Shown: positions 1-58,039 of the stretch, piece by piece | Layout: each line of letters begins with the position of its first letter | Numbering within the stretch: the first letter of the stretch is position 1 | DNA from: Clostridia bacterium | GTDB taxonomy: Bacteria; Bacillota; Clostridia; Lachnospirales; Lachnospiraceae | DNA: 58,039 nt | Reading direction: 5' to 3' | Assembly: GCA_910574835.1 (NCBI GenBank) | Contig: CAJTDE010000030.1 | Coordinates: forward strand, 1-58,039 | Notes under the pieces: model-generated | Told to the model about the DNA's origin: nothing | Database searches by the model: none | What the model saw: only the letters and a program-made list of their open reading frames with translations | Program-made: the position numbers and the translations under genes

Positions 1-180
1 ACTGTCCATTTGGACCGCCTCCTATTCTTGAGATTGGCTTGCGACACCTTTCTCATATTAGCATAGGAGGCTTTTTTAAGGTATCCTCTTTGCTACGGCT
101 TACTCTATTCTCCCCAGCATAGCTGGGGGATTAGTGTTTTCATTTAGGAGTAACCCTTCGGGGTTGCTCCTATTTTTATA
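1..180 (-). mobile_element. Left end of an IS200/IS605-like element (partial)
   Basis: Read on the minus strand, an AGGAGG box (18-23) lies 8 nt before an ATG (7-9) whose coding sequence starts M-D-S and leaves the window. The SD is the 3' arm of a 9-bp stem (17-25 with 63-71), so it would be sequestered. Just outside lie a CCCCAGC/GCTGGGG hairpin (112-128) and a strong terminator (145-177). IS200-type transposase genes are known for an SD-sequestering leader hairpin, a subterminal hairpin and a terminator that blocks incoming transcription, and this layout matches. The transposase itself is not visible, so identity is inferred and the outer boundary is uncertain. Confidence 0.45.
145..177 (+). 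terminator. Rho-independent terminator with TTCG loop
   Basis: A 12-bp stem (145-156 with 161-172, one T-G wobble) closes a TTCG tetraloop and is followed by T5. It would stop plus-strand transcription running away from the putative IS end. Confidence 0.7.
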
Positions 181-579
181 CCGTTTGGCACCGTCCGCAG
201 TATTCTTGCGTCGTTTACGTCGCAACTTTCTGGTGGAATGGTGCTTTTTTCATGCCATTAAGGAGGTGCAATACGTCATTTAAGCACCAAATGTTCATTC
301 TGCCACCTTATGTTATTTATCATACTTTTTGTTCTGTCATTTTACAGATTACTATTTTAATACTTTCCTGTTTTGTAATCCTATATTGCAAGAGGAATAT
401 CCACGTTGTTTATATAAGGAAACAGGTATATATTTGATTTTAAAACAGCGGCCCTGCATTTGCAATCTATATTTGAGAACTACTTATTTTCGTAATATTT
501 TTAATGACTGAAAAGGACCGCTGACAGGACTTGCTGTAATATCCTGCCGGCGATCCCATATTTCTGATTTTCCGGATTT
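181..579. other. Intergenic region without recognisable gene
   Basis: AT-rich stretch between the putative IS end and the AGCS carrier. It holds short open frames but none with convincing codon use or family resemblance. An AAGGAGGTG sequence near 261-269 resembles a ribosome binding site, but nothing recognisable follows it. Confidence 0.4.
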
Positions 580-1989
580 TTAAATCTTCTGATCTAATTT
601 TCGTCTTTCCTCATAATCCTTTAAGGCATCCAGGGCATGGCGCGCCATTGGGAACAGGGCTATCATATTAAACACCGTCATTAATCCCACGCCCACATCA
701 CCCAGATCCCACACAAAGGTGTAGGCCGCCAGGCCGCCGATGAAGAGCATAACCAGCGCAAGAAGCTTGTACAGGGTCTGGGACATCCAGCTGTCACCGA
801 ACAGGTATGCCACATTGGGTCTGGCATAGAACAGGATTCCGATAAAGGTGGAAAAGCTGAACAGCCACAGAATCACGGCGATAAATATTACGCCGAAGTT
901 TCCCAGGTGGTAGCCCATTGCTTTTTGCAATAAGTCCATGCCGCCCAATCCTTCTGTCAGTCCTGCCGGAGTTAACAGCATGATCATCGCGGAGCAGGTA
1001 CAGATTACAAGGGTGTCGATAAATACGCCCAGGGCCTGTAAAAGTCCTTCCTTGGCCGGGTGGCTGATATCGGCTGCTGCCGCCGCGCAGGGTGCGGAAC
1101 CGGAGCCGGCTTCGTTGGAGAACAGCCCTCTCTTGGCTCCGTTCATCAGTACTGCTCCAAAGCCGCCTGCTACTGCCTGGCGGATTCCGAAGGCTTCCTC
1201 AAAGATCTGGCTGAATACTGCGGGAAGCAGGGATGCATTTTTGATCATAATAAATATGGTAAACATAAAATACAGCGCCGCCATTACCGGAACGACGATA
1301 TCAAGCACCTTGACGGTGGCATATTTGCGCAGGACGATGACTGCGGAAGCTGCTACCAGTATCATTGTCGTGTAAAGGGGCGGTATCTGAAATGCATTGT
1401 AAAAGGCCGAGGATACGGAGTTGCCAATTACCTGGCTGATTCCGCACCAGCAGATAAGGCCGGATAAGGCAAACAGTACGGCAATGACAGATTTGCGGCG
1501 GGTACTTCCCGGCTTTACAAAGAGGTGATGGATATAATAAGCCGGGCCGCCCCGGTAACCGCCGTAGAGTGGATCTTTTTCTTTGTACAGCTGTGCAAGA
1601 GTGGCCTCGATAAAGGCTGTGGAGGCTCCCAGAAGGGCTGTCACCCACATCCAGAATACGGCTCCTGCTCCGCCTAAGGATATGGCGGCTACTACGCCTA
1701 CCAGATTGCCCATGCCTACGCGGGTGGCAGTGGATACAATCAGGGCCTGGACGCCGGAGATGGCTCCCTCTTTGGATTTGCTGCGCTTTTCGGCTGTGAT
1801 ACGCAGCATTTCCGGAAATAGGCGGAATGGGAGGAAGCGGGTTCGGAGGGTGAAGTAGATGCCGGAGGGGATGAGGATCAGCACTAAGAGGGATATTCCC
1901 AGAGTGCTTCCGCCGGGGAGGGGGATGGTAAAGAGGTCGCCCCAAAGACAGTGGTAAACGGCTTGGAATATTGCTTTAAAAATTGACAT
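580..1989 (-). CDS. Sodium:alanine/glycine symporter, AGCS family
   Basis: A 469-residue inner-membrane carrier of the AGCS (alanine or glycine:cation symporter) family. It has about eleven hydrophobic segments and the family blocks VGMGNLVGVV and GGAGAVFWMWVTALLG near the N-terminal third, then NEAGSGSAP in the middle. Members import small neutral amino acids with Na+. The open frame runs 63 codons further upstream, but the start is placed at the ATG at 1989 because AAAAGGA lies about 8 nt before it and the extension is not protein-like. It is divergent from a LysR regulator, which may control it. The exact substrate is not readable from the sequence. Confidence 0.93.
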   Translation of the reverse strand: MSIFKAIFQAVYHCLWGDLFTIPLPGGSTLGISLLVLILIPSGIYFTLRTRFLPFRLFPEMLRITAEKRSKSKEGAISGVQALIVSTATRVGMGNLVGVVAAISLGGAGAVFWMWVTALLGASTAFIEATLAQLYKEKDPLYGGYRGGPAYYIHHLFVKPGSTRRKSVIAVLFALSGLICWCGISQVIGNSVSSAFYNAFQIPPLYTTMILVAASAVIVLRKYATVKVLDIVVPVMAALYFMFTIFIMIKNASLLPAVFSQIFEEAFGIRQAVAGGFGAVLMNGAKRGLFSNEAGSGSAPCAAAAADISHPAKEGLLQALGVFIDTLVICTCSAMIMLLTPAGLTEGLGGMDLLQKAMGYHLGNFGVIFIAVILWLFSFSTFIGILFYARPNVAYLFGDSWMSQTLYKLLALVMLFIGGLAAYTFVWDLGDVGVGLMTVFNMIALFPMARHALDALKDYEERRKLDQKI

Positions 1990-2097
1990 GATGTTTTTCC
2001 TTTTGTAATGTTTTTGTGAATCACTTTTTTGTAAATGCCTTTTGTAGCTTTTTGTAAATGTGATTGTTTGGTGGGTGGTTGTAATTGTTTTATGTTT

Positions 2098-2126
2098 AGT
2101 ATATAGTATAAGGGAACATCTGTAAA
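2098..2126 (-). promoter_or_regulatory. Sigma-A type promoter for the AGCS carrier
   Basis: On the minus strand TTTACA (2126-2121) and TATACT (2103-2098) are 17 bp apart. The leader is about 110 nt and carries two ATTTACAAAAA copies. LysR binding in this divergent region is plausible but not shown. Confidence 0.55.
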
Positions 2127-2288
2127 ATTGATAAATACGATGTTTGGTATTGAAATATTCGATTTTATGGTTGTGCATTTGGAATTAGTGTTTTTTGTTT
2201 GGATGCTTGGCGGATTGCATCAAGGGGGACTATGTTCTCTGAAGCTGGATACTCATTTTGATTTTGTTTTGGGAAGGGAGGGGTGCTT

Positions 2289-3179
2289 GTGGATCTGAAG
2301 AATTTAACAACGTTTATTCATGTGGCTGAGCTGAATAGCTTTACGAAGGCGGCGGGGGTGCTTGGGTACTCGCAGTCTACGGTTTCTTTTCAGATACGGC
2401 AGTTGGAGACGGAGCTGAATGCTTTGCTTTTTGAGCGGATTAATCATACGGTTGCGCTGACGGAGAAGGGGCGGGAGGTTCTTGATTATGCTCATAGGAT
2501 TCGGAGAATGACTTTGGAGCTGACGGAGAATATGGCTAAGAGGCAGGAGCTTAAGGGGCATATTCGGCTGGCTATGGCGGATTCGCTTTGTGATTCGCTT
2601 TTTGATGGTAATTTTCCTGATTTTTGCAGGCAGCATCCGGGGATTATGCTTAAGATTACTGCGGCGGGGACGGATGAGATGTTTCGGCTGGTGAATCATA
2701 ATGAGGCGGATGCTATTTTGACCCTGGACAGCCATATTTATAATAGGGAGTATGTGATTTTTCGGGAGGAGAAGGTGAAGATGCATTTTATTGCTTCTGC
2801 TTCTTGTCCTCTGGCTAAGAGTACTTCCCTGAGTGTGGTGGAGCTTCTTTCATGGCCTTTTCTTTTGACAGAGAAGGGGATGAGTTATAGGCGGCTTTTG
2901 GATGAAGGGCTGGCGGAGCGCTCTTTGGAGGTAACTCCGATTTTGGAAATGGGGAGCGCTAGGCTTATTTGTTCTCTTATTGGTGAAGGGACCGGGATCT
3001 CTTTTTTGCCGGATTATGTGACACAGCAGGATGTGGAGGCGGGCGCGATTGTCCGGCTGAATGTTGCGGATTTTGAGGTGGAGATCTGGAAGCAGCTTCT
3101 TTATCATCGGGATAAGTGGGTTTCGCCACAGCTGGAGGCGGTGCTTGATTATTGCGGGAAAAGGGAGTTTACCGGGTGA
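2289..3179 (+). CDS. LysR family transcriptional regulator
   Basis: A 296-residue LysR-type regulator. The N-terminal winged helix-turn-helix (about residues 1-60) includes SFTKAAGVLGYSQSTVSFQI, and the rest is the two-lobed effector-binding domain. GTG codons occur at 2283 and 2289. The second is preferred because GGGAGG then has normal spacing. Codons are strongly G/T-ending, unlike most later genes. It is divergent from the AGCS carrier at 580-1989 and by the usual LysR pattern may regulate that gene and itself. The effector is unknown. Confidence 0.9.
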   Translation: MDLKNLTTFIHVAELNSFTKAAGVLGYSQSTVSFQIRQLETELNALLFERINHTVALTEKGREVLDYAHRIRRMTLELTENMAKRQELKGHIRLAMADSLCDSLFDGNFPDFCRQHPGIMLKITAAGTDEMFRLVNHNEADAILTLDSHIYNREYVIFREEKVKMHFIASASCPLAKSTSLSVVELLSWPFLLTEKGMSYRRLLDEGLAERSLEVTPILEMGSARLICSLIGEGTGISFLPDYVTQQDVEAGAIVRLNVADFEVEIWKQLLYHRDKWVSPQLEAVLDYCGKREFTG

Positions 3180-3199
3180 AATATCCTGTAAACTCCCTC
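3162..3199 (+). terminator. Terminator-like hairpin overlapping the lysR stop
   Basis: AGGGAGTTTAC (3162-3172) pairs exactly with GTAAACTCCCT (3188-3198). The stop codon lies in the loop. The following T tract is weak (GCTCTTTTA). Confidence 0.5.
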
Positions 3200-3310
3200 T
3201 GCTCTTTTATGAACCATGTTTGTACTGCTCAGCAATCTGCGCGATAGCTCTGATTTTTGGTAAGCCCCTGATATTATTCTCTGTTGTGAATACAATAGAT
3301 GGCAGAAGAA

Positions 3311-4036
3311 TCAAAGGACACCGTTCATTGCATTATACAGTTCGTCGATTTTGCGTATGTATTCCCCTTTTGCCCCAATATACATTGTACGGTTATGCAG
3401 CATAAGAAATTCCTCATCTTCTATTGAGATTGATGTTCCGTCGATAATGTTCTTATATATATTATAAGCCTTTTCCGTATCACCGGACATCTTCTCTATC
3501 AAATTCCCGCCGTTTTGCGAATGGTAAGCGTCATATGCTATTTTATACTCGGCATATTCTTCGCTGTAACTTTTTGCCGTTCCCGAATCCAGCATTGCTT
3601 TTTTCTTTTCTATCAATATGGCAATTTTACTCTTTGCATATTCATCTGCAACTCTTTCCATATCCTCATCTTTCTTAGAAGCTGTCGGGTCTTGTAACTG
3701 CTTAAGGCGTGATTCTGCTTTAGCGAAACTTCTAAAGGTCCCGTATGGATCAACTGTTGCTTCCCAGTTGACAGCAAGATCTTCATTCATTGACTTTACC
3801 GCGCTTCTGAATGAATCCAAATCAGAAGTTATTTTTGCTAAACCCATTTCTGAATCAGATGACCTTTGTTCAGCGGCAAACTGCTGTCCTGCTATAGAGA
3901 TTGATATGGTATCTTTGTTTGTTCCAGACTTTACTTCACTTTTCATTTTGCTGTCACCATAAGACTTTGATACTCTTTTATCTGAATTTGCCTCATTTAA
4001 GGGTTGATTCATATAATTACTCGTTTTGATGTTCAT
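3311..4036 (-). CDS. Hypothetical protein, 241 aa
   Basis: Not recognised. Hydrophilic protein with no signal peptide or membrane segment. The first 50 residues are Lys/Ser/Asn rich and look disordered, followed by DTISISIAGQQFAAEQ. The motif resembles the ISIS/VTIS pattern seen in small secreted or flagellum-linked proteins of clostridia, but this is not proof of function. The rest is rich in helix-forming charged residues with likely coiled coil. AAGGAA lies 11 nt before the ATG. A second unrecognised protein of similar size and composition lies at 10079-10795; the two show no clear alignment by eye. Confidence 0.65.
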   Translation of the reverse strand: MNIKTSNYMNQPLNEANSDKRVSKSYGDSKMKSEVKSGTNKDTISISIAGQQFAAEQRSSDSEMGLAKITSDLDSFRSAVKSMNEDLAVNWEATVDPYGTFRSFAKAESRLKQLQDPTASKKDEDMERVADEYAKSKIAILIEKKKAMLDSGTAKSYSEEYAEYKIAYDAYHSQNGGNLIEKMSGDTEKAYNIYKNIIDGTSISIEDEEFLMLHNRTMYIGAKGEYIRKIDELYNAMNGVL

Positions 4037-4129
4037 AATAATATATTCCTTTTTTCAGTTGGATTATATTGGTTATATCGGAGTCTTTGCAAAGAACTTA
4101 ACTGCTGCTCCTAAAAGAAAGCAAATTCT

Positions 4130-4747
4130 TCACCGGATGAAATGCGTCCTCTCCGGCTCTTCCTTCTTGGGCAGTCCGTATGCTTCCTTGCCGAGTGCTA
4201 TACTCTTTATCAAAAAGCTCATATTCCTTGCCAATGTGCGCATGGTCTGCAGTCCTTCCGCATCCTGGGCCGCTTCTCCCGGTGTTCTTCCGTGAACGCT
4301 GTTCCAATACTGGCTGGACGCAATCGGCATTCCGGAAATGGTAAAGTACTTATTAAGCTCATCAAAGGTGGCTGACAGGCCGCCTCGTCTTGCTACTACG
4401 ACGCTGGCTCCTGCTTTCATGGTTTTGTCAAAGCCGGTGCTGTAAAACAGGCGGTCTAAAAATGCAATGAGCGTGGCATTTGCGGAAGCGTAGTATACGG
4501 GGCTTCCCACTACCAGGCCGTCGCATGCCTCGAACTTGGGGGCTGTCTCATTTACCAGATCTTCGAAAACGCATTTCCCGTTCTTGGCACAGGAACCGCA
4601 GGCAACGCATCCCCGGATATCTTTGTTTCCGATGTGAATCATCTCTGTCTCCACGCCCTCTGCCGTGAATATCTGCTCCATTTCATGGAGCGCGATATAC
4701 GTATTGCCTTTTGCATGGGGACTTCCGTTAATCAATAAAACTTTCAT
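4130..4747 (-). CDS. NADPH-dependent FMN reductase / flavodoxin family protein
   Basis: A 205-residue cytoplasmic flavoprotein. The N-terminus MKVLLINGSPHAKGNT is the FMN phosphate loop of the NADPH-dependent FMN reductase family. GSPVYYASANA (about residues 80-90) matches the second flavin contact. CVACGSCAKNGKC (about 47-59) is a Cys-rich insert common in the iron-sulfur flavoprotein branch; four cysteines are visible. It probably reduces quinones or similar acceptors. The ATG at 4747 is chosen because TAGGAGGAAG precedes it. That SD lies directly beside a copy of the 121-bp hairpin repeat. Confidence 0.88.
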   Translation of the reverse strand: MKVLLINGSPHAKGNTYIALHEMEQIFTAEGVETEMIHIGNKDIRGCVACGSCAKNGKCVFEDLVNETAPKFEACDGLVVGSPVYYASANATLIAFLDRLFYSTGFDKTMKAGASVVVARRGGLSATFDELNKYFTISGMPIASSQYWNSVHGRTPGEAAQDAEGLQTMRTLARNMSFLIKSIALGKEAYGLPKKEEPERTHFIR

Positions 4748-4764
4748 TTTCTTCCTCCTATTTG

Positions 4765-4929
4765 TAGTCACTGCGCGACGGCACTAAAGGGTAAAGTCGC
4801 TTCGACGCACCTGTGATGAGAGAAACTTTTATTCGAAAGGGCACTCATAAAAGTTCCTCTCGTGCGCCTTTGCGGCTTTACCGGCCGGCAGAAATTATTT
4901 TTCTAAAACACTTGACATTTCTTAGCCGG
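4765..4929 (-). repeat. 121-bp hairpin repeat, copy 1, in FMN-reductase leader
   Basis: The core 4765-4882 matches the copies at 32075-32195 and 49586-50069. It folds into a long hairpin: an inner stem around GAGAGAAACTTTTAT and ATAAAAGTTCCTCTC and an outer stem from GTAAAGTCGC and the matching GCGGCTTTAC. A conserved 19-nt outer flank (4911-4929) begins CTTGACATTTCT and reappears at 50076-50094 with one difference. The inner edge abuts the TAGGAGGAA ribosome binding site of the downstream gene. Confidence 0.85.
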
Positions 4930-4971
4930 ACTGTTTTAAGCTCCATACCCTTTTGATTTTGTTTTCATATT

Positions 4972-5472
4972 TTAGAATCCGCGAATCCCATCGGCATCAT
5001 CCCCTGACTTATCAATGGCCTTTATTACTACCTCATACCCGTACCCTTCATTTACCTGCACATGCACCCGGTCGCCCACTCTGTGTCCCTGAATAGCCTT
5101 ACCCAAGGGCGATTCAATGCTGATACGCCCATCCAGAGAATTACCGCGGATGGAGGTAACAAGCTTTACCTTCTCCGTCTCGTCATCCTCCTCAAAATAC
5201 AGCTCCACCAGATTGTTGAGTCCCACCTCATCGGCCCCGGATTCATCCGATACAATCTTAGCTGTCCGAAGCATCCGCTCCAGATAGCGGATGCGGCTCT
5301 CGTTACGGTTCTTATCACGCTTGGCCGCATAATACTCAAAATTTTCGCTTAAATCCCCATGCGCCCGCGCCTCCTTTACGGCCTCAATTGCCTCCTTGCG
5401 GACCACCAGCTTGCGGTGCTCAATCTCCGCCTCGATTTTTGCCACATCACTCTTTGTCAACTGCTCCTGCAT
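4972..5472 (-). CDS. greA: Transcription elongation factor GreA/GreB family
   Basis: A 166-residue Gre factor. It stimulates the intrinsic RNA cleavage of backtracked RNA polymerase. The N-terminal antiparallel coiled coil (about 1-75) carries the acidic tip in HGDLSENFEYYAAK. The C-terminal FKBP-like domain contains SPLGKAIQGHRVGD. The open frame extends far upstream, but that part is the intergenic hairpin element. The ATG at 5472 is preferred over the one at 5478 because AGGAAAGAGG then has a 6-nt spacing. Confidence 0.88.
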   Translation of the reverse strand: MQEQLTKSDVAKIEAEIEHRKLVVRKEAIEAVKEARAHGDLSENFEYYAAKRDKNRNESRIRYLERMLRTAKIVSDESGADEVGLNNLVELYFEEDDETEKVKLVTSIRGNSLDGRISIESPLGKAIQGHRVGDRVHVQVNEGYGYEVVIKAIDKSGDDADGIRGF

Positions 5473-5499
5473 ATCCATCCTCTTTCCTGTTACTGTTTT

Positions 5500-5674
5500 G
5501 TTACAATTCACACCCACGCCAGTTTTTGCAAAGCTTTTATTTGATAAGGGTGCAAATTGTAACAGGGACTGCCCATTTAAAGTCGCCTTCGGCGAGGGGC
5601 AGTCCCTTTGGCCCCATAACTGTACTGGCTCCACACCAATCAGCGGAGTGATTGGTGTGGGTGTGAAAAGTAAC
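5500..5674. repeat. Multi-hairpin element with inverted ends in greA leader
   Basis: About 175 bp bounded by 22-nt inverted repeats (5500-5521 and 5653-5674, 19 of 22 matching) that begin GTTAC. Inside are a hairpin with AGGGACTGCCC/GGGGCAGTCCCT arms and a perfect CCACACCAATCA/TGATTGGTGTGG stem. A further inverted copy of the end, AATTGTAAC, lies near 5554-5562. Only one copy is seen here. It could be a small non-autonomous element or a structured leader of greA. Confidence 0.65.
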
Positions 5675-5707
5675 ACTGTTTTTCCAAGTCTTTATTTCCG
5701 GTACGGA

Positions 5708-6850
5708 CTACCGGTTTGGGCCCTCCATAATCGTCTTTACCGAGATCCCATTTACCTCCACGCGATCATCCACCCCAATCACAAGGCACTGACGTCCGTC
5801 AATCATGCGGGTTTCCACCAGATCCGCCCGCTCCGGGTTCACCTGAATCACGATGTCCGGTGTCTTGATCTCAAATTTTCGGGCGTTCATCACATTGGAG
5901 GCCAGAAATTCCGCCTGCTCTCCGGCCGTCACCTCATAGCGCTCCTCCAACTCCTCCAGCTTTTCCGCCTCTACGCCGCTGGCTGCCAGAATCTGCTTCA
6001 CTTCCCTCTTGTCCAGAGTAACCGGATCCGGTTCGTCCTTACGCTCCTCTACCAGCTCATGGAGCTTTTCGTGAATATTCCGCACCACCTCGTAGGCGCA
6101 GTCCTCGCCTAAGGTTTCCTCTATAATGGCGTTAAATGTCTCCTTCTGTCCTCCGGCGGACATAGGCATGGGGCAGCCGAACATATTCTCCGCAAAGATT
6201 TCATTCAATTCTTCGGGATTCTTGGAGTAGTACAGCATACTGTGAAGATCCGTGCTTCGATCCTGGAAGGCGGGGAAGAGAAATCCGGCCATTGGAAGCT
6301 CTACCAGCCAATCCCTGGTCCGCGCCCCAAAGCGGTTACCATCCGCATCGTAGCTTAAGCCTGCCTTGGACAGCTTTACAGGGCAAATGGTACAGAGCAG
6401 GTATTCGTAAACCTCGTCGGAGGCGTCAAACATTTCCTCATTGTCCGAGGAGCGTCCCGGAATATCATAAGCTCCGTGTACCAGCAAAATCAGATAATTT
6501 TCCCCATAAGGAAAGGTTTCAATTATCCGGTCGTAGAATGCCTCTACAAGAGCTTCCTCCGTCAAACGGCTGTTTTTCAGCTTCATCAAAAATTCCTGCG
6601 TTCCTCCCGGCATCTCCGTATCCAGGGGAAAATCAAGATTCAGAAGGTTTTTTCCCACTGTTCCCGATAATGCCTTGCGGAAAATCTCAAAGTACTTAAA
6701 GGCTTCCTCCTCCGGCAGAGATAAAAAAGCCTCCTGCATTTCCGTTTTCTTATTCTTCTCTCCGTCCACATAGCAGCCGCACATCCGTGTAAGGGCACAG
6801 TGCTCCGGGGTAAACTGCTTTTTGATTTCTGATATTTCCTTCTTGTTCAT
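5708..6850 (-). CDS. DUF4317 domain-containing protein
   Basis: A 380-residue cytoplasmic protein of the DUF4317 family, common in Lachnospiraceae. The family start MNKKEISEIKKQFTPEHCAL and the RMCGCYVDGEK segment are present. No catalytic motif is recognised and the family has no established function. The ATG at 6850 follows AAGGAGAG at 11 nt; the open frame extends 11 codons further without a good site. It lies between the TetM-like GTPase (upstream in transcription) and greA. Confidence 0.88.
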   Translation of the reverse strand: MNKKEISEIKKQFTPEHCALTRMCGCYVDGEKNKKTEMQEAFLSLPEEEAFKYFEIFRKALSGTVGKNLLNLDFPLDTEMPGGTQEFLMKLKNSRLTEEALVEAFYDRIIETFPYGENYLILLVHGAYDIPGRSSDNEEMFDASDEVYEYLLCTICPVKLSKAGLSYDADGNRFGARTRDWLVELPMAGFLFPAFQDRSTDLHSMLYYSKNPEELNEIFAENMFGCPMPMSAGGQKETFNAIIEETLGEDCAYEVVRNIHEKLHELVEERKDEPDPVTLDKREVKQILAASGVEAEKLEELEERYEVTAGEQAEFLASNVMNARKFEIKTPDIVIQVNPERADLVETRMIDGRQCLVIGVDDRVEVNGISVKTIMEGPNR

Positions 6851-6989
6851 GTTATGTAAACTCTCCTTGCTTCTGTCCTTCATTTTTTCCGAATTGATCC
6901 ATATATCAAGCCATTATCTGTAAAATAATATCCCGCCTATATCTCAAAACAAATGCTTCGCCTCTGCCGGCAAATTCCGTCTGTCAGGA

Positions 6990-9893
6990 CTAATCCTCTC
7001 CAAAGCTTTTTCTCCCAAGCCGCACTTCTTCCATGAACTTCGCCAGCTCTTCCGGAAGATTTTCCAATAAATACTGCTTGCTTCCGGTATATTGGGAAAG
7101 AAAGCTGTCCCGAATCTCGGCACTTACATTCCGCACTTCTTCCAAAAGGCCCTGTGCTGACATCCGCTTTGCTCCCTGACCCAGAATAATCACCTGCTCC
7201 AGAGCGTCCGAGGTAGCCACTGTCACCTCATACTGCCGTCCAAGCTCGTGAGCCGTTTTCTCTATATACTGATCCGCTGTCTCCGCCTCCTTGGTATAGA
7301 CTACATGGATATTGTGATATCGGGAAACAGATCCCTTGCTCCCCTCCACCCGGTAAGCGTCAAAGACCAGAATCACCGTGTTTTTCCGGTAGCCCTGGAG
7401 GTTACAGAGAATGTCCGCCAGCTTCCCTCTGGCCGCCTCCAGATTTACCTCCGCAAGCTCTTTTAAATCCTCCCAGGAAAATATGATATTGTATCCGTCC
7501 ACCAGAAGATATTCCTTCTGCGGCTTCTTAGGCGCGGATTTTCGTACCGGCTGATAGTCCTCTTCCCTGTGAAAGCTCCGCTCCACTCGGCCCACGCCCT
7601 GGCGGTCTCTGCGGATAGGTCCATAGGTACGTACAAAAATCTCTTCCAATTCTTTTGGGTCCGCAAAATCCCGGGAGGCCGCACTCTGTCTGGCAAATGC
7701 CTGTCCGACTGCGGAACGGTTCGCCGTCTTTCGCACACTTTCCATATGCATATAGTCCGGCACCTGATTCCAGGGAACGTAGAAGCCGGCTCCATGAGCG
7801 CAGAAAATCGATCCTGTGGGATTTTCCGCATCTTGTTCCGGATCATAGCCTGAGGCTGCAATCACTTCCGAAGCATTGTGACAGGGTCCATAGCCTCCCG
7901 GCGCACAGAACAGGCGGCCTGTCCCTTTGGTGTAGGCGTAGACCTGTTTTTGGTAGTCCCCCATAGCCGATACTGGAGCCTTACCCGTGAGAATGACCAT
8001 TTCCTCTATTCGCCTGTTTTTTTCGGGCATATAGGTATACCCGGAGGGTGTTTCCTCTATTCGCCCATCTTTTCCGGGCATATAGGTATACCCGGAGGGT
8101 GTTTCCTCTATTCGCCCATCTTTTCCGGGCATATAGGTATACCCGGAGGGTGTTTCCTCTATTTGCTCTCTTTTTGTTTCCGCTTTCTGCACTGATTCCG
8201 AGAAAGTTCCCGACATTTTCTGAATGTCTGCCATAGCCCTTCCCACCTTATCCCGGGGAAGCTCCAGGCGAAATTCATAAAACGGCTCCAGAAGCACACA
8301 CTTTGCCTGGCAAAGCCCCTGGCGGACCGCCCGGTAGGTGGCCTGGCGGAAATCTCCGCCCTCCGTATGCTTCAGATGGGCCTTTCCTGCTGCCAGTGTG
8401 ATTTTCACATCCGTAAGCTCCGCTCCCACCAGCACCCCCGGATGCTTCCGCTCTGCCAGATGGGTAAGGATAAGACGCTGCCAGTTCCGATCCAATACAT
8501 CCTCACTGCAACTGGTGTCAAGAACTACGCCGCTCCCCGGCTCTCCGGGTTCCATAAGAAGATGCACCTCCGCATAGTGGCGTAAAGGTTCAAAATGGCC
8601 CACTCCCTCCACAGCAGAAGCAATTGTTTCTTTATATATGATACTGCCGGGTCCAAATTCCACATTCTCCCCAAAGCGTTCCAAAATCAGGCTCTTTAAA
8701 ATCTCAAGCTGAACCGCTCCCATAACCTGCACATGAATCTCTCCAAGCGTATCCTTCCACACCACATGCAGCTCCGGAAGCTCCTCCTCCAGTCTGCGAA
8801 GCTTTGCAAGCATCCCATGAACATCGCAGCCGGAAGGCAGAAGAAGCTGATAGGTCAAGACCGGCTCCAGAAAAGGATCGGCCGCCCGTTTCTCAAAGCC
8901 CAGACCGTCGCCGACCCTTGTCTGTGTAAGACCTGTCAGCGCACAGATCATTCCGGCCGGAGCTTCCGGGATTGTCCGAAAACCCTCACCGGAATAAAGG
9001 CGGATCTGATCCACCTTTTCCTCCCATGCCTCTTCTTCCCGGCTTCCCGCAAGAAGCGCTTTGACCTTCAGGCTTCCTCCGGTGATCTTAAGATGGGTCA
9101 GCCGGTTTCCCTGTGCATCCCGGCTGATCTTATATACCCTGGCTCCAAATTCCGCAGGATATTTTTGATTTGAGCCAAAGCGCTCCAGTCCCCCAAGCAG
9201 TTCCTCCACACCCTCCGCGCGGAGAGCCGAACCAAAATAGCAGGGAAATACGGCCCTTTCCCCAATCTCCTTCCTGATCTGTCCGTCCTCAAGGCATCCC
9301 TGCTCCAGATATGCGTCCAGAAGGCTCTCCTTGCACACGGCCAAATCCTCCCAAAGAGCATCCGCCCCTCTGTCCGGGGAAAAATCCACGCACCGATCAT
9401 CCAGCTTTTCCTTTAATTCCTGTAAAAGCCTCTCCCGGTCTGTCCCCGGCTGATCCATTTTGTTGGCAAAAAGAAATACCGGCACCCGGTAACGCGCAAG
9501 GAGCTGCCATAAGGTCCGTACATGTCCCTGCACCCCGTCGGCTCCGCTGATAATCAGCACCGCGCAGTCAAGAACCTGCAAGGTCCGCTCCATCTCTGCG
9601 GAAAAATCCACGTGTCCCGGCGTGTCAAGAAGGGTGACCTCCCGATCACCGAGCGTCAGCCTGGCCTGCTTGGAAAAGATGGTAATGCCTCTCTGCCGCT
9701 CCAGCTCATAGGTGTCGAGGCAGGCGGTTCCGTGATCTACTCTCCCCATGCTTCGGATGCTGCCGCATTGGTAGAGCATGGCCTCCGCAAGCGTTGTCTT
9801 GCCGGCGTCAACATGGGCTAGGAGACCTACGGTCATATATTTTGGATGCTTTCCAATCAAGCTGTTCTCTCTGTTTTTAGATATATCTTCCAT
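6990..9893 (-). CDS. TetM/EF-G-like ribosomal GTPase fused to Rae1/YacP NYN domain
   Basis: A 967-residue fusion. Residues 20-575 resemble TetM-type ribosome-protection factors: G1 AHVDAGKT (26-33), RGIT (68-71), DTPGH (90-94), NKMD (144-147), then EF-G-like domains II-IV. Residues about 576-632 are a 17-residue tandem repeat (ETPSGYTYMPGK unit) inserted within the domain V region, since GKAPVSAMGDYQKQ after it fits the next domain V strand. Residues 793-935 match the NYN nuclease Rae1/YacP: LLVDGYN, VFDA (843-846), ETAD (871-874), ATSD and GQGAKRMSA. Rae1 is a ribosome A-site endoribonuclease in Bacillus. The protein may act on ribosomes in two ways; tetracycline resistance should not be assumed. 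AAAGGG precedes the ATG. Confidence 0.9.
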   Translation of the reverse strand: MEDISKNRENSLIGKHPKYMTVGLLAHVDAGKTTLAEAMLYQCGSIRSMGRVDHGTACLDTYELERQRGITIFSKQARLTLGDREVTLLDTPGHVDFSAEMERTLQVLDCAVLIISGADGVQGHVRTLWQLLARYRVPVFLFANKMDQPGTDRERLLQELKEKLDDRCVDFSPDRGADALWEDLAVCKESLLDAYLEQGCLEDGQIRKEIGERAVFPCYFGSALRAEGVEELLGGLERFGSNQKYPAEFGARVYKISRDAQGNRLTHLKITGGSLKVKALLAGSREEEAWEEKVDQIRLYSGEGFRTIPEAPAGMICALTGLTQTRVGDGLGFEKRAADPFLEPVLTYQLLLPSGCDVHGMLAKLRRLEEELPELHVVWKDTLGEIHVQVMGAVQLEILKSLILERFGENVEFGPGSIIYKETIASAVEGVGHFEPLRHYAEVHLLMEPGEPGSGVVLDTSCSEDVLDRNWQRLILTHLAERKHPGVLVGAELTDVKITLAAGKAHLKHTEGGDFRQATYRAVRQGLCQAKCVLLEPFYEFRLELPRDKVGRAMADIQKMSGTFSESVQKAETKREQIEETPSGYTYMPGKDGRIEETPSGYTYMPGKDGRIEETPSGYTYMPEKNRRIEEMVILTGKAPVSAMGDYQKQVYAYTKGTGRLFCAPGGYGPCHNASEVIAASGYDPEQDAENPTGSIFCAHGAGFYVPWNQVPDYMHMESVRKTANRSAVGQAFARQSAASRDFADPKELEEIFVRTYGPIRRDRQGVGRVERSFHREEDYQPVRKSAPKKPQKEYLLVDGYNIIFSWEDLKELAEVNLEAARGKLADILCNLQGYRKNTVILVFDAYRVEGSKGSVSRYHNIHVVYTKEAETADQYIEKTAHELGRQYEVTVATSDALEQVIILGQGAKRMSAQGLLEEVRNVSAEIRDSFLSQYTGSKQYLLENLPEELAKFMEEVRLGRKSFGED
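8001..8160 (-). repeat. In-frame 51-bp tandem repeat inside the GTPase-NYN gene
   Basis: Three full 51-bp units start at 8001, 8052 and 8103, with a fourth partial copy from 8154. Each encodes 17 residues around ETPSGYTYMP. The last two full units are nearly identical; the first differs in its spacer. The unit is related to the intergenic array at 35041-35212: both contain GGGTATACC, an ATGCCC..ATGGGC dyad and GGAAACACCCT. Confidence 0.9.
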
Positions 9894-9912
9894 AGAAAAT
9901 AGCCCTTTCTAA

Positions 9913-9941
9913 TCTATACTGACTATTCTTTCATTATCCAA
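9913..9941 (-). promoter_or_regulatory. Candidate sigma-A promoter for the GTPase-NYN gene
   Basis: TTGGAT (9941-9936) and TATAGA (9918-9913) on the minus strand are separated by 17 bp, close to the start codon at 9893. Confidence 0.4.
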
Positions 9942-10078
9942 TTACTATCATACCATCTAAACCACAAAATTTCACGCCCTTTATCCACATTTTCCATTTT
10001 ACGTTATCTTTCACCGCATTTTGATTCTACGCCTGTCATCTACCCCTTTGCGGACTTGATGTTTATATATTTTATAGA

Positions 10079-10795
10079 TTACGCCTTAATATCCAAAGAC
10101 GGCCTTGGCTTTAATGCTAATTCGCTGCTGCCTTTTACAATGCGGTTTTCTACATCTTCACGAGTAATGCTGCGTACAATGTTTGTGTCAAATGGCTGTC
10201 CAAGCTGCCAGTTGGGGTTTGCTTCTTTTACAGCTTCGTAAAATGCTTTTGTATACATTCGCTCATATTGTCCAAGTGTCCATGTGCCGCTTAATCTATC
10301 TGACTTGTCAACGCTTAACTGATAGCGCGTAAAAACCTCAGTACGTTTTGTTGTATCGCCATTGGCGACTCCATTTTCTTGTATGAAATGGCGCATTGTT
10401 TCGTCAAACATATCCTGCCGGGCAGTTTCCGGAACATCTATTATTTTATGGAACTCAGACGGGTCTTTTCCCGTAATATCCATTCCCGCTACACCATAGG
10501 GATTTACGAAATCACCATCCTCATCCAAAAGTCCCATATAATTGCGGATAAATGTTTCTTCATCTGCTTCAAGCGGGTTTTTCAAGATAAAATCAAGATC
10601 ATCATATTTTTGCCCAAGCATTTGCTTAAGCATTTTCAGTTTTTGCAAATCCTGTTCAGCCTTTGCTTCCGCAGCGGACTTGGTTTCTTTTCCGTTGGAA
10701 TGTCCTTCGTCATACATTGCTTTAGCACGTTTGTATCGTTCGCTGTTTGTGTTAATTGCACCTATGTAAGGTTTATAACCTACAGTCATTGACAT
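10079..10795 (-). CDS. Hypothetical protein, 238 aa
   Basis: Not recognised. Soluble, acidic/charged protein without signal peptide or membrane segment. Residues about 15-70 are Lys/Glu/Ala rich and probably coiled coil (AAEAKAEQDLQKLKMLKQML). The C-terminal half contains the aromatic stretch RLSGTWTLGQYERMYTKAFY. The start at 10795 is chosen because GGGAGG sits 8 nt before it. It is divergent from the small gene at 11058 and followed by about 180 bp of non-coding sequence before the GTPase-NYN gene. Confidence 0.65.
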   Translation of the reverse strand: MSMTVGYKPYIGAINTNSERYKRAKAMYDEGHSNGKETKSAAEAKAEQDLQKLKMLKQMLGQKYDDLDFILKNPLEADEETFIRNYMGLLDEDGDFVNPYGVAGMDITGKDPSEFHKIIDVPETARQDMFDETMRHFIQENGVANGDTTKRTEVFTRYQLSVDKSDRLSGTWTLGQYERMYTKAFYEAVKEANPNWQLGQPFDTNIVRSITREDVENRIVKGSSELALKPRPSLDIKA

Positions 10796-11057
10796 AACGT
10801 AATCCTCCCTAAATATAAATTCTTTTTGACTATACACTTTATTTTTACATCGACAGTTTAGCAGGATTTTTTAAGGAAGCTTGAGAATTTTTATATCCAT
10901 AGCCGGTATGATAAGAAACACCTTTGCATGCAAGCTACCTTTCATTTTTTCGTTTGGATAAAAGTATAAAAATCATATACTTTACACCATTCCTATATTC
11001 TGTTATATTAATAATGTAACAGCCTTATATACCACAGTATAGAAAGCAGGTGATTGT

Positions 11058-11249
11058 ATGCCGAATGGTCTTGAAATTACTAAAGCTGCCATAGATGATT
11101 TTAAAGACATTCAGGAGTATATGATTTTAGCCAAAGAAGAGCACGCAGAAAAAACATATGCCAAATTGAAAAAGAAGTATCTTTCTTTAAAAGCTATTTT
11201 GAATGTAGCCGGTGTAAATCTGACAGATATTGATGAAATCAAAGAATAG
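11058..11249 (+). CDS. Small hypothetical protein, 63 aa
   Basis: A short, mostly helical, charged protein with no cysteine, signal peptide or membrane segment; family not recognised. It is supported as a real gene by an AGCAGGTG site 6 nt before the ATG, ordinary codon use and a strong terminator 12 bp after the stop, which makes it a stand-alone transcript. It could be a small regulatory or structural protein; nothing in the sequence decides this. Confidence 0.7.
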   Translation: MPNGLEITKAAIDDFKDIQEYMILAKEEHAEKTYAKLKKKYLSLKAILNVAGVNLTDIDEIKE

Positions 11250-11260
11250 AACTATCTAGT

Positions 11261-11292
11261 AGGAGAGCTGTGGCATTTAGCTCTCCTTTTTT
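11261..11292 (+). terminator. Rho-independent terminator after the 63-aa gene
   Basis: AGGAGAGCT (11261-11269) pairs with AGCTCTCCT (11279-11287), followed by a T6 run. Confidence 0.85.
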
Positions 11293-11347
11293 GCGCTGCT
11301 TTTCGAGCCTGCACGAAACCAGGCAGGGCAGGTATATGATTTTATAT

Positions 11348-11376
11348 TTGACTGTCCTTTCGTTTTTGTGTAAAAT
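11348..11376 (+). promoter_or_regulatory. Sigma-A promoter for the alcohol dehydrogenase
   Basis: TTGACT (11348-11353), 17-bp spacer, TAAAAT (11371-11376), about 85 nt before the start codon. Confidence 0.7.
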
Positions 11377-11461
11377 AGACCCGATAACCGGGCTTCACTG
11401 CTTTAGCAAAGCAAAATTTCCCCGGTGCCCTCAATGAACCCACAGAAAGAAGGATGATTCC

Positions 11462-12676
11462 ATGAACCAGGTCAGAAAAATCTACTGCCGGGCCTTCCAG
11501 ACTGTTTTCAAAATTGCCCTGCCCGTTCTTCCCTATAGGAAGCCCAAGCTGGCAGGCAGCGTCAAGGCCCTTCCTGAAATCATAGAAAAAAACAATTGCA
11601 GCCGCGTCCTTATCATCACCGATCCAGGCATCCAAAAGCTCCGGCTCACCGCCCGTCTGGAGCGTGCGCTGAAAGATGCCGGTATGTTCTACCGCATCTA
11701 CGGCAAAACCTGCGCCAACCCTACTACGGACAACGTATACGAGGCTCTTGAGCTTTACCAAGAAAATGCCTGCGACGCCATCATCGGCTTCGGCGGCGGG
11801 TCCAGTATGGACTGTGCCAAGGCCGTAGGCGCCCGGGTCGTAAAGCCAAACCAGTCTCTGGCAAAGATGAAGGGCATCTTAAAGGTACATAAACGTCTTC
11901 CTCTTCTCATCGCTGTTCCCACCACGGCCGGAACCGGAAGCGAAACCACCCTGGCCGCCGTGATCACGGACGCACAGACACGGCATAAGTACGCCATCAA
12001 TGATTTTCCGCTGATCCCCCGGTATGCCGTGCTGGACCCCAAGGTAACGGTAAGCCTGCCGCCCTTTATCACCGCCACTACGGGCCTGGATGCTCTCACC
12101 CATGCTGTGGAGGCTTACATCGGCCGCTCCACCATGCCGGATACCCGGCGGGATGCCAAAAAAGCCGTTCGGCTGATTTTTGAAAATCTCGACGACGCCT
12201 ATACGGACGGCCAGAACATCGAGGCACGGAAAAACATGCTCAAAGCCTCCTTCTACGCAGGCTGCGCATTTACCAAATCTTATGTAGGCTATGTCCATGC
12301 AGTAGCCCACTCCTTAGGCGGCGAGTACAATGTCCCCCACGGACTGGCCAACGCGATACTTCTTCCGACGGTATTGGAGCATTACGGCCCGGCTATTTAT
12401 AAAAAGCTTCATAAGCTTGCCGTAGAAGCACACCTGGCAGACGAAAAAACGCCCCGCAAGGAAGCGGCCGAAACCTTTATACAGGCTATTCGTGATATGA
12501 AACAGCGGTTCGGTATCGGAGACACCATTCCGGAGATCCGGGAAGAAGATATTCCCAAGCTCACCCACTACGCGGACAAAGAAGCCAATCCCCTCTATCC
12601 GGTGCCCGTTCTGATGAACGCAGCGGAGCTTGAAGTGTTCTATAGAAGTCTTATGGAACCTTCCGCATCTTCCTAA
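11462..12676 (+). CDS. Iron-containing (group III) alcohol dehydrogenase
   Basis: A 404-residue NAD(P)-dependent dehydrogenase of the iron-containing ADH family, cytoplasmic. GGGSSMD (111-117) binds the dinucleotide phosphate, TTAGTGSE (154-161) is a family block, and the metal ligands are visible as D210, H214, H279 or H283, and H293 (GLDALTHAVEAY, HAVAHSLGG, PHGLAN). The first 30 residues are longer and more basic than in many members. A weak AAGAAGGATG element precedes the ATG. An aldehyde dehydrogenase follows after 122 bp, so the two probably interconvert an alcohol, aldehyde and acid. The substrate cannot be read from sequence. Confidence 0.92.
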   Translation: MNQVRKIYCRAFQTVFKIALPVLPYRKPKLAGSVKALPEIIEKNNCSRVLIITDPGIQKLRLTARLERALKDAGMFYRIYGKTCANPTTDNVYEALELYQENACDAIIGFGGGSSMDCAKAVGARVVKPNQSLAKMKGILKVHKRLPLLIAVPTTAGTGSETTLAAVITDAQTRHKYAINDFPLIPRYAVLDPKVTVSLPPFITATTGLDALTHAVEAYIGRSTMPDTRRDAKKAVRLIFENLDDAYTDGQNIEARKNMLKASFYAGCAFTKSYVGYVHAVAHSLGGEYNVPHGLANAILLPTVLEHYGPAIYKKLHKLAVEAHLADEKTPRKEAAETFIQAIRDMKQRFGIGDTIPEIREEDIPKLTHYADKEANPLYPVPVLMNAAELEVFYRSLMEPSASS

Positions 12677-12798
12677 GATGCCAGCCTGCACCTTACCGGA
12701 CAAGATCGCCCGTTCCAAAGGGATATAATATTATTTTTGTTAGTATGGACAAGATCGGAAAGCCTATCGGAAAAGATCGTATAAAGGAGAGCACCTCA

Positions 12799-14178
12799 AT
12801 GAATGAAACGGAAATCAAACAGCTTGTAGCCCGCCAGAGGGAGTACTTTTTATCCGGCGCAACCCTGTCCCTGCCGGTCCGTCTGGAAGCTTTAAAAAAA
12901 CTGAAAAGTGCCATCAAGCGTCATGAAACCCAAATTCACCGGGCCATAGAAGCTGATCTGGGAAAAAGCAGCTTCGAAAGCTACATGTGTGAAACCGGCC
13001 TTACCTTAAGCGAAATTACTTACATGGAACGTCACCTTCGTTCTTTCGCCCGGGAAAAACGGGTTCATACCCCTCTGGCTCAATTCCACTCCCGAAGCTT
13101 CAAAAAGCCCTGTCCCTACGGCGTAGTTCTCATTATGAGTCCGTGGAACTACCCGTTTCTGCTGACCATAGAACCCTTAGCAGATGCCCTGGCCACAGGA
13201 AATACGGTGATTCTAAAACCCAGCGCCTACTCCCCTCACACCAGCGAAGTCATCCGTTCCCTGATAGAAGAATGTTTTGAGCCCTCCCTCGCCGCGGTAG
13301 TTACCGGAGGCCGGGCGGAAAATACCTGCCTGTTAAATGAGCATTTCGATTACATTTTCTTCACCGGAAGCCAGTCCGTGGGACGCCAGGTGATGAAAAA
13401 GGCGGCGGAGCATCTCACCCCGGTCACCCTGGAGCTTGGAGGCAAAAGTCCCTGTATCGTAGAAAAAACCGCCAACTTAAAGCTGGCGGCAAAACGCATC
13501 GTATTCGGAAAATATTTAAACTGCGGACAGACCTGCGTGGCTCCCGACTATATCTTGTGCGATTCCTCTATCCGGGAACCTCTTATCGCCGAGCTGAAAA
13601 AGCAGATTGAAAAGCAGTACGGACAGGCTCCTCTGTCCAATACGCAATATGGAAAGATCATCAATGAAAAGCATTTTCAGCGCGTATGCGGACTGATTGA
13701 TCCTGCAAAGGTGATCCACGGCGGAAGCTCTGACCCCAAAACGCTCAAAATTGAGCCGACGATTTTAAACAATATCACCTGGGAGGACGCCTGTATGAAG
13801 GAGGAGATTTTCGGTCCCATTCTGCCCGTTCTTACCTATGACTCTTTGGAGGACGCCATACAAACCGTCAATTCCAAAGCTCACCCGCTGGCTCTCTATC
13901 TCTTTACCTCCGACAAAAGCGCGGCCCGGAAGATTACCTCACGCTGCGGCTTCGGCGGCGGCTGTATCAATGACACCATCATCCACCTTGCCACAAGCGA
14001 GATGGGTTTCGGCGGTTTCGGTGAGAGCGGCATGGGTTCCTACCACGGCAAGGACGGCTTTGACACCTTTTCCCACTATAAGAGTATTGTGGACAAGAAA
14101 ACCTGGTTGGATCTGCCGATGCGGTATCAGCCCTACCGAGAGCTTTACGGAAAAATGATACGCATGTTTCTGAAATAG
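12799..14178 (+). CDS. Aldehyde dehydrogenase, class 3-like
   Basis: A 459-residue NAD(P)-dependent aldehyde dehydrogenase. Catalytic set is complete: N117 in SPWNYP, K140 in ILKPS, E212 in ELGGKSP and nucleophile C246 in GQTCVAPDY. FTGS (188-191) is the cofactor loop. The short length and missing N-terminal extension fit the class 3 / fatty-aldehyde branch. Start at 12799 follows AAAGGAG at 9 nt; the frame is open 18 codons upstream without a better site. It probably shares a transcript with the alcohol dehydrogenase. Its stop is 8 bp from the convergent cotH-like gene with no visible terminator between. Confidence 0.92.
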   Translation: MNETEIKQLVARQREYFLSGATLSLPVRLEALKKLKSAIKRHETQIHRAIEADLGKSSFESYMCETGLTLSEITYMERHLRSFAREKRVHTPLAQFHSRSFKKPCPYGVVLIMSPWNYPFLLTIEPLADALATGNTVILKPSAYSPHTSEVIRSLIEECFEPSLAAVVTGGRAENTCLLNEHFDYIFFTGSQSVGRQVMKKAAEHLTPVTLELGGKSPCIVEKTANLKLAAKRIVFGKYLNCGQTCVAPDYILCDSSIREPLIAELKKQIEKQYGQAPLSNTQYGKIINEKHFQRVCGLIDPAKVIHGGSSDPKTLKIEPTILNNITWEDACMKEEIFGPILPVLTYDSLEDAIQTVNSKAHPLALYLFTSDKSAARKITSRCGFGGGCINDTIIHLATSEMGFGGFGESGMGSYHGKDGFDTFSHYKSIVDKKTWLDLPMRYQPYRELYGKMIRMFLK

Positions 14179-14186
14179 CGCCTTGA

Positions 14187-15872
14187 TTAAAAGCTCTCTA
14201 AAACCTTTAGCTCCTCTTCCATATAAGCAGGCCGTTCCTTTGCAAAGGCTTTCATTTTCTCTTCCTCCTCCAGAAGACGTTCTCTGTGCTCCCGGAGGAT
14301 TTTTGCCTGCTCTTCTGTCTGCTCACTCTCGCCTTGCGCCAATGCCTGCTGATAGATAAAAACCTCTTCCTCCCGCATAGCGGCAATCTCATCAATGACT
14401 TTACAGAAATTCTCCGGAGAAAGCGCTCCTCCTATCTGCTCTTCCGCAATCTCTGCAAACCGCTCCTTCATATCCTCTCTTTTCAGAACTGCAGCAAGCA
14501 TCGGGTAATAGCGCTTCCAATGACCGGCATCCTCCATCCCCAGGGCCTTAGACAAAGACAAATCCCACGCTGCCGAAGAATCTGTTTTGGCAATGGCCTC
14601 ATCAAAATCATACGTCAGAAATCTCCATTTTCCGTCTGCCCCTTCCTCTCCATAGGCATTTCCGTTGGAGTACCATCGATAAACCTTGTTATTATTAAAA
14701 GGCCAATCCGGATTTGCCAGATAAATCTCCATAAAATGGTATAAGAGAAAGTTTTCCACATCCACCTTTGCCGCAAACTCCCGAAATACACTGTCATCCG
14801 TAAGATCCTTTGTGGTACAGAGCGTATAAATCTCATTCCAGTCCTCAACTGCCCTCACCTCTGCCAGATCCCACGGGTCTTCCGGCTGCAGAAGTTCATC
14901 CCCCACTTCCAGCACCTGCCAGTTTCCCTGATTTTCTGTCGTTCCATAATTCTCATGAAAATAGCAGTCATCGTAAACCTCTGTCAGCCATTCAAAGCCA
15001 TAGTACTCCCCATTAATAAAAACGGCCATCGGAGCAAATTCGGTGGTGTCAGGGAAGCCTGCCTGCTGAAACAAACGCAGCCCACATTCATTTCGCATAA
15101 ATGCATTCTGATTATCATTTCCGCTGTTGCGGAGAACAAACTTTTTATAAGCGGACTGCTCCTCTGCTTCAAAAAGCTGAATATCAAAAAATTCCGCTCC
15201 ATACTCCTTGCGCGCAATCAAACGCAGGGACTTCTGTTCCAGATAGCGGGATACGCCTCCATGAACGCGCACTCCCGCAGGCTGCGAGAGAAGCTCCTCT
15301 CCATTGGGCGCAAAAATCTCCACATAGGCTTCCCTTTCGGAATCCCTTCCGCGAAAATAATAATTTGCGGGAGCCGCCGCCTCCGGTGTATCCGGATTTG
15401 CCTCCAAATATTCCCTCTTCATCCTGCCGCCCACCAAAATCCCTTTATCATCGTCATACAGATTCACCGGGTCGCTTGTAATGACGCATACTCTGGTAGA
15501 AAAACGATCTTCTACCCCTTTTCCCAGAAAATAAGTATGCGTATAAATCTCAGACGCCTCACCGGCTTCATCATAGCCTACCGCCCGAATGGTATAAGCC
15601 TCAATCTCCTCTCCGGGAACCGCCAACTCAATCGGTTCCTGATAGAGAACCGCCTCCTTAGAGGGCGTCGTATTATCCAATGTGTAATAAATCTCTGACA
15701 TATCAGGAGCTTCAAGCGTTATCCGGATATCCTCCTGATAGAACCCTGCTTCCTTGGAAAATATCATCTCATCACTGCTGTCAGCCATCTGCACATCTAA
15801 GCTTCTCATGAATCCCAACAGGCCGATAAAGCTTATGGCAAGCCAAATCCTGCGCTTTGATTCCATTTTCAT
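14187..15872 (-). CDS. CotH kinase family protein with N-terminal beta-domain
   Basis: A 561-residue protein of the CotH family, atypical protein kinases first known from spore coat. An uncleaved signal anchor lies at about 8-25. Residues 38-115 form a chitobiase-type C-terminal-like beta-sandwich (YYTLDNTTPSKEA). The CotH domain spans about 130-480, with RVHGGVSRYLEQKSLRL, KFVLRNSGNDNQ and WRFLTYDFDEA, where the DxD-type Asp residues are likely metal ligands. A Glu-rich coiled coil ends the protein. It is probably outside the membrane. Its ATG overlaps the stop of the CPBP gene by 4 bp, so the two are translationally coupled. Confidence 0.88.
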   Translation of the reverse strand: MKMESKRRIWLAISFIGLLGFMRSLDVQMADSSDEMIFSKEAGFYQEDIRITLEAPDMSEIYYTLDNTTPSKEAVLYQEPIELAVPGEEIEAYTIRAVGYDEAGEASEIYTHTYFLGKGVEDRFSTRVCVITSDPVNLYDDDKGILVGGRMKREYLEANPDTPEAAAPANYYFRGRDSEREAYVEIFAPNGEELLSQPAGVRVHGGVSRYLEQKSLRLIARKEYGAEFFDIQLFEAEEQSAYKKFVLRNSGNDNQNAFMRNECGLRLFQQAGFPDTTEFAPMAVFINGEYYGFEWLTEVYDDCYFHENYGTTENQGNWQVLEVGDELLQPEDPWDLAEVRAVEDWNEIYTLCTTKDLTDDSVFREFAAKVDVENFLLYHFMEIYLANPDWPFNNNKVYRWYSNGNAYGEEGADGKWRFLTYDFDEAIAKTDSSAAWDLSLSKALGMEDAGHWKRYYPMLAAVLKREDMKERFAEIAEEQIGGALSPENFCKVIDEIAAMREEEVFIYQQALAQGESEQTEEQAKILREHRERLLEEEEKMKAFAKERPAYMEEELKVLESF

Positions 15873-16642
15873 ACTTTTTCCTCATTTCTACGGCAAAAAT
15901 ATTTCCAGCAAAACATTCCGATCAAAAGATATCCCGCTGTCAGAAGATAATAAACGCCTATATCTCTATAAAGATTTTCCGTCCACCGCAGCTTCCCTGC
16001 TAAAACAGATGTACTGTTCACCACTATATGAGCTAGTATTGCCAAAAATAACGAATTGCAGGCTTCATACACCTGAACAAAAAACAGTCCCATGACAAAA
16101 GCATAGATCCCCTGCACCACATTGCCATGAAACAATCCGAAAATCAAAGCGCTTATAAACATAGCCGCCCGAGGCTCTCTCACCGTCTCCCTCAGCCGGC
16201 CGTAGATCACGCCGCGCATAAGCACCTCCTCCAAGAGAGGCGCCGCCACTACCGTAGCTGCTATCTGAGATAAAAAACTGCAGGAAATAATCTCCTCCGA
16301 CACAACCTGATATCCGCGGAAATAATAGGGCAAAAACGTCAAAGACAGAAAATAATTGATTCCCCTGGAAATACACACAGCTCCCAAAATTACCAAAAAA
16401 ATATTTTTTATGTTAGGAATCTTACCCCAACGACCTTTTTCATCCTTTTGAAGCATCCGGCAAAACACCGGCAGCATTAACATATTTTTTAAGGCTGTCA
16501 GCCACATGGCCGCTGATTGCTCCAGCAGCCTTCCTCCTGAAATCATCCCCAAAAGCTTTGTTAAAATCATTGCCAAAAGATCATACAGTAAAATCGGGAA
16601 CAAAACCCTCCATATTTTATCCGGTATTCCCTGTTCTCTCAC
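15869..16642 (-). CDS. CPBP family intramembrane metalloprotease
   Basis: A 257-residue membrane protein with about seven hydrophobic segments and the CPBP (Abi/CAAX-like) motifs: EEVLMRGVIYGRL (catalytic Glu pair), FGLFHGN and HIVVNS. Such glutamyl proteases cleave within membranes or act as maturation and immunity factors. The start is a GTG at 16642 overlapping the TGA of the preceding esterase-like gene (GTGA), with GGAGAG upstream. It is the middle gene of a three-gene overlapped operon with an esterase-like protein and a CotH protein; one of them could be its substrate, which is inference. Confidence 0.9.
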   Translation of the reverse strand: MREQGIPDKIWRVLFPILLYDLLAMILTKLLGMISGGRLLEQSAAMWLTALKNMLMLPVFCRMLQKDEKGRWGKIPNIKNIFLVILGAVCISRGINYFLSLTFLPYYFRGYQVVSEEIISCSFLSQIAATVVAAPLLEEVLMRGVIYGRLRETVREPRAAMFISALIFGLFHGNVVQGIYAFVMGLFFVQVYEACNSLFLAILAHIVVNSTSVLAGKLRWTENLYRDIGVYYLLTAGYLLIGMFCWKYFCRRNEEKV

Positions 16643-17529
16643 CTTTTGCTCTCCGTTTTCTCAAGGGCCTTCACCCATTTTCCGGCATGCGCTCCCGCAT
16701 CCTCTCCTATCAGATTCAGGGCTTTCTGCGTAAAATGAATCCTGCCGTTGTCCGTCATGTCCTCACCGGTCAGCTCTCTTGGCAATTCCGACGCCAGCGT
16801 AATCCCTTCCATTTCCTCACATATCTCCAGCTGAGCCTCCATAATAGCCTGATGATACTCCGAATTTTCCCCATCCTGACCAATCTGAATCAGAAAGCAC
16901 TGCTCCACCCCCTGCTCTTCCATATAAGAAACAAGCGCGCTCAGCCCTTCCTTGTACTCCTCCTTCGTCAGCTTCAGATTCACATCCGCCTCCCCCTGAA
17001 ACCAGACCATATAAATATGCCGAATCCGGATCTTCTCCTTCTTCAAGCACTCCTTTGCCCCTTCAAGCCTCCGGGCCGCATCCTCCTTAAGACCCTTATT
17101 CAGCCATCCGTTCAAAGACGAACTGCCTCTGGAAGCCGAAACTGCCGCCACCGGCGTCCCCGTCTCCCCATAATAAGCATTCACAAAAGAAGTCGCCAGC
17201 GTTCCCCGCCGCTCCAAAATCTCCCTGTCGTCCAGCGCTCCCTCCCGATGCTCATTTTCCCCAAAAGGCTCCTCCAGCACAAAAAGCCTCTCCGGCTCCG
17301 TAATCGCCCGATACTCATACCCGGCCCCTTTTATAAGCTCCGGCGCCTGGGAGGCATCCCCGTTTGCCCCGCTCATATTACTCTGTCCCATAAACAAAAT
17401 CACATCCATAGTACGCCGGGATTTCTGATATAAATTCAGCGCCACCATCAAAAGGCAGCACAGCGCGCTCAAAATCACAATCACCTTTTTATTGCTCGGC
17501 AGTCTAATCATCGAATCCAAACACTCCAT
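16639..17529 (-). CDS. Membrane-anchored sialate O-acetylesterase-like (SGNH) protein
   Basis: A 296-residue SGNH-fold esterase of the sialate O-acetylesterase-like carbohydrate esterase group. One N-terminal membrane anchor (about 17-34) places the catalytic domain outside. FMGQSNMSG carries the nucleophile Ser; SRGSSSLNGW and VWFQGEADV are the second and third blocks; GRIHFTQKALNLIG carries the catalytic His. It should remove acetyl groups from a glycan. The start is uncertain: GTG 17535, ATG 17529 and ATG 17511 are in frame, all with weak SD. First gene of the operon with the CPBP and CotH genes. Confidence 0.85.
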   Translation of the reverse strand: MECLDSMIRLPSNKKVIVILSALCCLLMVALNLYQKSRRTMDVILFMGQSNMSGANGDASQAPELIKGAGYEYRAITEPERLFVLEEPFGENEHREGALDDREILERRGTLATSFVNAYYGETGTPVAAVSASRGSSSLNGWLNKGLKEDAARRLEGAKECLKKEKIRIRHIYMVWFQGEADVNLKLTKEEYKEGLSALVSYMEEQGVEQCFLIQIGQDGENSEYHQAIMEAQLEICEEMEGITLASELPRELTGEDMTDNGRIHFTQKALNLIGEDAGAHAGKWVKALEKTESKR

Positions 17530-17648
17530 TTCCACGTAAAATTCAAAAGCCCCGCAGCAAACTGCTGTTTACACATGATCCCATAACTGAAACACTAACA
17601 GTATAGCACACCTGGTCCACTGAAAAAAGCTTTCCCAAAACTTTTTTC

Positions 17649-17677
17649 TTGACATCTCCGCCCATCAAGGGTATATT
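17649..17677 (+). promoter_or_regulatory. Sigma-A promoter for the TPP riboswitch-thiT transcript
   Basis: Consensus TTGACA (17649-17654), 17-bp spacer, TATATT (17672-17677), about 25 nt before the riboswitch. Confidence 0.8.
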
Positions 17678-17699
17678 CAAAGTAATCACATAGCAAATA

Positions 17700-17802
17700 T
17701 TATGCTAGGGGAGCCTAAGGCTGAGAAAGCGTACACACGCTGACCCTCATTACTTGAACCGGTTAATACCGGCGTAAGGAAGCTGCTTTTCGTATCCCCT
17801 CC
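17700..17802 (+). ncRNA. TPP riboswitch (THI element)
   Basis: The conserved core AGGGGAGCCTAAGGCTGAGA begins near 17707, with a GCGTACACACGC hairpin, ACCCTCATTACTTGAACC and GGTTAATACCGGCGTAAGGA in the family order. P1 is closed by AGGGG and CCCCT near 17795-17799. It senses thiamine pyrophosphate and normally lowers expression of the downstream gene, here thiT. Confidence 0.96.
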
Positions 17803-17833
17803 TGTGAAAATCACACAATCAAGGAGGATTTTT
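17796..17833 (+). promoter_or_regulatory. Expression platform: SD-sequestering / terminator-like hairpin
   Basis: CCTCCT just after riboswitch P1 can pair with AGGAGG, the thiT Shine-Dalgarno, with an inner GTG/CAC pairing. T7 follows the AGGAGGA and the ATG comes immediately after. The same hairpin could block ribosome access or terminate transcription. The CCTCCT overlaps the 3' strand of P1, so aptamer folding and this hairpin are linked. The mechanism is inferred. Confidence 0.55.
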
Positions 17834-17835
17834 TT

Positions 17836-18504
17836 ATGTCACTATTTGTAAACAAGATCACAGACGAGTGGGGAACCTCTTACTCCCTGACCGGCTTAGG
17901 CTACGGAGCCTTAATAGCCGCCATTCTCATCCTGTTAATCCTGGCCTGCTATCTCACCGGTGAAAACAAACGGATAGAAACAAAGCCCCTCGTATTTGCC
18001 GCCGCAGCCATAGCCCTTGGCGTGATCACATCCTTCCTAAAGCTTTTCGAGGCTCCTATGGGCGGCTCCGTAACCCTGTTTTCTATGCTGTTCATCTGCT
18101 GCATCGGCTACTGGTACGGCCTTCGCACCGGCCTCATCACCGGCTTTGCCTACGGCCTGCTGCAGCTCATCTCCGACCCCTACATCATCAGCCTCCCCCA
18201 GATGATCACCGACTACCTCCTGGCCTTCGGCGCCCTTGGTTTATCCGGATTATTCTGCAGCAAGAAAAACGGCCTCATCAAAGGCTACATAGCCGGCGTC
18301 CTGGGCCGCTACCTCTTCGCCTTCCTGTCCGGCCTCATCTTCTTCGCCTCCTACGCCGAAGGCACCGGAATGAGCGCCCCCGTCTACTCCCTCGCCTACA
18401 ACGGCAGCTACCTAGGCTGCGAAGCCTTTATGACCTTAATCATCCTATCCATCCCCGCCGTCAACAAAGCCTTCCTAAGAGTAAAACAAATGGCCGTTGC
18501 CTAA
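17836..18504 (+). CDS. thiT: Energy-coupled thiamine transporter ThiT
   Basis: A 222-residue substrate-binding membrane subunit (S component) of an ECF-type vitamin transporter. Six hydrophobic segments and length fit ThiT; the thiamine-pocket region around GYWYGLRTGLITGFAYGLLQ is typical. It works with the shared EcfAA'T module, which is not in this window. The TPP riboswitch directly upstream supports thiamine as substrate. It is a single-gene transcript ending near a long palindrome shared with argS. Confidence 0.95.
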   Translation: MSLFVNKITDEWGTSYSLTGLGYGALIAAILILLILACYLTGENKRIETKPLVFAAAAIALGVITSFLKLFEAPMGGSVTLFSMLFICCIGYWYGLRTGLITGFAYGLLQLISDPYIISLPQMITDYLLAFGALGLSGLFCSKKNGLIKGYIAGVLGRYLFAFLSGLIFFASYAEGTGMSAPVYSLAYNGSYLGCEAFMTLIILSIPAVNKAFLRVKQMAVA

Positions 18505-18552
18505 AACCAGAGCCTGTTTGAAAATTTTTCACCTCACCAAAAAACCAGGCTG

Positions 18553-18748
18553 CGCCGCAAAAGGCCGGGAGACTTTTCCAATATCCTAGTGTCCGGCTAT
18601 TCGCGTACAGTCTGTCTGATACGGACGAACCTTGCCTCAAAATCCAAAGGTTTCCAACCCCTCCAAGGCAATGTTCGTCCGGAGCAGACAGACTGTACGC
18701 GAATCGTCCGAACACGGATATGGAAAAGCCTCCCGGCCTTTTACGGCG
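18553..18748. repeat. Long palindromic repeat, copy 1
   Basis: About 83-bp arms (from CGCCGCAAAAGGCCGGGAGA at 18553 and its inverted partner ending at 18748) are roughly 85% complementary around a 28-nt loop. The arm core TTCGCGTACAGTCTGTCTG is almost the same as in the palindrome at 57156-57365. It fills the gap between the convergent thiT and argS genes and could end transcription from both sides. Short open frames within it are shadows of the palindrome. Confidence 0.85.
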
Positions 18749-18765
18749 GAGACGTCCGTCCCCAC

Positions 18766-20538
18766 CTACATCCTCTCCGGCGCCTCAAACCCCAAAATCC
18801 CAATACAGGTCTCCAGCACCCGTTCCGTCAAAAGGGAAACCGCAATCAACCCTTCCCGTATCTTCACATCCTCTTCCTTCAGAATCTTCGTCTCATGATA
18901 AAACTTATTAAACGCATTTGCCAGCTCATAAATATAAGCACAAATCTTATGCGGCGCCAGCTCCTCAAACGCATTCTCCACCGCCCCGTTAAACCGCGCC
19001 AGCCGAAGCATCAAGCTCTTCTGCGTCTCATTTCCCGGCGCCCCGACAGCTCCCGTTTCCGGAACAAGCCCCATCTCCCGATACTTATTCAAAATAGACT
19101 TAATCCTCACAATCGTATAAAGAATATAAGGCCCCGTATTCCCCTCAAAGGAAGTAAACCGCTCCACATCAAACACATAATCCTTCGAAGCCTGGTTGGA
19201 CAAATCCCCATACTTCACAGCCGAAAGCCCCACGATCTCCGCCGTCCTGCGAGCCTCATCTTCCGGAATCTCCGCCTCCGAATTGTCCACAATCTTGCGG
19301 TACATCTCCTCATTGATATCCGAAAGCAGATGTTCCAGACGCATAACGCCGCCCTCACGCGTCTTAAATGGCTTTCCGTCCTTCCCGTTCATAGTCCCGA
19401 AGCCCAAAAACTTAAGCTCCGTCCCATCCTCCACAAGCCCTGTTTTCCTGGCACAGCGGAACACCTGGACAAAATGCATTTCCTGCCGCTTATCCACCAC
19501 ATAAACAATCTCATCCGGCCGGTAAAGCTTCATCCGCTCCACAATCGTCGCCAAATCCGTAGTCGTATAAAGAGAAGCCCCGTCCGACTTGAGAATCATA
19601 CAGGGCGGAACCTCCTTGGTATCCGTCTCCTCCTTCACATCCACCACAAGCGCCCCCTCGCTCTCATAGGCGAAGCCCTTCTCTTTCAGCATCCGTACCA
19701 GATCGGGAATATAAGGCTGTGCATCCGATTCCCCTTTCCACAGGTCAAATTCCACCTGCAGATTGGCATAATTCTTCTTCAAATCCGCCACGGACACATT
19801 TAAAATATGCTGCAATACGGCCTGGTATCCCCGATGGCCGTGCTGCACCAGATAAGTCGCCTCCATCGCTTCATTCTTGTAAGCCTCATCCTCCTTGGAG
19901 CGGGCGCTGGCCGTAGGATAAATCTCCTCAAGCTCCGAGATGGTAAACGGCGCCTCCTTGGGATACTCTCCCGCAAAGCCCTCGTCAAAATAGGGAAGCT
20001 TTGGCTTCCTGCGCTTCAATTCCGTGATAATCAGGCCCATCTGCAATCCCCAGTCTCCCAGGTGGATATCGCCGATCATCTTATGACCTGCAAAACGCCC
20101 CAGACGCTTTACGCTCTCCCCGATAATCGCAGAGCGCAGATGCCCCACATGAAGAGGCTTGGCCACATTGGGTCCGCCGTAGTCAATGATAATCGTCTTC
20201 GGATTTGCGGCCTTATCACACCCCAGGCGTTCATCCTCCAACATTTGCTGAAGATACGCCTGCACAAAGGGAGCGCTTACCTTCAGATTGATAAAGCCGG
20301 GATTTACTGCCAGGGCTTCTTCGAAAATATCGCTTTTCTGAAGTTCCTCCACCACCTTACCGGCAATCTGAATGGGCGCACAGTGATACTTTTTGGCCGC
20401 AGCCATGCTTCCGTTACACTGGTATTCGCAGAGATCCGGCCGGTTGGAGAGGGTTACTTTCCCGTATTCTTCCTCATAACCGGAAGCGGCAAATGCCTTT
20501 TGCACTTCCTCCGTGATCTGTTCCAACAATTTTTTCAT
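18766..20538 (-). CDS. argS: Arginyl-tRNA synthetase
   Basis: A 590-residue class I aminoacyl-tRNA synthetase that charges tRNA-Arg. The HIGH motif is HVGH (130-133) in KPLHVGHLRSA, after the N-terminal additional domain. The KMSKS loop is replaced by the KPFKTREGG form common in ArgRS. The C-terminal anticodon-binding helices include RLARFNGAVENAFEELAPHK. Length and domain order are normal. GGAGGCAAAAATATT precedes the ATG. Convergent with thiT; a PfkB kinase lies 57 bp upstream on the same strand and may be co-transcribed. Confidence 0.97.
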   Translation of the reverse strand: MKKLLEQITEEVQKAFAASGYEEEYGKVTLSNRPDLCEYQCNGSMAAAKKYHCAPIQIAGKVVEELQKSDIFEEALAVNPGFINLKVSAPFVQAYLQQMLEDERLGCDKAANPKTIIIDYGGPNVAKPLHVGHLRSAIIGESVKRLGRFAGHKMIGDIHLGDWGLQMGLIITELKRRKPKLPYFDEGFAGEYPKEAPFTISELEEIYPTASARSKEDEAYKNEAMEATYLVQHGHRGYQAVLQHILNVSVADLKKNYANLQVEFDLWKGESDAQPYIPDLVRMLKEKGFAYESEGALVVDVKEETDTKEVPPCMILKSDGASLYTTTDLATIVERMKLYRPDEIVYVVDKRQEMHFVQVFRCARKTGLVEDGTELKFLGFGTMNGKDGKPFKTREGGVMRLEHLLSDINEEMYRKIVDNSEAEIPEDEARRTAEIVGLSAVKYGDLSNQASKDYVFDVERFTSFEGNTGPYILYTIVRIKSILNKYREMGLVPETGAVGAPGNETQKSLMLRLARFNGAVENAFEELAPHKICAYIYELANAFNKFYHETKILKEEDVKIREGLIAVSLLTERVLETCIGILGFEAPERM

Positions 20539-20595
20539 AATATTTTTGCCTCCTAAAACCGCAATCCTGTATTTTCACTCTCCTACAGCTTCGTA

Positions 20596-21567
20596 TCAGC
20601 TAATCAGAGCCTTCACTTCCTCTATTGTAGGCATCACCCGAAGAGCGCCCTTGCGCGTGGTGATAATGGATGCCGCAGCATTGGCAAAGGTCAGCATTTC
20701 CTTAAGATCCTGCTCGGTCAGATCTTCCAGGCCGTGATCCAGAATAAAGTTCAGCATACTTGCACAGAAGGTATCTCCTGCTCCTGTGGTCTCGATGGTA
20801 TGCTCCTGCACAAAGCCTGCCTTCTCAACGCATATATGATCCCCGTAATAAGCCCGGCTGCCCTTCTTTCCCATCGTGATGCAGATGAGCGGAATATCAA
20901 AGCGGTTCCGCACCGCCTCCACGCCGCGGTCAAGGCTTCTCTCTCCGGTAATAAATTCCAGCTCCTCCTCGGACATCTTCACGGCAGAGCATTTGGACAG
21001 GCCGAACCAGATCTGTTCCTTGGCCTCCTGCAGATTGTTCCACAGAGGCGGCCGCAGATTCGGGTCAAAGGTCACCATCACTCCGTGCTTTGCGGCATAT
21101 TCCAGAGCCTTCTTTGTGGCGCTGCGCACCGGCTCGTCCGTAAGAGACAGAGTTCCGAAATGTAATATACGGCTCTGCGCAATCATATCCTCCTGAACCT
21201 CATCCTCCTTCAGCATCATATCCGCTCCCGGCTTCCTGTAAAAGGAAAAATCCCTGTCGCCGTCCGCCGCCGTATGTACGAAGGCCAGTGTGGTATGCAC
21301 CACTTTATCCAAAAGAAGATTGTCAGTTCCGATACCAAGCTCCACTAAAGTCTCTTTTAAGGTTCTTCCAAACTGATCATCCCCCACTTTTCCGATAAAA
21401 CTTGTTTTCTTGCCAAGATTGTTCAGCATGGCAAGCACATTGCAGGGAGCGCCGCCGGGATTTGCTTCAAGCAGGGGATTTCCCTGTGCGCTTACTCCAT
21501 TTTCCGTAAAATCAATCAAAAGTTCTCCAATTGCCGTAACGTCGTATACCTTTTCCATTTCCCTCAT
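20596..21567 (-). CDS. PfkB-family carbohydrate kinase (fructokinase-like)
   Basis: A 323-residue ribokinase-fold sugar kinase. NPGGAPCNVLAML (about 37-49) is the N-terminal PfkB signature, TFDPNLRPPLW a mid block, and TTGAGDTFCASML the C-terminal signature with the catalytic Asp. It phosphorylates a sugar with ATP; resemblance is closest to fructokinases, but substrate is not certain. ATGs at 21567 and 21558 are both usable; 21567 has AGGGGAAAGG in front. No transporter sits next to it; argS is downstream. Confidence 0.88.
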   Translation of the reverse strand: MREMEKVYDVTAIGELLIDFTENGVSAQGNPLLEANPGGAPCNVLAMLNNLGKKTSFIGKVGDDQFGRTLKETLVELGIGTDNLLLDKVVHTTLAFVHTAADGDRDFSFYRKPGADMMLKEDEVQEDMIAQSRILHFGTLSLTDEPVRSATKKALEYAAKHGVMVTFDPNLRPPLWNNLQEAKEQIWFGLSKCSAVKMSEEELEFITGERSLDRGVEAVRNRFDIPLICITMGKKGSRAYYGDHICVEKAGFVQEHTIETTGAGDTFCASMLNFILDHGLEDLTEQDLKEMLTFANAAASIITTRKGALRVMPTIEEVKALIS

Positions 21568-21743
21568 CCTTTCCCCTTTTTTTCGCTGCCGTCTGTTTCG
21601 CAACAGCAGCCCTTTACTTTCTGGCCAAAAGTCTCTATAATCAGATCAATTGCAACTATTATTATATGTAAAATAAAAGCAAAAAGCAATTCTTTTTGTG
21701 AAAAGTGCAGCGTATTGGAATGTATATTGCGGAACTGGAATCA

Positions 21744-21838
21744 GTATATCCCCTTGCAGTACCCAGATGGATTTACGGACGCATGGATTTTGCGGCCGTA
21801 AATCCATCTCCGATACCTGCGTACTGCATGGGATATAC
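21744..21838 (+). repeat. Large hairpin in the exonuclease III leader
   Basis: A 14-bp perfect stem (AGATGGATTTACGG at 21765-21778 with 21796-21809) is nested in an outer stem between GTATATCCCCTTGCAGTAC (21744-21762) and GTACTGCATGGGATATAC (21821-21838). It ends 23 nt before the start codon. No second copy was seen, so whether it is a repeat or a leader structure is open. Confidence 0.6.
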
Positions 21839-21861
21839 GGAACCGGAATAGGAGAACGAAT

Positions 21862-22614
21862 ATGAAATTGATATCCTGGAATGTGAACGGCCTGCGGGCC
21901 TGTGTGAACAAAAATTTTATGGAGGATTTTAAGAAGCTGGATGCGGACATCTTCTGTCTTCAGGAAACCAAGCTGCAGGAGGGACAAATTGATCTTGATC
22001 TCCCCGGCTATCATCAATATTGGAATTATGCGGAGAAAAAGGGGTACAGCGGAACAGCTATATTTACCAAAACAGAGCCGTTGTCCGCCGCCTACGGAAT
22101 CGGTGTGAAAGAGCATGACCATGAGGGCCGGGTCATCACCCTGGAATTTGCCGGCTTCTATCTGGTGACCGTCTACACCCCCAATTCCCAGGACGGTCTT
22201 GCAAGGCTTGACTACCGAATGAGATGGGAGGATGATTTTCTCCATTATATAAAAAATCTGGACGAAAAGAAGCCTGTCATCTACTGCGGCGATCTGAATG
22301 TGGCCCACAGGGAAATCGATCTAAAAAATCCAAAGACCAACCGGAAAAATGCCGGCTTCACCGACGAAGAGCGGGCAAAAATGACCCATGTGCTGGAATC
22401 CGGCTTTGTGGACACCTTCCGGCATTTTTATCCGGATACGGAGGGCGTCTACTCCTGGTGGTCCTACCGGTTCCGCGCCCGTGAAAAAAATGCCGGGTGG
22501 CGGATCGACTACTTCATTGCATCTGAACGGCTTATGCCGCAGCTGGAGGATGCGAAGATTCACACGGATATTTTCGGCTCTGATCACTGTCCGGTGGAGC
22601 TTTTGCTGAAATAA
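21862..22614 (+). CDS. xth: Exodeoxyribonuclease III (AP endonuclease)
   Basis: A 250-residue EEP-fold nuclease of base excision repair. It cuts DNA at abasic sites and removes 3' blocking groups. Catalytic residues are visible: N7 in [11 protein letters not shown] in QETKLQ, the D/N pair in [11 protein letters not shown], and the D-H pair in SDHCPV at the C-terminus. Length is normal for the ExoA branch. TAGGAG lies about 7 nt before the ATG. It has a 95-nt hairpin in its leader and stands alone. Confidence 0.95.
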
Positions 22615-22641
22615 TATGTATTGGTGCAAGCCCGATTTTTC

Positions 22642-22670
22642 TTGATTCCTTTGTATAATCATCATATAAT
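22642..22670 (+). promoter_or_regulatory. Sigma-A promoter
   Basis: TTGATT (22642-22647), 17-bp spacer, consensus TATAAT (22665-22670), about 100 nt before the membrane protein start. Confidence 0.75.
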
Positions 22671-22768
22671 ATTTTTGGAATTTAAAGCGCTTCGCAGCTG
22701 CACCGTCACATGATCTATATTCCTTATTTTGCATATTGTGAAGCCTTTCTTTGAGGAGGTTGAAACAA

Positions 22769-24127
22769 ATGAAAAGAACTGCCCAAATCACCGTAGTTGC
22801 TATCACACTGGCCGTTATTCTCCTTCTCGGCATTGTTGCCGGAGAAGGGATTCTAAAGGTCTTGTCCGGGCCGTCTTTGTTATCGGCTGACATGTCCTTT
22901 GAGGAGGCGGCAGGCGGCTATCTGTCCTACGAAGTCACTTATCCCGTGGCCTCTTACCCGGATGAGTACTATACGGGAGACCCCGGACGTGTGAAGCGGG
23001 AGGCCTATATTGTTTACGATGAAGAACGTCAGACCTTTCTAAAGCTTATTGTATCCAAGGAACAGTCCAATGCTCTTGATCGGCTTCTGCGGGCCGCAAA
23101 TATGTCCGAGCAGACAAAGGAAGCCTGGGGTGATAAACTGGAAGCCGAGTTAAAACCTGTAACGGTAACCGGCTCACTTGCTCTGATTGAAAGCCCCGAT
23201 GCGATGAAAGCTCTTTCCGAGACTTTGACGAACACGAATTTTAAAGGAACAGAAGAACAAAGTATAGAGGCTCTGGCACAATCCGATTGGTATGTACTGG
23301 AATGCGGCTTTATTCGCGGAGTTCCCACCGGAGACTACCGGCTCTGTATGGTTGTAATTGGAATGAATCTCCTGTTTCTGCTGATTGCCCTTATCTGCCT
23401 GCTTCCAAAAAAATCCAAAAAGGATTTTCTGTCGAAAAATCCGGGAAGCCCGTTTACACTGTTACTTAAGACACAGCTTCCTTGGCTTTCAGCCTGGTGT
23501 AAAAAAAAGGGCATGCATCAGTATTGCATGGCTCTTCTCATAATGTTTGGTACGGCTGGGGGACTCACTGCAGTTGGTTTCTATCAGAAATGCACCATAT
23601 TCTATATTATGGCCTTCCATCTGCCTCTCGGCCTGCTTATCGGTCAGATCTTTGGCCTTCCTTTCTTACTTGGCATCGGCGTAACCTTTAACCCTGACAG
23701 GCTTATGAACTGCTATGGCAAGACTTTTGAAACACTCTATCCCATCCAAACAGAAGGGGACGCCATTGCAAAGAATCTTTTGGAGGCTGATGATTCCTGG
23801 ATTGTCCGGGAGCAGTACAAGGAAACGTGTGCCTGTGCCATTTTAGGGAAACGCTATTGGATTGCCCTTTACGGATCAGGACAAATCGGGCTTGCAGACG
23901 GCAGCCGTGTGGGAAAAATGTACTCCAAAACCGAGACCTTACGTTTTCGTACCGGAAAGGTCCGCCACACTTATATCACTTACGTGGTATATATTTATTA
24001 CCAGGGTGAGGAAGATCAGAAGCATGCCAGTTCACAATTTGCATTTAAATCAAAAAGCGCCGCCGACCATTTTATGACCCTGGCCGAGAAACGCCTGGGG
24101 GATCGCGCACAGGCGGTTATGCAGTAA
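22769..24127 (+). CDS. Hypothetical multi-pass membrane protein, 452 aa
   Basis: Family not recognised. A first hydrophobic segment (about 8-24) acts as signal anchor, followed by an extracytoplasmic domain of about 170 residues rich in Tyr and Glu. A second segment lies near 196-216 (MNLLFLLIALICLL), then two close segments near 250-300. The C-terminal 150 residues are soluble and may form a PH-like or beta-rich domain. The start follows GAGGAGG at 9 nt. It has its own promoter and terminator, so it is a single-gene unit. Confidence 0.75.
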   Translation: MKRTAQITVVAITLAVILLLGIVAGEGILKVLSGPSLLSADMSFEEAAGGYLSYEVTYPVASYPDEYYTGDPGRVKREAYIVYDEERQTFLKLIVSKEQSNALDRLLRAANMSEQTKEAWGDKLEAELKPVTVTGSLALIESPDAMKALSETLTNTNFKGTEEQSIEALAQSDWYVLECGFIRGVPTGDYRLCMVVIGMNLLFLLIALICLLPKKSKKDFLSKNPGSPFTLLLKTQLPWLSAWCKKKGMHQYCMALLIMFGTAGGLTAVGFYQKCTIFYIMAFHLPLGLLIGQIFGLPFLLGIGVTFNPDRLMNCYGKTFETLYPIQTEGDAIAKNLLEADDSWIVREQYKETCACAILGKRYWIALYGSGQIGLADGSRVGKMYSKTETLRFRTGKVRHTYITYVVYIYYQGEEDQKHASSQFAFKSKSAADHFMTLAEKRLGDRAQAVMQ

Positions 24128-24131
24128 AAAT

Positions 24132-24172
24132 AAAAGGAGGTGTGTATCTCTCAAAAGCACACCTCCTTTTTA
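24132..24172. terminator. Bidirectional terminator
   Basis: AAAAGGAGGTGTG (24132-24144) pairs exactly with CACACCTCCTTTT (24158-24170). A and T runs on both sides let it serve both convergent genes. Confidence 0.9.
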
Positions 24173-24175
24173 TAA

Positions 24176-25489
24176 TTACGCTCTCCCAGCCAGATAATTG
24201 ATAAACTGCTGCGCCGTCCGCCCGGAGATTCCTCCGTGGCTTAACTCCCACTGATTTGCCTTGGCACAAAGCTCCTGCTCCGACAATGTAATCTCCGGAT
24301 ACCGCTTCGCCAATTCGGTAACAATCCTGAAATACTCCTTCTGGGAAGGCTTCGAATAACAGATAGTCACACCAAACCGCGCCACCAGGGATAGCTTTTC
24401 CTGCATGGTGTCGGAACGATGCATCCCATTGTCCGTCTCCATATCATCCCGATCCCCCCAGGTCTCCCGGATAATATGCCGCCGGTTAGATGTGGCATAG
24501 ATCAGCACATTGTCCGGCTTCGTCTCCATGCCTCCCTCAATCACCGCCTTCAAAAACTTATACTCAATCTCAAATTCCTCAAAAGACAGATCATCCATAT
24601 AAATAACAAACCGATAATTCCGATTCTTAATCTGTGCAATAATTGCCGAAAGGTCCTGGAACTGATGCTTGTAAATCTCAATCATCCGAAGCCCCTTATC
24701 GTAATACTCATTTAAAATAGCCTTAATACTGGTAGATTTCCCCGTACCGCTGTCCCCGAAAAGCAGCACATTATTGGCCGGCAGCCCCTTCACAAACGCC
24801 TCCGTATTGTCAATCAGCTTCTGCTTCTGAAGCTCATACCCCACCAGATCATCAAGAAGCACCTGCTCCGTATTATTAATAGGCAGAAATTCCACCCCGT
24901 CCGTCAGGCTCTTGATGCGGAACGCCTTATTCAGTCCAAACATCCCAACCCCGTAAGCCTTATAAAAATCCGTCACAATCGTAAAAATCTCTTCCTCATC
25001 CTCCGCCTTCTCAATCCGAAGGCTCACCGCCTGCACCTTCTCGCTCACATTCTTATTGTACATGCGCTCCTTCTTACCAATAGCCCTGTAATTACAGATG
25101 GTAGAAAAGCAGTCAATTCCGAGATCACGTTCAATCGGCCCGAAGTCAAATTCAAACAGCCTCTGAAACACACGAAAATCACCCTTTGCAAAATGATTCA
25201 CGCTCCCGTCATTAGCCCCCACCTTCTCACTCGTCATACTAAAGGAATTTTCATTAGTCAAAAGAATAAACGTCAGATAATTATGCCAGAGATTCGTATC
25301 AAAGCCATACATGGTAGACAGATCAAGAAGCGCCTTAATCTGCTCATAAATCCGGGTAATCAGTTCCGCCCCCGAACTTTCCTTCTTCTCCCAGTCCTCA
25401 AAAATACCCGACAGCTTTCTTAAGATACTGTCCTCCCCCAAATCTCTATATAATACCAGCTTCGCCACTTCCCGATACATAGGCCACAC
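24176..25489 (-). CDS. DUF815-type AAA ATPase
   Basis: A 437-residue cytoplasmic ATP-binding protein of the DUF815 type. Residues 1-210 are an unassigned helical region. The ATPase core has Walker [10 protein letters not shown], Walker [12 protein letters not shown] and the sensor region [11 protein letters not shown]. The family is widespread but its job is not established. The frame opens at a GTG preceded by AAAGGAGTG; an ATG three codons later is an alternative start. It lies 19 bp after the end of the pseudo-ABC gene in the same direction, with its own SD, so it may be the last gene of that transcript. Confidence 0.85.
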
Positions 25490-25508
25490 TCCTTTTCCAT
25501 TTTCCCTA

Positions 25509-26906
25509 TCATACCACGGGAAGAAAGTCAGGGCAAGCTACCTGATAGCTAAAACGGCTCAAAAGTCTCCTGTCATTGGAAATTATCACAACCGCCGTAC
25601 CTTGATTCATCAGGTCCGCAATAAAATTCTGCATCAAATGGTATTCCACGGAATCATAGATAAAAATCGGCGCATGCACCAGCAGCAAATCCCATTTTCT
25701 CTGTTGATAACGGCTGATGGCGGTCTGCAGAACAACATTATGCTTTGCATGGCTTAAATCGGATGCCTCCTTTGTCTGTTTATCAGCCGCAATACAATGC
25801 TCCATAAAATATGCTTCAAGCCGTGAACTTAGGATTCCCGGAAAGCGGCAGAGCTTTTGATACGCAAATATTTCTACGTTTTCCTGCAAATTCAATCGAT
25901 AAAATAAGAGCTCCTCTGTCTGCTTAGGAAAGTAACCGATATTGTGACGAACCAAATCAGATAATTTTTTAATCGGAACAGCCTTGCCGGCATAATGAAT
26001 CGACCATTTTCCTAAAGCAAGCATGGCTTCTGCATGTTGATCCTGAAACGCCTGCGGGACATACAGCCCCAAAGCTCCCTGTATTTGAAGATCATACTCT
26101 GCCGCCTCCTCCCCCGGCATCCCAAGACGCAGGGTGTAACCGCTGCTTTGACTGTCCCATTTCTTTTCCGTCACCAAAGCTCCGGCCGTATACTGCAAGT
26201 AATCGGAAAGGAAGAGATCCGTATGTGTACGATAGGTGTGATGCGTTCCGGCAAAAAGTGTACGGATGGGACGCCCCTCCTGCAGCAGATAGATCCTTGA
26301 CGCCTTCTTTAAAATAGGAAGCCGCAAAATGGAGCAGAGCACTACGGCGCCTCCGAAGGAACGGAACTTAGATGTCAATTCCAGTATGCGCTCCTGATCT
26401 TCCTCCCGGCCAATCAGATGAATATTGTCAATGACCAGAAGCCTTACTCCAAATATTTCTATAGCCTTTATCACCTCCAGCATATACCGTTCTGCCAAGG
26501 ACAAGCAGCGAACCTTTATTCCCGGCTCTTTCTGAAATCCATACTTTTTCAAAATTTCCAATGCCCTCTGCTCCGCTTTGCGTTCAGACCATATCAGTTT
26601 TTGACGTGTATGACGCATCCACAGCAAATTATCTGTTATGGTCATATCCTCAAATAATTTTTTCCCATTTACGATGCAGCCGAACATTCCCTCTTTTTCG
26701 GACTCATACAGTAATCTTCGTCCCCCTGCCGGCTTTTGCTTTCCGATCAAAAGCTCCAAAAGCATCTGCTTCATACTGTCATCCGGCGCAATCATCCCTG
26801 TCAGCTCTCCGCGGCAAATGACCAGATTTATATGCTCCGCCAGCGGATTGGGAAATCTCTGACAAGACACCTCATGTAAACGTATCAGCTCAGACCGTAT
26901 CTTCAT
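25509..26906 (-). CDS. Degenerate (catalytically dead) sugar ABC ATPase-like protein
   Basis: A 465-residue protein with the two-domain layout of RbsA/MglA sugar importers but without their catalytic motifs. Where Walker A should be, it has [10 protein letters not shown]; the first signature is [15 protein letters not shown] instead of LSVAQKQ; Walker B is [11 protein letters not shown], lacking DE. In the second half [10 protein letters not shown] and LSHAKHN replace the loop and LSGGNQQ. The fold seems retained and there are no frameshifts. It starts inside the end of the kinase gene (17-nt overlap), so it belongs to the two-component operon. A regulatory role in sugar sensing is inferred. 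Confidence 0.75.
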
Positions 26907-27900
26907 TGCGTCTCCCTTTGCCAGCCGGCATTAAAATGCGTATCTCTGTTCCCAGGCCCTCCGTACTGACAATGGATAAGCCATAGGGTTCACCGAAATA
27001 CAGCTTCAAACGCCGATTTACATTTTCCAATGCCAATCCTCCCTTACGCTCCTTCTTCTCCTTATGCTCCCTCTCTTCTCCCGCCAGTCTTTTTTGCACC
27101 TGCTCCAATGTCTTTAAGTCCATTCCCACCCCATTATCCTGCACGATAATCTCCACATGCTGCAGGGTTCTGTTTACATGCATCACAATCAATCCCTCTC
27201 CTAAACGTGATTCCAATCCGTGATTAATGGAATTTTCAACCAAAGGCTGTAAAAGCATTTTGGGCATTTGAAATTCCATTAGCTCCTCGTCTTGGAGATC
27301 TACGTATTTTACAAGGGAAAATCTGCTTCCAAAGCGATACCGCATGATATTCATGTAAGTATCCACATTTTTAAGCTCCTCTTTCAGAGAAATAATAATT
27401 TCCTTCTCGCTGATGCTGTATCGAAAAAAGACCGCAAGCTCTTCCAGCATTTCCGCCGGCTTTTCCAGTCCTGCCTCCTGCACATCGCTTCGAATTGAAT
27501 CCAGGGTATTATAAAGAAAATGAGGATTAATCTGGCTTTGTAATACCTCAAGCCTCGCCTCACGGTTTAACAGCAGCTTATCATATTTCTCTGTCAGATG
27601 CTTTTTCAATAAAATCACTGCCTGGCAGTAGGCCGGAGCAAATGCGGCTCCCCATACATTCCCTGAATCTTGCCATTCATCCACAGTCTCTGTTTCTGAA
27701 GCAAGGCATACCCAAAACTCCCTTGCCGTGTGTTGAACTATATACATGTGCAATCCTATTATTCCGGCCGTGACTAAAAGCAGCAAAAGTACGGCCCACC
27801 GCCTGTCTCCAAAAAACAAAGCCGTAAAAACGCCCAAAAAGCAAATCCCCAGTAACATCCGATACACAGTCATGTATTTTTTATAAAAATCCTGTCTCAT
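26890..27900 (-). CDS. Sensor histidine kinase, YesM/LytS type
   Basis: A 336-residue kinase with two N-terminal membrane segments (about 15-31 and 36-55) and almost no extracellular domain. The phospho-acceptor is H127 in QSQINPHFLYNTLDS, followed by a HATPase_c domain with PLVENSINHGLE (N box) and VQDNGVGMD (G1 box). With so small an external part it probably senses through a partner, perhaps a binding protein or the ABC complex. The response regulator is 10 bp upstream and the pseudo-ABC ATPase overlaps the end. Confidence 0.92.
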   Translation of the reverse strand: MRQDFYKKYMTVYRMLLGICFLGVFTALFFGDRRWAVLLLLLVTAGIIGLHMYIVQHTAREFWVCLASETETVDEWQDSGNVWGAAFAPAYCQAVILLKKHLTEKYDKLLLNREARLEVLQSQINPHFLYNTLDSIRSDVQEAGLEKPAEMLEELAVFFRYSISEKEIIISLKEELKNVDTYMNIMRYRFGSRFSLVKYVDLQDEELMEFQMPKMLLQPLVENSINHGLESRLGEGLIVMHVNRTLQHVEIIVQDNGVGMDLKTLEQVQKRLAGEEREHKEKKERKGGLALENVNRRLKLYFGEPYGLSIVSTEGLGTEIRILMPAGKGRRNEDTV

Positions 27901-27910
27901 CCCAATCTCC

Positions 27911-29476
27911 CTATGATTTTATCCTTCTGTATTCCAGCGGCCTGATGCCAACCTCTTTAGAAAATGTCTTGTTAAAATGCTTTACATCCAAATATCCGGT
28001 CTGATTCGCTATTTTCTGAATACTGTCCCGTGTTGTAACCAAAAGCTCTTTTGCATGGGCAATCCTTACCTGTGTAATGTAATCCGTAATACCCTGACCT
28101 GTTTCCTGTTTAAAAAGTGTGCTGAAATAATTATAGCTAAACCCTACCTCCCCGCAAATCTGAGTCAGTGAGAGCTGCTCCGCATAGTGGATATCAATGT
28201 AACGCCTTGCCGCCCGGATCGGCTCCCGATACTGATCTGTAATTGTATTATGATAACATTCAATCTTTTCCGAAAACCATTTGGTCAGCCGTTCTAACAG
28301 GCAGCTCCAGTCCGTCTGTAGCAAAAGCTGACGAACCACCCGCTCCGTCTCTTCCGAATCTATCATAATATTACCTGCGGCCATTTCCTTTCGAAACAAT
28401 TCCACAAGCTCTTTCAGAAAATATTCCAGCTGCCAGGGATGTCTTTGAAGAACCGGCTCTATGTTCTGTGAAATCTCCCTCATACACTGTCCTATGGCTT
28501 CACTGTCATACTTGGAAACCGTACTTCGAAACAAATCTGCATAGCGGCCTGTCAGAATGGAATAGGGCTGGCCGACCTGAAGCTCCTCTGCAAAAATCAC
28601 CTGTCTGCAGTCTACCAGGCTGGCCGACCTGCAGCAGAGCAGGGCCTGAGCGCAGCACAGGGACAAATGAACCACTTCCCGGTAAAAATATCCGACTCCC
28701 ATAATAACGGGCAATGAAAACGCCTTTGCAATGCGCTGATCAAGAGCTTTTTTCAATTCCCCCAAACTTTGGCGGACCTCTTCCTTTTTATCTTCCAGGC
28801 AATTAAAAATACAGCAGCAATAATTTTGAAAGCTTGTATATTCCAAATCACAGCACAGCGGCGCCAGCACCGCATGGATACTGTCCTCTGTCTTACTCAG
28901 GACAGCTCCCATAGAAGGCAGATCGTCCTGAAAAGACAGGGTCACAATTAAGGCGCCAAATATCCCCTGCTGAAATCGAAAGCCGTGCCGTGCATTGAAC
29001 CTTTCCAATGAGTCGTCAATATCCGCAATCCCGTGCACACAATCTGTCACCATCCTCTGCCGCTGATAACGCTTAAGCTCTCCTTGCAGAACTATCCGGT
29101 TTGCCTGCCGCATATTCAGAATCCTGCGCAGGCTCCGATCGAGATCAAATTTGTTAATCGGCTTTAACAGATAATCGCATACGCCCTTTTTTAACGCACT
29201 GTATACATAATCAAATTCCTTATAACCGCTGATGATAATTACTGACAAATCAGGCTTTAACTCCATCCCGCGGCTGATAAGCTGCAGCCCGTCCATCCCC
29301 GGCATCCTGATATCTGCAATTAAGATATCCACATCCCGTTCCTTGATAAGCCTTAAAGCCTCAAAGCCATCCAAAGCCTCCCCGGCCAGCTCCAGGGAAA
29401 GCCCTTCCCAATCAATCATCCCCTTGATAAGCCGCACAATCCGCGGCTCGTCGTCCGTAATCAACACCTTTTTCAT
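27911..29476 (-). CDS. Response regulator with AraC-type DNA-binding domain (YesN type)
   Basis: A 521-residue regulator. The receiver domain (about 1-125) shows DDEPR (acidic pocket), the phospho-acceptor Asp in ILIADIRMPGMDG and the Lys in YLLKPINKFD. A middle region of about 280 residues is unassigned. The C-terminal AraC domain has two helix-turn-helix units, ending YLDVKHFNKTFSKEVGIRP. It should activate the sugar ABC/sulfatase genes upstream. The ATG at 29476 is preferred because GGGGGAAAG precedes it. Confidence 0.93.
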   Translation of the reverse strand: MKKVLITDDEPRIVRLIKGMIDWEGLSLELAGEALDGFEALRLIKERDVDILIADIRMPGMDGLQLISRGMELKPDLSVIIISGYKEFDYVYSALKKGVCDYLLKPINKFDLDRSLRRILNMRQANRIVLQGELKRYQRQRMVTDCVHGIADIDDSLERFNARHGFRFQQGIFGALIVTLSFQDDLPSMGAVLSKTEDSIHAVLAPLCCDLEYTSFQNYCCCIFNCLEDKKEEVRQSLGELKKALDQRIAKAFSLPVIMGVGYFYREVVHLSLCCAQALLCCRSASLVDCRQVIFAEELQVGQPYSILTGRYADLFRSTVSKYDSEAIGQCMREISQNIEPVLQRHPWQLEYFLKELVELFRKEMAAGNIMIDSEETERVVRQLLLQTDWSCLLERLTKWFSEKIECYHNTITDQYREPIRAARRYIDIHYAEQLSLTQICGEVGFSYNYFSTLFKQETGQGITDYITQVRIAHAKELLVTTRDSIQKIANQTGYLDVKHFNKTFSKEVGIRPLEYRRIKS

Positions 29477-29560
29477 GTATCTTTCCCCCTGATACAAAAA
29501 TAAAACTCCTCTTTATCTTTACCACTCCCAAAGATTCTATGAAAAGCTCCCATATGACTA

Positions 29561-29608
29561 AAAAGCTGCTGCAAAATATAGTTTTAAGTCTCCATATTTT
29601 GCAACAGC
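29561..29608 (-). terminator. Terminator between sulfatase and response regulator
   Basis: Minus-strand stem of 15 bp (29608-29594 with 29579-29565, one wobble) followed by T5. It separates the transport/sulfatase genes from the two-component genes or lets only part of the transcription through. Confidence 0.8.
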
Positions 29609-29626
29609 CTCATTCGCTGACTTATT

Positions 29627-30991
29627 TCAGGACAGCCTTTCCTTCTCCACTTCATCAAACCAATCATAGAGCTCCCGCTTCAAGGCCGCGGCCTCACCGG
29701 GCATCTCTTCGATCAGATTCATCTCTTCCGACTTATCTTCTTTCAGATTATAAAGCTCTTCTAAGGGCGCCTTTGGCATCCGCCGTACCTCTGTGGGCGC
29801 GGTATAAAGCGTTGTATATCGCTCCGGATGATATTTGATCTCAACATCCATGTCCACCTCAGAGGCCGGAAGCTCCATGTAAACATCAACGGGAGGGTGA
29901 ATAAACTTCATATCTCCCTTGCGTATGGCCGCATTGCATCCTTTCTCCGGCACGAATCGATTCCACTGCCAGCAAAGAGTCCGCTTCGGCAGATTTCCCC
30001 CAAAGAACGCCTCTGAAACATCCATTCCATCCAGCTTCGGCAGCCCCTCATAAGTAAGGCCGCACAGCCGCATCAGTGTGGGAAGCCAGTCTGTTCCGTG
30101 AACGATTTCATCACTGACCGTATCGGCCGGTATTTTTCCGGGCCAGCGTATGACAGCCGGCACCTGAATCCCCCCTTCATACACAAGCTGCTTATATCCC
30201 CGAAGATTTGCATTGTAGCGGTTCATTCCCTCAAGCCCCGACTCCTGTCCCAGATCCGGCCCATTGTCGCTGGAGAAAATGACTATGGTATTTTCAGAAA
30301 GTCCGAGAACCTCTAATGTATCCAAAAGCCGGCCTATCCCCTCGTCCATACATTCAATCATACCATATATCACTGCCGTATCGCGAGGCAAGCCTTTCTC
30401 CAAATAACGTTCCAAATAGGACTCCGGTACCATAAACGGAAAATGAGGACAATTATAGGCCAGATGAAGGAAAAACGGCTGCTGCGCATTTCGTTCTACA
30501 AAATCAACGGCCTCTCTGCCGAACACATCGGTAAGATAAGTTCTGTCACAGGAAAGTCTCTGCCCATTGCGCTCTATCACATAGTCAAAATAATCATTCC
30601 ACCCGCCCCGAAAACCGAAAAATTCATCAAAGCCGCGGCGGTTCGGATGATATTCTTCCTGTATCGCCCCGTTATGCCACTTGCCGACCAAACCTGTGTG
30701 ATAACCATTTGCCTTGAATACATCTCCTATGGTTATCTCCGAAAGCTTCAGTCGATCCAGTCCCCGCACCTCCAGGGTATCCACAGCCCCCGTGCGCTGC
30801 GGATACCTTCCGGTCATAATGGCTGCCCGCGCCGGAGCACAGACGGGAGACGCCGCATAACAGTTGGCAAGCGTGCATCCGGACTCTACAAGCCGGTCCA
30901 AATTAGGCGTGTGGATAAGAGGATTGAATTTCCCAAAATCACCATATCCCATATCATCAGCCAGAATATAAATCACATTTGCCTTTGTCAT
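29627..30991 (-). CDS. Sulfatase (type I, Cys-type), cytoplasmic
   Basis: A 454-residue alkaline-phosphatase-superfamily sulfatase that removes sulfate esters, probably from a saccharide. C51 in CAPARAAIMTGR is the residue to be turned into formylglycine; the motif is the C-x-P-x-R form with Ala instead of the common Ser. D12 and D13 (ILADDMGYG) and FSSDNGPDLG bind the metal. There is no signal peptide, so it should act on substrate already imported by the adjoining ABC transporter. Anaerobes need a radical-SAM maturase (anSME) for this enzyme; none is in the window. It follows the binding protein after 26 bp. Confidence 0.92.
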   Translation of the reverse strand: MTKANVIYILADDMGYGDFGKFNPLIHTPNLDRLVESGCTLANCYAASPVCAPARAAIMTGRYPQRTGAVDTLEVRGLDRLKLSEITIGDVFKANGYHTGLVGKWHNGAIQEEYHPNRRGFDEFFGFRGGWNDYFDYVIERNGQRLSCDRTYLTDVFGREAVDFVERNAQQPFFLHLAYNCPHFPFMVPESYLERYLEKGLPRDTAVIYGMIECMDEGIGRLLDTLEVLGLSENTIVIFSSDNGPDLGQESGLEGMNRYNANLRGYKQLVYEGGIQVPAVIRWPGKIPADTVSDEIVHGTDWLPTLMRLCGLTYEGLPKLDGMDVSEAFFGGNLPKRTLCWQWNRFVPEKGCNAAIRKGDMKFIHPPVDVYMELPASEVDMDVEIKYHPERYTTLYTAPTEVRRMPKAPLEELYNLKEDKSEEMNLIEEMPGEAAALKRELYDWFDEVEKERLS

Positions 30992-31017
30992 ATCAAGACT
31001 CCTTCTTTTTCGTAAAT

Positions 31018-32058
31018 CTATGCTCTCGGATTGATAATTGCGTTTACCTCTTCGCTGTCTTTATTTTCCCCGGTCACTAACAAAACTCCCGTATCAATTG
31101 CTTCCTCAACTGCTTCTCCGTTTAAAAGCGCAATGCAATTCTCCACGGATAAATATCCCATCACATAAGGCTGCTGGGAAACAATCGAATTTGTAATCCC
31201 GTTTGTAATCTGAGCCACGGTCTGCACGGTAGCATCAAATCCGATATGCCGTATCTCTCCGATTTTACTGCGCTCCTCTAACACGGTAGCTGCTGCAATG
31301 GTGCCTGTCTCATTGTTTGTGAAAATGCCGCCCAGGTCCGGATTTGCCGTAATCCAGTCGTTCAGCATGGAGGTGGCAACTGACATGTCATTATCCATAT
31401 ACTGACTGGAGATCAGCTCCATATCGGGATAATTCTCTGTTATGTATGCAATACACCCCTCCGAACGATCGCGGTTATTTTTTACTCCTTCCGCAGCGCC
31501 CAGAACTACATACTCTCCTTTTCCGTCCATAGCGGCAGCCAAGGCTTCCCCGGCCATCTCGCCTGCCGCATAATTATCCGTAGCAATGTGTGTCAGGATG
31601 GCGTCTGAGTTCAGGATTCCATTAAAGCTGATTACTTTGATCCCTTTGCCGGCTGCCTCCTCCACTACCGGAGCCAAGGCTTCCGAATCCAGACAGGCAA
31701 TGGCAATTGCATCCACTCCCCGGCTGATGGAGCTTTCGATCTGTTGAATCTGCTGTTCGTAATTCGTTTCATTGTCGCATGCATATACGGAAACGGCCGC
31801 ATTTAATTTTTCTCCGGCATCCTTTGCTCCGCTTTCTACAGCCGCCCAAAAATCTCCGCTGTTGGACTTCATAAAAATGTCGATCGCATATGTCTTTGTT
31901 TCATCGGATGCTGCTTCTTCCTCTGAGTCCGCATTGTCTGCCGCAGGTTCGTTCGTCTCTTCCTCCGCCGGAGCGGACACAGGCTCCTGGCTCTTTGCAC
32001 AAGCCCCCATACTTACCATCATCATAGTTGCTAAAAGCATAGCTATCAGTTTCTTCAT
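31018..32058 (-). CDS. Sugar ABC transporter substrate-binding lipoprotein
   Basis: A 346-residue ribose-type (periplasmic binding protein type 1) lipoprotein. A lipobox ending SMGAC gives the lipidated C20, followed by an acidic Glu/Asp linker to about 50. The binding domain contains ESSISRGVDAIAIACLDSEA and TDNYAAGEMAGEAL. It delivers a sugar to the permease and ATPase encoded upstream. The SD TAGGAGGAAA touches the 121-bp hairpin repeat that fills the gap between permease and this gene, which may tune its level relative to the membrane parts. Confidence 0.92.
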   Translation of the reverse strand: MKKLIAMLLATMMMVSMGACAKSQEPVSAPAEEETNEPAADNADSEEEAASDETKTYAIDIFMKSNSGDFWAAVESGAKDAGEKLNAAVSVYACDNETNYEQQIQQIESSISRGVDAIAIACLDSEALAPVVEEAAGKGIKVISFNGILNSDAILTHIATDNYAAGEMAGEALAAAMDGKGEYVVLGAAEGVKNNRDRSEGCIAYITENYPDMELISSQYMDNDMSVATSMLNDWITANPDLGGIFTNNETGTIAAATVLEERSKIGEIRHIGFDATVQTVAQITNGITNSIVSQQPYVMGYLSVENCIALLNGEAVEEAIDTGVLLVTGENKDSEEVNAIINPRA

Positions 32059-32074
32059 CTTTTCCTCCTATTGA

Positions 32075-32195
32075 AAGTCGCTGCGCGACGGCACTAAAGG
32101 GTAAAGTCACTTCGGCGCACCTGTTATGAGAGGAACTTTTATTCGAAAGGGCACTCATAAAAGTTCCTCTCGTGCGCCTTTGCGGCTTTACTGTT
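32075..32195 (-). repeat. 121-bp hairpin repeat, copy 2, between permease and binding-protein genes
   Basis: The same repeat as at 4765 and 49586, starting AAGTCGCTGCGCGACGGCAC and ending near GCGGCTTTACTG. Inner stem GAGAGGAACTTTTAT pairs perfectly with ATAAAAGTTCCTCTC. Its edge lies 4 nt from the TAGGAGGAA of the binding-protein gene. Confidence 0.9.
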
Positions 32196-32254
32196 TTGTA
32201 ATATCCCTTTCAAACACTTGGGCATCGGGGATATACTGTTTCAATTGTTTATCG

Positions 32255-33220
32255 TCAAGACTCTTTCAAATGTCTCATACGATCCAGATATACGGCGCCA
32301 ATCACAACTGCGCCTGTAGCCACTGTCTGCCAATTTGACGAAATAGACAGCAGATTGAGGCCATTTAAAAGTACTCCCATAATAATCGCGCCTAATATTG
32401 TGCCTCCGATCGTTCCCTTGCCGCCTGACATGGACGCGCCGCCTATCACGCAGGCCGCAATTGCATTTGCTTCATAGCCTACCGCAATGGTCGGCTGTCC
32501 GGAGTTTACCCTTGCAGTTAAGACACAGCCTGCAAAAACGGCCATCACACCGCAATAACCATAGGCAAACATGCGCACGCGATCCACCTTTATTCCGGAA
32601 AGTCTGGCTGCTCCCTCATTTGAGCCAACAGCAAATAGATGACGTCCGATTACCATCTTGCGCAGGATAAACCAGGAAAACAATCCTAAAAGGATCAGAT
32701 AAATCACCGGAAGCTGAATGAGATCAAAAAGCTTGTACTGGGCAAACTGCTTGAAATTCCCTTCTGTCAAATAAATAGGCTTTGCATTTGTGGCCACTAA
32801 AACCAGCCCTCTTAGCACCATCTGCATACCCAGGGTTGCCACAAAGGGAGGCAGTTTCATTTTCGCCACGCAGAACCCATTTACAATGCCGATGGCCGCG
32901 CCGCAAATAAGAGCCGTACCAACTGCTACAAAGGCGGGCACGCCTTTTGTCAGTAAGGCCGCGCATATGCACCCTCCTACGGCTATGGTAGATCCGAGGG
33001 ACAAATCCACCGCCTGCGTAATAATCACAAATAAAATTCCATAGGAAGTAATGCCTGTAACTGCCGTCTGATACAAGGTCAATAATATATTATCCACAGT
33101 CAGAAAATACCGGCTTCCCACAGAAAATACTATGCAAAGTATAATCAAGGCCGCTAATACGGTAATTCTCTGCTGTCTGTCGTCACTGATAGAATCCATT
33201 TTTTCTTTAAGCTTCCTCAT
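32255..33220 (-). CDS. Sugar ABC transporter permease, RbsC-like
   Basis: A 321-residue inner-membrane permease with 8-10 hydrophobic segments of the ribose/galactose BPD_transp_2 family. The coupling region AYGYCGVMAVFAGCVLTARV and the GGASMSGGKGTIGGTILGA block are typical. It pairs with the ATPase 3 bp upstream and the binding lipoprotein downstream. The exact sugar is unknown; the sulfatase in the same transcript points to a sulfated one. Confidence 0.93.
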   Translation of the reverse strand: MRKLKEKMDSISDDRQQRITVLAALIILCIVFSVGSRYFLTVDNILLTLYQTAVTGITSYGILFVIITQAVDLSLGSTIAVGGCICAALLTKGVPAFVAVGTALICGAAIGIVNGFCVAKMKLPPFVATLGMQMVLRGLVLVATNAKPIYLTEGNFKQFAQYKLFDLIQLPVIYLILLGLFSWFILRKMVIGRHLFAVGSNEGAARLSGIKVDRVRMFAYGYCGVMAVFAGCVLTARVNSGQPTIAVGYEANAIAACVIGGASMSGGKGTIGGTILGAIIMGVLLNGLNLLSISSNWQTVATGAVVIGAVYLDRMRHLKES

Positions 33221-33223
33221 CTC

Positions 33224-34738
33224 TTACACAACCTTTCTCATATCTTTATTTGTATCGGAAGCCATATGCAGTACTGCCTCCTGTGTAGCCTCCGCTCCGT
33301 TCAGCTCGCCGGTCACCTTGCCCTCGCACATTACGACAATCCGATCGCTCATCCCTAAAATTTCCGCCATATCTGATGAAATCATAATCACTGCCGCCCC
33401 GTTTTCCGCTACACGGTTGATGAGAGAATAGACCTCATATTTGGCCCCCACATCAATTCCGCGTGTCGGCTCGTCAAAAATAATTACATTTGCATTGCGG
33501 CACAGCCATCTGGCAATCAGGACCTTCTGCTGATTTCCTCCGGATAAAAACTGCGCAAGCTGGGAAACGGACGGTGTTTTGATACGCAGATCCTGGATTT
33601 TCTCTTGGATTGCCTCTTGGTATGCTCCCTCGCGGATTACACCATTTTTTGCATACGCCCTCAGATTGGCAATTGTAATATTCATGGCTACACTCTGATC
33701 CAAAAATACGCCGTCTTTTTTCCGATCCTCCGGCAGATACACAATACCGCTGCGTATCGCATCATCCGGGCAGCGGATTTTAACAGATTTTTCTCCAAGA
33801 AGAAACTCTCCGGATTCTATGTGATCCGCCCCAAAAATGGCTCTTGCCAGCTCTGTTCTCCCTGCCCCAACCAAGCCGGCCAATCCTACCACTTCTCCTG
33901 CCCGAACCTGTATGGATACCTTTTTTAACAGACGCTTCTGCGTAATGTCTTTTGCTTCAAAAACCACCTCCCCAATCTTCGCATGGCGCTTTGGAAACTG
34001 CTCCGTAATCTCGCGGCCCACCATCTGCTTTACCAAGTTATCAATGGTCTGCTCTTTCCAGGAGCAAGAATCTACATAGCTGCCGTCCCGAAGCACTGTT
34101 ACCCAGTCAACAATCTGATCAAACTCCTCCAAACGGTGGGAAATATATACAATGGCAACATTCTCCTCCCGAAGCTTTCGGATGATCCCAAAGAGCACTT
34201 GTACCTCTTTTTCTGATAAGGCGGAAGTAGGCTCGTCCAAAATCAGCACTTCCGAATCGACTGACAGGGCCTTCGCAATTTCTATCATTTGCTTTTGCGC
34301 CACGCTGAGATTTCTCACCTTCTCATAAGGGTCTATATCCAGTCCCAAACGTTTCAATAGCTTTCCTGCCGATTCATGCATACGTTTGTCATCGATTAAA
34401 ACATTTTTATACTTCCGAGGCTCTCTGGAAATATAAATATTTTCCGCAACATCCAAATCGTTTAACAAATTCAGCTCCTGATGGATGATGCTGATTCCCT
34501 CCGTCTGTGCATGCTTCGGATCATTTGGAAAAAACGGCTTTCCTTTGTAAATCAATTCGCCGGCTGTCGGCTTATAAATCCCTGTTAAAATCTTCATCAG
34601 GGTAGATTTTCCCGCGCCATTCTCTCCTATAAGAGCATGTACTTCTCCTCTGCGCACAGCGAAATGAACCTGATTCAATGCTTTTACTCCGGGAAATTCT
34701 TTTGTAATCCCCCGCATTTCCAGTATTACCTCGCCCAT
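33224..34738 (-). CDS. Sugar ABC transporter ATP-binding protein, RbsA-like
   Basis: A 504-residue tandem ATPase powering the sugar importer. The first domain has GENGAGKST, LSVAQKQ and VLILDEPTSALS; the second has the usual degenerate loop GLVGAGRTELARAIFG and intact LSGGNQQ and IIFDEPTRGID. Start at 34738 follows GGAGGGAAAAAGG; the frame extends 19 codons further without an SD. It is the first gene of the transport unit ATPase-permease-binding protein-sulfatase. Compare the dead paralogue at 25509-26906. Confidence 0.94.
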   Translation of the reverse strand: MGEVILEMRGITKEFPGVKALNQVHFAVRRGEVHALIGENGAGKSTLMKILTGIYKPTAGELIYKGKPFFPNDPKHAQTEGISIIHQELNLLNDLDVAENIYISREPRKYKNVLIDDKRMHESAGKLLKRLGLDIDPYEKVRNLSVAQKQMIEIAKALSVDSEVLILDEPTSALSEKEVQVLFGIIRKLREENVAIVYISHRLEEFDQIVDWVTVLRDGSYVDSCSWKEQTIDNLVKQMVGREITEQFPKRHAKIGEVVFEAKDITQKRLLKKVSIQVRAGEVVGLAGLVGAGRTELARAIFGADHIESGEFLLGEKSVKIRCPDDAIRSGIVYLPEDRKKDGVFLDQSVAMNITIANLRAYAKNGVIREGAYQEAIQEKIQDLRIKTPSVSQLAQFLSGGNQQKVLIARWLCRNANVIIFDEPTRGIDVGAKYEVYSLINRVAENGAAVIMISSDMAEILGMSDRIVVMCEGKVTGELNGAEATQEAVLHMASDTNKDMRKVV

Positions 34739-34765
34739 CCTTTTTCCCTCCGTTTCTTTAATACT

Positions 34766-34795
34766 AGTATGGCATAGGGCGGAATTATCTTTCAA
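34766..34795 (-). promoter_or_regulatory. Candidate promoter of the sugar ABC/sulfatase unit
   Basis: TTGAAA (34795-34790) and CATACT (34771-34766), 18 bp apart, on the minus strand. A perfect palindrome ATACTAGTAT (34761-34770) overlaps the -10 and may be an operator. Confidence 0.4.
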
Positions 34796-34873
34796 CTGGC
34801 CTTATTTACGATCCGATGGGGTATTTTACTTTCTTGCTTATTCTTAAGAAATTCTGAATATTCCCCCATCCCC

Positions 34874-34919
34874 TTGACATTTGCGGCAAAAGAGCTTATT
34901 GTATTATTAAAGTAATACA
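34874..34919 (+). promoter_or_regulatory. Promoter and probable GntR operator
   Basis: TTGACA (34874-34879), 17-bp spacer and TATTGT (34897-34902) form a promoter. Overlapping the -10 is the dyad GTATTATTAAAGTAATAC (34901-34918), suited to autorepression by the GntR protein encoded next. Confidence 0.6.
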
Positions 34920-35040
34920 GTGATACAAATGATGCATCCGTATTATATACTGCGCCCTCCTGACCGGAGGGGGCCGGGGAGCGGTAAAACCAAAAACCCT
35001 TTTTACCCCCCCCCTAGAAAAAAATGGAAATTTCCCAAAA

Positions 35041-35212
35041 ACATGGGCAGATCAAGGAAGCACCCTATGGGTATACCATTATGCCCAAAAACATGGGCAG
35101 ATCAAGGAAACACCCTACGGGTATACCATTATGCCCAAAAAACATGGGCAGATCAAGGAAACACCCTACGGGTATACCATTATGCCCAAAAAACATGGGC
35201 AGATCAAGGAAA
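35041..35212 (+). repeat. 50/51-bp tandem repeat in the gntR leader
   Basis: ACATGGGCAGATCAAGGAA starts at 35041, 35091, 35142 and 35193, giving periods 50, 51 and 51. Between copies lie CACCCTACGGGTATACC and ATTATGCCC, with dyads GGTATACC and GCCC..GGGC. The final copy runs into AAGGAAAGGAG, which serves as the gntR ribosome binding site. Frame-wise, the last two units read ETPYGYTIMPKK, the same phrase as in the GTPase gene at 8001-8160. Confidence 0.92.
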
Positions 35213-35223
35213 GGAGTGACTAT

Positions 35224-35592
35224 ATGGCCTGGATTCTTGATGATTCCCGTCCCATCTACCTGCAGATCGTGGACGTCATCAAAACCAACATTATCGCCGG
35301 CGCATACCAGCCAGGCGACAAGCTTCCTTCTGTACGGGACCTGGCGATGGAGGCATCCGTCAATCCCAATACCATGCAGAAGGCACTGACAGAACTGGAG
35401 CGCAGCGGTCTTGTCTACACACAACGAACCAGCGGCAGATTTATCACGGAGGATACGGCAAAAATGACAGAGATTAAAGAACAGCTTGCACGGGAACAGA
35501 TTCAGCTTTTCCTCAAAAACATGGAACAATTGGGATTTAAAAAAGAAGATATCAAACGGCTTCTGGATCAGGAGTTAAAGGGGGGACAGTAA
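35224..35592 (+). CDS. GntR family regulator, YtrA type
   Basis: A 122-residue repressor of the short YtrA branch. The winged helix includes LPSVRDLAMEASVNPNTMQK (about 39-58); the C-terminal tail of about 45 residues is a dimerising helix rather than a ligand domain. The ATG at 35224 has AAAGGAG in front. The open frame extends upstream through the tandem repeat, which is not protein sequence of this family. It overlaps the start of the ABC ATPase gene by one base and probably represses the three-gene operon. Confidence 0.9.
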   Translation: MAWILDDSRPIYLQIVDVIKTNIIAGAYQPGDKLPSVRDLAMEASVNPNTMQKALTELERSGLVYTQRTSGRFITEDTAKMTEIKEQLAREQIQLFLKNMEQLGFKKEDIKRLLDQELKGGQ

Positions 35593-36290
35593 TGGAACAA
35601 CTGCTAAGCTGCCAGAACCTGACAAAGCGTTACGGCTACAAAACGGCTTTGGACAGCATCAACCTAACCATTGAACGCGGCCGCATCATCGGACTTTTGG
35701 GACCAAACGGCAGCGGAAAGACCACATTAATCAAGCTCATCAACGGCCTGCTTGCACCCACCGAGGGCTTACTCCTCATAAACGGCGCAATTCCCGGCCC
35801 GGAGACAAAAAAGATAGTTTCATACCTGCCGGAACGGACCTATTTTAACAGTTGGATGAAGGTTACGGATATTTTGGATTTCTTCTGCGACTTTTACAGC
35901 GATTTTGACCGGAACCGGGCAATAGAAATGCTCCACCGCCTGAACATTGACGAGAAAGACCGCCTAAGTTCCATGTCCAAGGGAACCAAGGAAAAAGTTC
36001 AGCTCATTATGGTTATGAGCCGGGATGCGGATCTCTACTGCCTGGATGAGCCAATCGGCGGCGTGGACCCGGCGGCCAGAGACTATATTCTCCAGACCAT
36101 TATAACCAACTACAACGAACGGGCGTCCGTACTGATTTCCACCCACCTGATTTCCGATATTGAAAATGTGCTGGATGACGTGATTTTTATCCAGAACGGC
36201 CACATCCGCCTGACGACCTCTGTGGATGACATTCGGGAGCAGGAGGGCAAATCCGTAGACGCTCTCTTCCGGGAGGTGTTCAGATGTTAG
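35592..36290 (+). CDS. ABC transporter ATP-binding protein (YtrB-like exporter type)
   Basis: A 232-residue ATPase with Walker A GPNGSGKTT, the variant signature MSKGTKEKVQ, Walker B LYCLDEPIGGVD and a switch His in STHLISD. This is the BcrA/YtrB class of ABC-2 type exporters, often linked to cell-wall antibiotics or membrane stress. It overlaps gntR (TAATG) and the permease gene by 7 bp, so the three are co-translated. Confidence 0.93.
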   Translation: MEQLLSCQNLTKRYGYKTALDSINLTIERGRIIGLLGPNGSGKTTLIKLINGLLAPTEGLLLINGAIPGPETKKIVSYLPERTYFNSWMKVTDILDFFCDFYSDFDRNRAIEMLHRLNIDEKDRLSSMSKGTKEKVQLIMVMSRDADLYCLDEPIGGVDPAARDYILQTIITNYNERASVLISTHLISDIENVLDDVIFIQNGHIRLTTSVDDIREQEGKSVDALFREVFRC

Positions 36291-37150
36291 GAAAATTGTT
36301 AAAGCATGAATTTAAAGCTGTGAACCGGCTGATGATCCCCCTGCACTTAGGACTGGTGGTCATTACCATTATCGGCCGCTTTTACGTTCAGTTTGTAGTG
36401 AACCGGGAGCATGTGAACTACAGCAACACTTCCCTGCGCATGTGGGAAGGACTTATGGACGTAATGCTTGTTTCCGCTTACGTCATTGCCCTGATTGCCA
36501 TTTTCATAATCACCTGGCTGTATATGGATATTCTCCGTTTCCGCAAAAATCTTTTTACGGATGAAGGATATCTTATGCACACCCTTCCGGCTTCGGCCGC
36601 AGAGCATATCTTTGCCAAGCTAACGGTATCTACCGTGTGGCAGATAATAGACGGTCTGCTCATCTGTCTTTCCGTCTTTGCTATGCTGGCAAATAAGACG
36701 GTCTTTCAGTTTTTCGGGTATTACTGGGATGATATGTGGAATTCCTTCCCGCAGATATTCGGGGTATCGGCCGGGATTGGCGTCCCCATTTTTCTGATTA
36801 CCGGACTGTTGGATACCATTGCCGGCACACTGATTATCTATATGTGCATTGCTATCGGCCACAGCTTCAATACCCATAAAATTATATCTTCCATCGGAAT
36901 TTATATGGGCTATAAATTTGTTGCCAATCTGCTCAGCTCCATCGTCGTTGCCCTGACCAGCATCGGCACCTTGGGAAATATGAATGCAGGCTCCCTCTTC
37001 TTTGGAGTAGGAAGCTACTATTCCCGCTTCAACAACCCAGCTTATTTCTGGGCTAATATGGGATTTTCTATTGTACTCTCTCTTGCGTTGGGTGCGGGAG
37101 CCTTTGTGCTGACCAATCACTTTATGACAAAGCGCCTGAATCTGGAATAG
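36284..37150 (+). CDS. ABC transporter permease subunit
   Basis: A 288-residue membrane protein with six to seven hydrophobic segments, the first at about 18-38. It is the partner of the ATPase at 35592. The segment DEGYLMHTLPASAAEHIFAK resembles the cytoplasmic coupling region of ABC-2 permeases of this operon type. Substrate unknown. It ends shortly before a hairpin terminator. Confidence 0.85.
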   Translation: MLGKLLKHEFKAVNRLMIPLHLGLVVITIIGRFYVQFVVNREHVNYSNTSLRMWEGLMDVMLVSAYVIALIAIFIITWLYMDILRFRKNLFTDEGYLMHTLPASAAEHIFAKLTVSTVWQIIDGLLICLSVFAMLANKTVFQFFGYYWDDMWNSFPQIFGVSAGIGVPIFLITGLLDTIAGTLIIYMCIAIGHSFNTHKIISSIGIYMGYKFVANLLSSIVVALTSIGTLGNMNAGSLFFGVGSYYSRFNNPAYFWANMGFSIVLSLALGAGAFVLTNHFMTKRLNLE

Positions 37151-37171
37151 AAAATGCCCTGCAAAAAATCC

Positions 37172-37220
37172 GGCCCTCACAGCAGCCGCAAAGCGGTAAT
37201 TCTGTGAGGGCCTTCTTATT
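37172..37220 (+). terminator. Terminator of the gntR-ABC operon
   Basis: GGCCCTCACAG (37172-37182) pairs exactly with CTGTGAGGGCC (37202-37212), followed by TTCTTATTT. Confidence 0.7.
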
Positions 37221-37285
37221 TCTCATATTTTGCTCCGGCCGTTTCTTAAGCTGCTTCATCCTTCTGTCCGCACCTAATCACCTGC

Positions 37286-37864
37286 TCACAAAAGCTCAGC
37301 CGCTGCCCCGGAAGCTTCCTCAACGGTTGTATAAACATCGCAGCTTTCCTCTCCCACCTGCTGCCCGAAAGCACAGACACGGATTCCTACCGATCTGGCG
37401 GCTGCAAGCACCGGCTCCAGAGCTTCGCTGTGATTGGGGTAAATGGCTATCACATCCACATTTTCCGCCACCAGCTCATTGATCAGAAGCATCTGGTATT
37501 CAATGGGGTCCACCTCGCAGAGAACAAAGCTCCCTGTCAGCTCCCGGGCCTTCAAAGCATCCTCCTCCGACACATCAGGCAGCCGGACGAGAAGCTCTGC
37601 GCCCTGCTCCTGCGCCATTTCCCGGAAGCTTCCTATCAACTCATCATTCTCCGCCCCGTCCCGGCTGGTCAGCACCAGGGCCAGCGTCGGCGCTTCTTCG
37701 TCCACGTCCTCCGCATTTTCCGCCCGCATCATAAGGGCTTCTTCTTCCTTCTCCCCTCTGCCACACGCGGACAGCATCAGAAAAACTGCCGCCAGCAAAA
37801 TAAGAGCCGAAATACTACGGTACTGCTTTCCTGCCCACTGTTTCCTCATAAAATCAAACTGCAT
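37286..37864 (-). CDS. Short lipoprotein resembling one lobe of a sugar-binding protein
   Basis: A 192-residue lipoprotein: signal peptide with lipobox LMLSAC (C34), an acidic linker, then about 135 residues matching the N-terminal lobe of type 1 periplasmic binding proteins (VDVIAIYPNHSEALEPVLAA, then SVGIRVCAFG). Intact family members are about 300 residues; here the protein stops where the second lobe should begin and no continuation is seen in other frames. It may be a decayed gene or a small sensor. AAGGAAG precedes the ATG at 37864. It ends close to the convergent ABC operon terminator. Confidence 0.7.
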   Translation of the reverse strand: MQFDFMRKQWAGKQYRSISALILLAAVFLMLSACGRGEKEEEALMMRAENAEDVDEEAPTLALVLTSRDGAENDELIGSFREMAQEQGAELLVRLPDVSEEDALKARELTGSFVLCEVDPIEYQMLLINELVAENVDVIAIYPNHSEALEPVLAAARSVGIRVCAFGQQVGEESCDVYTTVEEASGAAAELL

Positions 37865-38010
37865 CCTTTCTTCCTTATCGCCTGCTCTCTGCCGTATCAT
37901 TCTCATTCCCGCAGCAAATCCTTTTGCCCCGCATCGCCAAAAATGCGGACAGGGAGACGGGAGTATTATTTCATTTTCCATGTAATAGGCTGAAAAGCCC
38001 GACACACAGG

Positions 38011-39519
38011 TTATGAAGTCACATAACGAATCGCAAACAGCCGGCTCTCCTCCTTACCGCCCATAGGCCACTCCTTCAAAAGCTCCATCCCCTTATGCTC
38101 CCGCATCTGCCTGCGCACAAACACCGGATCATGACTGTAAAGCAGCACCAGCCCCCCGGGACGAAGTAGCTCCTCCGCCCGATCAAAAAACCTCCCATAG
38201 AGAAATTCCAGCTCATGCCCGTTCCTGGTTTTCCCCTTGGCCGGGAAATTCGTCACAATCTCATCAAAGGGATACTCATGGGTAAAATCCCGAAAATCAC
38301 GGTGCACATAATGAGCCGTCATCCGGGCAATCTCCGTATTTTCCCTGGCTCCCTCAATGGCCGGGCCATAGATATCCACCCCGTAAAGCGTATCCGCATG
38401 GACCCGGTAATTCCGCTCAATCAGCATAGTCCCCACACCGCAAAAGGGGTCCAGAACCCGGGCATTCTCCTTCAGATATTCATCAGCCAGTTCCATAAAA
38501 AGCGCTGCCTGTTCCGGGCGGATAGAGGCCGCCACACTGTTTTTGCGGTAGGCAAACCGCCGATCCGGCAGGGTAAACAGCTTCACCAGAGGATAAAATC
38601 CCCCCGTCCTTGTCTCCACCAGGCGCAGCTCCAGCTCATAGTCCGAAGTTGAATTGACAAGCCTCCCCCCGGTCATCATCTCCAGACGCGCGGCCAATTT
38701 CTTTGTAAATGCACTCCGCTCCTCCAGGGTCATCCGGCTCCGGCACTCAATCCGAAAGTAAAACGGCCCCTCCCCCTGATGCAGCTCCTTAAGAAGCGGC
38801 AGCAAATCGGATGACGCAAGCATCTCCGCCGCCTGCTCCCCGGAAATCTCATCCATATTCAGACAGAACAAAAGCTCCCGAAAGGCGCGAAGCTTCATAA
38901 GCTCCTCAAGATTCCCTCCCAGCACCTTCACGCCTGCCTTTAAAAGCACACACTGTCCCTCCGAAATCTGCTTAAGAACCGCCTCACGGTAATCCCGATG
39001 GGTAACAAGAATCACATCCGAGGGCCTTAAAAAACCCGTAAACCGATGTCCCTTTGGCTTCTCATACCGGGCCAGCAGCCCATTCAGCGCTCGCAGCTCC
39101 TCCTGCCTGTGCTTCCCTGTCTCCGGGGTTTCCTCCTCCTTAAGAAGCGCCTGCCTCCGCTCCTTAAGCCCATCCAGCAGTTCCCCGCAGTCGCAGCCCT
39201 TAAGGGCCTCCGGGTAAACACTTTTCACAAAGCGCTGTGTCTCGGACCCATACGCCTTCCACAGCGCATCCCGGCAGGCCGGCGTTCCTATGCTTCCAAG
39301 CACCAGAGCGGCATTTTTGCGCACCTTGGCATCCTCGTGCCCAAGCTTGGAAAGCAGCGCCTCCGGCTCCTCCTGAAAAAGCGCCTTAAGCTCCTTAAGT
39401 CCCTGCCCGTCTCTAAGCTCCGCCCTGATAGAAATAAGGCTCTGGCGTACATCCTCATTTTTTTTGATCTGTTCAAATTGTTCCCTCAAATTCGTTTTTT
39501 CACTCCTCTTATATACCAA
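38011..39519 (-). CDS. HEAT-repeat plus TRM11-type RNA methyltransferase-like protein
   Basis: A 502-residue protein. Residues about 25-115 look like HEAT-type helices (KVRKNAALVLGSIGT). The C-terminal 180 residues are a Rossmann methyltransferase of the TRM11/RlmL class with SAM motif DPFCGVGTMLIER and YGVDIYGPAIEGA. The usual NPPY catalytic motif is replaced by TNFPAKGK. The target RNA is not known. The frame opens at a TTG (39519) with little SD; a TTG at 39489 preceded by AGAGGAG is an alternative. It is followed by the short lipoprotein gene. Confidence 0.8.
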   Translation of the reverse strand: MVYKRSEKTNLREQFEQIKKNEDVRQSLISIRAELRDGQGLKELKALFQEEPEALLSKLGHEDAKVRKNAALVLGSIGTPACRDALWKAYGSETQRFVKSVYPEALKGCDCGELLDGLKERRQALLKEEETPETGKHRQEELRALNGLLARYEKPKGHRFTGFLRPSDVILVTHRDYREAVLKQISEGQCVLLKAGVKVLGGNLEELMKLRAFRELLFCLNMDEISGEQAAEMLASSDLLPLLKELHQGEGPFYFRIECRSRMTLEERSAFTKKLAARLEMMTGGRLVNSTSDYELELRLVETRTGGFYPLVKLFTLPDRRFAYRKNSVAASIRPEQAALFMELADEYLKENARVLDPFCGVGTMLIERNYRVHADTLYGVDIYGPAIEGARENTEIARMTAHYVHRDFRDFTHEYPFDEIVTNFPAKGKTRNGHELEFLYGRFFDRAEELLRPGGLVLLYSHDPVFVRRQMREHKGMELLKEWPMGGKEESRLFAIRYVTS

Positions 39520-39531
39520 TCCTGCATTTTC

Positions 39532-40377
39532 CTAAAACTCCAGCCGATATCTGCACAAATGCCGCTCCTGGTAGTCAAAGCTCTGCTTCCGTTTAAAACC
39601 AAGCTTTTCTATAAGGCTCAGAGAGCTTCCGTTTTCCCGCTCAATATAAGCGCTGACCCCCGGAAAGTCCAATACCTGCCGCCCATAAGCCAGTGCCGCC
39701 CGGCAAGCCTCCTCCCCGTAGCCTTGTCTGCGGTACTTCTTCCCAATCAGATATCCCATGTCAATCTCCGCAAAATCCAGATAATCCGCAATGCCAAAAC
39801 CGGCCCGTCCAATCATTTCCCGACTCTTTTTCTCAATGACCACCCACATGCCGAACTGATAAAGCCCATACATATAGGCAATGTAAGCCTTGATCTTCTC
39901 TTCCTCCTCCTGCCGGTCAAGGGCCAGCTCCGGCGATAAAGTCATGGAAGGCTCCTCCTGATAAAGAGCATTGATCTGGTCTAAGTCCAGCAGGGTCATT
40001 TCCCGAATCAAAAGGCGCTCCGTCTCCGCTATCAGCACGGGAAGCCCCAAGGCGCGCGTATGGACATTCTGAAGAAAACACCTGTCAATCTCCTGAAAAC
40101 CCTCCAGAAGAATCCGGCAGCCGGACAAATGCTCATCCTGCAAAGCCGGATTCAGATACCCCACACAGAAAAATCCCAGTTCCAGGGCGATTCTTTCCTC
40201 CCGGTCTGTCTCCACCAGGCACAAAATCTCCCTCTTTTTTGCCCTAAGCCCATCCAGAGCTTTTAAAAAATCAGCCGGCTCCCGATGCTCGACCTCCGCC
40301 CAGGGCAGATGTTCCCTTGTAAGGGTTTGCTTCAAAAGCTCCGCTCCCGAAGCAGCAATGACAATTCCTTTCAGCAT
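39532..40377 (-). CDS. GNAT family N-acetyltransferase with N-terminal extension
   Basis: A 281-residue protein. The last 165 residues are a GNAT acetyltransferase of the RimJ/RimL kind, with ERLLIREMTLLDLDQI at its start and the acetyl-CoA loop RRQGYGEEACRAAL. The first 115 residues resemble a HAD-like regulatory or phosphatase-like fold (LCLVETDREERIALELG) but lack clear catalytic Asp motifs. Substrate unknown. It sits 12 bp upstream of the methyltransferase gene and may be co-transcribed with it. Divergent from the cyclophilin gene. Confidence 0.82.
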   Translation of the reverse strand: MLKGIVIAASGAELLKQTLTREHLPWAEVEHREPADFLKALDGLRAKKREILCLVETDREERIALELGFFCVGYLNPALQDEHLSGCRILLEGFQEIDRCFLQNVHTRALGLPVLIAETERLLIREMTLLDLDQINALYQEEPSMTLSPELALDRQEEEEKIKAYIAYMYGLYQFGMWVVIEKKSREMIGRAGFGIADYLDFAEIDMGYLIGKKYRRQGYGEEACRAALAYGRQVLDFPGVSAYIERENGSSLSLIEKLGFKRKQSFDYQERHLCRYRLEF

Positions 40378-40391
40378 TTTACAAAAACTCC

Positions 40392-40420
40392 TTTACGAAT
40401 CCTCCCTTTTCCGCTAAAAT
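40392..40420 (+). promoter_or_regulatory. Sigma-A promoter for the cyclophilin gene
   Basis: TTTACG (40392-40397), 17-bp spacer, TAAAAT (40415-40420), about 60 nt before the start codon. Confidence 0.6.
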
Positions 40421-40482
40421 AGAATCCGGCCTTCCATGCGGAACAGGTCAGTACACTCGAACCAAAAAGGAGAATATAAAAA

Positions 40483-41004
40483 ATGGCACAAAATCCGATT
40501 GTTACATTTGAAATGGAGGGCGGACAAATCTTCAAGGCCGAGCTTTATCCCGATATCGCTCCCAACACCGTCCGCAACTTTTTAAGTCTGATAAACAAAG
40601 GCTTCTACAACGGCCTTACCTTTCACCGGGTCATTATGGGCTTTATGATCCAGGGAGGCTGTCCCAACGGAAACGGCATGGGCGATCCCGGCTACTCCAT
40701 CAAGGGAGAGTTCTCACAGAACGGCTTTGCCAATGATCTGAAGCATACCCCCGGCGTACTCTCTATGGCAAGATCTATGGATCCCGATTCCGCCGGTTCC
40801 CAGTTCTTTGTCATGCACAAGACAAGTCCCCACTTAGACGGCGCTTACGCGGCCTTCGGAAAAGTGATTGAGGGACTTGAAGTAGTGAATCAGATTGCCG
40901 AGACCCCTACGGACTACGGTGACCGGCCCATGACGCCCCAGGTCATGAAGTCCGTAACAGCCGAAACCTTCGGCCTGGACTATCCCGAGCCGGAAATCCT
41001 GTAG
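40483..41004 (+). CDS. Peptidyl-prolyl cis-trans isomerase, cyclophilin type
   Basis: A 173-residue cytoplasmic cyclophilin that speeds proline isomerisation during folding. FHRVIMGFMIQGG carries the catalytic Arg, and SAGSQFFVMHK and LDGAYAAFGKVIEG are the other active-site blocks. No signal peptide. AAAGGAG lies 11 nt before the ATG. Stand-alone gene with its own promoter, convergent with rarA. Confidence 0.95.
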   Translation: MAQNPIVTFEMEGGQIFKAELYPDIAPNTVRNFLSLINKGFYNGLTFHRVIMGFMIQGGCPNGNGMGDPGYSIKGEFSQNGFANDLKHTPGVLSMARSMDPDSAGSQFFVMHKTSPHLDGAYAAFGKVIEGLEVVNQIAETPTDYGDRPMTPQVMKSVTAETFGLDYPEPEIL

Positions 41005-41031
41005 ATCATCAGGCATCGCTCCACAGCCGGC

Positions 41032-41082
41032 CTTCTTCCCGAAGCAGTGCGTATTCATAAAATTTCCGCCCTGCTTCGGAAG
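41032..41082. terminator. Hairpin between cyclophilin and rarA
   Basis: CTTCCCGAAGCAG and CTGCTTCGGAAG form a stem between the convergent genes, with a loop of about 25 nt and no clear T run. Likely but weak terminator. Confidence 0.4.
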
Positions 41083-41114
41083 CGTCCGCCAAAAAGCATT
41101 TCTTCCTAAACCTG

Positions 41115-42464
41115 CTATGAGTTCTCTGTTCCTCCCGGGGAACCTTTTATCTTTTTAAAATATTCCCTTATCTCTTTCTCATACCCATTTTCCGAAGGCT
41201 CATAGAAAACCTCCCCCTCAATCTCCGACGGCAGATACTGCTGCTCCACATAATGATTGGGATAGTCATGGGCATACCGATATCCCGTTCCGTGCCCCAG
41301 CTTCTTTGCCCCCGGATAATGGGCGTCCTGCAGATGAACGGGAACACTGGTCCGGCGGCTTTTCACCGATTCCATCGCCTTCCCAATGGCATTTACCGCC
41401 GAATTGCTCTTGGGCGCACAGGCCACATAAGCCGCCGCCTGCGCCAGAATAATCTGGGCCTCGGGAAATCCGATGCGCTCCACGGCCTGCGCCGCAGACA
41501 CCGCCACCGTCAGCGCCATAGGGTCCGCATTGCCCACATCCTCCGAGGCGCAAATCATAATTCTCCTGGCAATAAACCGCTCATCCTCCCCGGCATAAAT
41601 CATTTTTGCCAGATAATAAACAGCCGCGTCCGGATCAGAGCCGCGCATACTTTTGATAAAGGCGGAAATCGTATCATAATGGTTGTCCCCCGTCTTATCG
41701 TAGCGCACCACACGCTTCTGAATACATTCGGAAATCACCTCTTTGGTGAGATGAATCCGCCCGTCCTCCCCCTTCTCCGTAGTCAGAACGCCAAGCTCCA
41801 CCGCATTGAGAGCCGATCGCGCATCCCCTCCCGCAATATCCGCCAGAAAATCCGCCGCTTCCTCCGTAATCACCGCCTGGTAAGCCCCCATTCCCCGTTC
41901 CTCATCATACACGGCCCGGCGAATCAGCTCCTTCACATCCCCCGGTTCCAGCGCCTTCAGCTCAAACACAACCGACCTGGAAATCAAAGCCCCATTCACC
42001 TCAAAATAAGGATTTTCCGTAGTGGCCCCTATAAGTATCACCGTACCGTCCTCCACAAAGGGCAGAAGATAATCCTGCTGCCCCTTATTAAACCGGTGAA
42101 TCTCATCCACAAAAAGAATGGTTTTCCTCCCATACATCCCCAAGTTATCCTTAGCCTGGGAAACCACCGCCTCCATATCCTTCTTCCCCGCCACCGTAGC
42201 ATTTAGCTGGGTAAAGCTGGCCTTCGTGGTATTGGCAATCACCCGGGCAATCGTAGTCTTCCCCGTCCCCGGAGGACCGTAAAAAATAAGAGAACTCAGC
42301 TTGTCCGCCTTAATAGCCCGGTAAAGCAGCTTATCCTTCCCCAGAATATGCCGCTGCCCCACAATCTCCTCCAACGTTTTCGGACGCAGCCGGGAGGCCA
42401 GAGGCGCCTCCTGCTCCAAAGTATTCTTCCGCATATAATCAAACAAATCCATGCTGTTATCCAT
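41115..42464 (-). CDS. rarA: Replication-associated recombination protein A (RarA/MgsA)
   Basis: A 449-residue AAA+ ATPase related to clamp loaders and RuvB; it acts at stalled replication forks. Walker A is FYGPPGTGKTT, Walker B FVDEIHRFNKGQQD, followed by ATTENPYFEVN (sensor 1). The C-terminal tetramerisation part includes DAHYPGAKKLGHGTGYRY. The ATG at 42464 with GGAGGG in front is preferred over the upstream TTG. It is followed by the cyclophilin gene convergently and preceded by a polysaccharide deacetylase gene 30 bp upstream. Confidence 0.95.
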   Translation of the reverse strand: MDNSMDLFDYMRKNTLEQEAPLASRLRPKTLEEIVGQRHILGKDKLLYRAIKADKLSSLIFYGPPGTGKTTIARVIANTTKASFTQLNATVAGKKDMEAVVSQAKDNLGMYGRKTILFVDEIHRFNKGQQDYLLPFVEDGTVILIGATTENPYFEVNGALISRSVVFELKALEPGDVKELIRRAVYDEERGMGAYQAVITEEAADFLADIAGGDARSALNAVELGVLTTEKGEDGRIHLTKEVISECIQKRVVRYDKTGDNHYDTISAFIKSMRGSDPDAAVYYLAKMIYAGEDERFIARRIMICASEDVGNADPMALTVAVSAAQAVERIGFPEAQIILAQAAAYVACAPKSNSAVNAIGKAMESVKSRRTSVPVHLQDAHYPGAKKLGHGTGYRYAHDYPNHYVEQQYLPSEIEGEVFYEPSENGYEKEIREYFKKIKGSPGGTENS

Positions 42465-42494
42465 GTCCCGTATTCCCTCCGCTTTCAACTTCCC

Positions 42495-43247
42495 TCACTC
42501 CAGGATCAGCTCATCCGCCGTCACAAACTCATACCCCTCCGCCTGCAGCAGATCCACGATCCGAAGAGCCGCTTTCACGGTGCTGTCATAAGAATCATGC
42601 ATTAAAATAATATCATTTTCTTCAATTTTCGTCACTACCTTTTGGACAATTTGATCCTCATTTTTCGTCGTCCAGTCCAGCGTATCCACAGACCAGAAAA
42701 TAGGCAGCATCATAACCTCACATTCCAGCTCCTTATCCCAATTGCCAAAGGGCGGACGAATATATTCCACCGGCTGCCCGGTAATAGCCGTAATCTTTTC
42801 ACTGGTATCCAAAATTTCCCTGCACGCCTCCCTCTGAGACAGCCTCGTAATATCCACATGATAATACGTATGATTCCCAATCAGATGCCCTTCCCTGGCC
42901 ATCCGCTCAATAATCTCCTCCCGGCCCTCAATATTTTGTCCCAAAAGAAAAAAAGTAGCCTTCACATCCCGCTCCGCCAGACCATCAAGAAGCTCCTCCG
43001 TATAGCGGGGATGAGGACCGTCATCAAAAGTCAGAGCAATCTTTTTCGTCTCCGCCCCCGGCTCCACCCCGGACCTGCTTTCAGCCCCTTCTTCCTCCCC
43101 GGAGGCATCCCCCATCACCATCTCCCTGCCGCCCTCAATTTGCCTGTCCCGTATACCGGCCGCCGCTCCTACCGCCGCAAGCCCAATCACGCCCACCAAA
43201 AGCCCGCGCTTCCACGCCGGAAAGCCGGCTGTCACATCCTTACTCAC
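42495..43247 (-). CDS. Polysaccharide deacetylase (PgdA/PdaC-like), membrane-anchored
   Basis: A 250-residue NodB-type deacetylase with one N-terminal membrane anchor (about 16-32) and an acidic linker, so it acts on cell-wall or surface glycan outside. Motifs: LTFDDGPHP (catalytic Asp and metal Asp), HLIGNHTYYH (metal His pair), RPPFGNWD and a final LMHDS with the catalytic His. Start is set at GTG 43247, where GGGAG has 8-nt spacing; TTG 43262 is the alternative. Confidence 0.9.
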   Translation of the reverse strand: MSKDVTAGFPAWKRGLLVGVIGLAAVGAAAGIRDRQIEGGREMVMGDASGEEEGAESRSGVEPGAETKKIALTFDDGPHPRYTEELLDGLAERDVKATFFLLGQNIEGREEIIERMAREGHLIGNHTYYHVDITRLSQREACREILDTSEKITAITGQPVEYIRPPFGNWDKELECEVMMLPIFWSVDTLDWTTKNEDQIVQKVVTKIEENDIILMHDSYDSTVKAALRIVDLLQAEGYEFVTADELILE

Positions 43248-43358
43248 CCAGTACGCTCCCAAACACCTTATCTCATTATCCTAATATATGCAAAAAGGAG
43301 CCAATACAGAAGGGGCGTCGAAAAAGTCAGCCAACTTATTTCCAACACCCCTTATCTC

Positions 43359-43856
43359 TCACTCATCCCCACGCTCTTCTTCCGCCATTTCCAATGAACC
43401 GGTTTCCTCCGGAGAGCCAGCCTCACCCTCCTGCTCCTCATCCGTACCTTCAAACTCCGGCCTGAATTTGCGTTTCCACTGCGCAGAAATAATATAAATC
43501 AGCAACGGGAAAATACTATTATTCACATTCTCAGCGTTCCCCATACCAACAATCCAGTACAGCACCGCCCCGATTCCCACCGCATCCAGCACAAAAATCT
43601 TCATAAACCCATTTTTCTGCCCCACAGTCATCCCCTGAAAAATTCCAAGGCGATAAGGCTCCACAAAATCATTCAAAATCACATAAGCCCCTACAAAAAT
43701 CATCAACATCGCCTCAAAAACAACAATATTCAGATTTTTCGTAATCATCGCATAAACCACATAAGCCGCAATCACCAACGTAATCCCAACAACCGCTCTC
43801 GTCGTAGTCCTCTGTACCTGTCTTCTCTTTTCCGGATCAATCACTCGTTTCTCCAT
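43359..43856 (-). CDS. Hypothetical membrane protein, 165 aa
   Basis: Small membrane protein with four hydrophobic segments (about 21-38, 44-60, 86-104, 110-126) and a Glu-rich cytoplasmic tail of 35 residues. It resembles short DUF membrane proteins common in Clostridia that often sit beside small HTH regulators, but no such regulator is adjacent here. Function unknown. AGGAGAAAGAG precedes the ATG. Confidence 0.75.
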   Translation of the reverse strand: MEKRVIDPEKRRQVQRTTTRAVVGITLVIAAYVVYAMITKNLNIVVFEAMLMIFVGAYVILNDFVEPYRLGIFQGMTVGQKNGFMKIFVLDAVGIGAVLYWIVGMGNAENVNNSIFPLLIYIISAQWKRKFRPEFEGTDEEQEGEAGSPEETGSLEMAEEERGDE

Positions 43857-44263
43857 CTCTTTCTCCTATTCCAATTCCGTATCCCTCATACAGCCCCAAA
43901 CACCAGATCTGAATTTCCGCCCAAAAACCACATTCCAAGAAAAATCCCCCGGACACCATATCAGAGATAAACCATTTCCGTCCAGCCACGTAACGTTACC
44001 GGCGGAGGGGAGGAGGGCCGCCCCGATCAGGGGTGGCGGTACCTGCCCGCAGCCTGCACAACCTACCGTCCCTCCGTAAAATCTCAAATCGCCCTCCCCA
44101 ATACATCTAAGTTTACCAGAAATAAGATACACTTGCAAGCTCCCCCGTTTTGCTGCCAAATAAGTTAAATACATATTGAACAACCTCCCTTTACTTCCCC
44201 ACAAAGAAACCTTTACTTTTCCACCACATGTAGTATAATAAGTAAAGAAAGAAGGTAAACACC
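43857..44263. other. Divergent intergenic region
   Basis: Holds two promoters. On the minus strand TTGCAA (44138-44133) and TAAACT (44115-44110), 17 bp apart, could drive the membrane protein with a leader of about 250 nt. On the plus strand CTTTAC (44211-44216) and TATAAT (44234-44239), 17 bp apart, drive the DUF4250 gene. A purine-rich inverted stretch (GGAGGGGAGGAGGGCCGCCC near 43995) may be structured. The open frame across the region looks non-coding. Confidence 0.5.
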
Positions 44264-44437
44264 ATGATCCCAAAAGACCCCTTCATGCTGCTAAGCTGGA
44301 TCAACATGCAGCTCCGCGACTACTACACCAACCTGGACGATCTATGCACCGCCCTCAATCTGGACCGCCAAGCCCTGGAAATCACCCTGGGCGCAATAGA
44401 CTTCCAATACGATCCAAAAACCAACAGCTTCCTGTAA
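44264..44437 (+). CDS. DUF4250 domain-containing small protein, 57 aa
   Basis: A 57-residue protein starting MIPKDPFMLLSWINMQLRDY, typical of the short DUF4250 family in Firmicutes, with the later LTALNLDRQ-like segment (here LCTALNLDRQALEITLGAI) suggesting a small helical fold akin to a helix-turn-helix. Function not established. It has a near-consensus promoter, GAAGG before the ATG and its own terminator, so it is a single-gene transcript. Confidence 0.85.
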   Translation: MIPKDPFMLLSWINMQLRDYYTNLDDLCTALNLDRQALEITLGAIDFQYDPKTNSFL

Positions 44438-44442
44438 CCCCG

Positions 44443-44472
44443 AAATCTGCCTGTTTCTTTGGCAGATTTTTT
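44443..44472 (+). terminator. Terminator of the DUF4250 gene
   Basis: AAATCTGCC (44443-44451) pairs with GGCAGATTT (44461-44469); T6 follows. Confidence 0.85.
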
Positions 44473-44490
44473 CCATATTTCCATTCCGCA

Positions 44491-44526
44491 AAAACAGCGG
44501 CCGGAATCTCTTCCAACCGCCGTTTT
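44491..44526 (-). terminator. Terminator of the mgl operon
   Basis: Minus-strand stem of AAAACGGCGGTTGG with CCGGCCGCTGTTTT (G-U pairs allowed), then T5, downstream of mglC. Confidence 0.65.
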
Positions 44527-44591
44527 CATCACAAAACATTCCCGGGAACTCTCTATACCCAAATTCACAAAAGCTCTCACAAAGCACAATC

Positions 44592-45581
44592 TTATTTCTT
44601 CGCAATATACTTCCGAATATCCAGAGAAATAGCAATAAAGATAACAATACCAATTGCAATCCACTGTGCATTCGCATCCATTCCAAGGTACTGCAAAGCC
44701 AGCTTCAGCAGCTCAAATACGGTAACTCCGACAATCGCTGAGGTAACACGTCCGCGGCCTCCGGTAACAGATACACCGCCGATGGTACATGCCGCAATCG
44801 CCTCCATCTCATAGCCCAGACCTAAGTTTACGGAAGCTCCGCCGGCCTTTGCACCAAGCATAAAGCCCGCCAGTCCGTACATAGCCGCCGCCTTCATGTA
44901 GATAAGAATCAGCGTAGTCTTCACCGGAACACCGGCCACCTCTGCCGCCTGGGGATTGCCGCCTACCGCATACATATATTTTCCATGACGAGTCATATTG
45001 AAAATAAACCAGGTAATAGCCGCCACAATAATCGCAATCCAGATCAGATAGCTTATCCCTAAGAACTTGCCGCTTGCCACATTGGTATAATTACTTACAT
45101 AACCGCCCAGAGGAGTTGCATTTGTAAAGATCATATTGATACCATACACAATCTCCATCATTGCCAGTGTCGCAATAAAGGGAGGCACGCTTAAGTATGC
45201 AATAAAGAAACCGGTAACCGAACCGAATGCCGCACAAATCAGCATAACAATCACCGCTACCAAAAATACGTTCATCGGCTCCATATTGGGGAAGAACTTC
45301 TGTGAGTAGTCCATACGCTGCAGAAGCACGCCCGAGATACAGGCTCCGAAACCAATCATACGTCCGGCTGACAGGTCACAGCCTGCGGTGATAACACAGC
45401 CTGCGATTCCAAGAGCAATCACCAGACGGGAACTCATATTTACCAACAGATTCAGAAGGTTATTGCTTGTAAAGAAATTATCGGTCGTAAATCCCGTATA
45501 AATTACCAGGATAAACATAACGATAATAACACCGTTATTAATCAAAAAATCTGTTATTTGTTTTTTGTTCGTTTTTTCCAT
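44592..45581 (-). CDS. mglC: Galactose/methyl-galactoside ABC permease MglC
   Basis: A 329-residue permease with about ten hydrophobic segments, MglC/RbsC family. It contains GGNPQAAEVAGVPV, the GLGYEMEAIAACTIGGVS block and RGRVTSAIVGVTVFELL. It forms the membrane channel of a galactose-type importer with MglA and MglB from the same transcript. Start at 45581 is preferred, since GGAGG lies 9 nt upstream and touches the alternative ATG at 45590. Confidence 0.93.
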   Translation of the reverse strand: MEKTNKKQITDFLINNGVIIVMFILVIYTGFTTDNFFTSNNLLNLLVNMSSRLVIALGIAGCVITAGCDLSAGRMIGFGACISGVLLQRMDYSQKFFPNMEPMNVFLVAVIVMLICAAFGSVTGFFIAYLSVPPFIATLAMMEIVYGINMIFTNATPLGGYVSNYTNVASGKFLGISYLIWIAIIVAAITWFIFNMTRHGKYMYAVGGNPQAAEVAGVPVKTTLILIYMKAAAMYGLAGFMLGAKAGGASVNLGLGYEMEAIAACTIGGVSVTGGRGRVTSAIVGVTVFELLKLALQYLGMDANAQWIAIGIVIFIAISLDIRKYIAKK

Positions 45582-45602
45582 TCTATCCATCCTCCTTCGC
45601 CA

Positions 45603-47111
45603 TCAGAACTTGGTCGCGTAGCCCATAACACTTTCCTGGTTCATCTCAGCTTCTTCCGTAATCTCACCGGTAATCTTTCCATTACACATGACATAAACTC
45701 TGTCTGACATTCCCAAAAGCTCCGCCATCTCAGAGGAAATCATAATAATAGCTTTCCCCTGCTTTGCCAGCTCGTTCATAATCTCGTAGATCTCATGCTT
45801 GGCTCCCACGTCGATACCTCTGGTGGGTTCATCCATGATAAGTACGTCCGGATCATTTGCAAGCCAGCGGGAAACGATAACCTTCTGCTGATTACCTCCG
45901 GAAAGATTTGCAATATGTTCCTTCATGCTTGGCGTCTTAATCCGCAGCTTTTGGATGTTCTCATCCACAATTCCGTCAATCTTCTTGTGATCCAGAACAA
46001 ATCCGGCCTTCAGATGCTTATTGTAAATGGATACGCCTACGTTATCCTTGATGGACAGACAGCCGAAGATACCGTTGCCCCGGCGGTCCTCCGTAATCAA
46101 ACCGATTCCGGCTTTCATGGCATCCTTGGGATGTTTGATCTTTACCGGCTTGCCGTTTATCAGGATCTCTCCTGTCTCCACGCCGCGGATACCGAAGATT
46201 CCCTCCATCAGCTCCGTTCTCTGGGCGCCTACCAGACCGCCGAAGCCCAGAATCTCGCCTTTGCGGAGGGTAAAATTAATATGCTGGAAGGATTTTGCAT
46301 GGATGGAGCAAAGATCCTTTACCTCCATAATTACCTCGCCCGGCTCATTTTCCCGGGGCGGGTATACATTCGTCAGCTCTCGTCCTACCATCTTGGCGAT
46401 AATATCGTCCGTGGTCATATCTTCCGCCCGCCAGGTTCCCACGTATGTACCGTCACGCATAATGGTGATATCGTCGGCAATCCGCTTAATCTCATCCATC
46501 TTGTGAGAAATATAAACCATCGTTACGCCCTTATCCCGAAGATCATTCATGATCCGGAAAAGAGCCTCCACCTCATTGTCCGACAGGGATGAGGTCGGCT
46601 CGTCAAAGATAACGACTTTTGCCTGCTGGGATACGGCCTTGGCAATCTCCACGGACTGCATCTGTCCAACGGACAGGGTGCCGAGAAGGGCCTTGGGATC
46701 AAAGTCCATCTTTACTTCCTGCAGCCATTTTTCCGTTTCCGCATACATGGCTTTGTGGTCAATCACCTGTAAGGGACCGTATTTCTTTACCGGAAATCTT
46801 CCCAGATACAAATTCTCCCCCACACTTCTGGCCGGTACGGGCTGCAGCTCCTGATGCACCATTGCAATACCGTACTTCATGGCTTCATCGGGGTTTCCAA
46901 TCTCAATCTTCTGTCCGTCGAGAATGACCTCTCCTGCGTCCATCTTGTAAATACCGAACAGACACTTCATCAGTGTGGACTTTCCGGCGCCGTTTTCCCC
47001 CATCAGTGCATGTACGGTACCGGGACGGAGCGACAACTGTACATTATCCAGTGCCTTGACACCCGGAAATGACTTGCAGACGCCTTTCAGCTCCAGTTTA
47101 TACTCTGCCAT
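45603..47111 (-). CDS. mglA: Galactose/methyl-galactoside ABC ATPase MglA
   Basis: A 502-residue tandem ATPase. First domain: GENGAGKST, LSVGQMQ, VVIFDEPTSSLSD. Second domain: GLVGAQRTELMEGIFG, intact LSGGNQQ and LIMDEPTRGID. Pairs with the MglC permease 21 bp downstream. A stem-loop in the 190-bp gap before it separates it from mglB, so it is likely made at a lower level than the binding protein. Confidence 0.94.
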   Translation of the reverse strand: MAEYKLELKGVCKSFPGVKALDNVQLSLRPGTVHALMGENGAGKSTLMKCLFGIYKMDAGEVILDGQKIEIGNPDEAMKYGIAMVHQELQPVPARSVGENLYLGRFPVKKYGPLQVIDHKAMYAETEKWLQEVKMDFDPKALLGTLSVGQMQSVEIAKAVSQQAKVVIFDEPTSSLSDNEVEALFRIMNDLRDKGVTMVYISHKMDEIKRIADDITIMRDGTYVGTWRAEDMTTDDIIAKMVGRELTNVYPPRENEPGEVIMEVKDLCSIHAKSFQHINFTLRKGEILGFGGLVGAQRTELMEGIFGIRGVETGEILINGKPVKIKHPKDAMKAGIGLITEDRRGNGIFGCLSIKDNVGVSIYNKHLKAGFVLDHKKIDGIVDENIQKLRIKTPSMKEHIANLSGGNQQKVIVSRWLANDPDVLIMDEPTRGIDVGAKHEIYEIMNELAKQGKAIIMISSEMAELLGMSDRVYVMCNGKITGEITEEAEMNQESVMGYATKF

Positions 47112-47237
47112 TTTGCTCCTCCTTCTCTTTTTTTATATTATACAGATGGCAATCTGTCATTTTTCGTAACAACCGAACGGCAAAAAACAGACATCATATC
47201 CATATCTTTTCATTCATATTTCCATTCATTATGAAAA

Positions 47238-47267
47238 GTGCAGGTGCCGTAATTCCAACACCTGCAC
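47238..47267 (-). promoter_or_regulatory. Stem-loop between mglB and mglA
   Basis: GTGCAGGTG (47238-47246) pairs with CACCTGCAC (47259-47267); TTTTCAT follows on the minus strand. Probably a partial terminator or mRNA stabiliser giving more MglB than MglA and MglC. Confidence 0.6.
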
Positions 47268-47302
47268 CAAATTCATTCCTGCAGTTTCTTAATCAGACGT
47301 TT

Positions 47303-48415
47303 TTATTTTACGCTGTCAAGTACTTCCTGTGCATTCTCAGTTGTAACCTTTACATAATCACAGCCGATGTAGTGCTCGTTTCCGGCACCGGTCAGATAGT
47401 TTACTGCTGCGTCTGCTGCGCTGTGGGACTGAGAAATGTGGTCATTGAATACGGTACCTGTCATGGTTCCGTTGATTACGTTCTCAAGAGCCTCGGACAG
47501 AGCGTCAACGCCTACCAGGAAGATGTCCTCGCCTACCTTGCGGCCTGCGGTATCAATTGCCTGAAGTGCTCCAAGTGCCATAGCGTCGTTGTTGCAGAAT
47601 ACAACCTCGATCTTGTCGCCGTGCTGACCAAGTGCATTGGATACAAGCTCCTGTGCCTTTACCTGATCCCAGTTACCAACCTGATCGTCAAGCTGCTCTA
47701 CTTCCCAGCCTGCATCTGTCAGAGCCTTAACGGAGAACTCGGTACGATACTTTGCATCAACGTTCTCGGGGTCACCCTCGATCATGATGTACTGAACCTT
47801 GCCGTCGCCGTTTAAGTCAACCTTCTCCAGACCCAGGTCAACGATCATCTCGCCCTGCATGGTTCCGGACTGACGTGCGTCACATCCAACATAGGTTACA
47901 TCCCAGTTGTTATCCGCCCATCTCTGCTCCTCGGACTCGTCCGGCTCACGGTTGATGTATACAAGCGGGATTCCGGCGCCTACTACCTTATCGGTAATGG
48001 TCTCTGCGGAAGAGGAGTTTACGGGGTTGATAATCAGAACGTCAACCTTGTCATTGATGAAAGCATCAATCTGGTTGCTCTGTGTACCCTGGTCATTCTG
48101 ACCGTCCTGGATGGTGATGTTCTCTTTTGCAAAGCCTAAGCTAATCAGATAGTTCTCAAGCTCCGTACGGAACAGTGTCATAAAGTTATCGGAGAACTGA
48201 TAGATACATACGCCTACCTTCTTGTCTGCGAAATCTCCGCTTGCTGCAGGTGCATCAGACTCTGCCGGCTCCTCCGCATCCGCGGGTTCCTCGGTCTCGG
48301 CCGGTGCTTCGGTCTCAGCAGGCGCTTCTGCCGGCGCTTCCTTAGAACCGCAGCCTGCCAGTAAGGTTGCTACCATTGCTACGCTTAACAATGCAGCTAA
48401 AACTTTCTTTTTCAT
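47303..48415 (-). CDS. mglB: Galactose-type substrate-binding lipoprotein MglB
   Basis: A 370-residue lipoprotein: lipobox LLAGC (C22), a low-complexity Ala/Glu/Pro linker (about 27-60), then a type 1 sugar-binding fold. NDQGTQSNQIDAFINDKVDV, IPLVYINREP, CDARQSGTMQGEM and CNNDAMALGALQA match glucose/galactose-binding proteins. It captures the sugar for MglAC. GGGAGG lies before the ATG. Confidence 0.93.
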   Translation of the reverse strand: MKKKVLAALLSVAMVATLLAGCGSKEAPAEAPAETEAPAETEEPADAEEPAESDAPAASGDFADKKVGVCIYQFSDNFMTLFRTELENYLISLGFAKENITIQDGQNDQGTQSNQIDAFINDKVDVLIINPVNSSSAETITDKVVGAGIPLVYINREPDESEEQRWADNNWDVTYVGCDARQSGTMQGEMIVDLGLEKVDLNGDGKVQYIMIEGDPENVDAKYRTEFSVKALTDAGWEVEQLDDQVGNWDQVKAQELVSNALGQHGDKIEVVFCNNDAMALGALQAIDTAGRKVGEDIFLVGVDALSEALENVINGTMTGTVFNDHISQSHSAADAAVNYLTGAGNEHYIGCDYVKVTTENAQEVLDSVK

Positions 48416-48473
48416 AATGAAAAATCCTCCCTGTTTATTTTTTTACAAGCTCATTGATCTGCTTGCGTTTATA

Positions 48474-48482
48474 AGTATACCA
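48474..48482 (-). promoter_or_regulatory. Candidate extended -10 promoter of mglB
   Basis: Minus-strand TGGTATACT gives an extended -10 (TGn plus TATACT) about 60 nt before the mglB start. No good -35 is seen, which would suit an activator-dependent promoter. Confidence 0.4.
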
Positions 48483-48545
48483 CAAACAAGGAGGATTTCC
48501 ATTAAAAATTTTATTCTTTTTGTACAAATTCTTACTTATTTTCTG

Positions 48546-49568
48546 TCAATCAAAAGAAAATAATACCTTTTGGCAATCCTCCTCGAACATATTTTCTCTT
48601 GTAATCACGGTGGTGGACGTATCTACCTGAACGCTCTCCAGAGGAATATCATTGATCAGGTTGTAGGCACATTCCACTCCCAGATAGCCCATCGCGTAGG
48701 GGTTCTGCACGATCAGTGCGTCCACCTCGCCGGTTTCCAGCATCCCTACGCAGACCACATTGCTGTCAAAGGCCACCACGGAGGTTTCTTCCGCCAGGCC
48801 AAGTTCCCGGATGGCGTAGCTGACGCCTAAGCTGGTCCACTCGTTAAAGGTAGCGATCACATTGATTTCCGGGTGATTTTTCAGCATTTCCAAGGTGCCT
48901 GCCTTGGAATCCTCCGTTGTGGAAAGTACGTTGACGGCGTCTACAATCCGCACCCGGCTGTCCCCGGAGAGCACTTCCCGAAGCCCCTGCTCCCTCTGCT
49001 GGCCATTGGCGGAATTTTTATCAAAATTCACAATTCCCACGTTCAGTTCTTCTTGTTTTTCCGACAGGATGGCTGTCCCTGCCATGCGGCCGGCCTGGAA
49101 ATTATCCGTGCTGATCCGGCAGCTCACTTCGCTGCTGTCCACGTCGCTGTCAATGATTACAATCTTTACCCCTGCCGCAGCCGCCTCGTTGATGGCTTGT
49201 GCGTTGGCCTGGTAGTCCACGGCGGAAAATACAATCACTTCCGCTCCCTCCGCCGCAGCCCGGCGAATCATTTCGTTCTGGGTTTGATAGTCCTCCTCAT
49301 TTTCCGGGCCGTCCACCGTTAAGGTTAAGTTGTACTCCGTGCCCGCCGCATTCGCCCCGGCAAATACGGACTTCCAGAAGGCGGATGTGGTGGACTTGGC
49401 GATAACCGCCACATAGTGGCGCTTGGACTCGCCGCGCTCATTTTCATATATATTGAGATTGCCGATGATATAACGGATTCCGACGATATAGCTTCCTGCA
49501 AGAAGCACTACCCCGAGAAGAATCAGCCACCGGCCGGGAATTTTGCCCGCTGCTTTGTTTTCTTTCAT
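48546..49568 (-). CDS. Membrane-anchored sugar-binding protein, probable sensor
   Basis: A 340-residue type 1 binding-protein fold held by one N-terminal membrane segment (about 13-30) instead of a lipid. VAVIAKSTTSAFWKSVFAGA, VIIDSDVDSS and STDNFQAGRMAG are ribose-type binding blocks. It lies between the YesM kinase and mglB, so it probably binds the sugar and signals to the kinase, as in known binding-protein/YesM systems, or it may be an extra transporter subunit. Its SD touches a four-copy repeat array. Confidence 0.85.
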   Translation of the reverse strand: MKENKAAGKIPGRWLILLGVVLLAGSYIVGIRYIIGNLNIYENERGESKRHYVAVIAKSTTSAFWKSVFAGANAAGTEYNLTLTVDGPENEEDYQTQNEMIRRAAAEGAEVIVFSAVDYQANAQAINEAAAAGVKIVIIDSDVDSSEVSCRISTDNFQAGRMAGTAILSEKQEELNVGIVNFDKNSANGQQREQGLREVLSGDSRVRIVDAVNVLSTTEDSKAGTLEMLKNHPEINVIATFNEWTSLGVSYAIRELGLAEETSVVAFDSNVVCVGMLETGEVDALIVQNPYAMGYLGVECAYNLINDIPLESVQVDTSTTVITRENMFEEDCQKVLFSFD

Positions 49569-49585
49569 AAACTTTCTCCTATTAA

Positions 49586-50094
49586 AAGTCGCTGCGCGAC
49601 AGCACTAAAGAGTAAAGTCGCTTCGGCACACCTGTGTTGAGAGGAACTTTTATTCGAAAGGGCCTCATAAAAGTTCCTCTCGTGCGCCTTTGCGACTTTA
49701 CTGTTTAAGTCGCTGCGCGACAGCACTAAAGAGTAAAGTCGCTTCGACGCACCTGTAGTGAGAGAAACTTTTATTCGAAAGGGCCTCATAAAAGTTCCTC
49801 TCGTGCGTCTTTGCGACTTTACTGTTTAAGTCGCTGCGCGACGGCACTAAAGAGTAAAGTCGCTTCGGCACACCTGTGTTGAGAGGAACTTTTATTCGAA
49901 AGGGCCTCATAAAAGTTCCTCTCGTGCGCCTTTGCGACTTTACTGTTTAAGTCGCTGCGCGACGGCACTAAAGAGTAAAGTCGCTTCGGCACACCTGTAT
50001 TGAGAGAAACTTTTATTCGAAAGGGCCTCATAAAAGTTCCTCTCGTGCGCCTTTGCGACTTTACTGTTTAAGTCGCTTGACATTTCTCAGCCGG
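49586..50094 (-). repeat. Four tandem copies of the 121-bp hairpin repeat
   Basis: Full units start at 49586, 49707, 49828 and 49949 with an exact 121-bp period and about 95% identity; a stub starts at 50070 and runs into the conserved flank CTTGACATTTCTCAGCCGG (50076-50094). Each unit folds into a long hairpin. The array separates the kinase gene from the sensor gene, and its end is 6 nt from the TAGGAGAAAG site of the latter. Confidence 0.95.
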
Positions 50095-50095
50095 T

Positions 50096-51802
50096 CTATT
50101 CCGGTTTTGATTCCAGTTTGGGTATGCGGATCTCCACGCAGGTTCCCTCGTCCGGTTCGCTTGTGATATGAAGCCCGTACTCCTCTCCGAAATAGATGCG
50201 GATGCGGTCATGAACGTTTTTGATGCCGATTCCCGTCCGATCCTTAGCCTCCCGGTGAAGGATCTCCCGACACTGTTCCCTGGTCATTCCTACGCCGTTA
50301 TCCGTGACGGTTATCCGAACAGCCGTCTCCTCCTCCCGAATCCGTACCTCAATAAAGCCCTCGTCCACCATGCGGTCTATTCCGTGATAAATCGCATTTT
50401 CTATAATGGGCTGCAGGGTAATCTTATTGCACAGATAGGAAAGGCAGCCTTCCTCTACGTCAAAAGCATACGTAAACTGATTTTTATAGCGGTAGTTCTG
50501 GATCTTCAGATAGCTCTTGGCATGCTCCACCTCCCGCTCCAGGGTAATCAGCTCATGCCCCTTGCTGATGCTGATGCGGAAAAGCCTGGCCAGAGCATTT
50601 ACCATCTCCACTGCTTCCTTTGTCCGGTTCTCCTCGCACATCCATGCAATGGAATCCAGGGTATTATACAGGAAATGGGGATTGATCTGGGCCTGCAGCG
50701 CGTTCAGCTCTGTCTTGCGCAGAGTGATTTCCTCCTGCCGCACCTGCTCCATCAGCTCCTGAATCCGCACCACCATATGGCCGAAGGAGTCCGAAAGGGC
50801 GGATATCTCGCCGGTTCCCCGGACGGCCGCAAACTGAAAGTTCTCCGCCTCCTTTTCAAATGCCTCCATCGCTCCTGTAAGCCGCTTGGCAGGCTTTAAA
50901 AAGATCCAGGAGAAGAGCGTCCCCACCAGCACCGCTGTCAAAAGAACCAGAAGCAGCAGCGCCACACAGATGCGGATCATTCCTTCCACGCGGCCCGTAA
51001 TCATCTCGTCCACATAGCTTACGCCCACGACTCTCCAGTTGCAGTTTTCCAGGGTGTGAATGGTGTAAATCACATTGGTCCGGGTGTGGGAGCCGTCGGG
51101 AAGGCTTTTCAGTTCTCTTGTCATTTCCTCCTTAAGACCGGAGTAAATCAGCTGCTGCTGGGGATGATAGATCAGGTTGCCTTCCGTATCCTGGATATAG
51201 CAGTAGCCGTGCTGTCCGATTCCCACATCGTCCACATAGCTTGCGATATTGGAAAATCGGATGTCCATAAAGACCTGAAGCTCCTGGCCGGACGCGTCCC
51301 GCATATTCTGGCAGATGGTAACCACCCAGGGGTAATATTCCTCAAAGAGCGTTTCCACATGGGGCTTGGAGATACACAGCCCCTTTCCTTTCGGCTCCTC
51401 CATATAGGAAAGATTCTGCAAAATGGCGCTTTTTCGCTTAAGTCCGTTGGACCAGCAGTCCAAAAGCTGTCCCTCCTTGCCGTAGGTGGTGACTGCCACC
51501 ACATCGGATCGAATCTCCATAAAGCTTCGGAAAAATTCGTCCCGCTCCTCCTTGGGCGTTCCCATATGGACGGAAATCAGGCGCATGGATTCTGCCATGC
51601 CTTCGGTGTAGTCCTCCACCGTATTCATCACCTGCACTACGGCCTGCTCACTGGTTATGGCCGCGTTCTGCTCCATCGAGCTTTGATAAAAGTCAATAAA
51701 AAAGAAAAGTACCGATCCCAGCACCGTCAGCACCAGCCCCACAACCACGCAGGTCATAACAACGGAAAGGGAAATACGGCTCTTATGCCTGTCCTTCTTC
51801 AT
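50096..51802 (-). CDS. Sensor histidine kinase, YesM type
   Basis: A 568-residue kinase. TM1 (about 14-36) and TM2 (277-301) flank an extracellular region of 240 residues with a Cache-like layout; a HAMP follows (about 302-355). Phospho-acceptor H377 is in QAQINPHFLYNTLDSI; the HATPase domain has LQPIIENAIYHGID and VTDNGVGMT. It probably senses sugar through the anchored binding protein downstream. The ATG at 51802 with AGGAGG is chosen; it overlaps the response-regulator stop by 20 bp. Confidence 0.94.
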   Translation of the reverse strand: MKKDRHKSRISLSVVMTCVVVGLVLTVLGSVLFFFIDFYQSSMEQNAAITSEQAVVQVMNTVEDYTEGMAESMRLISVHMGTPKEERDEFFRSFMEIRSDVVAVTTYGKEGQLLDCWSNGLKRKSAILQNLSYMEEPKGKGLCISKPHVETLFEEYYPWVVTICQNMRDASGQELQVFMDIRFSNIASYVDDVGIGQHGYCYIQDTEGNLIYHPQQQLIYSGLKEEMTRELKSLPDGSHTRTNVIYTIHTLENCNWRVVGVSYVDEMITGRVEGMIRICVALLLLVLLTAVLVGTLFSWIFLKPAKRLTGAMEAFEKEAENFQFAAVRGTGEISALSDSFGHMVVRIQELMEQVRQEEITLRKTELNALQAQINPHFLYNTLDSIAWMCEENRTKEAVEMVNALARLFRISISKGHELITLEREVEHAKSYLKIQNYRYKNQFTYAFDVEEGCLSYLCNKITLQPIIENAIYHGIDRMVDEGFIEVRIREEETAVRITVTDNGVGMTREQCREILHREAKDRTGIGIKNVHDRIRIYFGEEYGLHITSEPDEGTCVEIRIPKLESKPE

Positions 51803-53381
51803 GCTTCCTCCTGCATGCATTGGGGGATATGCCCTCATATTTTTTAAAGCAGTAGCTGAAATAATGCTGATCGTTGTAGCCGCATTTTTCCGAGACCTCC
51901 CGGATCTTCATGGGGGTTTCCAGAAGAAGCTTTTTGGCTGTGGCCATGCGCTTGCGGGTGAGCAGATCAATGAAGGTGCTGCCTGTGGACCGCTTTATAA
52001 GGGTGCTCAGATAATTGGGGCTTACGGAAATCTCGCTGCTGATGGCATTTAAGGACAGCTCCGGGTCCATAAAGCGGCTCTCCATAATGGACAGGGCGCG
52101 GTCGCAGATAACGGAGCTGCTCTTTTTCCGGTGCTCGGCAGCCAGCTCCCTGGCCGCAAGACAGAAGGCCAGATAGCGTTCTTTCATTTCTCTGGGATTC
52201 TCAAAAAAGAGCTGGCCCAGCAGGGGGGAGGTTTTCTGCAGGTTCTGAATGGCTTCGCTGTCCGCCACCGCATTTACCACCCGAAATACGGCCGCAATGA
52301 GCTGTACCATCACCAGCTGAATGTTCATGGCCGGGGTGTCCTCCTGCTCCAGATCCGCAAAGAGCTGTTCCAGGTAGGTGCGAAGCTCCTCCTCCGTTCC
52401 GCTTCGAAGGAGTCTCTCTATCTCGTTGACAGCCGCCTGAACGGTCTCCTGGTCAAGTGCGGCGGTCCGCTCAATGTCAGAGATAAAGGATACGCCGGTG
52501 TCGCTCCGTCTGGCGTAGCCCAGGGCATCCATAGCCTCCAAATATGCCTCGTGACAGTGTCCCAGTCCCGGCACCATGCGGCTGACGCCGATGGAGGCCG
52601 TAAGGTTCATGATCCGCTTCACGCTCTGGGAAATATCCTCCACGATGATGTGCAGATATTTGGCAAGGCTTGTCCTGGTTCCGGCCAGCAGGGATACGAT
52701 TCTGCCGTCGGTGTAGAAGCTCACATAACGGATGTATTTGCGCAGAATGAGGTTTACCGCATTCACATCGTCCTCGGAAGTACGGTTGCCTCCCCTGTCG
52801 TCCCAGAAGCTTGTGACAAGGACGGTATAGTGCATATACGTATGCTCCGGCCTGATAAAGCCCCGGCGCACGGCCTCCTGGATCAGCGCCTCCTCCCGTT
52901 CTTCTCCCTGGGTGTCAAAAAAGGAGTCCAAAAGCAAAGGCATAAAGAAGACCATAAGGCTCTGCTGCTCCTGCTCCGCATTTTTTTTGGTAAATTCCTC
53001 GAACTTGACGTCTATTTTCCGCTTAATATTTTTCAGCTCTTCCGTCAGCTCTTTTGAGGAAATGGGCTTTAGCAGGTAGCTGATGATGTTGTATTGAATG
53101 GCCTGCTGTGCGTAGGTGAAGTCGTCAAAGCCGCTTAGAAAGGCTATCTGTATGTTGGGGCGGATCTCCCGGACCGCCCGGGCAAGCTCGATGCCGGACA
53201 TAAAGGGCATCCGCACGTCCGTAAGGAGAAGGTCCGGTTCCAGCTTTTCCACAAGCTCCAAAGCCTCGGCGCCGTTCTCCGCCTCTCCCACAACCTCAAA
53301 GCCTACCTCTTTCCAGTCAATCCGCCGGATAAGCGCCTGGCGCAGCTCGGCTTCGTCGTCTGCGATTACTATGGTATACAT
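51783..53381 (-). CDS. Response regulator with AraC-type DNA-binding domain (YesN type)
   Basis: A 532-residue regulator. The receiver domain shows ADDEAE, the phospho-acceptor in LLLTDVRMPFMSG and YLLKPISSKE. The middle 270 residues are unassigned and the last 100 hold two AraC helix-turn-helix units (LNAISSEISVSPNYLSTLIK). It should activate mglBAC and its own cluster. Start at 53381 follows GGAGG at 5 nt; the kinase gene overlaps the end. Confidence 0.94.
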   Translation of the reverse strand: MYTIVIADDEAELRQALIRRIDWKEVGFEVVGEAENGAEALELVEKLEPDLLLTDVRMPFMSGIELARAVREIRPNIQIAFLSGFDDFTYAQQAIQYNIISYLLKPISSKELTEELKNIKRKIDVKFEEFTKKNAEQEQQSLMVFFMPLLLDSFFDTQGEEREEALIQEAVRRGFIRPEHTYMHYTVLVTSFWDDRGGNRTSEDDVNAVNLILRKYIRYVSFYTDGRIVSLLAGTRTSLAKYLHIIVEDISQSVKRIMNLTASIGVSRMVPGLGHCHEAYLEAMDALGYARRSDTGVSFISDIERTAALDQETVQAAVNEIERLLRSGTEEELRTYLEQLFADLEQEDTPAMNIQLVMVQLIAAVFRVVNAVADSEAIQNLQKTSPLLGQLFFENPREMKERYLAFCLAARELAAEHRKKSSSVICDRALSIMESRFMDPELSLNAISSEISVSPNYLSTLIKRSTGSTFIDLLTRKRMATAKKLLLETPMKIREVSEKCGYNDQHYFSYCFKKYEGISPNACRRKHEEGQA

Positions 53382-53471
53382 GGGGTCCTCCAATCTTTTT
53401 GTTTCACTTCCCCATCTCTCCCGTCAGCAAGCCGACAGTTTTATAAGAGGAGACGTTCTTAACTATCTCTC

Positions 53472-53477
53472 ATTATA
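53472..53477 (-). promoter_or_regulatory. Candidate -10 of the regulator-kinase unit
   Basis: A perfect TATAAT on the minus strand about 90 nt before the regulator start. The -35 region is pyrimidine-rich and poor. Confidence 0.4.
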
Positions 53478-53504
53478 CAGAACTGCAAAGAAAAAGAAAA
53501 GGCC

Positions 53505-54692
53505 TTAAATCAAGGCGCTTTTCCGTTTATTTTTCCACAGATTCCAGGCGGCAGCCGCTCCGATGGCGATATACAATATCCCGTATGTAATAAATCCCGC
53601 CGGTACTCCCGTATTGACAGTGCCGATGAGTTTTAAAATATAGGGAGACGCCGAAGCTCCCAGATTGCAGCCTACAAGTACTGCGGCATTCGCCGTATTC
53701 AGGGACGTCCGGGATATCTGTTCCGCCAGGCGGTTAAAGACAAATGACAGGCCGCATGTCAGAAAGAATCCGCAGAGTACCGCGCCTGTCCCGATGAGCA
53801 ACGCCTCTTTTGCCGTCCCGATTATCACAAGTCCTGCGGCCGCTCCCATCATGGAACACGGAAGCAACCAGATTTTTATTTCTTTCAGAAGCTTTCCAAA
53901 GCACAGCCCGCCCAGCAATCCGCTGAACATGGAAAGGCTGAGAATACGGGTTCCCAGCACGGCCGTGCCTGCCCGAAGCTCCACGATATAGGCAGGAATC
54001 CGAAGGGAATTTGCCACGGTTGTGGAAACAAGCAATCCACCAAGCAATGCAAGGAGCAGGGTGAGGGTCCGTTCCCTTCCTGACATGCCTTTGTTTTTAC
54101 TGTCTTTTGTCTCCGGTGTTTTTTCTTCCAGCGACGCCTCCGGATCTGCGGGAACAAATGCTGCATATAAAAACAGAATTACAAAGGCTGATAAGTAAAT
54201 AAGAAATGCGTATTTCCAGCCGAAAACAAGGAGCTGCCCGGCTATCAGTGTCAAAGCTGTCTGTCCCAGTGTTTCTGCGGACACACGGATTCCCTGGAGC
54301 CTGGAGCGCAGATTTCCCGTGAAGCGTTCCCCAATCATACTTACGGCCCTTGTATTCACAAGCCCGATTCCTACGCCGAGAAGCGCTCTGGAAAGCAGGA
54401 TGACCCAATATGAGCCTGTGTAAAAGGGAATCATGCCAAACACGCCAATGGCGGTGAGGCCAGCGCAGATTAGTAAACGTTCAGGAAGCCTTTTGGTAAG
54501 AATGGGACTGAGTGCAATGATCACGGTCATTGCCGCAGCCGGAACGGATACCAATGTCTCCACGGAGGAACGGGGGTATGTGTTGAAATATTCCAGCATA
54601 AAAGGCAAGGTTCCTGATATGCCCAGTGATGAGGTGACAATCAGCGATACGGATAACACTCCGATTATTTCCATGAATCTTGATTTTTTCAC
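53505..54692 (-). CDS. MFS transporter
   Basis: A 395-residue, 12-segment major facilitator transporter. The loop after segment 2 shows RLPERLLICAGL and segment 4-5 has RALLGVGIGLVNTRAVSMIGE, a typical MFS motif region; a charged cytoplasmic loop (about 188-205) joins the halves. It resembles cyanate/drug-type exporters, but substrate is not readable. Start is a GTG with GGAGG 5 nt upstream. Lies 124 bp before the sugar regulator gene on the same strand. Confidence 0.88.
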   Translation of the reverse strand: MKKSRFMEIIGVLSVSLIVTSSLGISGTLPFMLEYFNTYPRSSVETLVSVPAAAMTVIIALSPILTKRLPERLLICAGLTAIGVFGMIPFYTGSYWVILLSRALLGVGIGLVNTRAVSMIGERFTGNLRSRLQGIRVSAETLGQTALTLIAGQLLVFGWKYAFLIYLSAFVILFLYAAFVPADPEASLEEKTPETKDSKNKGMSGRERTLTLLLALLGGLLVSTTVANSLRIPAYIVELRAGTAVLGTRILSLSMFSGLLGGLCFGKLLKEIKIWLLPCSMMGAAAGLVIIGTAKEALLIGTGAVLCGFFLTCGLSFVFNRLAEQISRTSLNTANAAVLVGCNLGASASPYILKLIGTVNTGVPAGFITYGILYIAIGAAAAWNLWKNKRKSALI

Positions 54693-54901
54693 AGCTTCCT
54701 CCAGTTCCGCAATTTTCTTCCCACTGCCGTTTTGTTTGCGTGGTTTTTGCGCTTATGCTATTATTATAACAGATATCGCACTGTTTTCAGAGACATTTGT
54801 CATATGAAGATGAAAAATGAAGCATCTTTCGAAATGTTTGGAAGAGCTGCACTATCTGTTTGGAACACTTACCGCATTTTATAGTTTGTTTGAACATGCG
54901 C

Positions 54902-54941
54902 AAAAAGCCTGCGATCCTTCCTTGCGGATCGCAGGCTTTTT
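54902..54941. terminator. Bidirectional terminator after the sigma-factor operon
   Basis: GCCTGCGATCC (54907-54917) pairs exactly with GGATCGCAGGC (54926-54936), flanked by A5 and T5. Confidence 0.9.
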
Positions 54942-55055
54942 CCATATAAGAACATATTCCGGATATGCACGGGATAGGTTTTCGTAAATCGCTTTGTGCG
55001 CTTTGTGGGATGGTGCTGTTTTATATGTTATCTTATGCTTTTTCCCTGTCCTCTG

Positions 55056-55382
55056 TTACCAGGTAACTACTCTGCCTGAACATTCCGGGTAGTGGGTGAA
55101 TATCCAGTCCATGCCTGCCATGCTCATTGCAAAAAGTATCAGCAGTATTAAAAGGAAGATGGCCGCCCCGTCATAGACTACCCGCCGTTCGGGTCTGCGG
55201 CTGCTTATGAGCACTTCCACGCCCAGGCAGATAAAGACCACGGGCCAAAGGCGAAAAATGAGTTCGTAGTCCAACAAGGGGAAAATGAGCCTCAGCAGGC
55301 ACAGAACGCCCATAACTACCAGTACCAGTCCAAAGGTGACGCTTCCCACTCTATGAATGTGAATGATCTGTTTCTCCTGCAT
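55056..55382 (-). CDS. LiaI/LiaF-type membrane protein (DUF5668-like), 108 aa
   Basis: Three hydrophobic segments with the FRLWPVVFICLGVEVLISS signature of the LiaI-LiaF-like transmembrane region. Such proteins are commonly regulated by cell-envelope stress systems. It overlaps the preceding TM2-like gene by 32 bp and is the last gene of the sigma-factor operon. Confidence 0.8.
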   Translation of the reverse strand: MQEKQIIHIHRVGSVTFGLVLVVMGVLCLLRLIFPLLDYELIFRLWPVVFICLGVEVLISSRRPERRVVYDGAAIFLLILLILFAMSMAGMDWIFTHYPECSGRVVTW

Positions 55383-55920
55383 GATCCTCCCCCCTATCCT
55401 CTTCTAAAAGTTCCTGCTTCTTACCGCGAATCAGAAATATTCCGATTGCTATGATTCCGATTCCCAGAACAAGCTGGGGAACAAAACGGCTGATGTGATT
55501 CACATAGCTCCATACATAATCAGGAACTATCCAGTAAATCAAATCAAGGATGGAATTCCACAGTACCGCTATGCCGAATACTATCAAAATTCCGGCAAAA
55601 AGTCTGCGGTATTTTTCAATGGTTACCTTGCTCCAGAACTCACTGTCCGTATCTATGCGAATCAGATAATGGTCCTCCAGCGCATAAAAGTCCTCGTCAT
55701 CCATTGCCCGCAGGTTGTGTGCATGGAAGAAGCTGTAAAACCATACTACCACATCGATCAGCATCAGAAATCCGGTGTTGAAAAAAATGGACAGGGCTAA
55801 GATTCCCCAAAACAATCCCATCAGGCTGACGCCCATTCTCATAAAGCCCATATACATTTGTCCTGCTCCCGGGATCCAGGAAAAAATAAAAGTCAAAAAT
55901 CCGCTTTTTTTCTTTGTCAT
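55351..55920 (-). CDS. TM2-like membrane protein, 189 aa
   Basis: The N-terminus (FIFSWIPGAGQMYMGFMRMG) matches the first TM2-like hairpin of small membrane proteins; further segments near 30-65, 108-130 and 145-163 follow. The end is acidic and His-containing (AGETDHSHS). Function unknown. Third gene of the sigma/anti-sigma operon, separated from it by about 190 bp that include a duplicated 26-bp segment. GGAGGACAAAA precedes the ATG. Confidence 0.78.
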   Translation of the reverse strand: MTKKKSGFLTFIFSWIPGAGQMYMGFMRMGVSLMGLFWGILALSIFFNTGFLMLIDVVVWFYSFFHAHNLRAMDDEDFYALEDHYLIRIDTDSEFWSKVTIEKYRRLFAGILIVFGIAVLWNSILDLIYWIVPDYVWSYVNHISRFVPQLVLGIGIIAIGIFLIRGKKQELLEEDRGEDHAGETDHSHS

Positions 55921-55933
55921 TTTTTGTCCTCCA

Positions 55934-56061
55934 TTATAAGTTCCGTAATATCCTCTCCAGTGCCCTATTGAGAAGTATTTCCGGCCACAAAACCATGTGT
56001 CCGTAAATCCTTCTGGCTCTGTCGGGATATTACTGTTATAAGTTCCGTAATATCCTCTCCA
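55934..56061. repeat. 26-bp direct repeat pair
   Basis: TTATAAGTTCCGTAATATCC plus six more bases occurs at 55934-55959 and again at 56036-56061, 102 bp apart, between the anti-sigma-like gene and the TM2-like gene. Confidence 0.8.
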
Positions 56062-56113
56062 TCCGGGGATATTGCTAATTCTATTTTTTGTGATGCTTGT
56101 TGTCTTCGCTCTG

Positions 56114-56503
56114 CTACCATTTCCAATTCAGCATTTCATTTAACATCCGGTTCATTTCCTGCATGCCGTTATTCAGTCTGCGGTTCAGGGTTTCTTCCTG
56201 CTGCCTTGCAGCTTCTTTCGGGACCATAGGCTCTGCCTGAGGAATCTCTTTTGGCACCATAAACAGTAAGAACAGGGCTGTTACTACGGCTGCGCCTACC
56301 TTTAGGCTGTAGAAGAAAAGCTGCATCTGCCCGGATACTTTTCGGGTGGCTACCGCAAGCTGATAGTCGATGCGTTCGGAACGCTCCAGTATTTCCTGCT
56401 TCATGTGGGCCGGAGCTTTGATAAGACCTTCTGCTTCTACCTGGCGGATGATCTGCTCGGTATAGGCGTCCAAATCTTTGATTTTTTCGTATTCTGTTCT
56501 CAT
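56114..56503 (-). CDS. Probable anti-sigma factor, 129 aa
   Basis: Cytoplasmic N-terminal part of about 65 residues, one membrane segment (about 70-86), then a short external Glu/Gln/Asn-rich tail. The layout and the ATGA overlap with the ECF sigma gene suggest the anti-sigma factor of that sigma. No zinc-binding HxxxCxxC motif is present, so it would be of a non-ZAS type; the function is inferred from position. Confidence 0.7.
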   Translation of the reverse strand: MRTEYEKIKDLDAYTEQIIRQVEAEGLIKAPAHMKQEILERSERIDYQLAVATRKVSGQMQLFFYSLKVGAAVVTALFLLFMVPKEIPQAEPMVPKEAARQQEETLNRRLNNGMQEMNRMLNEMLNWKW

Positions 56504-57015
56504 ACGCGCTTTCCCTCCTTTTTGTCGTAGTGTTTTCGGAGCATCCCTCTTGCCCGGTAGATTTGTGTCTGGACTGTTTTGACGTTGCGGCCTCGCTTTT
56601 CGGCTATTTCGGCTGCGTCTAATTCGTGATAGTAGTAGTCCAGGGCGATTTCATCGTAGGGCGGCTTTAGGGACTTGCAGGTTTGGTACAGCTCTTCCCT
56701 TACTTCTTCTTCCAGGCAGGCTTCTTCGGGGGTCTGGCCCTGGTCCTCCTGATTTATGAAATATTGGTCTTCTGAGGGGATTTGCTTTCGGCCGGAATGC
56801 TTGAGATAGTCTAAGGCTTTGTTGGTAGCGATTCTGCAAATCCAGGATTTTTCGTTTCTGCCGTCGAAGGAGGCGTATTTTTCGTATGCGGACAGGAAGG
56901 TTTCCTGGGCGAGATCTTCGGCGGTGAAATAGTCTGCGGTTATTTTGTAACAGATGGAAAATATTAGATTTTGGTATCGGTCTATTAACTCTTCCAGTTG
57001 TTCTTCTCGATTAAT
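56500..57015 (-). CDS. ECF RNA polymerase sigma factor, start codon missing or frameshifted
   Basis: About 171 residues. Sigma-2: DRYQNLIFSICYKIT, then AEDLAQETFLSAYEKYASF and WICRIATNKALDYLKH. Sigma-4: DEIALDYYYHELDAAEIAEK and VKTVQTQIYRARGMLRKHY. In this frame there is no ATG, GTG or TTG between an upstream stop and sigma-2; only ATT (57015) or CTG are available. A perfectly placed ATG (57020, GGAGG 8 nt upstream) lies one frame off; a single extra G after it would restore the reading. So a natural frameshift or sequence error is likely. It overlaps the next gene by ATGA. Confidence 0.85.
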   Translation of the reverse strand: MNREEQLEELIDRYQNLIFSICYKITADYFTAEDLAQETFLSAYEKYASFDGRNEKSWICRIATNKALDYLKHSGRKQIPSEDQYFINQEDQGQTPEEACLEEEVREELYQTCKSLKPPYDEIALDYYYHELDAAEIAEKRGRNVKTVQTQIYRARGMLRKHYDKKEGKRV

Positions 57016-57155
57016 CGCATCCGCCTCCCCTCCTTTTTTTGTGTTTGTGCCTTGTTTTTTGACAGGTAATTATCTGTTCATTATTATAACGAAAATGATT
57101 GGGGGGTGTCTTCAATATTTTTGAAAAATTTTGAGTTTTGTTTTGGGGACGGACG

Positions 57156-57365
57156 GATGCACCGGAAATGAGGGCGGCAGGCTTTTCCATATCTGTGTTC
57201 GGACGGTTCGCGTACACTCTGTCTGCCCTGATCGGACTTTACCTTTTTTCCTCTTTTGGGGAATTTTGGGTTTTGAGGTAAGGTCCGTTCAGGGCAGACA
57301 GAGCGTTCGCGAACAGCCGGACACCTGATATCGGAAAAGCCTGCCGCCCTCATTTCCGGTGCATC
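57156..57365. repeat. Long palindromic repeat, copy 2
   Basis: Arms of about 88 bp (GATGCACCGGAAATGAGGGC at 57156 and its inverted partner ending 57365) match with few differences around a 30-nt loop. The core CTTTTCCATATC, GTGTTCGGACG and TTCGCGTACACTCTGTCTG is shared with the palindrome at 18553-18748; outer arms and loop differ. Confidence 0.88.
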
Positions 57366-57594
57366 CTGGGGGTGGAAGTGGCGGGGGTATGTTTATTGCG
57401 CACCGTTTAATTTGCAAATTACAGTTCCAAACTATTTGGTTTCAAGAGGAAATCCATAATCCCCATAACCACAATTCCTTTCTCATTTCGCCATAATTTA
57501 ACTTGTTGTGCTAGTTGATTGTTGATATAGAAAAACTTCAACACTATATGCTATCCTATAGTTGTACACGACTACAGACTATGAAAGGTGGCAC
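57366..57594. other. Non-coding stretch before the transposase
   Basis: AT-rich; probably contains the left end and promoter of the IS982-type element, but no terminal inverted repeat can be fixed because the other end is outside the window. Confidence 0.35.
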
Positions 57595-58039
57595 ATGATG
57601 CTGAAGTTTCAAGATGATTATACCACTCTCATAGCAACTTTTGAAGATTTTATTTTACTTGTTTATACAATTGTTGATGATTTATACCGACAGGTTGTTC
57701 CGGTGTCTGTTTCACAAAGGCGGAACGTGCACACGGCTAAAATGTCTGATTCCGAAATTATTACCTTAAGTATCTGCGGCGAACTGACTGGCACGGATTC
57801 TGAAAAAGCATGGTATTCTTTTGTCAAACGCAATTACCGGCATCTGTTTCCCAGACTCTGCAGCCGTACCCGCTTCAATCGAACCAGGAGGGCGCTTTTG
57901 CAGGCAACGGAACTGCTCCGTCAGCAGCTGGCACAGTCCTTTCCCATACCAGCCAGCCGTTATTTCGTGATTGACAGCTTTCCTCTCCCGGTCTGTAAGT
58001 TCGGGCGTGCACGTTACTGCCGTTCTTTCCGTACAGAAG
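57595..58039 (+). CDS. IS982 family transposase, N-terminal part (cut by window end)
   Basis: The first 148 residues of a DDE transposase. The frame runs open to the window edge. MSDSEIITLSICGEL and FVIDSFPLPVCKFGRARYC match the IS982 family, the latter carrying the first catalytic Asp. Two in-frame ATGs (57595, 57598) follow AAAGGTGG. Whether the gene is intact beyond the window is unknown. Confidence 0.88.
   Translation, partial: MMLKFQDDYTTLIATFEDFILLVYTIVDDLYRQVVPVSVSQRRNVHTAKMSDSEIITLSICGELTGTDSEKAWYSFVKRNYRHLFPRLCSRTRFNRTRRALLQATELLRQQLAQSFPIPASRYFVIDSFPLPVCKFGRARYCRSFRTE

Follow-up and report, generated by a model that had tools for sequence, protein, structure and literature searches.

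A dispersed two-hairpin repeat of 51 bp at Shine-Dalgarno sites and within genes of Lachnospiraceae

How does a short repeat come to stand both inside a protein-coding sequence and directly in front of a start codon? The question is raised by a stretch of 58,039 nucleotides from a Clostridia bacterium of the Lachnospiraceae (the window, by which we mean the whole of the DNA analysed), in which one tandem array lies in frame within a GTPase gene and a second one precedes a gntR gene. Small repeats tend to be dismissed as clutter between genes; very small ones from cyanobacteria were reportedly dealt with by Elhai et al. in 2008.

Two arrays of one repeat family

Tandem Repeats Finder detected both arrays with a period of 51 and 3.5 copies each, at positions 8000-8174 (94% matches) and 35037-35212 (97%). 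The first is located on the minus strand within an ORF of 967 aa (6990-9893, minus strand) encoding an EF-G/TetM-like translational GTPase with a C-terminal YacP-like NYN domain. According to repeat finding, covariance-model hits and the split EFG_C domain described below, it comprises three 51-bp units (8102-8152, 8051-8101 and 8000-8050; 8000-8152 in all, minus strand), which lie in frame in domain V and are translated as ETPSGYTYMPGKDGRIE. On the 5' side of this array, its limits and the sequence define a partial unit or spacer (8153-8174, minus strand) ending in GCAAATAGAGGAAA. The second array, on the plus strand, exhibits three units detected by the covariance model (35061-35110 with 50 bp, 35111-35161 and 35162-35212; 35061-35212 in all), preceded by a 5' half unit of second hairpin and spacer (35034-35060, plus strand) that is recognizable from BLAST matches and the sequence. 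One frame of this array translates as ETPYGYTIMPKKHGQIK. Its 3' end, GGAAA-GGAG, is located 7 nt from the ATG at 35224 of a gene encoding a GntR-family regulator of 122 aa (35224-35592, plus strand; Pfam GntR, 3e-16). Orthologues of this gene without the array show an unchanged start and Shine-Dalgarno sequence (SD).

A sequence-only reading of this DNA had regarded both arrays as one repeat and had named the words GGGTATACC, ATGCCC, ATGGGC and GGAAACACCCT as common to them. All of these were found. In same-sense DNA, a unit of the coding array and a unit of the leader array are identical at 41 of 51 positions and align with a score of 31, compared to a mean of -8.9 (sd 4.1) and a maximum of 6 in 2000 mononucleotide shuffles; this is the alignment against shuffled controls that the reading had suggested. 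The coding array and the gntR leader array are thereby confirmed as members of one repeat family. The ~51-bp period of both arrays on the same contig might also have been reached by two independent low-complexity minisatellites that converged, but an identity of 80% over 51 bp, far above the shuffles, leaves this a negligible chance. Moreover, it is refuted by the genome search, with dozens of related copies in the own genome and a strict pattern that matched 20 sites there compared to 0 for the reversed control.

A unit consists of a core of about 39 nt with two hairpins and a purine spacer of about 12 nt, in the order hairpin 1 (ACCC-TNC-GGGT), linker ATACCTNT, hairpin 2 and spacer ending in GGAAA. 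In the last leader unit, hairpin 1 (ACCC-TAC-GGGT) is located at 35163-35173, hairpin 2 (TGCCC...GGGCA) at 35183-35201 and the spacer GATCAAGGAAA, leading into the SD GGAG, at 35202-35216, all on the plus strand. The arms of hairpin 2 covary throughout the family and occur in versions such as TGCCC..GGGCA, TGCAC..GTGCA and TGTCC..GGACA. Among 217 distinct cores having the needed columns, aligned by a sequence-only profile, 134 cells showed a change in both partners of a pair, with a mean of 31 and a maximum of 41 in shuffles, and 91.8% of the cells were paired, compared to 41-46% with the partners slid by one or two columns. The slid control outweighs the shuffles, because shuffling leaves relatedness in place.

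The two ends of the core, CACCC and GNGC, do not form an inverted-repeat pair, so that terminal inverted repeats are absent. A long variant of about 100 nt carries an extra conserved stretch (CAAGGTGAATT...CCTGGGG) 3' of hairpin 1. In a limited look for an autonomous version, one pattern of its left end with up to 3 mismatches gave 22 matches in 8 of the 16 genomes of the genus, with no gene between the ends within about 260 bases. A known regulatory RNA family was rejected: in the window, no Rfam 15 match at gathering score overlapped the repeat, the only one being TPP at 17697-17797, and none overlapped it at 18 further repeat loci at E<=1.

Dispersal of the family and its placement at Shine-Dalgarno sites

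The repeat had been proposed to be dispersed and dyad-rich, and the search for further copies in the genome and its relatives bears this out. In the own genome, BLAST with the gntR array gave 14 matches and a covariance model built from 20 units detected 51 units at E<=0.01 (56 with E<=1), which by hand count fall into 33 places; as scoring covered 150 of the 2584 first-look candidates, the 51 hits are a lower bound. Hits were present in all 16 genomes of the genus (1-132 each; 50, 21 and 13 unit hits in the genomes G007, G006 and G004, respectively), in none of 25 other genomes of the same sample and in 27 of 200 genomes of a wider Lachnospiraceae sample. In a collection of species genomes the exact pattern occurred in at least 112 stretches, and the matches listed include Lachnospiraceae genera, uncultured Clostridia and, in a few cases, names of Clostridium, Eubacterium and Roseburia. 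A MAG titled Paenibacillaceae is taken as mislabelled, because the start of its downstream protein resembles one beside a Lacrimispora copy.

Carriage by viruses or plasmids was rejected, as by these queries there was no match: the exact pattern gave 0 stretches in viral_contigs and a 161-base query of the long variant gave none among plasmids and phages. In the literature we found no earlier report of the 51-bp repeat; the query GGGTATACC returned no title on bacterial repeats among the matches listed, and both AAGGTGAATTTGCC and a combined query on target-site duplication returned no match.

By hand count, 26 of the 33 places in the own genome are located before a start codon, 2 are coding (GTPase and serine recombinase) and 5 are neither. 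In the fetched loci, 128 of 160 arrays lead directly into an SD-like sequence and a start codon with its ORF (minimum 50 aa, or 20 aa where it runs off the locus), compared to 4.0% of 3200 random positions in the same loci and 2 of 160 for the same arrays on the opposite strand. These 160 are part of 186 arrays, those with less than 200 nt of downstream DNA being dropped and orthologues being counted separately. The value for repeat-fetched loci alone is 126 of 156, and after removal of look-alike downstream sequences it is 88 of 113 (opposite strand: 2). The start codon is at a median distance of 24 nt from the core. Of the remaining 32 arrays, several are coding, several have an SD followed by an ORF that is short or cut, and a few are at other purine-rich sites. 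At the 5' junction, the 120 arrays left after deduplication have G, G, A, A and A at positions -5 to -1 in 63, 86, 90, 95 and 86%, respectively. The second array of the window had been described as standing in an intergenic leader; it does precede gntR, but "intergenic" is too loose a term for a family tied to SD sites.

The gene names checked were PstA, PstB, apt, formate-tetrahydrofolate ligase, GntR, MatE, ECF sigma, FGGY kinase, LigA and pseudouridine synthase; other gene labels are putative and based on the N-terminal sequence. Translational coupling or a leader peptide was rejected, as the gene start shows no frame bias and no fixed frame relative to the ATG of the repeat (46, 41 and 34 of 121). 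ORFs from the repeat ATG that end within -10 to +15 of the gene start were found in 20 of 121 cases.

Insertion into genes and turnover of arrays

One exact empty site was detected, at the pstA-pstB junction (NCBIfam equivalog names). Genome G000 carries the repeat there and G004 lacks it; the length difference is exactly 51 bp, and 276 of the 285 bases of the empty allele (97%) are identical. The 12-bp sequence GATAGGAGGTAA, containing the SD of pstB, occurs once in G004 and flanks the core on both sides in G000. Among other relatives, G005 also carries the repeat, as G000 does, and G012, which is more diverged, lacks it. The 51 bp add 17 in-frame codons to the C-terminal tail of PstA, beyond its conserved part, and the overlap of pstA and pstB is intact. 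As a second empty site ligA was rejected, given larger arrays in relatives and a family-like spacer.

Flanking repeats of 119 single-unit arrays scored 8.05 within a locus compared to 5.98 between loci (0 of 5000 permutations). To set aside singles with half units upstream, a filter was applied, which is crude as it fails 42% of unrelated pairs and excluded the pstB copy; it kept 57 of these singles (62 failed), or 54 once look-alikes were removed. For these 54 the scores were 6.65 and 5.57, and without the last 5 nt 4.02 and 3.53 (0 of 20000 permutations in both cases). A strong flanking match (score of at least 9) was present in 14 of the 54, with 2.9 expected; the other 40 scored below 9 and are therefore taken to be decayed or of different origin. 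Many of the 62 failed singles do have a half unit upstream, and thirty of 52 high-scoring singles, for example, run on into the hairpin; loss from a tandem array could be a source of such half units. The ABC-exporter, AAA-ATPase-like and ligA copies have little beyond GAAA/GGAAA in common with their target, and in some cases the spacer may therefore move along with the core.

The GTPase gene is present in all 16 genomes of the genus, nine of which have a comparable stretch around the insert; the motif did not resolve the other seven, whose alignments also break near residues 570-632. The insert is absent from G012, G006, G004 and G001 and comprises 17 aa (one unit) in G013, 51 aa (three units) in G007 and 59 aa (three units plus 8 codons) in G000. 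The additions in G002 (8 aa) and G005 (32 aa) resemble partial or diverged remnants, or else the long variant. At the empty site the sequence is rich in purines, as in CAGGAGGGAGAGATG of G006. In the orthologue of G012, without insert, EFG_C (Pfam) is one continuous match (profile 1-85 of 89), compared to two stretches in the window GTPase, the best starting at profile position 40. This alignment of homologues, which had been suggested as a check, agrees with the sequence-only reading that the insert sits inside domain V, that the repeat invaded the gene and that it expanded by whole codons, the relatives having 0, 1 or 3 units of 17 codons.

Against tetracycline-resistance families the GTPase stayed under every cut-off among the 25 NCBIfam matches listed. 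The best value, 385.8 bits, is far under the cut-off of 775 bits; a tetracycline resistance ribosomal protection protein was therefore rejected, and we name the protein an EF-G/TetM-like GTPase with NYN domain instead of a resistance gene.

Insertion within a gene can leave the frame unbroken because 51 is a multiple of three. The frame reading ETPxGYT is used in the GTPase and a serine recombinase, both of the own genome, in a probable second recombinase (a fragment of 115 aa) and in a Trep_Strep membrane protein, the frame HPxGIP in an AAA-ATPase-like ORF and in two ABC exporters, which are homologous and carry the copy at an identical position, and the frame TLRV in PstA. Two more ORFs possibly carry in-frame copies. 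The earlier suggestion that one shared frame is kept open is not supported: coding copies use all three sense frames, and in 89 distinct non-coding 51-mers the ETPxGYT frame is open in 82% and two other frames in 88% and 98%. With several frames about equally open, a conserved reading frame was rejected as a selected feature, and the shared frame is therefore not evidence of a coding origin.

Neighbouring units of an array resemble each other. In 49 distinct adjacent pairs, the fraction with identical hairpin-2 arms was 0.86 compared to 0.23 of random pairs, and the identity of 38 equal-length adjacent pairs was 95.9% compared to 78.1% between arrays. Across species, the gntR leaders contain none, half, 1, 2 or 3 units (12 of 15 loci represented), and the number varies likewise among the orthologues of 17 other leaders. 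This comparison probed 19 of the 33 own-genome places and one weaker hit, with 92 of 108 matches fetched and 17 of 20 genes tabulated. The pattern is consistent with local expansion and loss having occurred repeatedly, and the direct repeats of about 12 bp around the hairpin core would be a plausible substrate for both.

Possible mechanism and relation to known repeats

We consider it fairly probable that the repeat represents a miniature element of Lachnospiraceae that is non-autonomous, targets the SD and at least sometimes duplicates its target. The mobile part would be the two-hairpin core of about 39 nt, integrating in fixed orientation at purine-rich sites that usually end in GGAAA and in practice are mostly SD sites. 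About 12 bp of the target would be duplicated at least sometimes, as seen at the pstA-pstB empty site and as the flanking-repeat statistics suggest elsewhere, and such duplication may be general. Where the target is duplicated, the gene would retain an SD at the normal distance from its start codon, and core plus duplicated target would make up one 51-bp unit. The direct repeats thus formed may undergo slippage or unequal recombination, leading to homogeneous arrays of variable copy number such as those observed. A coding copy survives with an open frame in a tolerant place, as in domain V of the GTPase, because 51 bp correspond to 17 codons.

The moving activity presumably acts in trans. Tentatively, it is conceivable that the target of integration is the SD itself: a putative integrating activity would recognise DNA resembling an SD, or else the SD of the mRNA, insert the double hairpin of about 39 nt and duplicate about 12 bp over the ribosome-binding site, which would make the element self-silencing in leaders and add exactly 17 codons in genes. 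We found neither a transposase for the element nor an autonomous copy of it. The Y1 transposase (PF01797) is present in 8 of the 16 genomes of the genus; as no match was detected in the element-bearing G007, G006 and G004 (assemblies 97, 83 and 94% complete, respectively), a Y1/RAYT transposase was rejected as the mover.

That no transposase was found would also suit an origin by template switching or ectopic gene conversion via AAGGAAAGGAG-like microhomology of SD sequences, with no dedicated transposition at all. The predominance of GGAAA at the 5' junction of the deduplicated arrays is in line with this, as are the several copies sharing only GAAA/GGAAA with their target. We nevertheless think such an origin rather improbable, as the 12 bp duplicated at the pstB copy are those of the target itself, lack GGAAA and are unlike the family spacer, and as the flanking repeats remain specific to their locus when the last 5 nt are ignored. 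Alternatively it might be that the repeat is a cis-regulatory RNA leader, whose two hairpins before the SD tune translation or mRNA stability and which was copied among genes and kept at their starts by selection. The SD and start directly after most arrays, the covarying hairpins and the units kept across several species at gntR, the pseudouridine synthase gene and formate-tetrahydrofolate ligase would be expected of such a leader, and in the folded RNA of the pstB copy the SD is predicted to pair with the first hairpin arm. It is improbable, however, in view of copies within proteins in all three sense frames, of functionally unrelated downstream genes among those examined, of the turnover of presence and copy number among relatives and of the lack of an Rfam match overlapping the repeat.

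For the SD-targeting element favoured here, mycobacterial interspersed repetitive units (MIRUs) and Rickettsia palindromic elements (RPEs) appear to be the closest known kinds by analogy. The passages on MIRUs in PMC12548453 describe short, apparently mobile repeats whose insertion at start codons probably affects expression very little; an ORF within them is coupled at -4 nt to the gene that follows. By this description, and not by sequence, they resemble the 51-bp repeat in their location at gene starts, in apparent mobility (one empty site in our case) and in the logic of tolerance. The site of the 51-bp repeat is the SD, however, the start codon being untouched, and neither a coupled ORF nor a fixed frame was observed here. 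RPEs, in the parts of PMC3733652 and PMC5656822 devoted to them, are palindromic repeats inserted in frame within protein genes; likened by description again, the 51-bp repeat stands in frame in unrelated proteins as well (GTPase, serine recombinase, ABC exporters, AAA-ATPase-like ORF, Trep_Strep, PstA). In contrast to what is described there, it is mostly located at SD sites with a minority of coding copies, and its core of about 39 nt is joined to a spacer which can originate from the target; Rickettsia also belongs to another bacterial group than Lachnospiraceae.

The section of PMC3733652 on REP/BIME sequences with RAYT (Y1) transposases describes dispersed hairpins of 20-40 bp, some within ORFs, which is comparable to the small dispersed hairpins found here. 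The two REP super-families named there carry GTAG and CGTC tags at one end, whereas the consensus of 20 units has neither at its ends and the element-rich G007 lacks a Y1_Tnp match. BrickBuilt of Porphyromonas gingivalis, as presented in the relevant part of PMC4596501, shares the minisatellite within a dispersed miniature element; it is a MITE with 23-nt units and inverted-repeat ends, always intergenic and 49-591 nt from genes, whereas the 51-bp units abut the SD and are in part coding. From MITEs derived from DDE transposases terminal inverted repeats would be expected, which the 51-bp repeat lacks, and a target-site duplication of fixed length, compared to an exact duplication of 12 bp once and a strong flanking match in 14 of 54 singles.

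The natural series of 0 to 3 units before orthologous genes makes the effect of SD-adjacent hairpins on translation testable, and in-frame inserts in gut Lachnospiraceae can mislead annotation. If targeting and copying of the SD are true, they would explain why one genome can tolerate dozens of insertions directly before start codons, and how proteins can be lengthened by whole codons through this very element.

Long and short units

Where the long variant of the 51-bp element, a form of about 100 nt, occurs together with short units (fetched loci L446, L447, L449, L455, L456 and L461), the long unit is the 5'-most and the short units follow towards the Shine-Dalgarno (SD) site. Judged by this order, the short units look as if they were derived from the long one by internal deletion. 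Both forms also seem to occur within a single protein, an ABC exporter encoded on the minus strand of L260 (genome G011), which apparently carries two in-frame insertions of the family. The short unit contributes GKHPPGIPGCHSAEQRK, which we take to be placed ahead of the H-loop strand, and a piece of the long variant contributes KVNSGKAGREGGLGRDG, presumably where the nucleotide-binding domain begins.

A 121-bp tandem array

A second tandem array of the window (49586-50077; 4.1 copies of a 121-bp unit with 95% matches, Tandem Repeats Finder) is rich in inverted repeats and is unrelated to the 51-bp element. Near-full-length copies of its unit were detected by BLAST in six fetched loci (L105, L147, L148, L172, L408 and L423; 84-92% identity). 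In one of these loci the copy is located 5' of an FGGY kinase gene whose orthologue in the window's genome bears the 51-bp element.

Riboswitches and leader RNA

The only Rfam match at gathering score within the window was a TPP riboswitch at 17697-17797 on the plus strand. In L184, a TPP riboswitch (locus positions 5417-5525) and a 51-bp array (5666-5959) share a common leader, the array lying a short way 3' of the riboswitch. Because the riboswitch is upstream of the array there, the element can occupy the space between a riboswitch and the SD.

For the pstB copy, a 51-bp insertion at the pstA-pstB junction (L320, around 1030-1105), in silico folding of the leader RNA paired the SD (GGAGG) with CCUCC of the first hairpin arm. 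This predicted pairing could mask the ribosome-binding site.
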